From assembly GCA_963281255.1 (NCBI GenBank), contig OY725491.1, positions 3,596,001-3,660,000 of the forward strand: DNA of 64,000 nucleotides, in the 5' to 3' direction. Below the pieces are notes generated by a model. The model did not search any database, was not told where the DNA came from, and saw only the letters and a program-made list of their open reading frames with translations. Below, piece by piece: positions 1 through 64,000 of the stretch. Both the position numbers and the translations under genes were made by a program. The stretch's first letter is position 1, and each line of letters starts with the position of its first letter. Source of the stretch: Aphrocallistes beatrix. Taxonomy: Eukaryota > Porifera > Hexactinellida > Sceptrulophora > Aphrocallistidae.

Positions 1-399
1 TCCAGTTGAGATTGTACAGGAGGATAAATATGAGTCTATTTCTGATGAAGGGGTGAGATTGCTACGAGTTTGTCTACTGACGAGGAAAGAATTGAAATTG
101 AATCTGAGGACAGCCCGTATTATGAAAATATTACAGTTCAAATTCTGCAGGAGGATAAAGATGAATCTATTATTGATGAAGGGGGTGACATCGATGCTAC
201 TAGTTTGTCTTTTGACGTAGACAAAATCGACTTTTCGCTCAATTTCAACAACAGTAATAACTCATTTGACAGAACAGCTGAGCCCACGAATTCCTCTCAG
301 TTTTCACCTAATACTACTACTTGCCTTTCATTAAAAAAAAGACTCTCCTCGAAATTCTACACAGTATTTCACCCCGGAGCTAAACTTATCTCTCAATGA
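1..399 (+). CDS. Acidic hypothetical ORF with an internal ~131-bp duplication (5' end outside window)
   Basis: An open frame of about 115 codons ends at 399; no ATG is clear, so the gene probably starts upstream or in an earlier exon. The product is acidic and rich in Asp, Glu and Ser, with no recognised domain. Bases 11-52 are repeated imperfectly at about 142-184. Both copies encode a unit with the pattern VQxxQEDKxES followed by DEGG and ATSLS, but copy one is out of frame by one base in the G run near 49-53. That looks like a decayed repeat-containing coding exon. It lies upstream of a tyrosine-recombinase remnant on the same strand and could be its amino-terminal part, now separated by Helitron insertions. 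That link is inference. Confidence 0.3.
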
Positions 400-446
400 A
401 ACAGGTGCAACATCGAACTTACCCAACTTAGATCCTGGCCATATAA

Positions 447-981
447 TCCTTACTATTAAAACTCGATTAATGTATATATGTGTAAATATATATATATATA
501 TATATCTGTAATGAATTGATTGAAGAAACTGCCAGGCGTAGAAAGCTGATTTTTGGCATGTGGGAGTTTTTTGGCTATGGCTCCAGTAGGTTCTGAGCTC
601 AGAGCAAAATGTCGACTCATCATGGAATTATGACGTCATTGCCACATTTTTAAAAGTTAAGCAACACAGTTATTCGAGTATAACTCAGCCATTATAGGAG
701 ATAGAAGGCTGAGATTTTAATAGAATCTGTATCCTAACACGTCTCACATATGATGCAACTATCATCAAAAAATGATGACTCATCATTACTCATCAAAATT
801 TTAAAAATTGACAAATTTGGTGTTTTTTCGAGTGATATCGATTTTAAAACAAAAATGGACATATTTAGAGATGATATATCCCGTTTAATTAACCAATGTC
901 ACTTCCAGGCGACCGAAGGGAGCCTCTGGCGGATACGAAGTGTCCGCCAGCCGCGCAGCGCAAGCAAGCGAAGCGAGCTTG
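447..981 (+). mobile_element. Non-autonomous Helitron (complete, ~535 bp)
   Basis: It begins with TC preceded by A (TCCTTACTATTAAAACTCG) and ends in a GC-rich tail with the 3' hairpin CAAGCG/GCTTG followed by T. This fits Helitron insertion between A and T. No coding capacity. It contains the CRE-type palindrome TGACGTCA at 631-638. An inverted, equally complete relative lies at 33195-33744, which fixes both ends. Confidence 0.72.
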
Positions 982-1500
982 TATATATATATATATATAT
1001 GCGTATGTATATATTTGTAACGAATTGATTGAAGAAACTGCCAGGCCCAGAAAGCTGATTTTTGGTATGTGGGAGTATTTTGGCTATGGCTCCAGTAAGT
1101 TCTGACCTAAGACGAAAATGTCGACTCATCATGGAATGATGACGTCATTGTCACCTTTTTTATAATTACAAATTTCAGTTTTTCGGTTATAACTCAGCCG
1201 TTTTAGGTGATAGAAGGCTGAAATTTTAATAGAATATGTATATTAATATTCTTCACATATGATACACCTATCATCCAAAAATGATGACTCATCACTGTTA
1301 TGACGTCATCATTATGCATCAAAGATTTAAAAATTGACAAATTTGTTGATTTTCGGGTGATATCGATTTTATAAGGTGATAGATTTAGCTGATTTTTCGT
1401 ATGTGAGTAGGTATTTTAGACTAAATTGAAGTATTTTCGATCCTTAGACAAAAATGTCAACTAATCATGGAATTATCGTATCTTAAGGATGGATTGTAGT
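982..1500 (+). mobile_element. Second Helitron copy, 5'-truncated, abutting the first
   Basis: After a TA-rich run, the sequence from about 1018 repeats the internal body of the preceding Helitron (the GAATTGATTGAAGAAACTGCC block, then the TGACGTCA block at 1140-1147 and another at 1301-1308). The canonical 5' start is missing and no 3' hairpin follows. I read it as a truncated copy lying head-to-tail with 447-981. ORFs here are not coding. Confidence 0.55.
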
Positions 1501-1706
1501 TAAAATGTATGGTAATTAAACAGTTTTAAGAACAATATCTAACAAGAAAACTTTACTAATAGTTTTTTTTTTGTCTAGCACCTAAGTATGTATATGTATT
1601 TAGATCATGTTTAAATTAATAGGTGGTATGTTAGTCTTAAAAAAATGTCCCAGAGATAGAGGATCCAAAAAAGAAGGGCTACAGATCATTCTACTAGCAC
1701 TAATAT

Positions 1707-2370
1707 ATGTGCAATCAGGAGCTACTTGAAATCCAAGATTCGGACCAATATTCTTCAACAATAGTGGACTACAGAAGTAGTATGCCATTATCAGTTCCTC
1801 AATATTACAACTTCAGATCCATATTGATCGGGGAAATCATTTTTAGAAATGCTCAAAGATCTGGTGTAGCCTGTGGGCTACACAAGAATAACCATTTACA
1901 ATCACAAGACGGGAAGAATAAAGCCTGCCGTAATATTCTTTGAAAACCTGGCAGGAAAGGCTCTCTTAAACTTTAGTTCAGTAATTCTTTCCAAAATGGG
2001 TTTATTAGATCCTGAAATTGACAAGAACTTATTTTTGTCTACAAATGGCAATAAATTGACACATGCGGGTGTCAAGTCTGCACTCACATCTTGTCTGAAG
2101 AATACAGGAATGACAAGTACGATGACATCTACGCAATCAAGAATTGCCGCCGCCACATACATGGCTACAAACAAACCCCAAAATTCGCAGATACTTGCTG
2201 ATTCTATGCAGCATCAACCAAATACTGCCGAAAAATATTATCGACAATTAGGCGGAGGCGTTCATTTAATTGAAGCATTCAAAGAGCTAGGAGATTTAGA
2301 AGAAGATAATACAAGTAGTATTAATGATGATGACATTTCAAGTTTATTCTTTTCACTAAAACTACCTTAA
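1707..2370 (+). pseudogene. Tyrosine recombinase catalytic-domain remnant (Crypton/DIRS-like)
   Basis: Two frames make one protein. Frame A (to about 1870) encodes an arm resembling the box I region of tyrosine recombinases, with NAQRSGV around the first catalytic Arg. Frame B (about 1873-2370) continues with HKTGRIKPAV, an Arg in TSTQSRIAAATY, and a final HQPNTAEKYYR block that supplies the His and nucleophilic Tyr. Enzymes of this kind cut and rejoin DNA through a covalent 3'-phosphotyrosine. A one-step frameshift near 1870 and the lack of a complete N-terminus mark it as dead. Assignment to Crypton rather than another YR group is not possible from this fragment. A zinc-finger N-terminal fragment of what may be the same type of gene occurs at 36442-37410. 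Confidence 0.55.
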
Positions 2371-2395
2371 TAACATTCAAGTTGTGGTGTAAGAG

Positions 2396-3145
2396 TAAAG
2401 TTTATTTGTTGTTACGTATCTGATTGAAGAATTGGCAAGTCGTAGAGATACGAAAATTGGCATGTAGGTGTCAAATGATGAATCTTGGATTAAGTTTGAA
2501 AATCTAAGCGAAATTTTCACACCTCTGCAAGAAAAATGGAATACAATTTTTCACACCTTTTCTATACAATACTATGTACGGCTTCACTCTCACAATTGAA
2601 ATCATTATACGACAATATTGTAGGCTGTAATTGTAATTAATACTTCAAAGCAATAACTTATATAAATGTCTCAATTATATATTATAGTATATGGCAGTTA
2701 AAAAGGTTATTTGTATATTTTCACACCTTTATATACATATTTTCACACGATTTGACGAATTTTGAAAATTATGCTAGAGACTAGCTTCCAACGGTTGACA
2801 TAGGGTTTTCAGGGGTGTAGATTTCGAATATCATATTTTCAGATCGATATGATAAATTGTTTGTTTACCTTTGTTTACAATAGATACCTAAAGTAAACAA
2901 ATCTCAAAAATATGCTAGAAACTTGCTTTCAACGGTTGAAATGGGGTTTTCAGGGGTGTAGATTTCGAATATGATATTTTCGAATCCATATGAAAAATTA
3001 TTCGTTGACCATTGTTTACAATATATAAATAAAGGAAAAAATTCCAAAAATAGTTTACATTAAGTAACTACAGGCGCCTGCAGGGCGACTCTGCGGACAC
3101 TGTGTTTCCGCAAGCCGCCCAGCGCAAGCAAGCGAAGCTCGCTTG
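2396..3145 (+). mobile_element. Non-autonomous Helitron, 5'-truncated
   Basis: The body from about 2415 is nearly identical to 11930-12530 (GATTGAAGAATTGGCA block onward). It ends in a GC-rich tail and the 3' hairpin CAAGCG-aagct-CGCTTG at 3129-3145, followed by T. The 5' TC end is missing. No coding capacity. Two tandem segments (about 2768-2870 and 2908-3010) share the block TTTCAGGGGTGTAGATTTCGA. Confidence 0.65.
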
Positions 3146-3327
3146 TATTAATAAAATATCAATAACAAGGATTAATGCAACATACTTTAATCGAGTATAG
3201 TATGCTTGTCATTAAGACAAGCGCGCTTCGGTTGCTTGCGCTTAGTGGAGCCATAGCCAAAAGACTCCAAATATGCAAAAAAATAGCTTTCTCTCCATGG
3301 TAGTTTTTTCAATCAATTAATTATATA

Positions 3328-4375
3328 CAGTATGTCCCGAAATTGTCCCGAAATTATTGGCAGTATCATTAATTTCAGTAATCAACTCTATACTCTGGTA
3401 GTTTTCAAGGTAGGATTTTCAAATCAATGCTATAATAAATACATCCATAAAGCTAAATATCAAAACGATTTTTGACTGTTTTCGTGAAAGCCAACTACTT
3501 CAGTTTTCAATTTGTTAACAAATTCTTACGAGAATTGGTCCATTTTCAGCTCGACACATCGATACCTTAAGAGAGAGAACTTCGTCAAATCCCCGGTTAT
3601 TCGAGTTCCAGCCCTGACAGATTTGCATGTCCAGAAGCGTATTAATTGGTGTAAAGAAATGAAAGGATTTGATTGGTCAAAAACATTCTTTACCGACGAA
3701 TGTTCAATCTGGCTAGACTCAGGGAAAGTTAAAGTCTGGACTAAGAGGGGCCAGCGTGTAAATTTACCCTCTTACAGGCATCCTTCCAAAATTCATGTTT
3801 GGGGTGGGATTTCTATTATGGGCGCTACACCACTTTGCATATTTACTGAGAATTTCAACCAACAGGTCTACATCTCCACCCTAAATGGCTATCTAATTGA
3901 ACAAGCTAGATCACTCTATGGTCAAAATTGGGTATTGCAAGAATATAATAGCCCAATCCACACAGGAAAGGCCGCGAAGGGTTGGAAGTCCGAATTTGTC
4001 CCCCCCTTAGAATTGATTGGCCTCCTAATAGTCCTGATCTTGCCCCAATTGAAAACATTTTGGCAGTTCTCAAAAGGCGGTTGATAGAACGATCACCTAA
4101 AACAATTCAGCAGTTGAGAACTGGGATAGAGGAGATATGGGATTCGTTTGATCCAGATTTTATTAGACCATTTTGCACCTCAATGGAGTCTAGAATCCAG
4201 CTTTGCCTCAAGAACAAGGGAGAAAAATAAAATATTAATAATTTACTATCTTAGATTAGTTTTACTGACCGATTACACCCTAATTCATCTCATATTCAAG
4301 TACTAGTTAGGTACTGTTTAACAATTATGATTTATGGCAATGGATATTTACTGCCAATAATTACGGGACATACTG
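3328..4375 (+). mobile_element. Tc1/mariner element, complete ends
   Basis: Terminal inverted repeats start CAGTATGTCCCG on both sides (3328 onward, and the complement ending at 4375) and share AAATTATTGGCAGTA internally, with one local duplication of TGTCCCGAAATT at the left. TA dinucleotides flank both ends (3326-3327 and 4376-4377). Total 1048 bp, shorter than an autonomous Tc1 because the DNA-binding half of the gene is missing. Confidence 0.75.
3512..4230 (+). pseudogene. Tc1-like transposase, N-terminally deleted and frameshifted
   Basis: The catalytic half of a Tc1 DD34E transposase is visible. TDECSIWL carries the first Asp. The second catalytic block reads LQEYNSPIH where the family has QDNA, so the second Asp is lost. 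WPPNSPDLAPIENI carries the Glu, but in the next frame (3982-4230), so a frameshift lies near 3990-4010. The N-terminal paired-type helix-turn-helix is absent. Transposases of this group cut and paste the element at TA. The missing catalytic residue and the frameshift make this copy inactive. Confidence 0.72.
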
Positions 4376-4441
4376 TATATGAACAAACAAGCAAACAAGC
4401 AAACAAGCAAACAAGCACTAATCGAGTTTTAATATTCACAA

Positions 4442-5549
4442 TTAGAAACAACCTTGCTCGCAATCGCAAGGTAGCGAAAATGAAATTTCGAAATGGTGAC
4501 AATGACAAAATTTGACGCGATGCGACATTTCGTATGAGAATTAATCTTGCTCGAGTTTTGGCACAAAATACTCCACAGCCGGCACAACTCGAAAACAAAT
4601 TGAAACATAGGATAAATATATGATGCAAAATTTCTATATATAATGCAAAATTAAATATATAAAGCAAAATTTCAGTTATATCGCATAATTTGAATTTTTC
4701 AATAGATTATATACAACGATCCCAAGAATAACATTCAGAAGAACAGAAAGATGGTATAAACTAATGTAAAAGGTAGAACAGAAGCAGAACAAGTCATGTA
4801 CATAAATAGAACGCGAAATGAATGAAATACGTACAGAGAAAATAAAAATTGATCAAGAGTAAATTATAAATGATAATCCAAATTTAAACGATCAAAAAGT
4901 TCTATTAGAACTTCCAGAAAATATAACAAGCTAGTTGAACAACTTAAGTTCTGCTAGGACATTTTAAGTGCTATCGGGACATCTTAAGGATACAGCCCTC
5001 GAAAAACATCGCCTGATATTTTAAAAAATGGTGACATTTTTTATTGCTAATTCCAACGGATTATTGAGTAGTCTATCATCTAATCGTACTTGTTGGACGG
5101 TATTTATTTTGATATTCTAGAACTGAGGACCTAAAGCTCAGTCGTACTAAAATTCGGAAAGTTATTCGTGGTTTTGCGGCGCATTCATCAATTATTTTCT
5201 GACTTATCTGATATTTTTTTAATTATATGAACATCAAAATAGTTTTGGCCCCTTTAAATATTATAAAACAGATGAATTTAGAAAAAGAGGCACTTAAAAT
5301 CCAATCAAAAATATCTTTATGAGGGACTTTATTTCTAAAATGCTCGGGAAATGGCCGTTGTGATATTAGCTATTGTGTATAGAAAAGAATTCTGAACAGT
5401 TAAAAATAAAATTTATTCATATCCGACCATTAGTTCGTAAGTTATAGTATATTGTAGGTAAAGTTCGGACATCAAACCTCTCTATGGCCCCGAAAGTGCT
5501 CGATGTCAATGCATAAAAACTATTGAAGATATATAATCTATTATAATCT
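4442..5549. other. No gene recognised
   Basis: AT-rich sequence with short random ORFs only; I see no domain or repeat ends. Confidence 0.5.
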
Positions 5550-6921
5550 TAAGGTTGGCCTTTCCTATAATTGCTAACTTTTGACATTTTCAACCGATTC
5601 ATTTAATTTTTTCAGTGCAGATTTGATTCGCAGAGATATCTGCAAAACTGCATTAATAATTGAAATAATGCAACAGATAAAAAAAATTTCAAAAAATTTG
5701 GTCATTTTACAAGGAAAAATGCGAACACAATATGCTCACAATCCTTTAGAAACTTTTCAAATTCATTCATAAATCGATTATCTAACTAATGAACAGATAG
5801 ATTTTTGAAATTTTGAATATTGTTAAAAATTCACACCAAAACACCCCAGGAAGTTTATTTTTAGTAATTTTGAAACTATTTATTTCATAATTCTCTTTTT
5901 ATTCCTAATATCAAAATTATGTCTGTTCATTATGTTCTACTCTTCGAGATCTATCAGAAACCGTTGATTTTTCGCCCCTAGGTTGAATTTACAAAAAGTT
6001 ATCAACTTTATAATTGCTTAAGGTTGGTGTTTCCTATAGAAATGGTCAAAATTTTAGGATTTCAGTCGAAAATTTTTAAAAGGTCTTTTTTTGCATTTTT
6101 GTATGACTTGACCAGTTATAAACCAACTTAGCAATTTTCAAAGTTCAAAACCAAATATTGTGCCACTTTGAGCCACTTGAATCAGTTTGTGTTGGAATAA
6201 AATGCCACATTTTTAAAATATTATCGAAGTGCTATTTTTTCAGCTATATTTTAAATATTATAATGAAATTTAAACCCCAAACAATAAAGATCCCAAATTT
6301 TAAGCATTTTCTTGATTTTGTCAAAATTTTTAGGTGCCAAAATGATGAGTCATCATTTTCCAGAGGTTAAATTGGCTAATATGATGACTGGACTTCTATA
6401 TTTCCGATAAATCGCATTTTAGTGTGTTTATTCGTTTTCAGTGTGCTGAGCCGAGAAGAACAAGGTGTCACTCGATATGGTTATACCCAAATAAGGAGAT
6501 CGGAATGTTGTCAAATACCTGGCTGTTGCTAGGATACGAAATAAAAATTGTTTATGAGTATTGTCAATATACCCATCAAAAAGCTGGAAATTTAATTTGG
6601 AGAACGAATATCAAGACTACGATTCGATATGAACTGTTTTTCAAAACTTATTGATAAGAATGGATTTTATCACTCATACATGACTAGTTTTACTAGATGC
6701 ATGAACCTCGCAGTTTGTGACAATTTGTATTTTCTTGTCTCTTATGTATAACTTTTATGTACGTATATTACGTTTTCTATTCTTATTCTTTAGAATATTT
6801 TGTGATAATTCTGCAATTGCCTCTATTTCTGCTTTAGATTCGAATGATGATCTAATCAAACTTATTAGATGAAATTCCCAATTCATAATAACTAAGAGTA
6901 CATATATAATTTATTCATTGT

Positions 6922-7215
6922 TTAGTACAATTTATGTGATGGAAAATATCGATGGTATAAAACGTCCTGCAGTTTTAATACCTTAGGACAATCGGGATTT
7001 TTACACCCCGGACATAGAAATTTTGGAGGTGGATTGATGGTTGGAGGGGGACTGATGGTTGGAGGGGGACTGATGGTTGGAGGGGGACTGATGGTTGGAG
7101 GGTGACTAATGGTTGGAGGGTGATTGATGGTTGGAGGGGGACTGATGGTTGGCGAGGGAATCAGGACCTCCGTCTCTCCTTCACGGGTTCTTCTACAGGA
7201 TATGCATTCTCCCAT
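6922..7215 (-). CDS. Small proline-repeat protein with flanking Cys motifs, divergent from the MULE gene
   Basis: A 97-codon ATG frame. The N-terminus MGECISC has one CxxC. The middle is seven copies of a six-residue unit of the form PTISPP, encoded by an 18-bp tandem repeat (7020-7155). The C-terminus has CPGCKNPDC, giving a second cysteine cluster that could bind zinc. It is transcribed away from the MULE transposase, whose ATG is 520 bp away, so the two could share a promoter region. I do not recognise the family. It may be an accessory ORF of the transposon or a chance frame over a minisatellite. Confidence 0.35.
   Translation of the reverse strand: MGECISCRRTREGETEVLIPSPTISPPPTINHPPTISHPPTISPPPTISPPPTISPPPTINPPPKFLCPGCKNPDCPKVLKLQDVLYHRYFPSHKLY
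7020..7155. repeat. 18-bp minisatellite (~7 copies)
   Basis: Tandem units of GATGGTTGGAGGGGGACT with a few substitutions. The period is a multiple of three and keeps the minus-strand frame open. Confidence 0.85.
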
Positions 7216-7734
7216 CTGATTTTGGTTTTTGTTGTTGATTAGTTAGTTGTTATAGAAAAGAATGATATATGTGATTGCTAGTTCACACATATTGATAGTG
7301 GAATAATCGAATTATATGGTTTGACTAGATATCGTTCTATGTTGTGTACTTGAATAACTAACGAATTGTTAGTTCTGCTACTGTAATTGATGACATGACA
7401 TCACTAAAAACTAGCGTTGTAGGGAGTCTCTAATTTTAGCATGAATATGCACTTGAAATAATGCTTTTACTTACTAGAACGATATTGATACGATCCGAAT
7501 TAGCACTAGGTTTTCAATTTATAAATTCTATGCGAACAAACAATTTCATTTTATTTATAATATGCACCAATATTATGACTAAACACTTGAGATTCAAATT
7601 ATCATAAGGTTTTGACAGGAGGCTTCCTAATTGGGCATTGAATTGTCTTCCATGTAATCCCAAGGGATGATGTATATATATGAGATAATTTATTCAACCG
7701 TATTATTCAATAATACTCCTTTTTTTCAAATTAG

Positions 7735-10394
7735 ATGATCTCCTTAGAGTTGTGGAGATCCCGGATTGGGGGTTATATTTCTAGAGGAAGAAAGGGTAAG
7801 TGTACTAAAGCCACAACAAATCTTTTTGCAGGATTGAAGTGCAGTTTCAGCTCAATCTTGCGAGTAGTGCTGGTAGTGCTCCTCATTATTGGCGGAGTCG
7901 AGCCAAATCCCGGGCCTCCGAAGAAGGTGATTGAAAGCGAACAGACAGCTGCAGAGACAATGGAAACGCGTGAGGATTTGAATTTATCCGATACTTCTGA
8001 TGTTTTTATATTACCGTCGCCCGTTACTATGCTGAAACCTCCTTGCCGAGGCCGTAGAAAGTTTGGGGATAGAAAAAGAGCCAAAATATTCCCACGAGCC
8101 AGTTTTAGTTGTGAAACAAGTGAGTCAGATGATATTATTTGCGCAAGTCAATCGAGTGTAACTGAGGACCTTGAGTTATTCTGTAAGATACCCAAATTGA
8201 CTCAAGCTAGTAGTGAGAGTTCACTTGAAATTCTACCTACTATACCACCTGAAATTCCTACTAGCTCCACCTGTTCCGTAGTTGACGAACTAACAACTGC
8301 GCAGAAAAAGCTAAGGTCCGAAGTTCAAATAGTACCTACCCATTATGAAGAGGTCCAATATATGAATTTAGATAAATCAGGCGAAGAAATCTTGAATTTA
8401 TCTCGACTGTCGATGAGCATATTTGATTGCGACATCCTTCGTCATGCCATCAGTAAAATGTTCAAATGCAAACACTGTAAATGTAGCAATCTACGATTCT
8501 ATAAATCCACATTTACAGCCGGAATTGTAGAACATATTTATATAATTTGCGAAGGGTGTCATTCTGGGACCGACTTTTACAACTCTACTCAAACTCATTC
8601 CGTAAAAAAACATTTCGCAAACAATATCTTGCAATTGCTGGGGGGACGTATTATTGGTGTTGGTAAATCTGGTCTCGATCTTTTGAATTCGATTTTGGGA
8701 ATCCCGAAAACACTAGGCAAGAGAGCATTTTATGAGATCCAATCCTATGTGAGTGAAGTTGCAACTAAGGTTGCCCGAGATAGCTGCAAGAGGGCATGCA
8801 ATGAATTGCGCCGGAAATTTGATGTTCCCGAGAATACAATGTTAGAGGTTGAAGTTTCATATGATGGTGCATATCAAAGGAGGGGAGGGTCTAAAGGAGG
8901 TGGTCATTCTCGTTATTGTTTTTGCCAGTGCCATTAGTACCGAATCTGGGAAAGTACTAGATTTTGAGATCGCGTGCAATTCATGCCGACAATGCACAGA
9001 AAAACAACAGGCACTGAGAAATGGCAGAGTAACACGAGATCAGTATGTTGAGTGGTTCAGTAAACATCAAAAAAATTGCCAAGCTGATGAATATGGTGAC
9101 ATAAATTCTGTTGGAGTCAAAACTAGCACCCGTAATCTTTAAAAGATCAGTTGAACAATATCTTATTTATTCTGCTGTGATTGCTGATGGTGATGATAAG
9201 AGCATTTTAATGTTGAAAGAGAGGAATATATATTCCGAATACCTGATTGATATCTCTAGAAAAGAATGTTTGTCACATGTCCAAAAACTTATAAGAATTC
9301 ATTTGATTGAAAAGCAGAAAGCTTTTGTTGAGAAGATGAAAACTGAAATGAACAATCTATTAGCCCAATGTAAAACTAAGAACGAAGAGCAAAAGATCAG
9401 GGAAAATTATAGAAGAAAAACAAAACGAGATCTAAAGCACGATCGCGAAGCTTGGGGTTCCGTTCAAACTATATCTGAAATAAATCTTTTGAGCGACGGG
9501 ATGATCGATAAAATAACATCTTTATATGGGCTTGTTATCAAAAATAGTCACGATCAACCGGTGTTAGACATCCAAAATGCATTGATTGGCATTATAAACA
9601 ATCTATCGGCAAATGAACTGAATTGCGAAGAAATGCATAAATTTTGCAAAAAAGGGAAAGAGTCATAGTGTAATTACCAGAAAGCCATTGCATTAGACAA
9701 TGTTCCACCACAACATCCAAGTTTTCTCACTGATGAATGCCGTAAACGTGTCCTTGATATCTTGGCCCCTTATATGAGCGAGAACTTTTTAGTCAAAGTC
9801 AAAGGTGGCAAAACATCTAATCTAAATGAAAATCTTCATAAGCTCATTTGGGAACATGTTCCTAAAACTGGTTCAGTCGAAGTTGAATTGATGAATTTAG
9901 GCGCAGCACTTGCTATCATTCGATTCAATGATGGGTGTTTAGGTTATCTGAGAGTATTTGAAGAATTAGGAATTCAACCAAAAAACACCTTCATAAATAT
10001 CCTGGTTGAAATAGATAGGAGGAGAGTAGCTCACTCATTCCAAGTTGATAGCGTATTGAGCAAAAAACACAAATGGAGTTTGAAAAGGAGTAAGCGACTT
10101 AGGAAGCGTACTGGAAAGGGTTATAAGAGTGGGTCATATTCGGCCGTCGTGGCTTCTATTCCTTTAGATTCTGATGATGACTCAGGCGAAGATAATTGTG
10201 CCATATGCTGTGGGACTGAACAGACTGGAGTAATCAGAGATGGTGGCAGATCTAAAGATGATGAGGATATCTGGTTACAGTGCGATATCTGCCGAGACTG
10301 GTCTCATTTCTTTTGTCTACGACAGACCAAACACCTACTCGAAATACCTAAGAAAGAAGAGCTATGGTTCTGTCCAAGATGTAACAGAAGCTGA
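7735..10394 (+). pseudogene. Mutator-like transposase with N-terminal 2A-like motif and C-terminal PHD finger
   Basis: Starts at an ATG (7735). A hydrophobic stretch, ILRVVLVVLLII, runs straight into GGVEPNPGP (7891-7917), the 2A-like ribosome-skipping signature, so translation would release a short signal-like peptide. A disordered acidic region follows. Then comes a CxxC pair (FKCKHCKC), and the MULE core: SYDGAYQRRG with the first Asp, TESGKVLDFEIACNSCRQC, and ADGDDKS with the second Asp. LNENLHKLIWEHVPK follows with the Glu. The C-terminus (about 10190-10390) is a C4HC3 PHD finger (CAICC...CDICRDWSHFFC...WFCPRC). Three lesions kill it: a one-base insertion in the T run near 8921-8926, a frameshift near 9110, and a TAG at 9667-9669 where relatives have Trp. 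The frame resumes directly after the stop. An AATAAA follows at 10492. Confidence 0.8.
7796..7831 (+). other. Candidate 36-nt intron in the MULE gene
   Basis: The sequence starts GTAAGT and ends TTTTTGCAG, a strong donor and acceptor. The length is divisible by three, so the ORF is open whether or not it is spliced. Splicing would join K-G to L-K-C and bring the hydrophobic 2A leader closer to the start. Confidence 0.5.
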
Positions 10395-10491
10395 ATGATG
10401 AGGGAAACTACGAGAGAGTCACTGAGTAAATGTTTTGTATTCATTTGTTTGTTACGTGTATTATCCTGAAAAAAGAAAATGTACAAAAATC

Positions 10492-10497
10492 AATAAA
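10492..10497 (+). promoter_or_regulatory. Poly(A) signal of the MULE gene
   Basis: AATAAA about 100 bp after the MULE stop codon, followed by an A-rich tract. Confidence 0.5.
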
Positions 10498-11316
10498 AAA
10501 CACAATACAACAAATACAACAAAAAAAACATAACAACAAAAAAATACAGACTAATTGTTCACAAATTAACGGATCTCTACGGACTATGTGTTCACATAAC
10601 AACGGGCCTAGTTAGCAACTAGCTAACCTGATGAGTCTTAGATAAACGAAAGGTCCTAATATTCAATAATGGCGATATTTATGACCATAGGTAGCAATAT
10701 AGCACAATATTTAGCCATTCCAAAAAAATTTTTTTTAAAGCCTGTTTTCTAGCAATAAAAAAATCAATTTTACAAAGTAAGTATCTTGAGTTACCAAGGT
10801 CGTAGAGTAGAAAACTCGACGGTTTTGGAAAGATCTCGTCACGTAGAACAAAATGAAAGATACAGGATATTTTGCTTTAAAAGGAGCACAAGTCATCGAA
10901 GTTTCCTTGAATGTCCTCTATAAATTAGGTGACTTTTGAAAAAAAAATTTTTTTCTTGCTTCATGTGCTCCCGAAAAGTGTATTTTTGTAGATAACTTAT
11001 CGAGAACAGTTTCCACAAAAAATTTCAGGAGAAAATAATGAAAACCTTTTAAGTTAGTTCTGGAAGGAAACACCAACCTTAAAAAAAATCCCAGAAAATA
11101 GATTTAGAAAATATTTATATATGTGCCTCAATTGCCATTAGTATTAACTGCTTTGGAATATTAAATAACATGCAAATATCCCTATTCGACAACATATAGC
11201 AGTACCTAACTTCAAAATATGGTATATCAAAAATTTCTCCATCAAAAGAGGGAAAAACGGGTCATTGCTGACTGGCCAACCAAAAATGACCACATTCGAT
11301 AGTGTCCGCAGGAATA

Positions 11317-11509
11317 AATTCGTGCTCAGCACTAAATTTCCAGCAATTTGATATATATATTGACCATATTTGGAGAATTTTTTGGATGTCCGTGCATATC
11401 AACGGCCAGGAATTTTTTCACATTCCTGGCCGTTGCTAGGAACCCGCAGCCAAATAATTTCTCCAATATATATATCAAATTGCTGGAAATTTAGTGCTGA
11501 GCACGAATT
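11317..11509. mobile_element. Foldback MITE
   Basis: Near-perfect inverted arms of about 45 bp (AATTCGTGCTCAGCACTAAA... and its complement) enclose a second hairpin, GGCCAGGAAT...ATTCCTGGCC. Related hairpin sequence occurs near 33780-33880, 55190-55230 and 56390-56430. No coding capacity. Confidence 0.7.
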
Positions 11510-11887
11510 TAGCATTTAAATGATGATCTAACATGGTTCAAAGAAGTTATGGATATGAGATTTTCCGTTTCAAAAATGTGTCCTTCTTTGGGCGGCACCA
11601 GGTGGTAGAAATGGCTCTAAGTGGTGAAATATTAGCATTGAAGTTCTAAAAATCGAAATTAATGTTAAGAACCCCTTTAGGGATCTAAAAATGAATTAAA
11701 TGGTCTTTTGGCAAATTTTAGATAAAAAACAAAATGCCTATAGGAAAGGCCAACCTTAATTGTAGAAATTAGATTTGAAACATTTTCTCTGAATGGAAGA
11801 CGTAGATGAAAGATACCCTAAAAGAAGAACACTCTTATTTCGTCTAGAGCCATATGGTCTTCATTATAATTCTGATGAAGATCTATA

Positions 11888-13278
11888 TCTTATATATTAA
11901 AATGCTAGGATTTGTTTGTTTGTTTATCCGAATTGATTGAAGAATTGGCAGGTCGTAGAGATACGAAAATTGGCATGTAGGTGTCAAATGATGAATCTTG
12001 GATTAAGTTCGAAAATCTAAGCGAAATTTTCACACCTCTGCAAGAAAAATGGAAAACAATTTTTCACACCTTTTCTATACAATACTATGTACGGCTTCAC
12101 TCTCACAATTGAAATCATTATACGACAATATTGTAGGCTGTAATTGTAATTAATACTTCAAAGCAATAACTTATATAAATGTCTCAATTATATATTATAG
12201 TATATGGCAGTTAAAAAGGTTATTTGTATATTTTCACACCTTTATATACATATTTTCACACGATTTGACGAATTTTGAAAATTATGCTAGAGACTAGCTT
12301 CCAACGGTTGACATAGGGTTTTCAGGGGTGTAGATTTCGAATATCATATTTTCAGATCGATATGATAAATTGTTTGTTTACCTTTGTTTACAATAGATAC
12401 CTAAAGTAAACAAATCTCAAAAATATGCTAGAAACTTGCTTTCAACGGTTGAAATGGGGTTTTCAGGGGTGTAGATTTCGAATATGATATTTTCAGATTG
12501 ATATGATGAATCATTTGTTTACTTTTGTTTACAATACACTGCCTGGACAAAAGTATTCGTACACCCCATAATTCCCCATACAAATAGTTATAATACTGAT
12601 ATATTTAGCGAGTCAAGGTATTTAATTGGTAGGAGATATACATAATTTGACTTCAAATTTGAATTCTCCACATTCAAATTACTCACGTTATAAGCTTTTA
12701 ACTTAATTACTCTTCTTCAAAATTAAGTATTTTCGGCATTTGATACCCTATGGCACATATCACGAGTTATCACCATTGTATATGATGGCATAAGTGGTAC
12801 GAGGTGGGACAGTCTGAGAATTTTTAACCTTGTGGGAGATTTATCGAGTGGAAGATCATAAAATGAGTAATTCGAATTAGGAGAATTCGAATTTGAAATT
12901 AATTGAAGCGTATCTCTTACCAATTAAATACCTTGACTCGCTAAATAAATCAGTATTATAACTATTTGTATGGGAAAGTATGGAGTGTACGAATACTTTT
13001 GTTCCTGCAGTGTAGATACATATAGTAAACAAATTACAAAAATAGGCTAGAGACTAGCTTCCAACGGTTGACATGGGTTTTTTAGTGTTGTAGATTTCGA
13101 ATATTATATCTTCGGATCCATATGAGAAATTATTTGTTAACCTTTGTTTACAATATTTATATAAAATAAAAAAATTCCCAAAATACGTTAGATTGAGTAA
13201 CTTTAAGCGCCCGCAGGGCGACTCTGCGGACACTCGGTGTCCGCAAGCCGCGCAGCGCAAGCAAGCGAAGCGCGCTTG
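11888..13278 (+). mobile_element. Non-autonomous Helitron of the 45-55 kb family, with a MITE inside
   Basis: The 5' end is A|TCTTATATATTAAAATGC, matching the 5' end of the coding Helitron at 54814 (minus strand), followed by GTTTGTTTG repeats and the GAATTGATTGAAGAATTGGCA block. The 3' end has the GC-rich tail and hairpin CAAGCG-aagcg-CGCTTG, then T. The 476-bp element 12537-13012 is inserted at a TA. This copy shows that the autonomous Helitron family has mobilised short derivatives here. Confidence 0.75.
12537..13012. mobile_element. Tc1/mariner-type foldback MITE (476 bp)
   Basis: Ends CACTGCCTGGACAAAAGTAT and CACTGCAGGAACAAAAGTAT (complement) with TA on both sides. The inverted arms extend well over 100 bp, sharing TTTAGCGAGTCAAGGTATTT. 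No transposase. Confidence 0.78.
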
Positions 13279-13923
13279 TACTAAATAAAGGACTAGACTA
13301 TCGCAATAGTAATCATTGTACGACACTACAATAGATCGTCATTGTTATTAATACTTCAAAGCCACAACTTATGTTTAATATCTTAAATGTATTATAGTGT
13401 ATGGCAATAAAAAGATTACCGTATTGCTTCGAATAAGCGCCCGGGCGTTTATTTATTTCGTGCACCCTCTAGACCCGGCGCTTATTTTTTTCATTTTCTA
13501 TTTTGACCCGGCACTCTTTTTTGGTTTACTACATTGACTGGCACTTTTATTTTTGCAACAACTGAGAATGTTAGTTCTATTAAAAAAGGATAATGTAATG
13601 TTTCAAAAAGCACTTGTATCTATGCCACTACTGAGAATACTAGTTTGATATGATGTTCAGAGAACTAAAATGCCCCGGCGCTTATTCAAGCCCCGGAGCT
13701 TATTTATTTTGCTCACCCTATAGACCCGGCACTTATTCAGGGAAATACGGTATGTGCATATTTTCATACCTTTTTATACATATTTCCCGCCATTGATGAA
13801 TTTTGAAAAATATGCTAGAGACTAGCTTCCAACGGGTGACTTGGGGTTTTTTTGGTTGTAGATTTCGAATATCATATTTTCAGATCAATAGGATACATTA
13901 TTTGTTTGCTTGTGTTTACATTA
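13279..13923 (+). mobile_element. Further Helitron body fragment interrupted by a MITE
   Basis: Sequence on either side of the 13419-13750 MITE matches the internal Helitron body at 2570-2870 (the TTAATACTTCAAAGC block, then the CTAGCTTCCAACGG block). Neither Helitron end is present. The 14-kb mariner relic begins at a TA inside it. Confidence 0.5.
13419..13750. mobile_element. Tc1/pogo-type MITE with CCGTATT ends (332 bp)
   Basis: Ends CCGTATTGCTTCGAATAAGC and CCGTATTTCCCTGAATAAGT (complement), flanked by TA. Internal blocks AATAAGCGCCGGG recur. A second copy is at 32650-32956 and a partial one at 37417-37556. Confidence 0.78.
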
Positions 13924-14935
13924 CAGGGTGACCAATAAGTTTTGACCCATAATTTAAAACTTACCATGATGTAAGATATGCGAGTATTTACTAGTTTCTA
14001 TTGGAATAATGCTTGATTAGAGCATTCTATTACGATTCTGTTTCACTTTTACTGCATATTAGATTGAAATAAAAATTTTTACAATGGATCGAGAAAGGGC
14101 AGCAATAATTGAATTATTTTCTAAAGGAAAAAGGCCAGGGGAGATTTTGAAAATGCTCCAGATTTGTAAAACAAGGAAGGAAATTGTTTATCGCAATATC
14201 CAACGTTACAATAAGACTGTGGACATAAATGATATGCCAAGAAGCGGTCGACCCAAGTCAGTAAGAACTCTAAGGCTGAAGAAAATTGTGATGAATAGAA
14301 TACGGCGAAATCCTCATCGATCCATTCGGAAGATGGCCTCCGAACTCAAGGTTTCACTTGGATCAAAAACCTTAAATCGATGCAAAACCTAAAAGAAGGA
14401 CAGTTCATTTCCTTTCGGAGAGGATTATAGAAAAGCGACTGACCGGAAGCAAGGGCCTGCTTGCCCGAATCGCAACTCAACCTGTTGACCAGATCGTATT
14501 TTCTGACGAGAAATTATTGACCATAGAGGAAGCGATCCACAAGCAGAATGATCGTATATTAGCACTGACGTATTCGAGCATCAGTGAAAAGCATCTTTAT
14601 GTCAAGCGGACTCAGAAACCACAGTCAGTGATGGTTTGGGCCGGAATATCAGAAAAGGCCGCACTCCATTGATTTTTGTCCTACCTGGGGTCAAAATAAA
14701 TTATTCAACCCATCAACAGTTGATTCTCGATCCTGTGGTGAAAGAGTTGAGCAAAACGATGTTCAACAAAGTGCCATTTCTATTCCAACAAGACGGCGCA
14801 CCGGTTCACACATCAAATGTCTCGCAAAATTGGTTGCGCAAAAATGTTTCGGAATTTGGATGTATATTTCCCGAGATATGGAGGAATCTGTTTTTGGACC
14901 ATAAATGGGGTGCTTTGACCGAATTTTGGAGATAA
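13924..14935 (+). mobile_element. Mariner-like element, 3'-truncated
   Basis: The left end, CAGGGTGACCAATAAGTTTTGACCC, is preceded by TA (13922-13923). The matching right end is not found downstream, so the element is broken after about 14935. The interior codes for the transposase relic described separately. Confidence 0.6.
14084..14935 (+). pseudogene. Mariner-family transposase (maT/DD37-like), frameshifted and truncated
   Basis: It starts at an ATG with a helix-turn-helix (MDRERAAIIELFSKG...RNIQRYN) and a GRPKS linker. After a frameshift near 14380 the catalytic part reads QIVFSDEKLLTIEE with the first Asp, KPQSVMVWAGIS, and FQQDGAPVHTSN with the second Asp. The terminal block carrying the last acidic residue is absent. 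Proteins of this family perform TA-specific cut-and-paste transposition. The frameshifts and missing C-terminus make it inactive. Confidence 0.7.
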
Positions 14936-15224
14936 ATGCTTTGAATTTCCAAAATAATCATGTTGAGTGCTTCAAAATTTCTGTATACATTGCTAGTAAC
15001 AATGCATTGTTTTTTGAGTATAATAGCTACTTTTAGGAACTTATTTCAAGTTCTCCATAGAATTTGTATTACAATAAAATCGATGATAAGTCAAGAAATA
15101 TTTACTTTTTGACAAAGAGATGTTTGAGGAACCTATATATTATCATATATATCCTTTCATTTAATCAAAAGATTATTAATATATACAAAATAAATTTTTA
15201 GAACCCACAGACGAGATGGGGGAA
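14936..15224. other. Spacer, nothing recognised
   Basis: AT-rich sequence between the mariner relic and the Ginger left end; no supported feature. Confidence 0.5.
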
Positions 15225-15228
15225 GTCC

Positions 15229-15470
15229 TGTTGCATGAGATTTTGAGTCATGTTAGATATTGAGTCATTAATATTAACAAACCATGGATATTCATCTTCC
15301 ATGAGATTTTGAGTCATTACTGAAAATAGTACAAGGGCTTCTCAACCGCAATGATGAATCTGAAATTAACAGTATGACGGTAACGAATTTATTACGATGT
15401 TACGCACACACACCCTGCAACCTCAAAGTTCATTCAGTTTTATACGTATTAGTTCAATGGCAATATTAAA
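15229..15470 (+). repeat. Ginger left terminal inverted repeat
   Basis: Pairs with 22838-23077. The octamer TGAGTCAT occurs three times within the first 90 bp and is repeated in the partner, a plausible transposase-binding array. Confidence 0.85.
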
Positions 15471-15671
15471 TATTAATTACTGAACGAGATAAACCATATG
15501 ATTTAGTTAACAGTTAGGACCGTATAATTTAATTAACGAATTTCAAATGTTACTTATTTTCTCATAATAGGCCATATAATAAATGAAACTAGAGAGGGCT
15601 GGCGGCTTTTTATTTTCATTCATTTAGACTAAATTAATTGATATAATAATATCATGTTCACATACTACAGT

Positions 15672-16140
15672 CAGGGTTTGCATCTTTAACCCATCGTGCT
15701 GGGAAAAAACTCTTTTGTGGGTTAAACTGGGTTAAACCTCATTATTCCTAAATACATTGAGGTCTGTATGAAGAGCACTTAGAATGTGCAAATCAGATAG
15801 TTTCTAGCAAGTGACAGGGAGTATTAAGTGAATTATGTGCTTTCCAGGCCTAATTAGACAAATCCATTCCTGCAGCATATGTTCAATGAAACATTACTTG
15901 AAAAAATAGAACAACGCCTATGGTGGTTATGCATTAAAAAGACATACAAATATGAGAATCTAGGCGATTTAGCCTTGTTTTTGCTGCATCTGCCACCAAG
16001 TTATCCTCTATTGAGCGAATTTTTTCAAACTTGAGATTCATATAAACCAAACTGAGGAGTAGATTGGGCTTAGAGAAGGCATTCAAACTAGTTACTTGTT
16101 ATCGTAAACTACGAGGGTTGACTTTGACTGGTAACTATGA
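15672..16140 (+). pseudogene. hAT element fragment with C-terminal dimerisation domain
   Basis: The left end CAGGGTTTGCATCTTTAACCC at 15672 is hAT-like. A decayed frame near 15985-16120 reads SSIERIFSNLRF, one stop, then TKLRSRLGLEKAFKL. This is the conserved hAT C-terminal dimerisation motif. The rest of the transposase and the right end are not recognisable. Related fragments are at 41215-41310 (+) and 44570-44690 (-). Confidence 0.6.
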
Positions 16141-16543
16141 TTAATTATATGCAGTTGGTAGTTTTAATAAAAAACTTATATTGACACTGACAGTGATATA
16201 TATTCATATAATTATTTTAACTGTAATTGAGACCCAATCCAAGGATATTGTCTAAAAAAATGTCAGTCGACAGACTGATAATACAGCTCCATTAAGTGAC
16301 TCGTATACATCCTTAATTGAGTTTTGATGAAGTTGTTTATATACATTGAGTGAAGTGTAATCCTTATTAGTCTAAAATAAATCGTCCAGACGGAGGTAAA
16401 TTTTGTACGGGTGGGGATGATAAGCAAGTAATTTATTTACATGTCCTAAAGACAAGGTTTTCTATGTGCTGTGTAAACAGTATTTACCAGGGGCCTTATT
16501 CTCAGATCGACTTAACTTAAACTTAACTTAAACTAAGTAATTA

Positions 16544-17878
16544 CTTAGGGCATTCAATAAGTTCGTAACCCTACCTATCATTTCTTTGCTAGCCTTATTT
16601 AAAATCAGTTCTAGTGTGATTATTACAGAGCCATATTTAAACTCTATTTACTGTTTAGTTTATCTAAATTGATCAAATACTTGAGAAGTTACATCATTTT
16701 TACATTTGGCTGTTTGACTCACAGTAATATTTATGGCTTCAAAAATACCAGAAATTAATATAGAGCATAGAGCCTATATTAAAATCAGGTCGCTTCTTGG
16801 AGACACTCCGAGGAGTATTTTCAATGATCTATCCCGAGTTTATGGCCGTGATGCTTGTTCAGAATCTACCGTCAAGAAGTGGAGTATTCGTTTTCGTGAG
16901 GGGAGAGAGGCGATAGCAGATGACCCTCGGGCTGGAAGACCGGTTACGGCGACCACCACTAATAATATCTCTCTGGTATCCAAATGATTGAAGAGGAACC
17001 ACATATCACGATTGAGGGTATTGCTAACCATGTTGACTTGTCATCGGGAACAGTTCATGAGATTTTGAGTTTGCATCTTGGCCTGAGGAAAATTTGTTCC
17101 CGTTGGGTCCCGCATTTGCTTTCTGACAGTCAAAAGAAGGCTCGATTGGATGCAGCTAAGTCTCTCCTGAAAATTTATGGTCATTGCAATGAAAGGCGAT
17201 CATTCGAGATCTGTACAGGAGATGAAACCTGGATACGGTTTTCAGAGCCATTACGTTAGGAACAGAATAGAGTATGGCTCCCGAAAGGCGCAGATCCACC
17301 TGCAATCCCCCGTCCGGACCACTGGGGCCGCAAGGTTATTATGTACACGATATTATTTGATGCACATGGCCCAGTGTGTCAAATTTGCACCCCAAAGGGT
17401 GGACTGTTACAGGAAACTTTTATGCAACGGTGATACTTCCTGCTATAAATTAACACTATTTAGAGCGTCGTCCAGGATGTGGACTCAGGGGGATAAAATT
17501 ATTGCACGATAATGCCAGACCCCATAAATCGAAGCAGGTGAAGGACAAATTGAAGTCCATGAGGCTTGTCGAATTATATCAACCTCCTTATAGTCCAGAC
17601 CTAGCACCCTGTTACTTTTGGCTATTTGATGGTCTCAAAAAACACCTAGCAGGGAAAACTTTGATGAGAGGATGCAACTTGGGAGGACCATTCAGCGGTA
17701 CCTCAGAAACATCCCGGAAGAGGAGTATAAAAAGACATTTTATATGTGGGTAGAGCGGTTAAAGCTCGTAGTTAAGTACAAGGGAGATTACTTTGAACAT
17801 TTAGTAAAGTTTTGATATGATATAATGTGTATTACCCCTTTTTCCATACTGAGTTACGAACTTTTTGAATGCCCTAAG
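16544..17878 (+). mobile_element. Mariner element with complete ends (1335 bp)
   Basis: Inverted ends CTTAGGGCATTCAATAAGTT and CTTAGGGCATTCAAAAAGTT, followed by CGTAAC, flanked by TA (16542-16543 and 17879-17880). It interrupts a sequence rich in ACTTAA/TTAGT blocks that itself looks like a decayed MITE (from about 16490 to 18010). Confidence 0.8.
16733..17800 (+). pseudogene. Mariner transposase, multiple frameshifts
   Basis: ATG at 16733. The N-terminal helix-turn-helix ends in STVKKWSIRFREGREAIADD, then GRPVT. The second frame carries ITIEGIANHVDLSSGTVHEIL and GDETWIRF with the first Asp. A later frame carries HDNARPHKS with the second Asp and YSPDLAPCYFWLFDGLKKHL, where the usual third Asp (PCDFWLF) is replaced by Tyr. 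Known mariners are about 345 residues with a D,D34D triad. This one has at least three frame changes and a lost catalytic residue, so it is dead despite intact ends. Confidence 0.78.
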
Positions 17879-18302
17879 TACTTAGTTTATACGTCAAACT
17901 TGAGAACTACTTAGTATTTACTTAGTTTGGATAAGTATTTAGTTTATTTTATTACTTATTCCTTTACTTTTCATTTTAACACATAGAAACTAAGTACACT
18001 GTATTTAATAGTTTGGCCAATCAAAGGGTATTTAGAGATAGGTCAAATAATGACTCGAATCCCATCGACTCATTCAACGATCTTGAATTCATAATAATTA
18101 TCATCATATTACTCGTACCATACAATGATTATTCAGCAGCTTCACGTTTACGTAAGATATTGAGTGATGAAGACATTTTTGCGGTAATTACTGTAAATCC
18201 AATCAATGTCGTAAAACCATACTACAGCTAATGGTCACTACAACAAATAAATAGAGTTCTAATTGCGATAAAATTGGATCGTATTGTTCTTACCAATATT
18301 TA

Positions 18303-18899
18303 ATTAATATTACATTTATTATATTCGCATGGAGTGGTGTTCTTTTGATGGAAATACCATCCAAGTTTAGTACTTCCTTCGCTAGCAATAAATTTTGCAA
18401 TCAAAGTGCGAATTTGTAGGTGACTATCTTGATTTCCAGTAATTATATAGGATAAACAGCGAAATAGGCAGTTCCCATCACCTATGATTGCTTCAGTTTC
18501 CCATGGTTTGCATTTGGAGAGCGTTTGTCCCACGAAATTGGTAGGCTGGATTGATACTGAATCAAAAGCTAGATCAAGTAATCTGCATTGTTGTCGCTGC
18601 CATGTTTCGTCTACAACCAATATCAGGGGCTTCACCTCTATCTCAGGTCCTTTTTTCGGCCATCCATCTTCTAATCTTCCCCATAACATTTTATTGATGT
18701 ATTCGAAGGCCTAGTAAATAGTATTAATAAAATGAGAATAATATAAATCACCTGAATAACTAGATTAGTGTAAATATAACGCACAACTCCGTACAAAACT
18801 TTATCAGCGTATTTGGTAGCTTGTTCTTCGGATTCTGGATAGAAGTCAGTTGCCCATTTCTGAATGATCTTCCTTATGCTAGATTTCTAAGATTTATAT
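18303..18899 (-). CDS. OTU-type cysteine protease module of the Ginger element, two exons visible
   Basis: Upstream exon (18754-18899) encodes IIQKWATDFYPESEEQATKYADKVLYG...IYTNLVIQ. A 41-nt intron with GT and AG borders (18713-18753) follows. The next exon encodes WGRLEDGWPKKGPEIEVKPLILVV and then IIGDGNCLFRCLSYIITGNQDSHLQIRTLI. The last is the OTU signature with catalytic Asp and Cys (GDGNCLFR). The catalytic His region is not seen before the stop at 18303. OTU proteases cleave ubiquitin-like links; some Ginger elements and Helitrons carry them. The gene's upstream portion (around 20270-20400) is separated by the Tc1 at 18903-20256. It may be the 3' part of the integrase transcript or its own gene. 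Confidence 0.6.
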
Positions 18900-18902
18900 A
18901 TA

Positions 18903-20256
18903 CACTAGCGGTCAAAAAGAATTACACACCTCTTTTACATTACTTATATTCAATAGTAATTGATAATTCAGTAATGCGAGAAGCATTATTTTAGTACACC
19001 CAATATTCAAATCCAGTTTATATAATACTATCACATTTGAGTTACTTTTTGATGCATTTTCAAATAATCTGCTAAAATATTTCCAAACTAAAAAATACCT
19101 GTTTTTCAATTTTTGATGAATTCCAGACCTAGAATCAGCTTAGAAGACCGTGGAAAAATTGTTGTACTGTCTGAGGAAGGCTATTCTTCGAGACAAATTG
19201 GTGCAAGACTCAAATGCAGTCACAAAAGTGTAGCACTGATTCTGAAAAAGAAAAAACTGAACGGTTCAGTCAGTGACCGCCCGATTCCTGGGCGAACCCG
19301 AAAAACAACTCGCAAAGAGGACAGTATTATTGTCAGAAAAAGCAAATCTGACCGCTTTAAGACAGCTCCACAGGTTCGAGCAGAAGTAAAAACCCAGTAT
19401 GGTATTCATGTATCAATTTCCACTACCCAGCGAAGACTCAGAGAGGCAGGACTGCATGGACGAAAGGCTAGGAGAAAACCTAGGTTAACAGCCCTTCACA
19501 AAAAGGCCCGACTCGAGTTTGCTAAAGTTCATAGGGACTGGACTAATGAGCAATGGTCGAAGGTGATTTTTAGTGATGAATCACGATTCCTTTTATATCG
19601 TTGTGACGGGAGAGTGTATGTGAGACGGATGAAGGGGGAAGACTTTGCTGAAAATTGCATCCAGACAACTGTCAAACACGGGGGAGGAGGCATCATGGTA
19701 TGGGGTTGTATCACTACAAATGGTGTTGGATTACTTTGTAAAGTAGATGGAAAGTTGAATGGAGAGTCTTACATTAATATTTTAGAGAACTCATTAATAC
19801 CTTCAATACATTTGCACTCATTGACTGACATTTCAATATTCCAGCAAGACAATGCCCCTTGTCACCGGGCCCGCATTGTGAAGGATTGGTTTGAAGCCGA
19901 AGGTGTCGAAGTTATGAAGTGGCCAGCGCAATCCCCCGATTTGAACCCAATCGAGAACCTTTGGGAACAAATAGGAACTAAAGTCCAGCTCCAAAATCCA
20001 ACAAACCATATGGATTTGTGGTCTGAAGTGAGAACAGCCTGGGATCAAATCGAATCGGAGAAATTAGTCAATCTCTTCCAGAGCATGCCACGTAGGTGTG
20101 AAGCAGTAATCAAAGCTAAGGGGGGCCCAACTAGATACTAATGATCACAACAATTAATATTTTGTCAATTCGATACATATAAATACATATAGCAGTTAAA
20201 AAAACTAGTAAATATTGAAAATTCTTTACTGTGTAATTCTTTTTGACCCGCTAGTG
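18903..20256 (+). mobile_element. Tc1-like element, intact (1354 bp)
   Basis: Ends CACTAGCGGTCAAAAAGAAT and CACTAGCGGGTCAAAAAGAA (complement of the right end) with TA on each side (18901-18902 and 20257-20258). Carries one uninterrupted transposase. It has inserted into the OTU gene of the Ginger element. Confidence 0.9.
19116..20141 (+). CDS. Tc1 transposase (DD34E), intact
   Basis: An uninterrupted 341-residue protein, the usual length for the family. The start used is ATG at 19116. The N-terminus has a paired-like double helix-turn-helix (residues about 5-50 and 65-115) joined by GRTRKTTRKED. Catalytic residues are Asp154 in VIFSDESRF, Asp245 in FQQDNAPCH and Glu280 in SPDLNPIENLWE, with the expected 34-residue gap between the last two. 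MVWGCI is conserved between them. With both terminal repeats present this is likely a recently active autonomous copy. It acts in the nucleus, cutting its own ends and inserting at TA. Confidence 0.93.
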   Translation: MNSRPRISLEDRGKIVVLSEEGYSSRQIGARLKCSHKSVALILKKKKLNGSVSDRPIPGRTRKTTRKEDSIIVRKSKSDRFKTAPQVRAEVKTQYGIHVSISTTQRRLREAGLHGRKARRKPRLTALHKKARLEFAKVHRDWTNEQWSKVIFSDESRFLLYRCDGRVYVRRMKGEDFAENCIQTTVKHGGGGIMVWGCITTNGVGLLCKVDGKLNGESYINILENSLIPSIHLHSLTDISIFQQDNAPCHRARIVKDWFEAEGVEVMKWPAQSPDLNPIENLWEQIGTKVQLQNPTNHMDLWSEVRTAWDQIESEKLVNLFQSMPRRCEAVIKAKGGPTRY

Positions 20257-20828
20257 TAGTATAATTATTATATCTTTACCATCGGGTGAAGTGGCAGATA
20301 ACTTTTCTCTCACAATCTAAAAAAGTACTTACAATATCATCTTTACTGGAATTTTTGAGGAAATTAAACAAAAATGTATTGGGTGCGTGGAGGTGAAATA
20401 TGTTGAGGTTTTTATGTAAATCTTCATGTAGAATTGTAAAAAAGCTTTTCAATGAAATGCTTTGCTGGAGTAATGCCTAAAGAAATTTATCAAAATTTAG
20501 ATAGGATATTCAGAGTTCAGTGAATATAATTAATAATTTTATCCCTTAAGATCGTAGAGATGCTTAAGTATTGTTTCTTTGGAAAAACCGAAGATAAAAT
20601 TTTGAGACTAAAGGGATTGAAATATTGTTTGAATATAATAATTATCATGGAACTTGTTGTACTTTCGAATAAGACCTACAGCTTTACCCTGTATTTTTTG
20701 TTACTTGCATTTGGTTGAGGAGTTCTTCTCTTTCTTTGTAACTTAGGAATGTTGGAACTAGGTTTGATATTGTTATCACATGGATTTTGTGTACTATCTA
20801 GCGTATCCTTGTTTTCCTATTTTAAAAA

Positions 20829-22762
20829 TTATAAAATTATGCTTACAATAAATGAAAAGTGCAAATGTAGAATGGTAATGATAAATACCTGAGTATCCCG
20901 TTGAAAATATTTTATCGTCATATGCAAGGGAAACTTTTTCGATTTTTTATATTGATTATTATCTTCACATCCATAAGCATGAGAGTCTGTAATTTTTGTA
21001 ACTTCATACGGACCTTTGTATTTGGGTTGATCTTTTGTACCAGGTATCTTTTTCAATTTTGCGATATTATGTACTAGCATTAGTTCTCCTTCAGTGATTT
21101 TAGATCTACAAATATCATTAAAGTACATGTAACTATAAGTATATATTTATAAACACATCAGTAAAGTTATTGCTATATACCTGTTATGAATTACTTTTCT
21201 ATCATAATTCTCTTTTGCCTTAATTGTTCTTTTTCGATGTTCTTTTTTGCTAAGTCTAAATCAGCAGATTTCTGTCGTTCAATATTCTCGCAGTTCCATT
21301 CTTGAGTTTCACCCTCGCTCATCTTATCAAACGTAACAACTTGTTCAGATTGGTTTTGATATTCATCTACACTGGTATCCTCCCAAATATTAATATCATC
21401 TGAATCGCTTTTGGTCATGTTTAGCAAATTTTCTGATTGTGTGTCTCTCCCGAACATAAGTTTGAACGGTGTAAACCCAGTTGCTTTTTTAACTTTAGTG
21501 TTGGCGGCAAAAACAGCAGACTGTAATTTTGATGGCCACTCTCCTTCAGAATCAGCCCTCATTTTTTCGATCTTGCTAAAAAGTTATTATTGGGATAATC
21601 TAATACTATAAGTATTTTGTATTACTCATTATCTACTAAACACACATTTTGATTATCTTGTTATGGGATTCCACAAGTCCATTGTTGCTTTGTGGCTAAT
21701 AAGCTCTTGTACTGCGATTGTCCACTTGTAACACCTCGTGAAAATCCTTGAATTCCTACAACATTTTTATATATAAACAACATAATTTCGGTGCTGAAAG
21801 CTAACATTGCTTTCGATTGCGCAAAGCACTTAAAAGATAAAAACACTATAATCGCATTTAGAGCTGGTGCTATATTATCGATTATTATTCAGTAAAGATT
21901 TACTGATATACTTCATATGTTGATGTAACCTGACTTGTAAATTCTTTTCCTTGATCATGCTGTATTGATTTAGGAACACCATATACGAGGTAAATGTCCT
22001 TTAACTCTTTAATTACAGCTTTAGTAGATTTACAGAGAAGTGGTCGTGCAACTACGTACTTGCTCAAATAACAAACAAGAACGAGGATATGATAGTAACC
22101 ATCCGTGTTAGCTGGCATGTTACAAATGAGGTCCATTCCTACATGGTTCCATACAGTAGGAGGGGGAATAATCGGACGAAGCTCACGCTGGGGTTGTTGC
22201 GGCAAATTCGCTGTTTTTTGGCAGATATCGCAGGTTTTCACCTTAATGATTATAATTTTATATAAACAATTTGATTAGAAATTATAAGAGAAACACTAAT
22301 AAAGACGTACATATTGTCTGATATCTTTAGACAAGACAGGCCAGAGTAATTTTGCCGAATTTGGTTAATTGTTGTGTTTATTCCAGGATGATCAACATTA
22401 TGTGACTTCTGAATTATGTTTTGAGATTGCGTAATTGATGGTACTTCTAAGAATCGTTCAAACTGATTAACATCCACGACACACTAAAGTATGAAGATAC
22501 AATTTATGATTACAAGTTTTGTAGCTAAATATTTCCGAAATTAATCCAAAATCTAGTGTTATTTTGATTAAACAGGCGTAACTTAATTAGAATTAATTAA
22601 ACAGACCTTGAAAAGTTTAGATTCTTGTGAAACTCGAAAAGTAGAAGCCTTTCTTCTATAGTTGAACATTGCTCTGGAAGGTACGTCTGATTTGAGAACA
22701 CATTCTGGGTAGATGTCTTTCTCAAGAAAATCAACCAAATTATGTATTTCTTTATTTTCCAT
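20829..22762 (-). pseudogene. Ginger integrase/transposase gene, multi-exon, lightly damaged
   Basis: Exon 1 (ATG about 22762, to 22607) encodes MENKEIHNLVDFLEKDIYP. A 123-nt intron follows, then the H2C2 zinc-finger exon with HNVDHPGINTTI, LLWPVLSKDIRQY and (after another intron at the QY|VKTC boundary) CDICQKT. The integrase core reads VWNHVGMDLICNMP, LVLVCYLSKYVVARPL and IQHDQGKEFTSQ. After an intron it continues with PQSNNGLVESHNKIIK, which holds the catalytic Glu, then WPSKLQSAVFAANTKVKKATGFTPFKLMFGRD. A 51-nt intron near 21133-21183 leads to a GPY/F-type exon (KYKGPYEVTKI). One single-base frameshift lies in the AAAATT run before LLWPV (about 22350). The family integrates DNA with a DDE core. 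Confidence 0.78.
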
Positions 22763-22837
22763 TATTATACATACGCACGTAACACAGTAATCAGAATCAA
22801 TGTAGGTCAAAATTTAAATACATTGATATTTATTTAG

Positions 22838-23077
22838 AATAGTCGATATTGTCATTGAACTAATACGTATAAAACTGAATGAAGGTTGCAGGGTGTGTGT
22901 GCGTAACATCGTAATAAATTCGTTACCGTCATACTGTTAATTTCAGATTCATCATTGCGGTTGAGAAGCCCTTGTACTATTTTCAGTAATGACTCCAAAT
23001 CTCATGGAAGATGAATATCCATGGTTTGTTAATATTAATGACTCAATATCTCACATGACTCAAAATCTCATGCAACA
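22838..23077 (-). repeat. Ginger right terminal inverted repeat
   Basis: Inverse of 15229-15470, differing by only a few bases and a short gap (CCTCAAAGTTC against CCTTC). Confidence 0.85.
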
Positions 23078-23129
23078 GTCCTTCAAAATTCAATGACTCA
23101 GTAAAATTCGAAATAGGCTGTAACTCTAT

Positions 23130-23280
23130 TATTCGATATCTGATTGATTTGTATTTAAATTTCAAATTTGTAGGATGAAAATGGGAGTTAAGATCGAAAA
23201 ACTGAAATTTCTAATCATAAAAAGGTGACAATGACGTCATAATTCCATGATGAGTCGATATATATATATATTAGTAAGGA
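23130..23280 (-). mobile_element. Helitron body fragment
   Basis: Minus-strand match to the Helitron body, including TGACGTCA (23232-23239) and CATGATGAGTCGA, ending in a TATATA run. No ends are preserved. Confidence 0.5.
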
Positions 23281-23784
23281 TGATACTGATACATTAGTTT
23301 CGTAGATTAGTCGATACCATAAACAGCACGTGAAGGAGTTTTGGGAGACTAAGTCTTCTCAAATAAATTAGTTCTTGGGAACAGCCAACCCATTTTTTCT
23401 GTTTACAATTCATTAGCCACCCCCACACCTCCAAGCAAAATTTCCACGGTGCGCTTATGTACCAGCCTCTCTATACGGGAGTCTCATACGCTGCCCATGG
23501 CCCACACATATGTCATTTCCGTTGTTTTGCCCTAATTTCATTATTTATCACTAATCAATCAAGGTTACAATCAACAGACATAGTGAAATGAAAGAAGTGA
23601 GTTGAAAACTGAATGCCGTGGCATACAGTGGGGGGACGGAGGGGGCAACATATACCTCTTAAAGGGCGTAAATTTATTTTCAGAGTCAATTTGTATCGTT
23701 ATATTATCTGTCTATACTTTACAGTTTACACCATAAAGATTCTCTTCCCAACCTTTCAATTGTGTTAAAAATATATCTTACCAT

Positions 23785-24006
23785 GTGTGCATTAGCGTTT
23801 CCAGTTGTGAAAGGAGTTTCTCTAAACTAAAACTAGTGATATCTTATCTGAGATCTACAATGAGCCAAATTCGGCTAACGAGTTTGGCAATCCTATCTAT
23901 AGAAAGAGACTTTACCAATGTTATGAATTTTGATACAACAATCAATGACTTTGCAGCTCTGAAATCAAGGAAAGCATTTGGTCACGGGACACCACTGATT
24001 GAATGA
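23785..24006 (+). pseudogene. hAT transposase C-terminal fragment
   Basis: SSCERSFSKLKLVISYLRSTMSQIRLTSLAILSIERDF is the hAT dimerisation domain of the zinc-finger/TTF-type group, followed by FAALKSRKAF. The rest of the gene is missing. A G-rich motif, CAGTGGGGGGACGGAG, near 23625 may be the end of the same deleted element. Confidence 0.68.
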
Positions 24007-24029
24007 TCAGATTTTATTCACTCGAGTTG

Positions 24030-24160
24030 ATTGTAGGATTATAATGTTACATAAGCGAGGTTATGAAAATGGCCGAAAAGGAAGAGGGCAATAGCGAGTC
24101 CGCATAGCAACCGAAGTACGAAGGAAGAAAGTCGGTTACAAGTCGCGAAGCTTGCTTGTA
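24030..24160 (+). mobile_element. Helitron 3'-end fragment
   Basis: GC-rich tail with hairpin-like CAAGTCGCGAAGCTTGCTTG followed by T, resembling the 3' ends at 3145 and 13278. Confidence 0.4.
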
Positions 24161-24199
24161 ATAGTAATTATAATAGTAATTATAAATAAAAATAATAAT

Positions 24200-25300
24200 A
24201 AAATGGCTCACTTGGGGCGGAACAAATAAACAGAAAAAAAGTCAAAAGAATATACAAAAATAGCACATGCACCATATTTTATATACAATACTTTTATGCT
24301 TAGAGGTATCTTTCAAAAAATTCTAATGCATATTCCCACGAAGAAAATAAGCGCAATCTAAAGAATGTCAGGTGATCAATATTGAATGTTAGAATAATGA
24401 CAGAACAAAATTTCGAATTTGCTTGTTTTATCACATTTCAATTTCGGGATTAAAAGTATTTCTTATGAAAATCTAGACAGATAATTCGTAAGACAGATAT
24501 ATTGTTACAATACGCGTTTCGTTACGCAGAACTAGGCAAGCTCAGAGATACTTGCATGAACCGATCTGTTCCTCTGCCGTTATGCTCACCATCGAAATGT
24601 GGACGGAAAAGTGTGGGCTGGATTTAATTGATCAATCAATACAATATCGAATTAAATTATTTTAGAACCCCTTCGGTTTTATCGCTGGAAGGCAACAGTG
24701 CAATCAGGGGGTCATGGACTGGAAGCATTTACAAGTATAAACATTATCTTAAGTAACTCATTTGCGATAATATGTTTCTTGCTCATTAATTATCTACAAT
24801 GTTAAAATGAAGCGAGGAATCATTAATATATGTAAATACATTTCCTGATATACTCCGTTTAAAAAATCATACATAAATATATAACTACACCATTGGTCTC
24901 TGTGCATCATGTCCTCTCCAGGTTGTGTAAGCATAAACAAAGGGATGTGTGGACAGTACAAGACAGTAGTGACTAGCTGTGATGGTCTCCACCTCCAATA
25001 ATAGCCATCCCGTTCCTCTCCAGGTAGAATTGGTTTACAACAGATCGATGTGAATGCAATACTAGTGAATTGATATTATAAGTAAGATTTCCCTTTCGCA
25101 CCCATAAAGTTGGGATGCCGATCCAATCAATCAAAAATGGGGGAGCATTATAAAAAATTTATTTCTAGAATTATATCAAAGATGTACCAGCTTTAACACC
25201 ATTTGATTGGAAAATTATCAGAATACTTTCGTCTAGGTATCATCAACTGGGTTGGGTTGGCGTCCCTACTTATGGACGTTCGCTTTCTTCAGACATGTCA
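24200..25300. other. No gene recognised
   Basis: AT-rich unique-looking sequence without a supported coding region or paired repeat ends. Confidence 0.5.
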
Positions 25301-25308
25301 ATGGTATA

Positions 25309-25511
25309 CATGCCAACCGTCCCGTCTTTTTGCGGGACGTCCCGCTTTTCACTCTTCCCCTGAGCTAATGTTGATAAGTGTCCAGTTTTTCCATGAAATC
25401 TCCATATTATGTCCCGTTTTTTAAAATTATGTGTATGATACTTTTATTTTTTCATGCCAACCTGAACCATGATAAAAGCGTCCCGCTTTTATCATGGTTC
25501 AGATTGGCATG
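25309..25511. mobile_element. Foldback MITE with GTCCCG motifs
   Basis: Begins CATGCCAACCGTCCCG and ends with its inverse. The last 59 bp (25453-25511) form a nearly perfect hairpin of two 28-base arms around TCC. Several GTCCCGC copies lie within it. Confidence 0.6.
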
Positions 25512-25559
25512 CATGCGATGTGTCAATGGTCACATTGTTCTCGATTATATCGCTAATCG

Positions 25560-25760
25560 AGTGTACTGTCAAACGCGTGTACCGTTTTTTGAATGTGACA
25601 GTCGTATGCCAGCAGTCGAAAGTACGATAGCCGAATTTATGACAGTCAAATGTACGACCATCCAATTTAAGATAGTCGAATGTACCGAGAGTCGAGTGAA
25701 CCGAGAATCGAGTGAACCGATGTTTAATAGTAGTGAGAGTATGTGTCGAGTCAAAATCAC
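25560..25760. repeat. Degenerate tandem repeat around GTCGAATGTAC
   Basis: Short units such as CAGTCGAAAGTACG, CAGTCAAATGTACG and TAGTCGAATGTACC recur, followed by GAGTCGAGTGAACC twice. No coding meaning is supported. Confidence 0.5.
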
Positions 25761-26764
25761 AGACAACATAACGAGGGCTTGCAATTGATCGAATTCAGGA
25801 GGTTTGCAATTGATCAACATGAGAATTTGAAATGACTTGAGAATTGATCAACTGAATTTAGATCGCGAGGACGAATGGTGTTTATTTTGTGAAATAAAGA
25901 ATATGGGTGTGTTAGGGGCATGGTTATTAGGAACTAAAGGAAATTCTAGCGTTTTTTTGGTACCGAATATTTTAAAAACTAGCCGGAGGCATTATTAAGG
26001 AACAGGTATATCTAACTTATTATTCACTTCCTTAATCCAGTTTTGCAGATTATTCGCCTTTATTCAGACAAAGTAATTAACTTATCGATACTAATATTAC
26101 TCACGAATAGAATAGATGAATGACTCGATTATTGCTTTGTTTACTGATGTCTCCGTATCCTAAAATAAAATAATCAAATTTGTAGGAATTGATAACATTT
26201 TAATTAAAAATTACCAATAGTTTACTCACTATAGAATTAGTGCGTTTATGATATACGCATTCGAGATATGTATGTGCAATAATATGGTTGGGTGTCACTC
26301 TGTCTACTGAATATGGTCCAAGATATTTCTCTGCATTTTTGGTTCCGGGAAGATGTTAGGATTTTTTGATATTGTGTACAAGTCTTGGTCTCCTTCCTCG
26401 AATTCCGACTTAAATTTAGTATTTAGTTAATTAAATATTTTTGAGTCATGATGAATTGAATTTATGTGAACAGAAAATATTTTAAGCGTGAGAAGTCGTC
26501 ATATGAATTGCAAAGTTTCTTTGAGAAAATGTGCTCTGGCGATGTCATCATCATTGTCATTATTTTCTGTTATTGGAACGAAAACTAAAAATAAAAATTA
26601 CTCACCTATTACGTTTTAGTTTATAGTCAAAATTCCGTTTTTGAATATGTCCTTTTTGATGTTGTCGATAGCAAATATTCTGCCAGTATCACGAGTTTCA
26701 TTTATTTATTGCATACACTCATCATCATTATTTGGTAACACATTGGGATCTGCTTCGTCAATGG

Positions 26765-27025
26765 TCATTGGAATGGTATCAAGTTGGTGGGATTCTGAAT
26801 CAGAGGTACAACGTATTTATTTGGCTCAGAACGGTCGTCGTTATTTGATGATGAGGTAATCAAGTTGAGAAGGTTAGAGGAATCATGATCTCTTCCAAAC
26901 ATAAGATAGAATGGAGTGTACCACGCTTTTTCTGAGTGTTTTGCTGACAAAACTGCTGGTTGTAGTTTTGATGTCCATTCTGTATCTGCATTACTCCTCA
27001 ATATGTAAATTTTACTATAATTCAA
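26765..27025 (-). pseudogene. Ginger integrase C-terminal exon, copy 2
   Basis: The frame ADTEWTSKLQPAVLSAKHSEKAWYTPFYLMFGRDHDSSNLLNL aligns with the first Ginger copy (GEWPSKLQSAVFAANTKVKKATGFTPFKLMFGRDTQSENLLNM). Between it and the upstream integrase core lies a 3.3-kb insertion that contains the second MULE. Confidence 0.7.
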
Positions 27026-27339
27026 AGTTAATTAATTAAATAAATAGAGAGTAACTAATAATAGGAGAGTTAGATAAATAATTATGACTCATACTTTTTG
27101 ATAATTTAATTGTGGCTTCAACAAGTCCATTATTTTGTGGATGGTAAGCGGTGGTTCTTCTATGCTCTACTTCAAGTTGTGAGTGGAAATCTTGAAATTC
27201 TTAAAACAATCAAAATATTCCTTAGTATGCCACCTGATACTTTCACGTTTATTCAATGGCTTAAGGCCAGTGCAGGGCCGAATTTAGATTTTATAATATT
27301 CGTATCGTACGTATATTCTGATCTCTTGTAATCCTGAAT

Positions 27340-28035
27340 TTTACTATACAACCCATAAAACGGCTTAATTCAAACACATCACGTGCTGCTAGAAATTTAA
27401 GTTCCCAATTTGTGCTATTTATATACTGAGATTGGAATTCAGGATTTTACTCACTTCTACAAAGTATATTTAGCTATGGTTCAATTTCAAGTTGTTCTCT
27501 TGTCACCATATTGTTTGTATTACACTATACCAATGTATAAAGTTATATGGGGTATTCTAAATAGTTATATCTTCACTGTAAAGGCCCTGGCTGGTAAAGA
27601 TACCCTAAATGTCTCAATATTTGGAGAATTTTGGTCTTTAGACCCAAAATATTTTGTTGTTTGATATAGTAGAGAGAACTCAATACTTTTATGCACTAGA
27701 TTAGTCATTTTGTAGTAACTTTGAAGCCTATTCTTTAACCATTTATACTTTTTTTAATCTTTAGGCCCTTTAAACTTGTGTTTACTTTATATGTTTGACC
27801 CAATTATTAGTAAGATTTTGGAATACCAATGAAGTTAACTATATTTCTAATAGTAAGCCGCCTGATTCTGAAAATCTGTAAGATATATTACTGGTTGTAG
27901 GACAAGTTCCGAATGGTAATTGGATAAATTTAGCACTCGAATTCAACCGTGGGACAAATTCACCTTCACCCTAATACTAGTATGTACTAAAAAAGTCTAA
28001 TTAACTCTATAAAACTGCCTAACAACAGCTAGCAA
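27340..28035. other. No gene recognised
   Basis: AT-rich sequence inside the insertion in Ginger copy 2; short ORFs show no domain. Confidence 0.45.
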
Positions 28036-28039
28036 TCGT

Positions 28040-29190
28040 TGCAAAACCACATCTCTGCATCTGTTATTTCTCCTGGATCGTCTACCTCAAGACAAAGGAT
28101 GTGAAATCAGAATCCGCACTTATCACAATATACCCAATCGATTTTGTCCGTGACTTCTCTCAAGCCCAGGATCCGACCAGTCTGTCATTCTCAGTTCCCC
28201 GCAAAGCTTACATAACTCCTTTGAAGATGATGATTGAGGGGTGTTGGCTATCTTAGGAGAACTTTGTAACAGTTGTGAAGGAGGGCAATTATTGTCACTT
28301 GTTTCATCATCAGAGTTATTTTGTTGTTGGGCTATGCTATAACTCCCACTCTTGTACCCTTCGCCGTGTATTGAGATTTTCTTCTGATTTGAGCGACTTC
28401 TCTGCTGTTTCTTGTCGAACCTTTTCATTTGGTCTTTATGAATCTTGAAGCTCTTGTGAATTCGCGTATTGTCGAATTTCCTAAATGTTGTTTCTAACCG
28501 ATTACCTACGACCACACCAAGTTTTTCAAATAGAAGTTTGATCCCACGAAATCCTTCGTTGTACCGTATAACTGACAATGCTGAGCCGAGTCTCATGACA
28601 TCCATACCAACTGCAATGGTTTTAGGAACCATTGAGAAAAGAACATTGTGCATTGATTCATTGTTGTTGGAAGTTCGACCTTCACATATTTTTGCCACTA
28701 TTTCAGGAGTGTTGAGACAAAAATTTTATATCACTTTTCGTATTGTCAACGCTGCTTCATCGCTCAGATAATTCGGATGGGTTTGGAATGGGTTCTTTTG
28801 TGTATTTAGCAGCATTATAGCGACACCAGGTATCCGCGAACATTGGATAAATATTATGGTTCTCTTCGGCATTGTCATCGTTGGCGCTAAGATGTAAGGG
28901 GATCGCATTGATGGCTTCAATAATAGCTGGAACGTTTCCTCGATTACGAGTCACAGCTAGTCGATAGTATGATGCAACTTGACCACACATTGCTAAGGAT
29001 ATATTTCTAATTTCTCCTGAATTAGATCCCCCCGTCCTTCTCTTGCCTTCAAACTTGCCACGAGATGACCACGATATTTTGGATCGAGCTCTTTGCTTAT
29101 TTCATGTTTAGAGTAGCCTTTCTTCGCTAATTGTTCTGTCCGGGCAGATTTCAAAGTGCCAGATTGTCGTTTGTAAAGGTTGTCGTTTGA
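28040..29190 (-). pseudogene. Mutator-like transposase, copy 2, with PHD-finger remnant
   Basis: Reading the minus strand: SARTEQLAKKGYSKHEISKELD; a frameshift; CGQVASYYRLAVTRNRGNVPAIIEAINAIPLHLSANDD; YPMFADTWCRYNAAKYTKEP, which contains the Trp-Cys that is mutated to a stop in the first copy; a frameshift; then EGRTSNNNESMHNVLFSMVPK with the catalytic Glu region. The C-terminus, CKLCGE...WVYCDKCGF...MWFCNDC, is a PHD-like finger broken by a frameshift and a stop. The middle of the N-terminal half, including any 2A leader, is not found. It lies within the intron of Ginger copy 2. Confidence 0.7.
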
Positions 29191-29487
29191 TTGTCGTTTG
29201 TAAATTCTTACAGATTGTCGTTTGTAAATTCTTACAAAAGATATGTTTTTGAATGTCTGTTATATTTATTTTTTCTCATTTGAATATGATAGATTCATTG
29301 ACATCCAATGAGGCTTTCGATCAGAATTTATATTCTAATTCAATTCAATCTAAACTTCCCGAGATATTCGACAAACTAATTCCTTTTATCACTTACTAGA
29401 CAATAAACGGGTACCCATTTCACTAAAATTTTAGTTATCAAAAGAAATCAGTTCATTTTGAATATAAATACAAGAATACAAGGGTAA

Positions 29488-29760
29488 TAATCTATGATGT
29501 TAGTCTTGGAGGTTGTTTTGGTGGTCGTCGTTTCGGAACTCTTTGTCATCTTGATGGTCGTCATCGTCGTCTGGATCCTGATACATGATGAAAGCTTTCA
29601 TTTTTTTCATCTCCTCTTCGAACGATTCAACTTTCTTGATCAGTATAGTCAATACGTTGCAGAATTATTCCACCTTATCAAGTAATCGAGCATTCTGTTC
29701 CTTGAGAAGTGTGTTCTGGGCCTGAATGGTGAGATCTTCCATTTGAGTAAGAATAAGAAG
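29488..29760 (-). pseudogene. Coiled-coil ORF with acidic tail, one stop
   Basis: From an ATG on the minus strand: MEDLTIQAQNTLLKEQNARL, then a stop soon after, then ILIKKVESFEEEMKKMKAFI and an Asp-rich tail (DPDDDDDHQDD). The heptad pattern suggests a dimerising helix. It lies just upstream of MULE copy 2 on the same strand and may be a degraded accessory ORF. Family not recognised. Confidence 0.3.
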
Positions 29761-31671
29761 CAAATAATGCTTTTGTAGTACAAAAAGGGTATTTATATCT
29801 TCGAGATTTTGATACTCGAATCTCATTGGCTAATTCATACTCGTAGAAATTCTTGTTTGAGCACGAGTGTTCGTTCACACAGTGTTCACACAATAATTTC
29901 ATGAAATGACTTGAAAACAATGACTTGCTACATAGCTATTAACTGATTCATCACTAGGTAGCTAAGATAACAAGAGAAATGTATCAAAATTCTAAATCAC
30001 ATTGGCTATGTATAAAGTTTGCAAAGTACTATATATAAAATATAATCTAGAAATAAAATTTTGCATATTTTAGATAAAAGCCTAACTTCAGTTGGCTGTA
30101 GGTACTTCAAAATCACTTAATTAATATCATTTCGAATGATTTATACTCCAAAGAATATTTTAGACTGGAAAACTGCTAAAAATATTCAAAACAATAATAA
30201 CTAATCAAAGTTTACTGTGTAAGTACACATTACTTAAAATTTAGAACTATTTTGCTCAGATAGTTTATGATTTGGAAGTTATATCTCGAAAAACACTATT
30301 GTGATTCGCTTGATCTTTGAAAGTCATATACCACACTGCATAATGATAAAATTCTGAGGGCAACTCAATTTTCAAAATTTCCACCAATCCAGCATGCACT
30401 GGCCTTAATTGGGACGTTAGCTTAAAAAAGGAGTACACAGCGAATTTAGCTAATTTAGAGTTTCGACTACGTTGAAGCTGATGAATATCAAATAATGTCA
30501 ACGTATACCAGACGAACTTAATTAAGATAGTAAAGAGGTTTGTATTTTCTTATTTATTCTTTAGATATGATAGAATTAACTATTAAATTCACCATATATG
30601 TTTCAGTATCAGCGAGTATACTTGTAACAAAAATATTATGTTTCTACCTTGCTCGAGAATTCTTTGCCTTGGTCACTCTGGATAACTTTAGGAACTCCGA
30701 ATGCAAGATAGATGCAAGCGGGTCAATACCTAGGATGTTTTAGTTTAGAGAGGGCGTGCAACTACAAATTTGCTCAGGTAGCAGGCAATAACCAAAATAT
30801 GCTGAAATCCGAAAGAATCTGGGGTCATATTGCAAATTAGAACAATTTCACAGTGATGCCAAGGGTTTTGTGGAGGTGGAATGGGTTGGAGTTTTCGTTG
30901 GGGCTGAGATGGGAGTGCTGCATTAGATTGGCATTCGTGACAGGTTTTTATCTAAATGGATTAAAAAAAGTGATAAATTTATTAGTGTCATTCTAATTCA
31001 TTCAATGGGAATTTATTACATATTGTCGAACATCTTGGTAAATGCCGATCCAGTCGTATTTGTTACGAATGCCATCAATGGTGGCAATGGTAATACCAGC
31101 GTGAGTAGTATCGTGGTAGAAACTGATGATATCATTGATTTTTGATTCAAGTGGAACATCAAGGTATTTCAAGACTTCTTCCTCACACCTAAAAAATAGA
31201 CAGTAAAATTGAATGGATACATACGATTTGGATGATTAGTAAAATAAACCACCACCACAGACAGTAAAATTGAAGAAAATTGAAGTGAAAATATTGGTGA
31301 CCAAGATCCAATATTAGCAAAGGTTGGATAAAAGCTAGTTTGAATGCCGTCGTATTTTATTCTACTTTAACTTTACAAGTTTCTTGTTTCGGAGATAATA
31401 CTCTCTGCACCTTCTGACAAAATTCTTTTTCTTATATCGATCACTTGAATCCTTGATCTCCAGAGGAATGAAATTAGTCAAGAGATAACTCTGAATTTGC
31501 TGGTACTCGTTCATGAGCATGATAGAGTCAATTTCAATTCAAAGTAAATTCGTAAATAGAAATTGAAAGAAATCTAGAAAAAAGGGATCAAGTTAGGATG
31601 AGAGTTTATGATATGAAGCTAATTATCTAGTTAATAGCAAGTTACCATGGACAAAATGTTACTTAGTCTAA

Positions 31672-31880
<209 letters not shown>

Positions 31881-32640
31881 AGGTGTGTAGGGTTCGGGTT
31901 AGCATGAAAAAAGTGTCCCGGTTGAAACACGCTTGACCTTAGCGGGGGTAACGTCTATTCTGACGCATAGAGTAGATCTTTTTTAATTAAATAATAACAG
32001 TTTTAATCCACTTGCATATTTCATTTATATTCCTCATTTATCATTTATTGCTTCAGCATTTCACAACAGAAACACTGAAATCAATAAATAAATAAATAAA
32101 TAAACCATAATTTGTAGAGATTCAAAAATCACAAAATCTAGCAAAAATAAATAACAATAATAAAACACTCATATTCAAATTTATTTATTAGCTATCAATA
32201 TAAACTAGCAAAATGGGATGTTGCTTTGGTCGCGAGCAGTAAAGAATGGAAACGAGAAGACTGTTGCCATCTGATGGGATACCGGAGGCAAGATACCGGT
32301 GTCCAAAATGTCCAGATAATACATTTCCCTCTCCCTCTATTATTATCTTACATTATAGGTATTATCATAGATAATTCTCAATAAATTAAGATCTTTCTAT
32401 AGAATTAAACATAAAAGGGGATAAAGTACAATCTATTTTGGTATTTCAATGATATGATATCTGTAAAATTCAAAAGTCTAAGAGTCAAGTTGTGTTTTCA
32501 AATTATCCATCTTCAAGTAGTATTATATTTCAGAAAGGGATTAAAAATTATAAACCATCTTACAAGATAGTATTATTATCAAATTCAGAAAATCTCAGTA
32601 GAGAGACATTGAAAGTATACCAAATTGTTACGTACATGAA
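31881..32640. other. No gene recognised; short AAAT microsatellite
   Basis: Only an (AAAT)5-6 run near 32082-32104 stands out. Confidence 0.5.
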
Positions 32641-32649
32641 TATCATATA

Positions 32650-32956
32650 CCGTATTTCTCTGAATAAGCGCCGGGGCTCGAATAAGCTTAGGACGCCGGG
32701 GCATTTTAGTTCTCTGAACATCATAGCAAACTAGTATGCTCACTAGTGGCATAGAAACAAGTGCTTTTTGAAACATTACATTATCCTTTTTTAATAGAAA
32801 TAACATTCTCAGTTGTGGCAAAAATAAAAGTGCCAGTCAATGTAGTAAACAAAAAAAAGAGCGCTGGATCAAAATAGCGAATGGAAAAAATAAGCGCCGG
32901 GTCTAAAGGGTGTACGAAATAAATAAGCGCCCGGGCGCTTATTCGAAGCAATACGG
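32650..32956. mobile_element. MITE with CCGTATT ends, second copy
   Basis: Ends CCGTATTTCTCTGAATAAGC and CCGTATTGCTTCGAATAAGC (complement). TA is intact on the left and mutated to TG on the right. Inverted relative to 13419-13750. Confidence 0.75.
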
Positions 32957-33194
32957 TGTTCCTTTATGGCATATAATATATAACATTTCAGAGGTATTCA
33001 TGCTATCACTAAGACAATTATCATTAAATTTAGTCCATCATATTTGTACAAATATAACATAAAGCTTTGAAAATAAATTTCTCAGAATTATCTTTTGAGG
33101 TAATAGGCCACTCTGAATTTTTCAACGTCATCAACCAAACTTGTGAACGATCACTAACTGTTTTAAATGTAGTTGTTTTAAATTTTAATTAAGA

Positions 33195-33744
33195 CAAGCG
33201 CGCGCTTCGCTTGCGCTACGCGAGTGGCGCACACTATGTGTCCGCCGGAGGCTCACTCCGGTCGCCTGGGGTCACATTGGTTAATTACAAGGGAGATAAC
33301 ATCTCTAAATATGTCTAGCTTAGCGTTAAATTGATGTCTCTCTAAAAATCACCAAATTTTTAAATTTTTAAAATTTTGATTCGTAATGATGACGTCATAA
33401 CAGAGTGATGAGTCAACATTTTTTCATGATAGTTGCATCATATGTTAAGTATATTAATATACAGATTCTATTAAAATTTCAGCCTTCTATCTCCTATAAT
33501 GGCGGAGTTATGCTCGAATAACTGTATTGCTTAACTTTTAAAAATGTGACAATGACGTCATAATTCCATGATGAGTCGACATTTGCTCTGAGCTCAGAGC
33601 TTAGTGGAGCCATAACCAAAAGACTCCCACATGCCAAAAATCAGCTTTCTACGCCTGACAGTTTCTTCAATCAATTCGTTGCAGGTATACTATATATACG
33701 TATATATATACGTACAAACATTAATCGGGTTTTAATAGTAAGGA
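33195..33744 (-). mobile_element. Non-autonomous Helitron, complete (550 bp)
   Basis: On the minus strand it starts A|TCCTTACTATTAAAACCCG at 33744 and ends with the hairpin tail ...CGCTTG|T at 33195. Same family as 447-981. Contains TGACGTCA at 33390-33397 and 33553-33560. Confidence 0.75.
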
Positions 33745-34289
33745 TATTCCTTCTCAGCATTCAATTTCCAGATTTTTGAGGCGTATATTGACTATATTTG
33801 GAGAAAATATATTTAAGCGTTCCCTAGCAACGGCCTGGAATGTCACAACATTCCGATCTCCATATTTTTGGCTGAATGCATCGAGTAACCCCTTATTTCC
33901 TTTAAGAAACAAGGTTACTGGTTACGAATAACTCATTACGAATATGCTAATTTAAAACGTAAAACTAAAGAGTACAACTTCGAGATTGAGGTGCTAAAAA
34001 TAGAAAATGCATAGTCATCATGTATTATAGTTAACTTTGGAGCGAAAAAACAAAAATTTCCGATCATTTGAATATAAAGGAAGATATTTAGAGAAATAAA
34101 TTGAAAAACCCTTGACTAGCGTAGAGAGCTGCTGAAACTCAAGTTTCTAATTAATAATGGTCCTCCCACTATATTGTAGTAAAATATTATATACTCTAAG
34201 AGTTGTTTCCTTACATTCGGTTACTATCTTTCCCCATTAATATATAACATTTGGAAATGGTGATGAATAAATGATTATAATTAATAATA
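33745..34289. other. Spacer with a hairpin-MITE relative
   Basis: Around 33780-33880 the blocks ATATTTGGAGAAA and CCTGGAATGTCACAACATTCC resemble the foldback MITE at 11317-11509. No gene. Confidence 0.4.
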
Positions 34290-34395
34290 CAAGGGTTGTC
34301 CCATAATTCCTAGGACTAATGATCATAAAACTAGCATACGAATAGATATCAATCTTAATCACTATCAAAATTTTCAATATACTCGCCCTTGAGTT

Positions 34396-35394
34396 TTATG
34401 CATCTATCCCACCTTTCTGGAAGTTTGTCGATACCTGTGGCGAAGAATTCTTTGGGAGTCCCTTTTCCCACAGTTCTACCTCCGATCTCATGGTACTAAA
34501 CTCAAATCTTTTTCCACGAAGCGGTCTTTTCATTTCTCCAAAGAGCCAGGTCTGGGCTATTAGCAGGGTGCGGGAGACTTTCGAAGCCCAAACGTCTAAT
34601 GGCACTGGTAGTTAGAGCACTGATGTGGGGCCTAGCATTATCATGTTGGAGGACCACTTTCTTGCTTAGTTTCCCACGTCGCTTACGCTTGATAGCTGCC
34701 CGCAGTTCTTCCAATTCGGCTATATAATAATCGCTGTTGATTGTTGTTTTCTCAGAGAGCCAGTCCGTTAGCAGTATGCCCTCTCTATCCCAAAATATGT
34801 TGATCATTCTCTTTCCTGCGGACTTTTGGCACTTGGGCTTGGTCGGGGTAGGCTCATGGCGTCTTTTCCATTGACTACTTTGAGATTTTGTTTCCGGTTC
34901 GTAGTAATGAAACCACGAATGCGATCAAGAAAGTTCTCTCTCCATGATTTCAGTAATTGACGACAAACATCAACCCGTTGGCGCTTATTCTCATCGGTCA
35001 AAAGTTTTGGCACCCACCTATCAGCACACGGCTCATTCTCAAGTTCTCGGATAGAATGCGATGGATGCCAGTTTTGGGTATACCCAGGGTTTCTTCTAAC
35101 TGCCTACAGTAAGACGTCTATCTATATCAATTGTACGGGAGACCAGATCGATATTCCCACCAGGGCCGTCCAATATCCACGGTATCCCGTGGATATTGGA
35201 TGGCCCTGGTGTCCGTAGTCATCAGCCGTATTCCAGCCATCTTCGAAACGTTCAATCCACAAGTAAACAGTGGATTTGGAAGGGCAATCGTCCCCGTAAA
35301 CTTCTCGCATTTCACGAAGAATCTCTTTACCCGACTTCCCTTGTTTCCAGAGAAACCACATAACACTGCGCTTCCCTTTCACCCATTTTTCCAT
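34396..35394 (-). pseudogene. Mariner transposase, several frameshifts
   Basis: The N-terminal frame MEKWVKGKRSVMWFLWKQGKSGKEILREMREVYGDD...STVYLWIERFEDG is a helix-turn-helix. A 50-bp palindrome (35160-35209) then disrupts the GRP linker region. Later frames give a degraded middle and KVVLQHDNARPHISAL with the second Asp, then HPANSPDLAL and ERWDKLPERWDRCI-like sequence in shifted frames. At least three frame changes are needed to join the pieces, so no functional protein can be made. Confidence 0.72.
35160..35209. repeat. 50-bp perfect-type palindrome inside the mariner gene
   Basis: Two 23-base arms (CCAGGGCCGTCCAATATCCA...) around TATC, with one mismatch. It looks like a local inverted duplication of coding sequence. 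Confidence 0.8.
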
Positions 35395-35692
35395 GGTAGT
35401 AAGAAACTGAAAAAGTATTAATCAAGAATTATTTAGAAGTCACTTCAATCTAGTAGAATTCGATAATGCCTATAGTAGCATAATACATTCTAGTTATAGA
35501 ATTAGCACTAAGACTAGAGCAGTATAGTAATATGAAATTTTTATATTCAACAGTCCTAAGAATTATGGGACAACCCTTGTATAAAACATATATTACAAAC
35601 TAGTGGAATCGGGGGCTCCTACCCCCCCGATTCCGGTTCCACACGACTCCTACTACTCTTCTACTGCTGATTCAATTGATTGCTCACGGTTC

Positions 35693-36058
35693 ACGATGGA
35701 GCAGTGTTTCATACGGAAAAAATACAGTGATTTTGAGGATTTTGACAAGACTATGGCTAAACCTACTGAGTCCGCTTCTCCTGCTGAATTCAAAGCTGAG
35801 ATAGACTGCAAAGAAGAAACAGCCCTCTCATCCAGATGGAATGCGAAGAGTATCCTCCATGACCAGATAGAGGAGGATAATCGAAAAATCAATAGACTCA
35901 GTGCGCACCTAGTCACCTGGTTAGGTCACAAGTACGCTCGTTGTGAACCAACCCAACCACGTATAGCCTGCTCTTCACTCTTGGTGGTGAGGCAGCGCCT
36001 GGGATTGCGTGAGGAGGTTGTGTATTGGGGCTTGTGGTGGTCACCGCTCCCTTCATGA
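35693..36058 (+). CDS. Hypothetical ORF fragment, unrecognised
   Basis: The frame is open from before 35603; the first ATG is near 35696. The product (MEQCFIRKKYSDFEDFDKTMAK..., then EFKAEIDCKEE and HDQIEEDNRKINRLSAHL) is charged, with a possible short helix, and shows no domain I know. It begins just beyond the mariner right end and may be an exon interrupted by that element. Could be chance. Confidence 0.25.
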   Translation, partial: TMEQCFIRKKYSDFEDFDKTMAKPTESASPAEFKAEIDCKEETALSSRWNAKSILHDQIEEDNRKINRLSAHLVTWLGHKYARCEPTQPRIACSSLLVVRQRLGLREEVVYWGLWWSPLPS

Positions 36059-36441
36059 GGTTGTGGTTTCTTTATGAAATACCCACACAATGAAAATCCA
36101 ATTAAACTATTTCTAAGCCACCTCATTATCTCGTAATTAGTGTAGCGTCCTATCCTTTTGATACATTTGTGTAGAGTACCGTGTTTGGGGAAAAACAAAT
36201 TGAATAGAAGTAGATAATTGTGGTATAATGGTGTTTTCTTTCAGTCATTAGCAAACTGATATTTGAATAATGGAACAGTGCCAGGGTGGACCGCCAATTG
36301 TTTCAGCTCCATCCGAGCTTTATACTAATAGTGGATGGGTGTGTTGATATTAAAGCAATCAGATTTGTACACTTCCATCGTTTGACCTCTTCATTTTTCA
36401 TCAGAGTCTTTGAGTATTCGAGTCTCCTTAAATTTTTAAGA

Positions 36442-37410
36442 ATGACTGAAGCGAGTATTGCCTCAAATGAGCTGTCTAGTAGTAGTGCGGGAAACCAGAA
36501 GCAAGAAATGACGAGTATATTGTGCATCGTATGTAAGAAGTCTCGCTGCTACACCAAATACCGGCGTCACCTGCAAACTCATGTCGCGAACGGAGAACTG
36601 AAGGCAGATGACGTGAGCAAGATAATGTTTCAGTGTCGTACTACGCGTTGCGACATTAAGCAGTCGCATCCTCCAGCAATCCAGCTAGGCTACACGTGTC
36701 AGTACATTAATGAAGGGAATAAAGCATGTGGACATGTGGTGCTTGACTTGAAGCGCCATCTTGTGACAGTCCACAAGCTAGACCGATGCTGCTCACTGTT
36801 TGAGGACTTGTGTGAGAAGGGATTCAAGCAAAAGCCATTGAAGCGTAGGCTGGATACCACGACCACCACGACCACCACCACCACCAATTCCTCCTCTTCC
36901 CTGATAGATGACAACAACCCGAACGCGGTGCCTTGTCAGCAAAAAGGTGGCAAACAGTCTTGCTCTCACGACATTGGCAATGCCATGGTATTAAATTCCG
37001 TAGGAGAGAGCATACGGAGATAGATAGACATTGGACTTGCATGGCAAATGTTCGAGTTCACTCGCGAAGCAGCCATTCCCATTCTCTTCCTCTCCCTATT
37101 TCATCTACTGACAGATCGGAAGCAGATAGAGTATACCAGTTCGAATCTGAGTCTGATTCAGATGATTGCGCTTTCGAACTGGCTGATGTGGCCAATCAAG
37201 CAGAAAGCAGCGAGGATGCCAACATTCCGTACATTCCGTTCCAACTCGTCTCCTCAAATGATAGTCCCACACCGCACCACACTCAAATAGGGGGCAGAAG
37301 CCGTGATGGTTCCGCTTGCAACAGCCTCCAGTTTATTGACACGGAGAAGATAGTGAAAGTGTTCCACGCCTTCATGCTGACGAAAGGAGGTGGGGGCAAG
37401 AGGAACACAC
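36442..37410 (+). pseudogene. Zinc-finger N-terminal part of a recombinase-like transposon gene, frameshifted and truncated
   Basis: From ATG 36442 the product has a Cys-Cys-His-His-like finger (CIVCKKSRCYTKYRRHLQTH) and a second one (CQYINEGNKACGHVVLDLKRHLVTVHK). A polythreonine run follows, from an ACC microsatellite (36858-36885). A frame change between about 36960 and 37040 leads to an acidic linker (YQFESESDSDD) and FIDTEKIVKVFHAFMLTKGGGGK. Zinc fingers followed by this kind of helical segment are typical upstream of tyrosine-recombinase domains in invertebrate Crypton-like genes; that is inference. A CCGTATT MITE truncates it at 37417. Confidence 0.4.
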
Positions 37411-37416
37411 CAATTA

Positions 37417-37556
37417 AAAAGGATAATGTAATGTTTCAAAAAGCACTTGTATCTAGTATGCCACTACTGAGAATACTAGTTGATATGATGTTCAGAGAAC
37501 TAAAATGCCCAGGCGTCCGACGCTTATTCGAGCCCCGGCGCTTATTCTAGGAAATA
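37417..37556. mobile_element. Partial CCGTATT MITE
   Basis: Matches the right half of 13419-13750 (GGATAATGTAATGTTTCAAA to GCGCTTATTC) and ends GGAAATACG. It is fused to the preceding gene and prolongs its frame artificially. Confidence 0.65.
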
Positions 37557-37557
37557 C

Positions 37558-37920
37558 GTTGTACAAAATTTAAAATATAAATATTGATTTTAGATTACTT
37601 AATTATTCATTAAGAATATCAATAAACCAAATTGCGTAATTTGTAAATAGTTTAGTTCAGGGTGTACAAAACCCTCTCGCAATTTTACTCGAGAGTGCCC
37701 ATAAAACCAGCACCCTCAAACTTAGTCCTATAATCTTAAAATCTTGCTCCCATCTGCCGCCGCGCCTGAAGATAATATGAGAAGTATTACTGTGCGATAC
37801 ATCAACTAATTTCAATTAAACCCTCCCGTATAATCTAACCCCACATTTATTCGGACTACTAGAGTATAGTCACGAGCTCCTCTCAAAAACCTTCTATATT
37901 TTAATAGATTATTCTAGGTA
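37558..37920 (+). repeat. Long terminal-type repeat, inverted copy of 40330-40690
   Basis: About 360 bp beginning TGTACAAAATTTAAA. It is the inverse of the segment ending at about 40690 (shared blocks AATCAATATTT, TTATTCATTAAGAATATC and CGAGAGTGCCCATAAAACCA). A shorter third copy lies at about 56745-57010. Confidence 0.75.
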
Positions 37921-38202
37921 CATGATCCAAAATCGAAGAAAATAATAAAGAACAAACATCAAACCTGTGAGAAGGATTGGATTGGATTGTATTCTCTCCC
38001 GCAAGATTATTCGCTTCGTCTACCACTTCTGTAACGAGACATACTATAGAAAGACTACATAAGGTGGCTAATTAAAACCAACATTAAATGCTTGTGGTTG
38101 ACTAATACAGCTGGGACTTTATTGTCAGATCGACCAAAACTTGAATATTACTGAAAAGCATTCCAATATTGTCAGTTTAAAGATGTTAAAACAGGTTAGG
38201 GA

Positions 38203-38935
38203 CATAGGTGTAGAATAGGGGGGGGCAGGGAGGGCATCGCCTCTCCATGCCTTGACCATGGGAGGGCGGCCATTACTAAAATCCCACCCCGCTCCTTCAT
38301 GAAGTAGCGTGTTATCTCACCCTTTTACCCAAATATTACGAGCTGATTTAAATCAAAAAACAAATATCCTAATTCATGTCTTTGCTGAATGAAAAAAACA
38401 TTTTTTTCTAAACTGGTTTCGTGACACAAACTTATCCAATAACTCTTGTCTTTTGTTTTTGTCCATCTCCTGGTTGTGTATGTGGATTCCGGCGACGTGG
38501 TTAAGGCGCTGTTGTGACATTGTGGTTCTCAAATGCGTTTTGATTCTACGCAGGCAGCTGAATGACCGCTCCGCGGAGCACGAGGTGCAAGGAAGGGTGC
38601 CATATAGCTGCAACACCTTGAACAAGTCTTTCGAGAATTGGACACGAGTCATGCCCTTCTTAAGCATTTCAAGGAACCCACTTAGTTCAAAGGTTATTAT
38701 CTTAACAAGTTTTCTATGTTTTATTAATATTCAAGCATGCCGGTAGTTAGAATTGACCAGTTTTGCCTGGTTTAAAATCAGTTTTGATAGGGCAAAACCA
38801 AGTTACTAGTCACTAACTTATTCTAGGCAAATACGTACTAGATACGACCAAAATTTCCCTGGGGGGTAGACAACCTAAATTTTTTCCTCACTCGTTATCG
38901 CCCCTCCATCGCATAACGATGTTGATACGCCAATG
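38203..38935 (-). mobile_element. Internally deleted hAT (733 bp)
   Basis: Imperfect ends CATAGGTGTAGAAT and CATTGGCGTATCAA, with 8-bp duplications GTTAGGGA and GTTAGTGA. Comparison with the uninterrupted partner arm near 58690 confirms that this block is an insertion. Confidence 0.72.
38374..38667 (-). pseudogene. hAT transposase C-terminal domain
   Basis: QLYGTLPCTSCSAERSFSCLRRIKTHLRTTMSQQRLNHVAGIHIH is the hAT dimerisation domain of the zinc-finger/TTF group. It ends KFVSRNQFRKKCFF. The BED finger and DDE core have been deleted, so only this terminal exon-like piece remains. Confidence 0.75.
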
Positions 38936-39006
38936 GTTAGTGACTGAAAATTATTTCAAAAATTTAATATTAGACATTTTAAAATTTGCAAAAACCTAAA
39001 TCATAA

Positions 39007-39265
39007 TCCTTACTATTAAAACTCGATTATTGTTTGTTTGTATATATATATATACATGTATATGTAACGAATTGATTGAAGAAACTGCCGGACACAGAAA
39101 GCTGATTTTTGGTATGTGGAAGTATTTTGGCTATAGCTCCAGTAATTTCTGAGTTCAGAGCAAAATGTCGACACATCATGGAATTATGACGTCATTGTCA
39201 CATTTTTAAAAGTTAAGCAACACAGTTATTCGGGCATAACTCAGCCATTATAGGAGATAGCAGGC
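39007..39265 (+). mobile_element. Helitron 5' portion
   Basis: A|TCCTTACTATTAAAACTCG at 39007, then the body up to TGACGTCA (39187-39194). The 3' end is lost and is followed by a short tandem repeat of an AATTTTAATAGACAATTG-like unit (39270-39345). Confidence 0.6.
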
Positions 39266-39524
39266 TGAATTTTAATAGAATGAATTTTAATAGACAATTG
39301 ATTAATAGACAATTGAATTTTAATAGACAACTGAATTTTAATAGACAAAAAAGCTAGTTTATTCTAAAAATAGATATATTACATCTATAGAACAGTCTAA
39401 ATTTAGCAACACTCATACACAGACACACACATACGTATAATTGGAAGTGTAACCGGAGATCTATTAAAAGGAGATAAATACGATAAATGTGCTCAAAAGT
39501 AAATAATAAAAAAATGTTGGGAAA

Positions 39525-40006
39525 ATGAGTACACATCAACGTGCATATAACATCCTCCCTAGTGATGATATCCAGTTCGTGCCAGAAAAGTTACGGATTG
39601 GGGAGTGCAATCAGAATATAATAATTGAGGAGAGAGCCGGCCAAAACAATATTCACTTGTGCAGAGACGTCATTGAACACATCTGGATTGAGGCGAGAGT
39701 AAACAGCTCCAGCTTACAATTCGAACAGATCAAAATACATTGACTACCCATATACGTCGTAGACGCCATCATTCTGATCATTGGCTAGACATCTTCGCGT
39801 CCTACAATGATGAACAATTCATGCAAGAATTTGGATGTGACCAGTTTCATGCATACAAAGAGCATGTTAAACAATATGGTATAACATTCCGGTGGAATCC
39901 ACCGAAGCCAACATTCGAGCAAAGGGGAGAAAAATTCAAGCAAGAGTATTTGCCAGGAGATAAAATGTTGGACTATCCACAATTAGAGATACTCACTTCC
40001 TTGTAG
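39525..40006 (+). pseudogene. Unrecognised conserved protein, arm copy 1 (one frameshift)
   Basis: ATG at 39525. The first frame has LPSDDIQFVPEKLRIGECNQ and AGQNNIHLCRDVIEHIW. A frameshift near 39725-39740 leads to TTHIRRRRHHSDHWLDIFAS, then FGCDQFHAYKEHVKQYG and DKMLDYPQLEILTSL. The basic RRRRHH patch is notable. The homologous region in the other arm (57150-57640, minus) encodes almost the same residues, with its frame intact across the point where this copy is broken. Coding conservation between the copies argues for a real protein carried by the repeat. I cannot assign a family. Confidence 0.45.
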
Positions 40007-40063
40007 TAGACTTTGTATTTGCAACAATCATGTACTATGTATGTAAATATCACGTGATTCATT

Positions 40064-40167
<104 letters not shown>

Positions 40168-40329
40168 CATTTGTCTGCTCCATATATTATTATATTGGAT
40201 CTATGATCCAATATAATAAAGTAGCACAGTTCTAAAATGAGTGATGGAGTCCGGCCAAGCACAAGTGGTGCACAGACCTGAGTATAAATGACATCACTAA
40301 TTTCCCTGGACTTTCAAAGGAATTCGCAT

Positions 40330-40690
40330 TATATATATTGAAGGTTTTTGAGAGGAGCATGTAAATATACTCTAGTGGTCCAAATAAATGGAGGGGGGGT
40401 TAGATTATACGGGAGGGTTTAATTGAAATTAGTTGATGTATCACACAGTAATACTTATCATATTATCTACAGGCACGGCGGCAGAGGGGAACAATATTTT
40501 AAGATTATAGGACTAGATTTGAGGGTGCTTGGTTTTATGGGCACTCTCGAGTAAAATTGCGAAAGGGTTTTGTACACCCTGAACTAAACTCTTTACAAAT
40601 TACAAATTACGCAATTCGGTTTATTGATATTCTTAATGAATAATTAAGTAATCTAAAATCAATATTTATATTTAAAGTTTTGTATACCTA
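40330..40690 (-). repeat. Inverted partner of 37558-37920
   Basis: See 37558-37920. It ends AAAGTTTTGTATA. The pair brackets about 3.1 kb. Confidence 0.72.
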
Positions 40691-40819
40691 CATCATTTAA
40701 TATAACAATTAGTGACAGTTGTACGATATTGTTGCAGTGATTATCACTGCCCAAATATGCCCACATACGAATCAAGAACCAAGTAACTAGAAATTTAGCC
40801 CACTAGCAACATCGTAGCC

Positions 40820-41745
40820 AAGGTTGGCTAATTAAACCCGTGCTGGGCAAAACCCCCTTTTGTGGGTTAAAGTGGGTTTTATTCTAATGTACTTGTAAAT
40901 CAAGTTAGTTCTAGCGATATCAATTGTTTGGATTGAAAATCCTTATTCTGGAAGTATTATATTAAGATTCCGTAATGATGTTTTTAAAAAGACCTGATTT
41001 ACGAACAATGGAATTACTTAAAACTACAACAATCTGAGGTGTTTTAAGTAAACAATCAAAGGATACTACTATTATATAGAGCAGTTTGTTCATCTTACCT
41101 ATTCTAATCATAGCGGTTACTACATGTGTAATGGCTAGTTTTGTTGGTGGCCCAGTGATCCTGTTCAAAGCTTTTTTCTAAAAGTAGAAGGTCCAAGGTG
41201 AGGTGCATAAATGCTTCAATTGAGCGGATATTTTCTAACTTTAGTTTAGTCCAGAACAAAGTTCGAAATAGATTAGGCTTAGAGAACCAGCAAAATTGGG
41301 AACCTGTCATCGCGAATTGAGAGGTTCAGTAGAGTTTGATTGGTGATTTGCTTTTCATTTGTTTTAGATTTTGATATGCATCTCTTACAATAAATATGCA
41401 TATATAATTAATTCAAGGAATTATCTAGGAGCGCGATACGCTCCTTTAGGCGTATAATTTTAAGCTGCAAAGTTTTTAGGAGCGTAAAAATTCAGAAAAA
41501 TACTCAATTTAGCCAATATTATAATGTTAGTATTTAGCGATTTAGGCGTATGAAAATTTAGAAATTTTAGATTAGGAGCGTATCTCTGGAAGGCTGTATA
41601 ATACCCTGAATTAATTATATCGTTGAATTTGTAAATAAGGACAATAACTAGGTAAATCCGTTGCTGGAGAATTAAACCCGGATTTTACCCGAGTTTAACC
41701 CACTGGGCTGGGCGAAACCTGTTAAATCCGGCTAAAATTCAAACC
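40820..41745 (+). mobile_element. hAT remnant with GGGTTTAA-type ends
   Basis: The left part has TTAAACCCGTGCTGGGCAAA and TGTGGGTTAAAGTGGG. The right end is the inverse of AGGGTTTGAATTTTAGCC. The interior at 41215-41310 reads ASIERIFSNFSLVQNKVRNRLGLE, the hAT dimerisation motif, then a stop. Related to 15672-16140. This block is absent from the partner inverted-repeat arm. Confidence 0.62.
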
Positions 41746-42678
41746 CTAATCATAGCAGTATGGAATGTGAAAACATAATATTCTTACAAATTGTCTTAAC
41801 CCTATCTCGAGTGATCCCTCTCACGACTTCGCTCGGTTAGCTGAGTGCAACTAGACGTACAAGACTCCTCTAAATTTAACAATGAATTGTGAATAGGTAA
41901 TTTCGTCCAAATAGCAAGATTGCAATAATTTGTTTTGAATCACAGGCACAGGGTCGAGATACTTTCTCAGAACAAATGTCGCCTTTTTCAAATTCATCCA
42001 TTTTGGTCTACATGACCACCACAAAAGCATGCTGAACTTGTCTAGCCGTACTCCCTTTCCCATAAAATCATCAAAGGTCACTAGAATACAAATGGCAACA
42101 CATCAACGAGTTTAAAATTTTGGCGTTTACAAATAAAATCAACAAAAATAGATTGATAAATATCCTTGATGATGTTTGAACAAACAGTACTTTCAACATA
42201 TTTTATGCGAACAAAAGGGTGTTTTAGACCACATAAGGGTGCGAGTTATTGGGAGGTGTCCCATTCAAGGCTCCATTTTCCATTCCAGACAACAATATGT
42301 CACAATAACAATGTACACATAACAGTAGATATGTAAGCACGTTACAATCAAGTGTAATTGGAATTTAGGTTAGTAAGAAATTGAGAAATGCGAAGATCAT
42401 CCATAATTTTCAAATTTCTAAAAATATCAATATGCGCATGTGTACGGTACATGGCTAAATTTAGAATTCTACCACCGCATTACAAAAACTAGTTATAATA
42501 TTATTAGTTTGTGAGGTGGAACAAATATGGCACTACAGCTGTATGTAATTAACGAGTTACTGAATCAATATAAGTATGGAAATAATTAATGTCATAACAA
42601 ATTCAAAAATGTCTTCTTTAGAACAAGAAACTATTTCTACATTTCGCAGCGCAGATCTCCCGAAGGTTTGCATTCCGG

Positions 42679-43738
42679 TTGATTTTTGAATCTAGCATGG
42701 AGTCAAGTGGATCTGACAATGAAGATGATTTCATATTCAAAGTCCCAACAACCTCAACTGATTTAATACCAGCTACATCCACGGCTACTGAGCTCGGATC
42801 TACTCTCTCTCAAGCCCTCTCTTCACAGACATCCGAAGAATCGGATAACATGACACCAGCTACCTCAGTTCATACCAAAAAGCGAGCACATAAACTCAAC
42901 ACTGGGAGGTTTCGGAATGGTGAGGGAGTCAAAAGAAAATCTACTTTCACACCATCCACTACAAAGCGATTACCGCTTCCTACTAGCACTCCGAAATCTA
43001 AAACACTATTATAGCAAGTGAAGTTTCCTCAGCCCAATAAATGCCTCAGGATTATGGTACAGAAGGATGGAGCTCAATCATTTCATGATCTCTACGTTCC
43101 TCATGCGCTCGCAAATAATTGATATCGATATACTGAGTACGTTATTAAGATGCACTGAGGCACACTGCACTGGTAAATTGAATCTATCAATACGCTTTTC
43201 GTGATGAGTTACAATCATATCTCTTGCTGAAATGCAGTCGCTGCCATCTTGTGCTTGCTGAATTTCCTACATCCTCTCCGGTTAGAATGAAACCTAATGA
43301 AGCAGTGAACGATCCTCAAATGCTTTACCGGATAAAGTCGGAAGTCAACGTTAGAGCTGTACTTCTATGAGCTGAAGTGATTTTTGACTGACCTGCAATC
43401 TCCTTGATATACAAAATATCTGGCATAGAATGTCCAAGTCTCTACTCGCGCAATTGGTCTATTCTACTGATAAAATATGCCAGCAATCCATGTCCATGAC
43501 AGCAAAAGAAGTGAGAGCCAAAGCTGAGTCATCTAACATTCCTGGTTGCAAGGTATGCGCGGTGAGCTTTGACGGATCTTGGCACAGGCGCGGACATTTT
43601 AGTAATCAAGGATTCGCCGGGGCTATTGAAGTCAAAACGGGGAAAGTCCTTGACTACGTCCTTTACGAACGCGTGTGTAACAAATGTATCAGATGGACGG
43701 AAGAACGTAAGACAGACGATTATTCTCGGATAGTATGA
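42679..43738 (+). pseudogene. Mutator-like transposase, third copy, fragmentary
   Basis: The first ORF (42679-43014) is Ser/Thr/acid-rich with KKRAHKLNTGRFRNGEG, like the disordered leader of such proteins. The second (43430-43738) is the core start: VCAVSFDGSWHRRGHFSNQG with the first catalytic Asp, then AIEVKTGKVLDYV and CNKCIRW. The frames between do not join cleanly, and nothing after RIV is preserved. No 2A motif is visible in this copy. Confidence 0.6.
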
Positions 43739-43792
43739 ACGTTTTAACCTGAGAGCCTACCTTCTTGTAATGGAGTCTTGCAAGTGCTCGCT

Positions 43793-44076
43793 CAACAGTA
43801 CGTTTCCTGACGTCAATATTTAAATTTGCATGCAGATAGTTTTTGCTCCATTAGACCTACGAATCTGTTGCGAAAGACTTTCATTTATTGCCTGATACTG
43901 TACTGCTGGTCTACCGGCACCTACCCCATGTTCAAGCCTGTGGCCTGTCTTAACGCGGTTGAGTATATTGTAGACCGTTGCCAGACTAACGGATAAAAGT
44001 TGAGATATAGCCCGAGGAGTGTGCTTACCAACTTCGGATAATATCCTAATTGTTCCCGCTTATGTTTCTGAGACAT
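43793..44076 (-). pseudogene. Tc1-like transposase N-terminal (DNA-binding) fragment
   Basis: From ATG at 44076 (minus): RILSEVGKHTPRAISQLLSV and SLATVYNILNRVKTG form the helix-turn-helix. GVGAGRPAVQ is the hook, and INESLSQQIRRSNGAKTI the second helix set. The catalytic domain is missing. It complements the part that is missing from the Tc1 at 3328-4375 but need not be the same family. Confidence 0.6.
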
Positions 44077-44292
44077 TAAAAAAAGTTTGTAAGCTATTTA
44101 ATGAAAATATATTTAATAAAAACATAGAGATTGAAAAAAATGACAAACACTATGAAGCCTCCCAAGATTCGACAGCCGCAACCTGTAAAGTAAAGTACAA
44201 GTTGCTATCATAAGCATTCTAGTAGTTCCACAACATACAGAAATATAAACAAAATTGATTTCGTCTATGAGCAGTGTCTCAGTGGCGGGCCC

Positions 44293-45016
44293 CAGGGTTG
44301 GAAAAAAAATCTATTTATTTGATTTAAATCATATTTATTTGATTAAAATTAGATTTTTATATATTTTTATCTATAACCATTTAGTCTTGTTTATTTTTAT
44401 TTACTCATAATCAAGTAGAATTCTAGAAAAAATTTAACATTATCTACGTATAATAGAATGTTTTAATGATTGAAGACGAAAAATTAGTATAAATATTAAT
44501 GAAGAAAGCGAAAAATTAGAGTATGTATTAATGTACGTAGAACTAGAAGAAATTATTTATGAGTATTCATCAGCTTGTATATAAATACTAATTTTCATGC
44601 TTTAGCAATACCTAATCTATTCCTAACTTTTGAATGTATAAAACCAAATGTTGAAAATATTCTCTCTATCCCAGCACTTGATGCCACGCCTCCAAGAATT
44701 TGGCGGCAAAGTGTTTCGTCCAGACATTATGAATCACAAGCGGCGAGATTTACGATATATTATTAGTATGAATAATAGGCAGCCTTAGTATATATACGTA
44801 CTATATATAAACATATCGAAGCCATTATTAAGTATTATTAACGATACATCTATTGTTCTCTGAAGCCATCACACTTTTATCAAATAAGAAACATTGAAGA
44901 AATTTCGAAAAGGAAATATATTCCAAAAAATCAAATAACAGGATTTGGATTTTTTTAAGTGATTTAAATCATGATTTAAATCAATGATTTAAATCAAATG
45001 AATTAAATCAGAACAA
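44293..45016 (-). mobile_element. Deleted hAT with TGATTTAAATCA subterminal repeats
   Basis: The left end CAGGGTTGGAAAAAAAATC and an inverse-like right end (...CAACACTG) each carry several GATTTAAATCA palindromes. On the minus strand, 44680-44575 reads SSAGIERIFSTFGFIHSKVR then NRLGIAKA, the hAT dimerisation motif. No clean 8-bp duplication was seen. Confidence 0.6.
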
Positions 45017-45473
45017 CACTGATGAGCACAACTAATTGCATTGATAGTACTTGGTTTTCTAACTAAAACAAAATTCTAAATAATTATGCCGTCCTACTGT
45101 ATAAACAGTTGAAATATTCTAACAACAAATGCAATGTATTCTATAATGACCATCAATTGAATCAGTAATAGAATAATTGCATTTGTTATCATCTAGTCGT
45201 GTTGAAAGAGGTATTATAGGATGTCTTTGAACTATTTTAGAGAGAATAATATATTCCATCAGTCGATACTACTTTAACTAATAATAATATATTCACTAAA
45301 TAGATTTGTCGAGATGATTATACAGATGGTGATAATTTCGCCACTTAAAGTAGCTCAAAATAGAATCGGGGCGCTTAAAGCAGCCACACATGACATAACG
45401 TCAAGAAAGGCGAAAATTACAGGAAATACAGCTAGCCAGCCTTCAAATCCTGGATTCGTCTGCACAAAAATTC
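45017..45473. other. No gene recognised
   Basis: AT-rich. The 3' hairpin end of the Helitron that runs into this side was not found. Confidence 0.4.
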
Positions 45474-47083
45474 CTATGAACTACTGTAATAAAATGGATC
45501 GAAATGGTATAGCATGTCGCTGTTGTGTGGTCGATGTAGTACTACACGTAACCTCTGACCATTAAAGGTAGGGTCACATAGGGAAATAGTGGGCACAATA
45601 TTGTGTGCATAAATGGTGTCCACTCTCCAAAACTGGTGATCATTATTAGTTGCATTGATCACTAATAAATATTTAGATGTGCTAGAGCACCACATATAGC
45701 TAATTCTACATTCGTACCCCATTCGCTTGGAGTATTGATTAGCTCAAAACGATCGTCCAACTCCTCTTCACTTGTAATCCCAGACATGTGTATGACATTT
45801 AAAGTGTGTTCTGGACTATTACAGAATTTTGTAATCAATTTTGATCTCAAATCGTCGTAATGTTTCTCAGTACCAAATATGATATGAGATAAAGAACGGT
45901 AAAGACAATTACCTTCCCCAATGACAGGACACAGATTTAAAGTGTCCCCAAACATTTGTGATAGCCGTATTCGTAGGGATCTATAATATAGTCCTAAACA
46001 GATCAATAATATTCACAAAAGTGTTCTCATAGACTGCAATCAACTCAGGATTCATGTCAATGCTTATGGCTAACTGAGTCCTCAAGTTCTGTGAGAAGCG
46101 ATTGACAGTACCTGTAGAGATACTGCTGCTCTAATAGGAATTGAGGGTTGACTGGGAGCTGGATCCCTATCATATCTGTCATCCTCGGAGCGCCTCCGTA
46201 AGTCTGCAGAAGAAAATGAAATTTCACTCAATGATATATCCATTTGAGAAAGATCCATGGTATCATTAAGGGATGGATTGATATTATGGTTTTGGAATCC
46301 CTCAAGGTAGACCACATTCCTAATCCAAACGCCACCCGAAGTGGAATAGTTTGCCCCGCAAACCATTACTTTCAAGCCCTTAGGGTTCTTAACTCGACTT
46401 AGGGCAACGTACAATTGCCCATGACTGAATATAGCATCAGTAGATGCTAGAAAGATACCAACAGATTCTAGACTCTGCCCCTGCCCTTTGTTAATTGTTA
46501 TACAATAGGCAAGGCGAATGGGAAACTGTTTCAGTCTGAGAACAAACGGAAAATCTGTTTCAGATGGAGTCATTATAAATTGCGAGGAATGAACACTCGT
46601 TTGCCACAATCGACACCTGTGGCAATTTCAACATCTATAACATTGTTTGAAAATTCTAATTAACAATCGCGTGCCATTACACATCCCATTCGTGGGATCG
46701 AGACTGCGCAAGAGTATAATTGACGCATACTCCTTAAGGTAGAGGCGGTGTGGAGGCAAGCTAGTGACGTAATAGAATTAAGGTATTCAGTAGGATACAT
46801 AGCTGTCTGACTGGTATCTACTGAGTCTGCACTCAGTAATACCTTTACTTCACCAGGAAGTTGATCAACACGTATTTATTTATCGTTTCAGGTGCTCATT
46901 TTTAGGAGACATCATAATACGCGGCGTGATGTAATAACGATCATTAAAGTGTTCTTTAATGTTACCATATATAGCAGTGGCTAAGTCTGCAATATACTCA
47001 CCACGTACTACATATTTGTGATCTAGTAAATGAATCATGTTATTCTCATCATGAGGCTCAGTACCTTCTCCTACCCTCAATAA
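45474..47083 (-). pseudogene. Helitron helicase C-terminal half and OTU domain
   Basis: It continues the gene interrupted at 47083. LLRVGEGTEPHDENNMIHLLD and DLATAIYGNIKEHF belong to the helicase. A decayed block follows with VLLSADSVDTSQTAMYPTEY and NGMCNGTRLLIRIF. Then come [20 protein letters not shown] and [20 protein letters not shown], helicase motifs V and VI. After a linker ([20 protein letters not shown]) an OTU protease domain follows: VIGEGNCLYRSLSHIIFG with the catalytic Cys, then TNVELAICGALAHLNI. The last exon-like piece ends near 45474. Stops and frame changes separate the blocks. Confidence 0.78.
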
Positions 47084-47117
47084 CAGGGCCGTAGACAAGG
47101 GGGGGGGCTTGGGGGGC

Positions 47118-47148
47118 TTAAGCACAGTGGTTTATTGACAGGGAGTTG
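47118..47148 (+). promoter_or_regulatory. Left end of RAG1-like element: duplication TTAAG, heptamer CACAGTG, conserved GGGAGTTG
   Basis: TTAAG (47118-47122) is the target duplication. CACAGTG (47123-47129) is the terminal heptamer, continuing GTTTATT as at the other end. After an 11-nt spacer, GGGAGTTG (47141-47148) is also shared with the other end. Confidence 0.88.
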
Positions 47149-47729
47149 ACCAATTTTTTGACCTCTTCTGATCTCATTAAAAACGCTTTTATCGTGTTCA
47201 GCATACTCTAGAACCTAGGTAACTGCATTTGCAGTTAAAAATTCCGAGCAGAATTAGAAATATGATGCAGGATATACAGTTGAATGGCTAAATATAGATT
47301 GAGAAATTTTGTGGTTTCAAAATCATGCATCAGTTCAAACTCGTGTTACTCGTTTGGTTTATATTAGAATGAGTTAAGACTTTCACAGTGTCTAATTATA
47401 GTATAAATCATCCTAAAACTGTTGAATACTCCTTATATAATTGATTGACCTTCAGTACAATTTTCATTGAAAGATATGATTCGCTGAAAGTGTCCGAACT
47501 TAAATTATTTGCATTGATAGTTCGTAAACTTGTGGTGTCGTCTCATGTCGTGTTAGTAGTCCTATTTTTATCTAAAGTTTAACCAATTAACTTGAATTTT
47601 AACCACTTTCCAGCCCCGCGCAACCCCGCGCAAGTGGAAATATTTCAGTATATAAATGCTCGCCATCAATATTACATACTATTTAGTGCTATTTCTTTAT
47701 TAAGACTACAAGCTTTTCTCTATACCAAA

Positions 47730-49868
47730 ATGAATAATCGAGACGCTTGGGACTACCTCTCAACTAAGGATTCCGTACGTGATGCTGCTAAGGCATTTAT
47801 GCAAGAATTTCGAATAGAAGAGAATGAATACGAACCTATTCGACATAAATTCAATATTCTCAAATCGACCAGGGATTCTTCGAGAAAGGTAAAGAAATTG
47901 GAAGAATGGGAGAACAATACATTTTTTTCGATACAATCAGCACATCCCACAAAGAAGCGAATTCTAGCGGAAAAGGTCATAATTGAATCTGATCTATCAA
48001 TGGAAACAAAAAAGCCTTTATCCCAATTAACCATAAAAGCCTTACGAGCAAGGCTTAATCCGCTTTTAAATTTAATCGACTCTTTCGCTGTCAAAGAAGA
48101 AGTAGATCCGAAAATAATTGCCACCTACGCTCTAATGCTCATATCTAATCTCTCGAAAGATGTAAATACTTCTAGTGTTTGCAAACAAATCATAGCCAAG
48201 GGGTCATTTACAAATGAAATTAATCCCATGCCTATTGATAAGTCAGCATTCATGCTTGACCTACTTGAAATAGGGAGGCGAAAATATACCAACTTTAAAC
48301 GTCTTTGTAAATCTGAAAATATCATATTCCCATCCTATTCTAAACTAGCACAATATCGCCATAATGTCAGCCTAACTAATGAGTTAGTATTCGTGCATAA
48401 TGAGATGAACGTAGCGATCGGCATTGCGGTATCTTATAAAAGCATCCTTCATCATAGTTTAATACGCCTGTTCGAAACACTGCCTCCACTTTCAGATTCC
48501 CAATTTCCTTTAACCATCAAAATTGCCGACGGCCTTGATGGCTCAGGGTGTCATCAAATTTACAATCAATATGAATTAAACCCAACATCCAGCACAAAAA
48601 ACTACATACTATTCGCGTTTAAATTACTCTCCATTTTGGATTCAGATAACAGTCAATTGTGGATAAATAATATCCCGAATTCACAATTTGGAGTTAGGCC
48701 TGTTCTATTAACGGCCCAGAAAGAGTCCATCGATAACGTCAAGTTCATCATGGAAAATATCATCAACCCAGAAGTGAATACCATTGAACAATTGGGTTTA
48801 CAGTTCCCACAAGGTCACGTCCATGTAAAGATCATTCGAAGCATGCTCGATGGGAAAATGAGTGGGATTTTAAGTGGTGCTGGAGGTGCGCACTGTCAAT
48901 TATGTACGGCAAATATCAAAGACCTTAAAGATATCGAAATGGTTAGGGCTGGTTTCCCGATTAACAGACATATTTCTGACGCAAAGGAACTGTTTGGATA
49001 CGTTGATAAGGACGAGTACCTTAGCCTTACTTCTAGCCAAAGGTTGGGAATAACGCACGAACCAATTTCAGAAATAAACATCATGGCAGCTTCACCGCTT
49101 CACAGTTATACATGTGTTTTTCGATGGTATATGCTATTAATATATCATTTACAAGCTGGAAGATCGATATGGTCACCTACATCGAAGCATATAGAGACTT
49201 CAAGAAAATTTTGTAGTGAATTCCTTCTTGAGAAAACTGGTTTAAGGATTGATCAACCTTCAAGTGATGGTGGAACAACTTCAACAGGAAATGTCGCTAG
49301 ACAGTGTTTTTTAAATAAAAACAATTTCATATTCCATGCATCCACACTTGTTCCAGCCGAAATTAGAGTTGAGTTGGGTCTCATTCAAAATAATCTCTCT
49401 GCAATTTTAAGGATCTATAACAGTAGCCAAGAAATCGATACTGAGAAATTAGAAACTCTAGCCAAAGAAACTTATGAAATCATTCTTACCACCTTTCCAT
49501 GGGCAAATATAACACCTTCTCTACACAAGCTACTAGCCCACTGTGCTGAATTGATACGGGACTGTAACGATGGCTACGGTTTAAAGGAATACTCAGAAGA
49601 AGCGGTGGAGGCTTGTCATAAACTAATTCGTCGATTCAGAGAGCATCTCTCCCGAAAAAATTCCTTCACGTATAACATCAAAGATGTATTCATACGTCTT
49701 CTTAGCCAGAGCGACCCGCTTCTCTCAAGCTACCGAAGAACTTTAGTTTGTAAGCATTGTGGTCAAATAGGACATATCAGGAATATGCAATGTAAAGGTA
49801 ACCGAGTGGCATCTTTAGAGCAGGAAAAACTAGTTGACTCTCTCATGCTCCAAAATCTTAATATTTAA
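47730..49868 (+). CDS. RAG1L: RAG1-like DDE transposase, intact
   Basis: The first ATG (47730, context CCAAAATGA) gives 712 residues; the frame is open further upstream but without an ATG. Candidate catalytic residues are Asp267 in IKIADGLDGSG, Asp374 in IRSMLDGKMSG and Glu627 in SEEAVEACHKLIRRFRE. The gaps (107 and 253) match RAG1 D600-D708-E962 (108 and 254). CQLC at 389-392 and HKLLAH at 599-604 match the RAG1 zinc ligands (CxxC and HxxxxH). KLIRRFRE parallels RAG1 KLFRRFRK. The C-terminus has C674-x2-C-x3-GH-x5-C688, a zinc knuckle like the tail of invertebrate RAG1-like proteins. The RAG1 RING region is absent. RAG-type enzymes nick at the heptamer and form hairpins. An alternative label is Transib transposase; the tail favours RAG1-like. 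Intact, hence young. Confidence 0.82.
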   Translation: MNNRDAWDYLSTKDSVRDAAKAFMQEFRIEENEYEPIRHKFNILKSTRDSSRKVKKLEEWENNTFFSIQSAHPTKKRILAEKVIIESDLSMETKKPLSQLTIKALRARLNPLLNLIDSFAVKEEVDPKIIATYALMLISNLSKDVNTSSVCKQIIAKGSFTNEINPMPIDKSAFMLDLLEIGRRKYTNFKRLCKSENIIFPSYSKLAQYRHNVSLTNELVFVHNEMNVAIGIAVSYKSILHHSLIRLFETLPPLSDSQFPLTIKIADGLDGSGCHQIYNQYELNPTSSTKNYILFAFKLLSILDSDNSQLWINNIPNSQFGVRPVLLTAQKESIDNVKFIMENIINPEVNTIEQLGLQFPQGHVHVKIIRSMLDGKMSGILSGAGGAHCQLCTANIKDLKDIEMVRAGFPINRHISDAKELFGYVDKDEYLSLTSSQRLGITHEPISEINIMAASPLHSYTCVFRWYMLLIYHLQAGRSIWSPTSKHIETSRKFCSEFLLEKTGLRIDQPSSDGGTTSTGNVARQCFLNKNNFIFHASTLVPAEIRVELGLIQNNLSAILRIYNSSQEIDTEKLETLAKETYEIILTTFPWANITPSLHKLLAHCAELIRDCNDGYGLKEYSEEAVEACHKLIRRFREHLSRKNSFTYNIKDVFIRLLSQSDPLLSSYRRTLVCKHCGQIGHIRNMQCKGNRVASLEQEKLVDSLMLQNLNI

Positions 49869-49976
49869 CTTAGTATAAAACCTTAGTATGGCACTTGTAA
49901 GCTGTAGTTTAGTTATTTAGGTTATATATATGCATTTAGAAGCTTACTTTGATCATCTATAAATGTGTGTGTGTGA

Positions 49977-49982
49977 AATAAA
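49977..49982 (+). promoter_or_regulatory. Poly(A) signal of the RAG1-like gene
   Basis: AATAAA about 110 bp after the stop codon, followed by an A run, still inside the element. Confidence 0.6.
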
Positions 49983-50152
49983 AAAAATTAGCAAATGTGA
50001 AAATTAAATAATGGGTGTGTAAAAAATAAAATGACGTCATACCTCAAAACTCTGAAGCCATACAAGTATTTTGAGTTCACTAATTGATTACTAGGTATGG
50101 ATAACCCATAGGTAAATAATACATTTTATAGCTCTATCTGGTCAGGAAATAC

Positions 50153-50192
50153 CAACTCCCTCTGAAGGGCTCAAATAAACCACTGTGTTAAG
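50153..50192 (-). promoter_or_regulatory. Right end of RAG1-like element: GGGAGTTG, heptamer CACAGTG, duplication TTAAG
   Basis: Read on the minus strand: CACAGTG (50187-50181), then a 20-nt spacer, then GGGAGTTG (50160-50153). The duplication TTAAG follows at 50188-50192. The spacer is 9 nt longer than at the left end. Confidence 0.86.
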
Positions 50193-50687
50193 CCCCCCCA
50201 GTTTTTTACCATCAGTTAGGGTTTCTTCAAGACAACCCATCATTGGTGGGGCTATCCCCTCCCAAAAAAATTAGGTTCTCCCCTGGCTTGAATTACATTT
50301 GTAATCCCTCCGCCTAATGTTGGTGAGAAATTGGATAACCAATCTCTTGATTTAATTCTATACCGGAAGTTTTCTCGTCCTCCATAATAGAAACATCCGG
50401 AAGTTGAGATTTCTTAAACCAGGTGAGTATTGACATTGTGCACGAATTATAGAGCTTGTGTCAAAACCAAAAACTAGTATGTATATATGTATTCGATTTA
50501 GATATAAAAACAAACACAATTGAATAATTAAAATGTAGTAATTTTAAAAAGGTTAATGTCCAGGATAGTCTAAAAAATCGACAATTAAAATATTCAATAA
50601 ATAAAATGGCAAATATAAATATAACTTCCACATCGATTTTTAAAGCCCCCCCACTTTCCAAAAGGTGTCTATGGCCCTGTTCAATAA

Positions 50688-53600
50688 AGGTCAGAGAAGT
50701 TACTCACCTCTTCATGATCCTGACATGAATCCATTCGAAGACGCATATTTACGTCTTCGAATGGATTCATGTACAATTTCATCACTTTGACATGGTGCCA
50801 AAGTGAAGATCTGTTAAGGCAGGCTGATACGACTTCGGCCCTCGATCCACGCCTAATGGTGGGTAGGATTTGTCTGAAGTCACCTCCAGATGCAATAACT
50901 TTGCCGCAAAATGGTAGATCATTGGAGCAGAGATCACTCAATGACCGATCTATATATTCAGCAGCATGTTTATGCATCATAGGAGCTTTATCTCAAACTA
51001 AAAGCTTAGCACCCTGTATAAGTTTGGGTAAAGCACTCTGTTTAGTGATATTACACACAGATAGTTCATTCAATGTGATAGGGACTTTAAACGTAGAATG
51101 GACAGTTCTCCCGCCTTCTAGGAGGAGAGCTGCTATTCCAGATGAAGCCATTGCTAGTGCTATTTCATTCGGGAGCGAATCTTAGCTAACAATGTATTGC
51201 ATAAAAATGTTTTGCCAGTCCCCCACCGGGACCGTCAACCAAAAATGCTTTGTTTTCAGCAATAGGATTGTCTATAGACTCCATAATACAGTTATATGCA
51301 CTCAGCTGATCAGGGTTCAGTAAAGGCACGTTGGTATCTGCAATTATGGCTAGTTCAGGTACATCATAAGCAAGTTCATCTTGAATGATGCGCGGTAGAT
51401 CAAATGGACTCCTATCTTAGTGGGGATAGGCATTCCAGGATAATCGGACCAAGATTTTCCAAGAGTCGGTAGCAGGATTCAGTAGCAGAAACATAGGGCG
51501 CTTCAAGATAATTGACAATCTAATCGACGTCCATGGTTGCTTTGTTAGTGCTACTTCCAGCACTATCACCAATACGAAATTCGACAATAGCTCTATCATG
51601 GCCCTTATACACAGACTTATAAAGGTATTTAACAGCACTAATGGTAGAGCAAATCTCAATATTTATATGAGCAATGTATTTAAAAGTAAATAAGGGTTGT
51701 ATGGAACAACCCACCTATTGTTCAGCTGAATCCCAATTACAATAACTGTACGGCAGTTATTTCGACGTTTGTACATAAGATAGCTGTCATTACCGGTTGT
51801 GGGTAAACTGAGAAAATACTTTGGGGTATTTCTTACCGCATTTTCCATCGCGTATACAGGCAGCATGTTTCCTTACTACGCCGCATGGACTGTGAATCAT
51901 GCAGCACTTCACAATATGATAAAGTCTAGGGTTGAGATCCTTGTCAGGAATCTCAGCACAGACTATCTTATCATACATAGTAGGATCTCTAGGTTTATCC
52001 TGATCAGATAGGATGATCAGGATATGTGCATGAGGGAGACCGCGCTTTTGAAACTCGATGGTGAATACATGCGCGAGTGGTCTCCCTAGAACATGCTTAA
52101 CGCAGATGTCATTAAGCAGTTCACGCAATTTCATTCTAAATACTTTTATAGTTAAGTCTGGACGGTCAGTCGCTTTCTGATTGAATAAAAGAGCAGAAGA
52201 AATATCTTTCCATTTCGGGTTATATGTAAATGCAATAAATCAATCAGGTTTACCGTATTTCCGTACGATAGACATACTGTCCTGATAGAGCTCGAACATC
52301 TGTCGAGGATTGCCCAGTGTAGGAAGAAGGTAGTATGATCCTCTTTCCATACGCCATAGGATTAACGTCACCTGCAGACACTGCATTGGCCAGGCCTTTC
52401 TATAGATCCACTCTGATCTTTTCCTGATTTAACTTTATGTAGTTCAACCTTTGCTACTCAACTTTAGCGTACATGTCCACGATGTACGGGTGGAACAGTC
52501 TGCCAAAGAGATGCAGATAGCTCAGCGAGCTCCTCAACATCAGGCGGTAAGTTTTGAATTCCATTGCAGTAACATAGCCTTCCCCTCTACTGTGGGGAAT
52601 GCCCAGGTGCAAGCCGTTATCTCCTGAAGGAAACAATAAAACATAATGGAGGCCATCGTATACACAATTGGTTTCAGTGATACGTTTTAAACCGCCTGTA
52701 CGTGCATGTAGCACTATATCCCTGGCTGCAACACCTCAGTGTAGCCATCTCCAGGCATTATGACTGCTATTTCGGGAGCAGTTGAAGCGTTGTAGCGTCT
52801 CAGATCTGGTGCACCATCAACTCTGATGTTCATCCTAACGTCCACTCCCTCCTTGTCTCTCATCATAGCGACACCTTGTCAGAAGTGAGAGACGTAGGGG
52901 TTTATTTCATGCAGCAATTTCTGCAGTAGTCGCAGGTCGGGGAGACTTGCATCTCCAAGGTGCCGCTGGCGATTCTCCAGCTCTCCCTCAGGAGTACCAT
53001 CATGGATGTAAATTTATGCAAATGAAGGAGCTTCTCCTACTCGAGGAGTCAGCTGCCCAATGTAATGATGCATAACACCATGGATATAGAATGTGTACAC
53101 TCCCCGCATAGTGCTAGCTAACTCTTTATCGAGGTTAACGCCGAGTGAAGCGAACGCTAGAGCCGAATTATAAGTTCGAACGTGCTCTCTGAATGCTCTG
53201 CCTCGACTGTCAGTAACCGTCAGCAGATGCATCAGCAGCTCCGGAGGAGAAGGTAAGGCGGGAATGACCACCTTCCCTTGTCCGCAGCAGAGGGAAAACC
53301 TGAAGTTATCCTTAGTGCTAGTGGAGAGTTTTTCATTCTCCCAAAATTGAGCATTACAATGTGAACAGGGATATTCCATTCGACCAACTGAAAATTCGTC
53401 AATTATGTAATCAGAAGTTTCAGTTACTTGCATAGAACGTGCAAAATTAAGGAATGTAAAATTAGCTTTAGACCTCTGTAAAGAGCTCTGCTTTGTATTC
53501 CTAGCAGTCTGGTACTTCAATTGCGCTTCAAGCCGCTCACCCTTCTCCTGAGAGCTCTGCATCTCGCGATAAATAGTCTGGTAATTCAGCTGCGATTCAA

Positions 53601-53745
53601 GTCGCTCAGGCTTCTCCTGAGAGCTCTGTTTTGCGTAATGAGCAACCTGGTACTCCATTTGGCGATTAAGGCGGGCTTCCCTTGCCTCCGAGGTATCACT
53701 CAACCGCAAATTTCTTACGCTGAGCATCACTATGAAAACGTCCAC
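50688..53745 (-). pseudogene. Helitron Rep and helicase N-terminal half
   Basis: The N-terminus has three 23-residue repeats around RLEAQLKYQ...QSSQEKGE (53475-53685). Next is a zinc finger (CSHCNAQFWENEKL), then MRGVYTFYIHGVMHHYIGQL and, in other frames, NCVYDGLHYVLLFPSGDNGL and FGRLFHPYIVDMYAKVE. The Rep block FTIEFQKRGLPHAHILIIL (52070-52010) holds the HUH motif. The tyrosine motif reads KYLYKSVYKG, with Ser where the second catalytic Tyr is usual. A stop follows DVD at about 51515. The Walker A loop is frameshifted by two extra G's (51216-51222 region). The Walker B segment reads stop-DKAPM in place of WDEAPM. Clearly inactive. Confidence 0.82.
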
Positions 53746-54124
53746 GCTTATTCTTTAGGAGCATTTCTAAACAGAAAAAATTGAACAGAGAACAAAACAA
53801 AATTTTATGCTCCATAAGTTAAGGAAAGTCATTATATTAATTATTTAGGAATATAGTTCAAGAATGTGGATAATGAATATTGATAATGAATGGGATTATA
53901 AAATGCTGATAATCGATTGGTTCTCACATAAATCAATGAATTTCAATCACAAATACTCCTTTTGATTGTATGCATAAGTCACTACTATTTTATTCCTTTA
54001 ATGTATTTGCATTTTAAAATAATTGAATTTGATTGGTCACCACACTTTGTCACCTATCTCGGCGAGGTGTGAACATTTCACTTTGATCTTCGAAATTAGT
54101 CCTAGAGTCATCATTTGACACCTA

Positions 54125-54716
54125 TAGGGTGTCTCAAAAGTTCTGCAACACCCAATTTTACTTTGTTAATTTGACTAAGATCACTTGGTTTTAGTCCAAA
54201 TTAGCCTCCATAAATGAAATCTAGCACCCTTCTTGCATAGATATGAGCTCAACTCATTACGCAAAAGATATTTCTTATAAAATTTTAAATAACTACATAC
54301 CATTGACTACAAAATTTGGAACTCAAAAGTGTCAAGTTTGAAGATCTTAATTTTTCTGATGAAATATTGCATTAATCACTTCTATATTCTGTAATTGGTT
54401 CATAATACTAATATAATATTATTGCTTTTGATTTATGCAACAGAAATATTCGATAAGATCGAGTATTTTTAAGTATAACCGTAAAAAGTACCATGGATAC
54501 GAGTTTTTTTATTGAGATAAAAAATATTCTTTATGAGACAACGATATATACAATCCATCATTGCAAATAATTTGAGAAAAGCAGGCCATTGGGAATGCAA
54601 AATAATTAAGATAATCCTTCCTATTTTTTGATCAAAAAGAGGTATCGGATATTCGATCTATTTGTCTATGTATAATACATCAGCAACATTTGTTGCAGAA
54701 CTTTTGAGACACCCTG
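54125..54716. mobile_element. Mariner-type MITE (592 bp)
   Basis: Ends TAGGGTGTCTCAAAAGTTCT and CAGGGTGTCTCAAAAGTTCT (complement), then GCAACA, flanked by TA. No coding capacity. Inserted in the Helitron 5' leader. Confidence 0.8.
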
Positions 54717-54829
54717 TACATACCAATTTTAGTCTCTCTACGACTTGTCAATTCTTCAATCAATTCGGACAAACAAACAAACAAACAAAAATCCAAGCAT
54801 TTTAATATATAAGATTATAAGGGAGATAA

Positions 54830-55435
54830 CATCTCTAAATACGTCTACCCATAGCCTACTCTAATAATGCGTCACAGTAGACTGAAAATTATTGACTAGG
54901 GATGAAGTAGTACCCGAATGGATTAATACACGATTAGTCTAAAATCGTTAACCATGCAGAATAGGCATTAGGAATGTATTACCAGTATATATAAACATGG
55001 TACCAAAGTACATATATCCGTTGTCAAAATTTCGATTAGTCATCATATCATTGCGCAACAAGTCATACCAAGGACAATTTTAGCGATTTTCTAAGCTGTT
55101 TTAACCCTATTTCTCAAAGGTATTAATGTGTGATTTTGTGTAGAACCAAGATTAGTACGAGTTGATTTGAAAAATTTAGAATTTTTCAAAGGAATGTTGT
55201 GACATTCCTGCGTTGCTATGGTAAAGCATTTTGGTCAGTTTGGGGCATTTCGTGCAAATTCTGGTAACTAGATCTTCAAATTTGAGCGTGTTTGATAGGC
55301 AATGTACTACTTCCTATTAGGTGATAATGCAACTTAAAATTCGACGAGTTTTGAGTTATGGGCTGATTTTAAGAATGTGACCAAACACTAAATTGTTGCA
55401 TAACTCTATGTATGTGAATTTATGTAACTCGTTAA
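54830..55435. other. No gene; Helitron-like and hairpin fragments
   Basis: GGGAGATAACATCTCTAAAT at 54829-54848 recurs at 33290-33310 beside a Helitron end. GGAATGTTGTGACATTCC near 55192 is the hairpin of the foldback MITE family. Confidence 0.45.
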
Positions 55436-57149
55436 AATTAACTACAGTTGTAGTAACCATAATTGTTCCACCTCACATGCTAATGCTAATAATAGAACTA
55501 GCTTCTTGTAATGTGGTGACAGAATTCTAAATATAGCTAGCCATGTACAGTACACATGCACATGTTGATATTTTTAGAATTTTGACAATTATGGATGGTG
55601 TTTGCACTTCTCAATTTCTTGCTAACCTAAATTCCAATCACACTTGGTTGTAACGTGCTTACATATCTACTGTTATGTGTGCATTGCTATTGTGACATAT
55701 TGTTGTCTGGGATGGAAAATGGAACCTTGAATGGGGCACCTCCCAATAACCCGCACCCTTATGTGGTCTGTAAAGAACCTTTTTGTTCGCATAAAAAAGT
55801 GGTTCCCAACCCCTTTTACCTCGTGCACCTCCTGACACCTAACAATTATTTTGTGCATCCCAGGACCTATGCCAGGATCTAGGAGTAATGTACATATAAC
55901 TTCAAAAATAATTCTTTTAAAAATGCTCAAAATTCAGTTCTAATCCTTGTCTCGTGCGCCCCTAGGGTGTTCATGCACCCCAGTTGTGAACCGCTGGCAT
56001 AAAATATGTTGAAAGTACTGTTAGTCCAAACACCTTCAAGGATATTTATCTATCTATTTTTGTTGATTATATTTGTAAACGCCTAAATTTTAAACTCGTT
56101 TATGTGTAGCCATTTGTAATCTAGTGACTTTTGATAATTGTTTGGGGAAATGAGCACGGTTTGACATGTTTAGCTTGCTTTTTGTGGTGATTATGTAGAC
56201 CAAAAGGGATGAATTTGAAATAGGCGACATTTATTCTGAGAAAATCTCTCAACCCTGTGCCTGTGGTTCAAAACAAATTATTGCAATCTTACTATTTGGA
56301 CGAAATTCCTATTCACAAATCATTGTCAAATTTAGACCGAGTGGAGTCGCAAGAGGGATCACTCGATGGGGTTCAAACAAGTTCTAAGAATGGAATGTTG
56401 TAACATTCTTGTGCTGCTATGATGTTGCTAGGGGCTAAGTTTGCCGAATAAGATAGTTTGGCAGGGATATCACTATTTATTGTAGAGTAAATAACAAAAC
56501 AATCGGAACAATACCATGTATTCAAAGTCATTTGGCTGTAAATATCTGATTGGTCTATTCTAGGTGTCCGAATAAACTGGACCCCGCTTATTAATTATTG
56601 TCTTTTTTCTAGCCCCCCTCTCTCGTTTATTAAATCTCGTAAATTGACTTTGAAAGTTTTACCCAAAAATAGTATTTATCGCATGTAGTATTTCATCAAT
56701 TATCTTCCATCTGAAATCAATATAATATTTTATTTCTTATTCTAGATAATATGTTGAGGATTACTGCGTGAAACATCTACTAATTTCAAATCAACCCTCC
56801 CGTATAACCACTACAGTATACTTCCAAGCTCCTTTCAAAAATGTTCTAGATTTAAATTGCGAATTCCATGGAATTCCAGGGAAATTAGTGATGTCTTTTA
56901 TACTTAGGTCTGTGCATGCCACTTGCGCCAGGCCGGACTCGAGCATTCATTTTAGAACTGTGCTACAATATTACATAGGATCATAGATCCAATATAATAA
57001 TATATGAAGCAGACAAATGGTATTATGTACGTCTAGTGATATTATTACTAATATATCAACAAGCACTTTATTATAATAATAGTTACTATACTACTAATAG
57101 TTGTAAAGTAATAACAATGAATCACATGATTGTTACATACATACAAAAT

Positions 57150-57640
57150 CTACTCCAAGTAAGTGAGTATCTCTAATTGTGGATAGTCGAGCATTTTATC
57201 TGCTGGCAAATACTGCTGCTTGAATTTTCTTGCCTTTGCTCGAATGTTAGCTTCGGTGGATTCCACCGGAATGCTTAGCATATTGTTTAACATGCTATTT
57301 GTATGCATAAAACTGGTCACATCCAAATTCATGCATGAATTGTTCATCATTGTAGGACGCGAAGATGTCTAGCCAATAATCAGAATGATGGCGTCTACGA
57401 CGGATATGGGTAGTCAATGTATTTCGTTCTGTTCGAAATGTAAGCTGGAGCTGTTTACTCTCGCCTCCACTCCAGATGTGTTCGATGACGTCTCTGCACA
57501 AGTGAATATTCTTTTGGCCGGCTCTCTTCTCAATTATTATGTTCTGATTGCACTCCCCAATTCGGAACTTTCCTGGCACGAACTGGATATCATCAGTAGG
57601 GAGGAATTTGCATGCACGTTGCGTAATTTGAGCACATTTA
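57150..57640 (-). pseudogene. Unrecognised conserved protein, arm copy 2
   Basis: Minus strand: LPTDDIQFVPGKFRIGECNQ, AGQKNIHLCRDVIEHIW, then NTLTTHIRRRRHHSDYWLDI and FGCDQFYAYK, where a stop occurs, and after a frame change KFKQQYLPADKMLDYPQLEI. It matches copy 1 at 39525-40006 at most positions. It keeps one frame across the region where copy 1 is broken but is itself interrupted later, so each copy carries different lesions. Family not recognised. Confidence 0.45.
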
Positions 57641-57869
57641 TCGTATTTATCTCTATTTAATAACTATCCATTTGCAGTTGCAAATTTACGTTTGTGTGTC
57701 TGTGCATGAGTCTTGCTAAATTTAGACATGTTCTATTGATGTAATATATCTATTTTTAGACTGAACTAGCGTTTGTTATTAATTTCAATGCGTATAATGC
57801 CTAAAACGTAGCAACCGTTTTGTGGTTTAGAACTTATGGCTTACATTTTAACTTACAGAAACATAAGCA

Positions 57870-57960
57870 CGCTTCGCTTCCTTGCGGACACTTTGTGTTT
57901 GCCAGACGCACCATTTGGGCCCCTGGGCTCACACTTGTTAATTAATTATAAGGTTTATAA
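57870..57960 (-). mobile_element. Helitron 3'-tail fragment
   Basis: GCACGCTTCGCTTCCTTGCGGACACTTTGTG then the GCC-rich stretch resembles the reversed 3' tail of 33195-33290. Confidence 0.45.
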
Positions 57961-58153
57961 TCACTCTAAACATGTCTGTCTTACTCTTATAATCTACATC
58001 ACTGGAAAAATCACAAATTGTCATTTTTATTTGAAATCTGAGTCATTTTTATTTGAAATCTGAGTCCCTCATTTATTGAACTTGACGGAAACTTTCCGGA
58101 ATTCTACTTGTAATTGCCTAATTTACGAATACTCCATTCCAGATTATCTCAGT

Positions 58154-58378
58154 CAGGGCTCTATCAACCCAGTTGGCAAAAACAAGTCATTTTTCATGGA
58201 AATTCCTTGACCACAACTCATTCAACGCTTTCAAAAAATTAGTTGTCTACAGCCCACTCATTTTCAGAATGATGCATTTGTACTAAATGAATTGGTTTCA
58301 ACAATTCATTTTCATATGACGGCTATAATCAACTCATTGATATGATTTTCGAACTCAAAATGGGTTGATACAGCCCTG
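58154..58378. mobile_element. hAT-type MITE (225 bp)
   Basis: Ends CAGGGCTCTATCAACCCA and CAGGGCTGTATCAACCCA (complement), flanked by ATCTCAGT and ACCTGAGT, an 8-bp duplication with two differences. Confidence 0.78.
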
Positions 58379-58745
58379 ACCTGAGTAACGAAACTTGGTA
58401 TAACCGATAAGGGATTTACGGATGATTAATTACATTTCTACTATTAAGTTCAAATTTATACATAGATATGGACGAGATACTTCCTCAATGCTATAAGATC
58501 ATCTCCCTACTGGTGCTGCACTCAAATTGTATTACGTATATTCATACTTTTCTTCAAATGTCCAATTTTAGATATAAAACGATAGTACTTGATAATATTT
58601 GCGATTATGATTTAGGTTTTGGTATTTTTTAAAGTGATGTAAAATTTCTAATATTACATTTTTGATCCATTTTCATAGTCACTAACTTGTTTTAACATCC
58701 GTTTAACTTACAATATTGGAATGCTTCTCAGTAATATTAATAAAC

Positions 58746-59032
58746 TATCTATTGCGTTCCTATATACACTTCACTTTTCTGAGAATTGCTGATGATATTT
58801 CCTATATTATCTCATCACCTGGAAGGAAGGGCTAGACCTGTCGATGCAATTGTAGGCTCAAGCAATGAATATAAATAACAATATCTGCCCTATTATTTAT
58901 CAGTTGTAACTTGCAAATCGCAACTCATACTGGGAACACACAACTCATGGGTTCTTCGTTCATCTGGGGAGGCAGGCCTAACTTGCGCACTGATTTGGTG
59001 GATGGTGGTAGTATATGCTTCTGGGCATGTTG
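58746..59032. other. Spacer, nothing recognised
   Basis: Short stretch between the inverted-repeat arm and the hAT; no supported feature. Confidence 0.4.
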
Positions 59033-59040
59033 ATTTACAC

Positions 59041-61336
59041 CAGGTGTGTCAAACTCGAATCGGATAGTGGGCCAATTTCATAACCCCAACTCTTCCCCGG
59101 GCCATGATAGAGATGAATAAATTTTAACTCCTGATTCATTCAATTATCAAGCTAATAAATCAACTTTTCACTTTTGTCTGCTTATTTGGCAGCGTTTCTC
59201 TTTCACGAGCTCATCTAGATTTGGTGTGATGGGCGAAATCGCTAGTCGGAGGGAGGAATCTAGATGACCATCCGTAAGTCGTGATTGATGTTTCGACTTT
59301 GTTATTTTCATCAAAGAAAAGCACTGCTCGCAGGCGTATGTACTGCCAAACTGCACACCCCAAAAATATGCATTTTCCATTATTTTTGGAAACTGGTATT
59401 TATTAATCGTATAAAGTAGCCTGTAAAATCCTTCTAAGTTAAGTTCTTTGAATGAACCATTGAGACTTAAGCGACTCTGAAAGTCCAAAATCTCTAGTTG
59501 GAGATCTGGGTTATCATCAAAGTCTTCTGCATTAACAGCAAACGGTCTGCTAAAGAGCGCCAGGCTGCGTTCTCTTCCTCTAAGATCGTTGAATCGATTT
59601 TCGAAATTATTAGCAAGTACATCGAGATGATTCTCGTATCGTTTATAAAAGTTTGCAGGTGGGTTTTGAAACTCATTAACTAGCGAACTCATCGTCTTGA
59701 AGTGTATCAATTTACCTTCCTTCATCTGGTTTCTGAAGAGGGTGACTTTCATTTGAAACCCACGCACATTCTCCAAAAGAACAGTAATTAGTTGATCACG
59801 TCCTTGCAGTCTGGTATTTAGTGTGTTCAGATGTTGAGTGATGTCCACTAAAAATGCAAGATCCAATTGCCAATCTCTGTCAGACATTAATTCTGTAACC
59901 AAATCACCTCCTTTTGATTTCAAATTAAGCATTTTCTCCTTCAAAAATATTTCAATCTCTGCACGCAATTTAAAGAAGCATTCCAGTACTTTTCCTCTAC
60001 TGAGCCAGCGGACTTCACAAAGGTAAAGAAGGTCTCTATACTCCGTGTCGAGTTCTTCCAAGAATGCTTGAAATTGCCGATGCTTCAATCCCTTTGATCG
60101 AATTTCGTTTACAATCCTTACAACAGTATCCATCACATGAGTCATTTTCATTGCTTTCCCACAGGGCACTTCCTGGTGGATGATACATGGAACACTGAGA
60201 ACATCTTGCTTGGAGTGATCTCGATGAACAAATTTCTTGATAAGAGCTGCTGCGCCATTCTCTTTTCCCATCATCGCTGGTGCTCCGTCTGTCGTGATAC
60301 CGGCTAGTTTCTTCCATGATACATTGAGAATTCTCTCTGCAACCACTTTTACAACAGCTTCAGCCACATCAATACCCCTGATACAATCATTAAGGCCAGC
60401 TAGTCCAAGAAAATCCTCATGGATTTCAAAGAAGTCGGTTATCCCACGTATGAAAATGGAGAGTTGAGCAGTGTCTGTAATATCATTACTCTCATCGAAA
60501 GCAAGCGAGAAAAAGACAAACTTCGCTACTTTTTCTAATAATTGCACTGCAATGTTTTTTCCCAAGTCCTCGATCCTTGACGCCACAGTATTCCTGGTAA
60601 GACTAATCATCTCAAAAATGTTCTTCTTGTCGGGAATAAGAATCGCCACTGAATCTTTAATACAGTCTTTTATAAAATCTCCATCAGAGAATGGTCTTGA
60701 ATGCTGGGCAATTTTCCGCGAAATTACATAACTAGCCTTGACAACGGCCAGGTTATCCTGAATAGGTTTCCTAAAGACACCCTGTTGCTTCAGTAAACCA
60801 TCACGTAGTTTGGCAACTGCTTCGTCCCTCAATTTTCCAGTCAATTGTCCATACTCGACCTTGTGATATGATTCATAGTGCCGCTTCAGGTTGTAATCTT
60901 TCATCGCTCCCAAAACCTCTTGGCAGATCAGGCAAGTAGGCTTCCCATATGTTTCAACAAACAAATTCTTTAAGATCCATTCCTCTTGAAAATGACGACT
61001 ATCCTCTTTTCGTTTCTTGGCTCTCGGGAAATTAGCCATTCATGTATAATTTATTGAAGGGTGAGGAGGTATAAAATGTTTTTGAATTATTCGAGCAATT
61101 ATTCTGATATTTATATTTAACGCTCTTAGAGAATGTTATAGTGTGTTAGCAAAACAATGAAAATATAACAAGTGAATCACATTAACATCTATCAAAACTA
61201 GTTAGGTTTCATTAATAAATGATAATTGAATAAATGATATCATATTCCAGATATTTTTTCGCAACTGGGTCGCGGGCCACCTCTGAGCAACCTGCGGGAA
61301 ATAAATGGCCCGCGGGCCACCAGTTTGACACGCCTG
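59041..61336 (-). mobile_element. hAT transposon, intact (2296 bp)
   Basis: Ends CAGGTGTGTCAAACT and CAGGCGTGTCAAACT (complement). Perfect 8-bp target duplication ATTTACAC (59033-59040 and 61337-61344). One uninterrupted transposase gene inside. Confidence 0.94.
59168..61039 (-). CDS. hAT transposase (BED-finger, GTF2IRD2/ZBED-like family), intact
   Basis: 623 residues from an ATG at 61039, uninterrupted. A BED-type zinc finger occupies residues about 34-60 (Cys36, Cys39, His54, His59). The RNase H-like core has Asp182 in LAFDESNDI and Asp251 in GITTDGAPAM. A CIIHQE segment and [18 protein letters not shown] follow, typical of this group, and Glu571 lies in YACEQCFSLMKI. Domesticated relatives in vertebrates include GTF2IRD2 and ZBED proteins. 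The protein binds the element ends and inserts it with 8-bp duplications. Complete ends, perfect duplication and open frame suggest a recently active autonomous copy. A fragment of the same family is at 31711. Confidence 0.93.
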   Translation of the reverse strand: MANFPRAKKRKEDSRHFQEEWILKNLFVETYGKPTCLICQEVLGAMKDYNLKRHYESYHKVEYGQLTGKLRDEAVAKLRDGLLKQQGVFRKPIQDNLAVVKASYVISRKIAQHSRPFSDGDFIKDCIKDSVAILIPDKKNIFEMISLTRNTVASRIEDLGKNIAVQLLEKVAKFVFFSLAFDESNDITDTAQLSIFIRGITDFFEIHEDFLGLAGLNDCIRGIDVAEAVVKVVAERILNVSWKKLAGITTDGAPAMMGKENGAAALIKKFVHRDHSKQDVLSVPCIIHQEVPCGKAMKMTHVMDTVVRIVNEIRSKGLKHRQFQAFLEELDTEYRDLLYLCEVRWLSRGKVLECFFKLRAEIEIFLKEKMLNLKSKGGDLVTELMSDRDWQLDLAFLVDITQHLNTLNTRLQGRDQLITVLLENVRGFQMKVTLFRNQMKEGKLIHFKTMSSLVNEFQNPPANFYKRYENHLDVLANNFENRFNDLRGRERSLALFSRPFAVNAEDFDDNPDLQLEILDFQSRLSLNGSFKELNLEGFYRLLYTINKYQFPKIMENAYFWGVQFGSTYACEQCFSLMKITKSKHQSRLTDGHLDSSLRLAISPITPNLDELVKEKRCQISRQK

Positions 61337-61344
61337 ATTTACAC

Positions 61345-61925
61345 CTACTATTGTTTTATTCTCAGCCTTCAATGACCTAAATTGGCTGAGTGTGCAAAAC
61401 TGAAATTTCTAATTATATACACATGGCAATGACGCCTCAATCTCGTGGTCTTTCAACATTTGCGTCTTTGGTATCTGAACTCAATGGAACCATACCTTAA
61501 ACTATGGATATCAATATTCGCATTAGAAGTTTGTATTCACTTTTTACTGATTTTAATTGTGCCATGGATCAGAATGTAAGAGTCCGAAAAATTTGTGGTA
61601 AATGCATACATGTTTATTTTTCACGATTCTGACTTTTTCGTGCAGAATAATTAGTTGAAAAGTTTGAAATTTTCAGATATAATAACATGTTGGATTGATT
61701 ATTGAACCACAATATATATATATATTTCAATCAATTCCAAAATTGATCATAATGAATTTAGATTGTGAATATAAATTTAATATTGTTTTGAACCATGGAT
61801 AAATGACTTAGTGTTGTATGCGGTCTTCACTTATATTTAAAATGACAATCCTCACAAACTTTTATAATTTCGTTCTCAGAAAATTTGTTCATTCTATAAA
61901 CTTTGTTACCATAATATAAGCTCTA
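61345..61925. other. No gene recognised
   Basis: AT-rich spacer with a weak Helitron-body remnant around 61395-61495 (GAAATTTCTAATTATA, ATGACGCCTC). Confidence 0.4.
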
Positions 61926-61936
61926 AGCCTAAAGCC

Positions 61937-62150
61937 CACCATACACGATGCAACTTTGTTGTATGCAAATGTTGCACGCAACAAAGTTGCATGCAACCTT
62001 TCAACTCACACGATGCAACATGTTACTTGCAACAATGTTGCATGCAACAATTTTCGAGGAGCATTGTTGCATGCAACATTTTAACTCACACGATGCAACA
62101 ATTTTCCGTAGAGCATAGTTTCATGCAATATTGTTGCCTGAATTTTGTGC
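61937..62150. repeat. Harbinger subterminal palindromic repeats
   Basis: At least five GTTGCATGCAAC-like palindromes and three (CT)CACACGATGCAAC copies. They probably bind the MADF/Myb-type accessory protein; that role is known for the superfamily but not shown here. Confidence 0.7.
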
Positions 62151-62286
62151 TTATTTAATAATTTTGATTCTATATACCTATTTGTGGAATCTTTTGTTTA
62201 AATTGAACTAATTACATCAAATTTATTCTGCAATTTTACATAATGGTAAAAAACGTATCGTCGTAACTGTCATTGCCCTCGCCCTT

Positions 62287-64000
62287 TTGAGAAAGCAATC
62301 AAGAAAAGCAAGCGGAGGAAAACGGAGAATATGGATGAAAGAATGGCTCAAAAATCGTAATGCACAAGGTGCATATCATCAATTGATAAAAGAATTATCT
62401 ACGATTGATGTTTCAGGTTACAGAAATTTTGTAAGGATGGATTCTTCTACCTTCGAATTATTGCACAATATGGTCGCCCCAATAATACAAAGGCAAAACA
62501 CTGTAATGAGGGAATCAATTAGTCCTGGTGAAAGGATTGCAATCACCCTACGTTTTTTGGCAACTGGTAAGTTTTAATTACTTATTTTCATACATAATAT
62601 TTTGTCAAATCTCTTATTTACCTATGCTTTATTTCCTAAATTAGGTGAAACCTATGAGAGCCTTAAATTTTTGTATCGAGTAGCAGCTCAGACCCTCGGC
62701 AAAATTATCCCAGAGACATGCTGTGCAATTGCTGATGTGTTAAAAGGCGAATATTTGAAGGTAAATATATAAATTGTATGACTAGTAGTGATATTCATTT
62801 ATATCTCTATTGCTACTATGCTAAGGTACAAATCACTGTATCACACTATTCTATAGAAAGATATGGGTAGGAATAACAATTAGTATAAGGATAACTCTAG
62901 AACGATCGATTGCTTGGTTCAATAAACTGTGAGTCATAGTCATAATTATCTTCCATCCTCGGTTGGCAAGTGCGGCTATGCTGGGGAAGATAACTTGATT
63001 GATCTGCATTAGAATCTTGAGCAGTGAAAATGACTTGTTGAATTTGAAGCTTGGCCCACCTCTGCAAATGGGGGTATGGAATTTCTCTAAGTTCAGAAGC
63101 TATATGTCTTCCAAATATTGCTAAACCATCTTGCTCTTCATTCGTTACCTTATCTAAACAAAGTATAGCCTTTTTAATCACATCATCCTCTTCATTCTGT
63201 CGCTTCTTTTGTTTTAGTTTTGGTTTATTTTGAGCAAGGCGTTTCGCAAGCTTACTACTATTTGCTGAAGTCATAGACATAGTTTCTTCAATGTCATCTT
63301 CATCTATCTCACTTTGTTCATCACCACCAAAGTTTTCCTATAACAAAATATGGTGTTTATTATTCTTTTCAACAGGTTCCAAAAACAGAAGCAGAATGGA
63401 AAAAAGTTGCACAAGCTTTTCAGGAGAAGTGGAATATCCACAACTGTCTTGGAGCAATGGATGGAAAGCACATAATGATACAACCACCTTCAAACACTGG
63501 CTCTTATTATTTTAACTACAAGCAGAGGTTTAGTATTGTTCTCTTAGCAATCGTAGATGCCAACTACAATTTTACCTATATACTAGATCGGTGTAATGGG
63601 TGTAATGGAAGAATTTCAGATGGTGGTGTTTTTAAAAATTCAAATTTATTTCGTGCACTCGAAGAAAACAGCTTAAATATGCCCAAAATGGACATTCTCC
63701 CTTTCACGGAAATAAATTTTCCTTATTTCATCGTTGCTGATGAAGCTTTTCCCTTGAAAGAGTATATTCTAAAACCCTACAGTCAAAGAGGGTTGACATT
63801 GGAAAGAAGAATTTTTAATTACAGGCTAAGTCGAGCGCGACGAGTAGTTGAAAACGCTTTTGGTATTCTTTCGAATCGTTTCCGAATATTTATGACACCT
63901 ATTAATCTCATTCCGGAAAAGGTGGAAATCATAACTTTCGCCTGTTGTTCCCTACATAATTTCCTGCGTTCAAGGAAGGAAGCGTGTCCCATTTACATGC
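62287..64000 (+). CDS. Harbinger DDE transposase, three exons visible, 3' end outside window
   Basis: Exon 1 (up to 62566) encodes KRRIWMKEWLKNRNAQGAYHQL...GYRNFVRMDSSTFELLHN. No in-frame ATG was seen, so a short upstream exon is likely. Intron 62567-62644 (78 nt) has GT and AG borders. Exon 2 (62645-62760) encodes ETYESLKFLYRVAAQTLGKI. A 614-nt intron (62761-63374) follows. Exon 3 from 63375 carries LGAMDGKHIMIQPPSNTGSY (first Asp), IVADEAFPL (second Asp) and RRVVENAFGIL (Glu), then CCSLHNFLR. A 9-base tandem duplication (GGTGTAATG twice, near 63591-63608) turns the usual GCNGRISDGG motif into CNGCNGRISDGG without breaking the frame. The enzyme belongs to the DDE_Tnp_4 family and inserts at 3-bp targets. 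Confidence 0.85.
62897..63337 (-). CDS. MADF/BESS-type DNA-binding accessory protein, last exon
   Basis: Minus-strand exon with a 3' splice acceptor TTTTGTTATAG at its upstream edge (63338-63348) and a stop near 62897. It encodes ENFGGDEQSEIDEDDIEE, a Lys-rich stretch (KPKLKQKKRQNEEDD) and GLAIFGRHIASELREI then LQRWAKLQIQQVIFTAQ. The last is the BESS-like motif found at the C-terminus of MADF proteins encoded by Harbinger elements. Such proteins bind the element's subterminal repeats and bring the transposase to the nucleus and DNA. The N-terminal MADF exon must lie beyond 63350, past or within the oppositely oriented transposase exon, so the two genes are interlaced. Confidence 0.7.
   Translation of the reverse strand, partial: ENFGGDEQSEIDEDDIEETMSMTSANSSKLAKRLAQNKPKLKQKKRQNEEDDVIKKAILCLDKVTNEEQDGLAIFGRHIASELREIPYPHLQRWAKLQIQQVIFTAQDSNADQSSYLPQHSRTCQPRMEDNYDYDSQFIEPSNRSF

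Follow-up and report, generated by a model that had tools for sequence, protein, structure and literature searches.

Transib transposons without a RAG2 gene are a kind reportedly described long ago, by Kapitonov and Jurka in 2005. HzTransib (from Helicoverpa zea; PDB 6pqn and others) has one gene with a RAG1-like catalytic core, as does the element studied here, and its ends are called symmetric in a section of PMC8289069, which also gives spacers of 27/31 for the RAGL transposon ProtoRAG. An excerpt of PMC7204232 attributes to Transibs in general ends that start with CAC and duplications of 5 bp. According to one proposal (Tao et al. 2022, PMC9435367), Subgroup I Transibs stand between Transib and RAG1L as intermediates. 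In that paper every member of Subgroup I is given asymmetric ends, as is part of Subgroup II; the type I C-terminal tail of Subgroup I reads Cx2Cx3GHx4C, and the ends of AanRAGL consist of a 13-bp block, spacers of 4/13 bp and a 10-bp block. Its main text does not name sponges, and our literature search returned no paper naming Transib together with Hexactinellida.

The window, a 64,000-nucleotide stretch of the genome of the glass sponge Aphrocallistes beatrix, holds with good probability a Transib-superfamily DNA transposon of the cut-and-paste kind that is complete and has one gene; it most likely belongs to the RAG1L-proximal 'Subgroup I'. Mitochondrial code, atp9 and cox3 frameshifts mark the host as a glass sponge. 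The element is 3,065 bp long (47123-50187) and has two identical ends of 14 bp, CACAGTGGTTTATT, at 47123..47136 on the plus strand and, as the exact inverse, at 50174..50187 on the minus strand. The first 7 nt of this block are CACAGTG, identical to the consensus heptamer of the vertebrate RSS. The pair is flanked by a perfect duplication of TTAAG at 47118..47122 and 50188..50192 (no strand assigned). A preliminary description of this locus had reported inverted ends, a perfect TTAAG duplication and an intact transposase, and all are borne out at 47118-50192. A repeat search gives the inverted repeat as 27 nt at 85%, and its portion beyond the element is host sequence, since the insertion sits in the middle of a palindrome of host DNA, GGGGGGCTTAAGCCCCCC. 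Targeting of palindromes was considered for this reason and rejected, as only the window's site looks palindromic among 11 insertion sites. The duplications at the same 11 sites showed no preference for GC-rich targets.

Other copies confirm these boundaries. A second long copy of the same family (family A), on C2, shows 98.3% identity, shares both ends and is flanked by its own perfect duplication, CCCCG. A DNA search with the element, in which 40 of the 66 candidates were scored, returned at least 88 segments that we grouped into at least 37 places. Because of this second copy and the many matching segments, the occurrence of the ends and duplication exceeds chance. With the left and right flanks fused directly as a query, leaving the element out, at least 40 places matched, at least 19 of them running through the insertion point (40 of 65 candidates scored). 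Two of these paralogous copies of the host repeat were read, and both are free of the insertion and carry a single TTAAG at the insertion point. Three further families (B, C and D) were examined. The 5-bp duplication is perfect in both long A copies, one C copy, one D copy and four of the five B copies whose two ends were read, L036 being the exception. In the families tested the terminal inverted repeats begin with CAC and are heptamer-like (CACAATG at the 5' end of family C), and CACAGTG recurs at the ends of other copies of the window element, so that its limits do not lie elsewhere.

The transposase gene is a single open frame on the plus strand, from the ATG at 47730 to the stop codon ending at 49868, with 712 codons and no internal stops. 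All residues below lie on this strand and were placed by alignment, in which the three catalytic and four zinc residues of RAG1 are all present. The catalytic residues are D270 (48537..48539; RAG1 D600), D374 (48849..48851; D708) and E627 (49608..49610; E962), and the zinc ligands are C389 and C392 (48894..48905; C727 and C730) and H599 and H604 (49524..49541; H937 and H942). Family C has Gln at the position of the second zinc His. Mouse RAG1 R848 and E649 align with T517 and Q319 of the window protein. Amino acids 93-151 (48006..48182) align with the nonamer-binding domain of RAG1, with 16 of 66 positions identical to mouse RAG1 and a match to the isolated domain chain 3gna at only E 0.033.

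Spacing of the acidic residues had been offered as RAG1-like, at 107 and 253 residues. The second figure stands; the first had been counted from D267, and the catalytic Asp is by alignment D270, which gives 104. The resulting 104/253 compares with 108/254 in mouse RAG1, 110/252 in lancelet RAG1L and 99/211 in HzTransib, and the distance from the ZnC2 cysteines to the next conserved LH motif is 65 residues against 64 in RAG1, 60 in RAG1L and 30 in HzTransib, the HzTransib values including 13 chain residues unprinted in the alignment. This segment (48906..49100) has the length and aligned position expected of the alpha11-alpha12 region, which thus appears to be present in the window protein. A pattern search that demanded 30-90 residues without a stop found 65-67 residues in 13 distinct sponge fragments. 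Near the C-terminus lies a putative zinc knuckle, CKHCGQIGHIRNMQC (49749..49793), of the form CX2CX3GHX5C, with a zf-CCHC match (E 0.034) below the cut-off. The same form occurs in families A, B and D and is absent from C (L040), L043 and L056; it has X5 before the last Cys versus the X4 printed for RAG1L.

Homology of this protein extends along most of the RAG1 core, and the profile comparison favoured no other DDE superfamily, which places the predicted transposase in the RAG1/Transib superfamily. Against solved structures the best match of the window protein was HzTransib (E 5.2e-27), followed by lancelet RAG1L (3.9e-5) and then RAG1. A profile built on three families matched HzTransib at 7e-41 and RAG1 chains at best at 5.1e-13, and hhalign found it collinear with the mouse RAG1 core over 535 columns (E 1.4e-6). 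In the 341 core columns that are shared, identities of the window protein number 92 with HzTransib, 84 with RAG1L and 74 with mouse RAG1, the last a low figure; HzTransib itself has 80 with RAG1L and 72 with RAG1. By these counts HzTransib is the nearest of the three by a small margin, and the window protein is hardly nearer to RAG1L or RAG1 than HzTransib is. With the Pfam RAG1 model (PF12940, curated cut-off 25 bits) the window protein scored 22.5 and family B 18.3, both under the cut-off, while family C passed with 26.9; a whole-genome search with this model gave 19 matches, none over the cut-off. An NCBIfam search gave no useful match, and a scan of viral contigs and prokaryote genome contigs found no relatives.

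RAGL transposons such as ProtoRAG and AanRAGL carry a RAG2L gene. The element is a Transib rather than a RAGL transposon, because no second sense ORF of at least 60 aa was found within it and the RAG1L-RAG2L gene pair is therefore absent. A search of the genome returned no RAG2 match, though control genomes were equally silent. Vertebrate RAG1, by comparison, has a homologous core but works with RAG2.

Inside the terminal blocks lies a second pair of matching sequences. Block 2 is AGGGAGTTGA at the 5' end (47140..47149, plus strand; positions 18-27 from the end) and AGGGAGTTGG at the 3' end (50152..50161, minus strand; positions 27-36), the two agreeing at nine of ten positions with an offset of +9. 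Shuffled ends were equally good in 13/1000 cases for family A, 1/1000 for B, 843/1000 for C and 216/1000 for D. In families A and B, block 2 begins at position 18 of one end and position 27 of the other, and in each family it is the end on the gene-start side that has the short spacing; the two-block ends of families C and D do not rise above shuffles. Among copies of family A, block 2 is conserved no better than the spacer, and by eye it bears no resemblance to the RSS nonamer. The start positions are the same as in AanRAGL, but the block sequences differ. The vertebrate RSS likewise has an asymmetric two-block signal, with spacers from the heptamer of 12/23 versus 10/19 in the sponge element. 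We offer only tentatively, as a reading that is doubtful on present evidence, that Transibs without RAG2 in a non-bilaterian animal have two-block ends in which one second block is shifted by 9 bp (about one helical turn) to the positions found in algal RAGL, and that a 12/23-like pairing rule resides in the transposase alone and predates both RAG2 and RAGL transposons. If so, the sponge elements would be material for testing the age of such a rule.

Assignment to Subgroup I, made by likeness to its published description, agrees with the segment of alpha11-alpha12 length, the asymmetric ends of two families and the lack of a RAG2 gene; a CCHC-type C-terminal tail is seen in families A, B and D, with X5 in place of X4, and two sponge families differ in having no detectable asymmetric ends. 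Judged from these sequence traits, membership is most likely. An ordinary Transib of HzTransib type (Subgroup II) with incidentally RAG1-like lengths would account for HzTransib being the best sequence match and having, by a narrow margin, the highest core identity. Asymmetric ends do not decide the matter: they are neither universal nor discriminating, because they were not seen in two of the four sponge families (C and D) while Subgroup II partly has them. We nevertheless regard this origin as unlikely, given a ZnC2-LH segment that in all 13 fragments is near the length in RAG1 and RAG1L and not that in HzTransib, and a CCHC knuckle where RAG1L has its C-terminal tail.

It is very improbable that the element is a RAGL transposon that lost its RAG2-like gene, and thus encodes RAG1L proper. 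Such a loss would fit the RAG1-like spacing, the alpha11-alpha12-length segment, the knuckle and the AanRAGL-like end spacing, and BbRAG1L of ProtoRAG does share with the window protein core homology, a knuckle in the C-terminal tail and a similar D-E spacing (252). Yet RAG1L and mouse RAG1 are identical at 126 of the 341 core columns, well above the 84 and 74 of the window protein, and no sign of the second gene came from the element, read for sense ORFs of at least 60 aa, or from the genome search, whose control genomes were silent too. Domestication as a host gene, as the open frame kept at the window copy might suggest, is scarcely credible: this copy retains its two ends and its duplication intact, a 98% identical second copy is flanked by a duplication of its own, and relics and internally deleted derivatives are numerous. 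A comparison of the window gene with that of the second copy shows 10 codons with a changed residue (two of them stops) and 8 with silent changes, no sign of strong constraint. The gene of the second copy is broken, and the window therefore holds the only open full-length A gene known here.

The element would be moved by two transposase subunits that recognise both ends through CACAGTG and the second block, which begins 18 bp (5' end) or 27 bp (3' end) from the terminus; this recognition would rely on the NBD-like N-terminal region together with the C-terminal knuckle. From known Transib and RAG behaviour, we infer that the RNase H site D270/D374/E627 would nick beside CACAGTG and form hairpins on the flanks; the excised element would then be joined to its target with a 5-bp stagger, giving the 5-bp duplications. 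We likewise infer recognition of the ends by the transposase and present-day activity of the element.

The preliminary description had also called this a living relative of the RAG recombinase, which is true by homology, the transposase being distantly related to RAG1, whose task in vertebrates is to put antibody genes together; it is not new in itself, because a Transib without a RAG2 gene is a kind long described. The element is of this known kind, yet it keeps some RAG1-like parts missing from its best-studied relative. Full-length glass-sponge copies with open frames are an early-branching animal source for asking which RAG1 traits predate RAG2, among them the RAG2-docking segment, asymmetric signals and transposition-permissive residues.

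Some smaller observations concern the remaining loci. The ends of two further loci (L063 and L064) were looked for and not found, and a relatedness clustering merged nearly all loci and was left unused. The count of TATAAA in L001, 12 against 9.5 expected, was uninformative. In family B, the copies are 99.3-99.8% identical over 3.4 kb and three have full frames of 726 aa, which suggests recent movement.

The element of the window is a real, complete transposon of the Transib superfamily, related to RAG1. It occupies 47123-50187 (3,065 bp), is flanked on both sides by TTAAG, and has a 14-bp perfect match between its two ends, CACAGTGGTTTATT. The transposase, its sole gene, is 712 aa long, from the ATG at 47730 to the stop at 49868; counted from a TTG upstream of this ATG, the same gene is the 758-aa frame of the ORF listing. 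The transposon placed at 47118..50192 by the preliminary description, with its TTAAG duplication and open transposase, is thus real and complete, and other copies share its ends.

An inverted repeat beyond the element ends is host DNA: the insertion lies at the centre of a palindrome, GGGGGGCTTAAGCCCCCC. Empty sites were searched for using both flanks joined with one TTAAG, and 40 of 65 candidates were scored. Of at least 40 matching places, two are the window's own flanks, 19 lack the element and continue across the junction, and another 19 cover the left flank only, ending approximately 35 bp short of the junction. The empty TTAAG sites that the preliminary description proposed to collect do exist: both of the junction-spanning places that were read, out of the 19, carry a single TTAAG within the palindrome. 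These are empty sites at paralogous copies of a host repeat, and the landing place of the element is repeat-rich DNA. Helicase pieces flank the element on the minus strand, one matching PIF1 (2.6e-22, 50681-50980) and the other, at 46082-46609, resembling a helicase weakly; as a guess, they are of Helitron origin.

The RAG1 relationship proposed at the outset was upheld by profile search. The window protein alone matched HzTransib, the best solved relative, at 5.2e-27, lancelet RAG1L at 3.9e-5 and RAG1 chain 3jbw at 0.0041 in the PDB, and a three-family profile matched HzTransib at 7e-41, RAG1L at 2.6e-13 and RAG1 chains at 5.1e-13 to 4.3e-9; its match to the isolated RAG1 nonamer-binding domain (3gna) was weak (0.033). 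A profile alignment to the core of mouse RAG1 was single and collinear, spanning 535 columns at 23% identity (E 1.4e-6, probability 90%), with low confidence around the alpha11-alpha12 segment. With the Pfam RAG1 model, the proteins of family A, to which the element belongs, and family B scored under the cut-off and that of family C just over it; a whole-genome search with this model gave 19 weak matches, none over the cut-off. The predicted catalytic residues D270, D374 and E627 align with RAG1 D600, D708 and E962, and the putative zinc ligands C389, C392, H599 and H604 with C727, C730, H937 and H942. In 341 shared core columns, A is identical to HzTransib at 92, to RAG1L at 84 and to mouse RAG1 at 74, while HzTransib is identical to RAG1L at 80 and to mouse RAG1 at 72. 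By these identities the window protein is a Transib no nearer RAG1 than HzTransib is; its RAG1-like signs are architectural.

The DDE spacings by alignment are 104/253 in A, 103/254 in B and 105/257 in C, compared with 108/254 in mouse RAG1, 110/252 in lancelet RAG1L and 99/211 in HzTransib. The preliminary description had given 107 and 253; the second value stands, whereas the first was counted from D267 and becomes 104 with the aspartate aligned at D270. From the zinc-binding stretch with C389 and C392 (ZnC2) to the next conserved motif (LH), we count 65, 66 and 65 residues in A, B and C, against 64 in RAG1, 60 in RAG1L and 30 in HzTransib, whose spacing and ZnC2-LH values include 13 chain residues not printed. 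This stretch holds much of the spacing difference from HzTransib. It measures 65-67 residues in 13 distinct sponge fragments, several of which share families, found with a pattern that admitted 30-90 residues without a stop. Mouse R848 and E649, which both restrain transposition in RAG1, correspond to T and Q, respectively, in the window protein. R848 is selected in vertebrate RAG1 (PMC9435367). The RAG2-binding alpha11-alpha12 of RAG1 sits in the zinc-binding domain to which the ZnC2-LH stretch belongs (Tao et al. 2022, PMC9435367), and is kept by Subgroup I and bacterial Transibs and lost by Subgroup II. The most likely reading of the element is a Subgroup I-like Transib carried by a glass sponge. 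A putative C-terminal zinc knuckle, CX2CX3GHX5C, is present in A, B and D, and absent from the C-terminal tails compared for C and loci L043 and L056; the RAG1L motif, as given in an excerpt of PMC7204232, is Cx2Cx3GHx4C, with X4 in place of the sponge X5.

The ends have two blocks. In family A, block 2, AGGGAGTTG, starts at position 18 in the 5' end and at position 27 in the 3' end, and in family B a different block 2, AAAGAATAGG, the same in both ends, starts at these same positions. The best end match was equalled by 13 of 1000 shuffles for A and 1 of 1000 for B, in a comparison chosen after the ends had been seen. For family C the +9 match (7/10) tied with another offset and was equalled by 843 of 1000 shuffles, and for family D the best matches lay at other offsets (216 of 1000). 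In the ends of the algal transposon AanRAGL, spacers of 4 and 13 bp separate a 13-bp element from a 10-bp one (Tao et al., PMC9435367), so the second element starts at 18 and 27, as in A and B. Among the aligned family A ends, 13 on the 5' side and 12 on the 3' side (a 14th distinct 5' end matched poorly without gaps and was left out), block 2 was about as conserved as the spacer (0.95 versus 0.96 at the 5' end, 0.93 versus 0.92 at the 3' end), and conservation beyond it falls to 0.82 and 0.90, respectively. Asymmetric ends among Transibs are not new, being reported throughout Subgroup I and in some members of Subgroup II (PMC9435367); 12/23-like ends are listed for some fly and mosquito Transibs in an excerpt of PMC8355894.

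Searching the window's 100.5-Mb genome of 28 contigs at the DNA level, with 40 of 66 candidates scored, gave at least 88 segments in at least 37 places. A nearly full-length copy on contig C2 is 98.3% identical to the window element and has its own perfect duplication, CCCCG; compared with the window copy, its gene carries two stop codons, has lost 12 bp and is thrown out of frame by a 4-bp insertion. Several copies of approximately 1.5 kb retain the two end regions but lack the greater part of the gene, with perfect duplications in L013 (= L028) and L021 (= L030) and a 4/5 match in L010. Duplications were scored where CAC...GTG tips were present, leaving out decayed or missing-tip copies such as L012, L015, L011, L016, L019 and L024. 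A protein search (63 of 399 candidates scored) gave 76 or more segments at no fewer than 48 places, other families among them. Family B is approximately 3.42 kb, with 44% protein identity to A. Over 3.4 kb, copies L034, L036, L037 and L051 share 99.3-99.8% identity with L035; partial or older copies are L039 (99.5%, 2.7 kb), L038 (98.6%, 2.4 kb), L046 (96.7%) and L052 (96-97%). A 726-aa frame is open in L035, L036 and L037 and broken in L034 and L051, and perfect duplications (CCATT, CAAAT, GAAAA, TAATT) occur in four of the five copies read at both ends, L036 being the one without. One family C copy (TAGCC) and one family D copy (CAAGA) also have perfect duplications. The near-identical copies, open frames and perfect duplications point to recent transposition, of family B above all. 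In the family C copy L040 (contig C17) the transposase is open over 720 aa, Gln 623 replaces the second zinc His, and there is no knuckle.

In the library searched, no paper links Transib with Hexactinellida, and among the papers listed for Transib or RAG1 in sponges and Amphimedon none looks, by title and abstract, like a report of a sponge Transib. The genome paper on Oopsacas minuta never uses the word Transib in its main text (PMC10280926). Sponges are not named in the main text of PMC9435367, whose supplement holds hundreds of metazoan Transibs. This may therefore be a new host for Transib.

Elsewhere in the window, 7735-10394 (+) holds part of a Mutator-like transposase (PF20700, 1.1e-16); the N-terminal portion of this piece contains GGVEPNPGP, which resembles a 2A peptide, and after the piece comes an ORF encoding a PHD finger (PF00628, 8.8e-7). 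A Tc1/mariner-type transposase with an open 342-aa frame and HTH_Tnp_Tc3_2 and DDE_3 matches lies at 19113-20141 (+). The 623-aa open frame at 59168-61039 (-), with weak DUF4371 and Spin-doc zinc finger matches, both under cut-off, is presumably a ZBED/hAT-derived protein.

The first 10,000 of 17,996 bp of the host's mitochondrial contig (C28) were also read. It encodes atp9, and AGA occurs at cox1 positions normally occupied by serine, ATA at positions normally occupied by isoleucine, and TGA for tryptophan. The cox3 gene (L062, 8806-9590) goes out of frame at codon 140, TGG, from which the reading continues cox3-like in the +1 frame beginning GGA. A second TGGA approximately 40 bp beyond breaks the frame once more, so that two +1 frameshifts seem to be required. 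An excerpt of the report on mtDNA of the glass sponge Aphrocallistes vastus (PMC2267718) describes atp9, AGR as serine, AUA favoured for isoleucine, and a +1 frameshift at position 140 of cox3, where UGG is left for GGA; from this agreement we take the host to be a hexactinellid. The excerpt gives one cox3 frameshift, at the same codon, whereas the window's host apparently has two.
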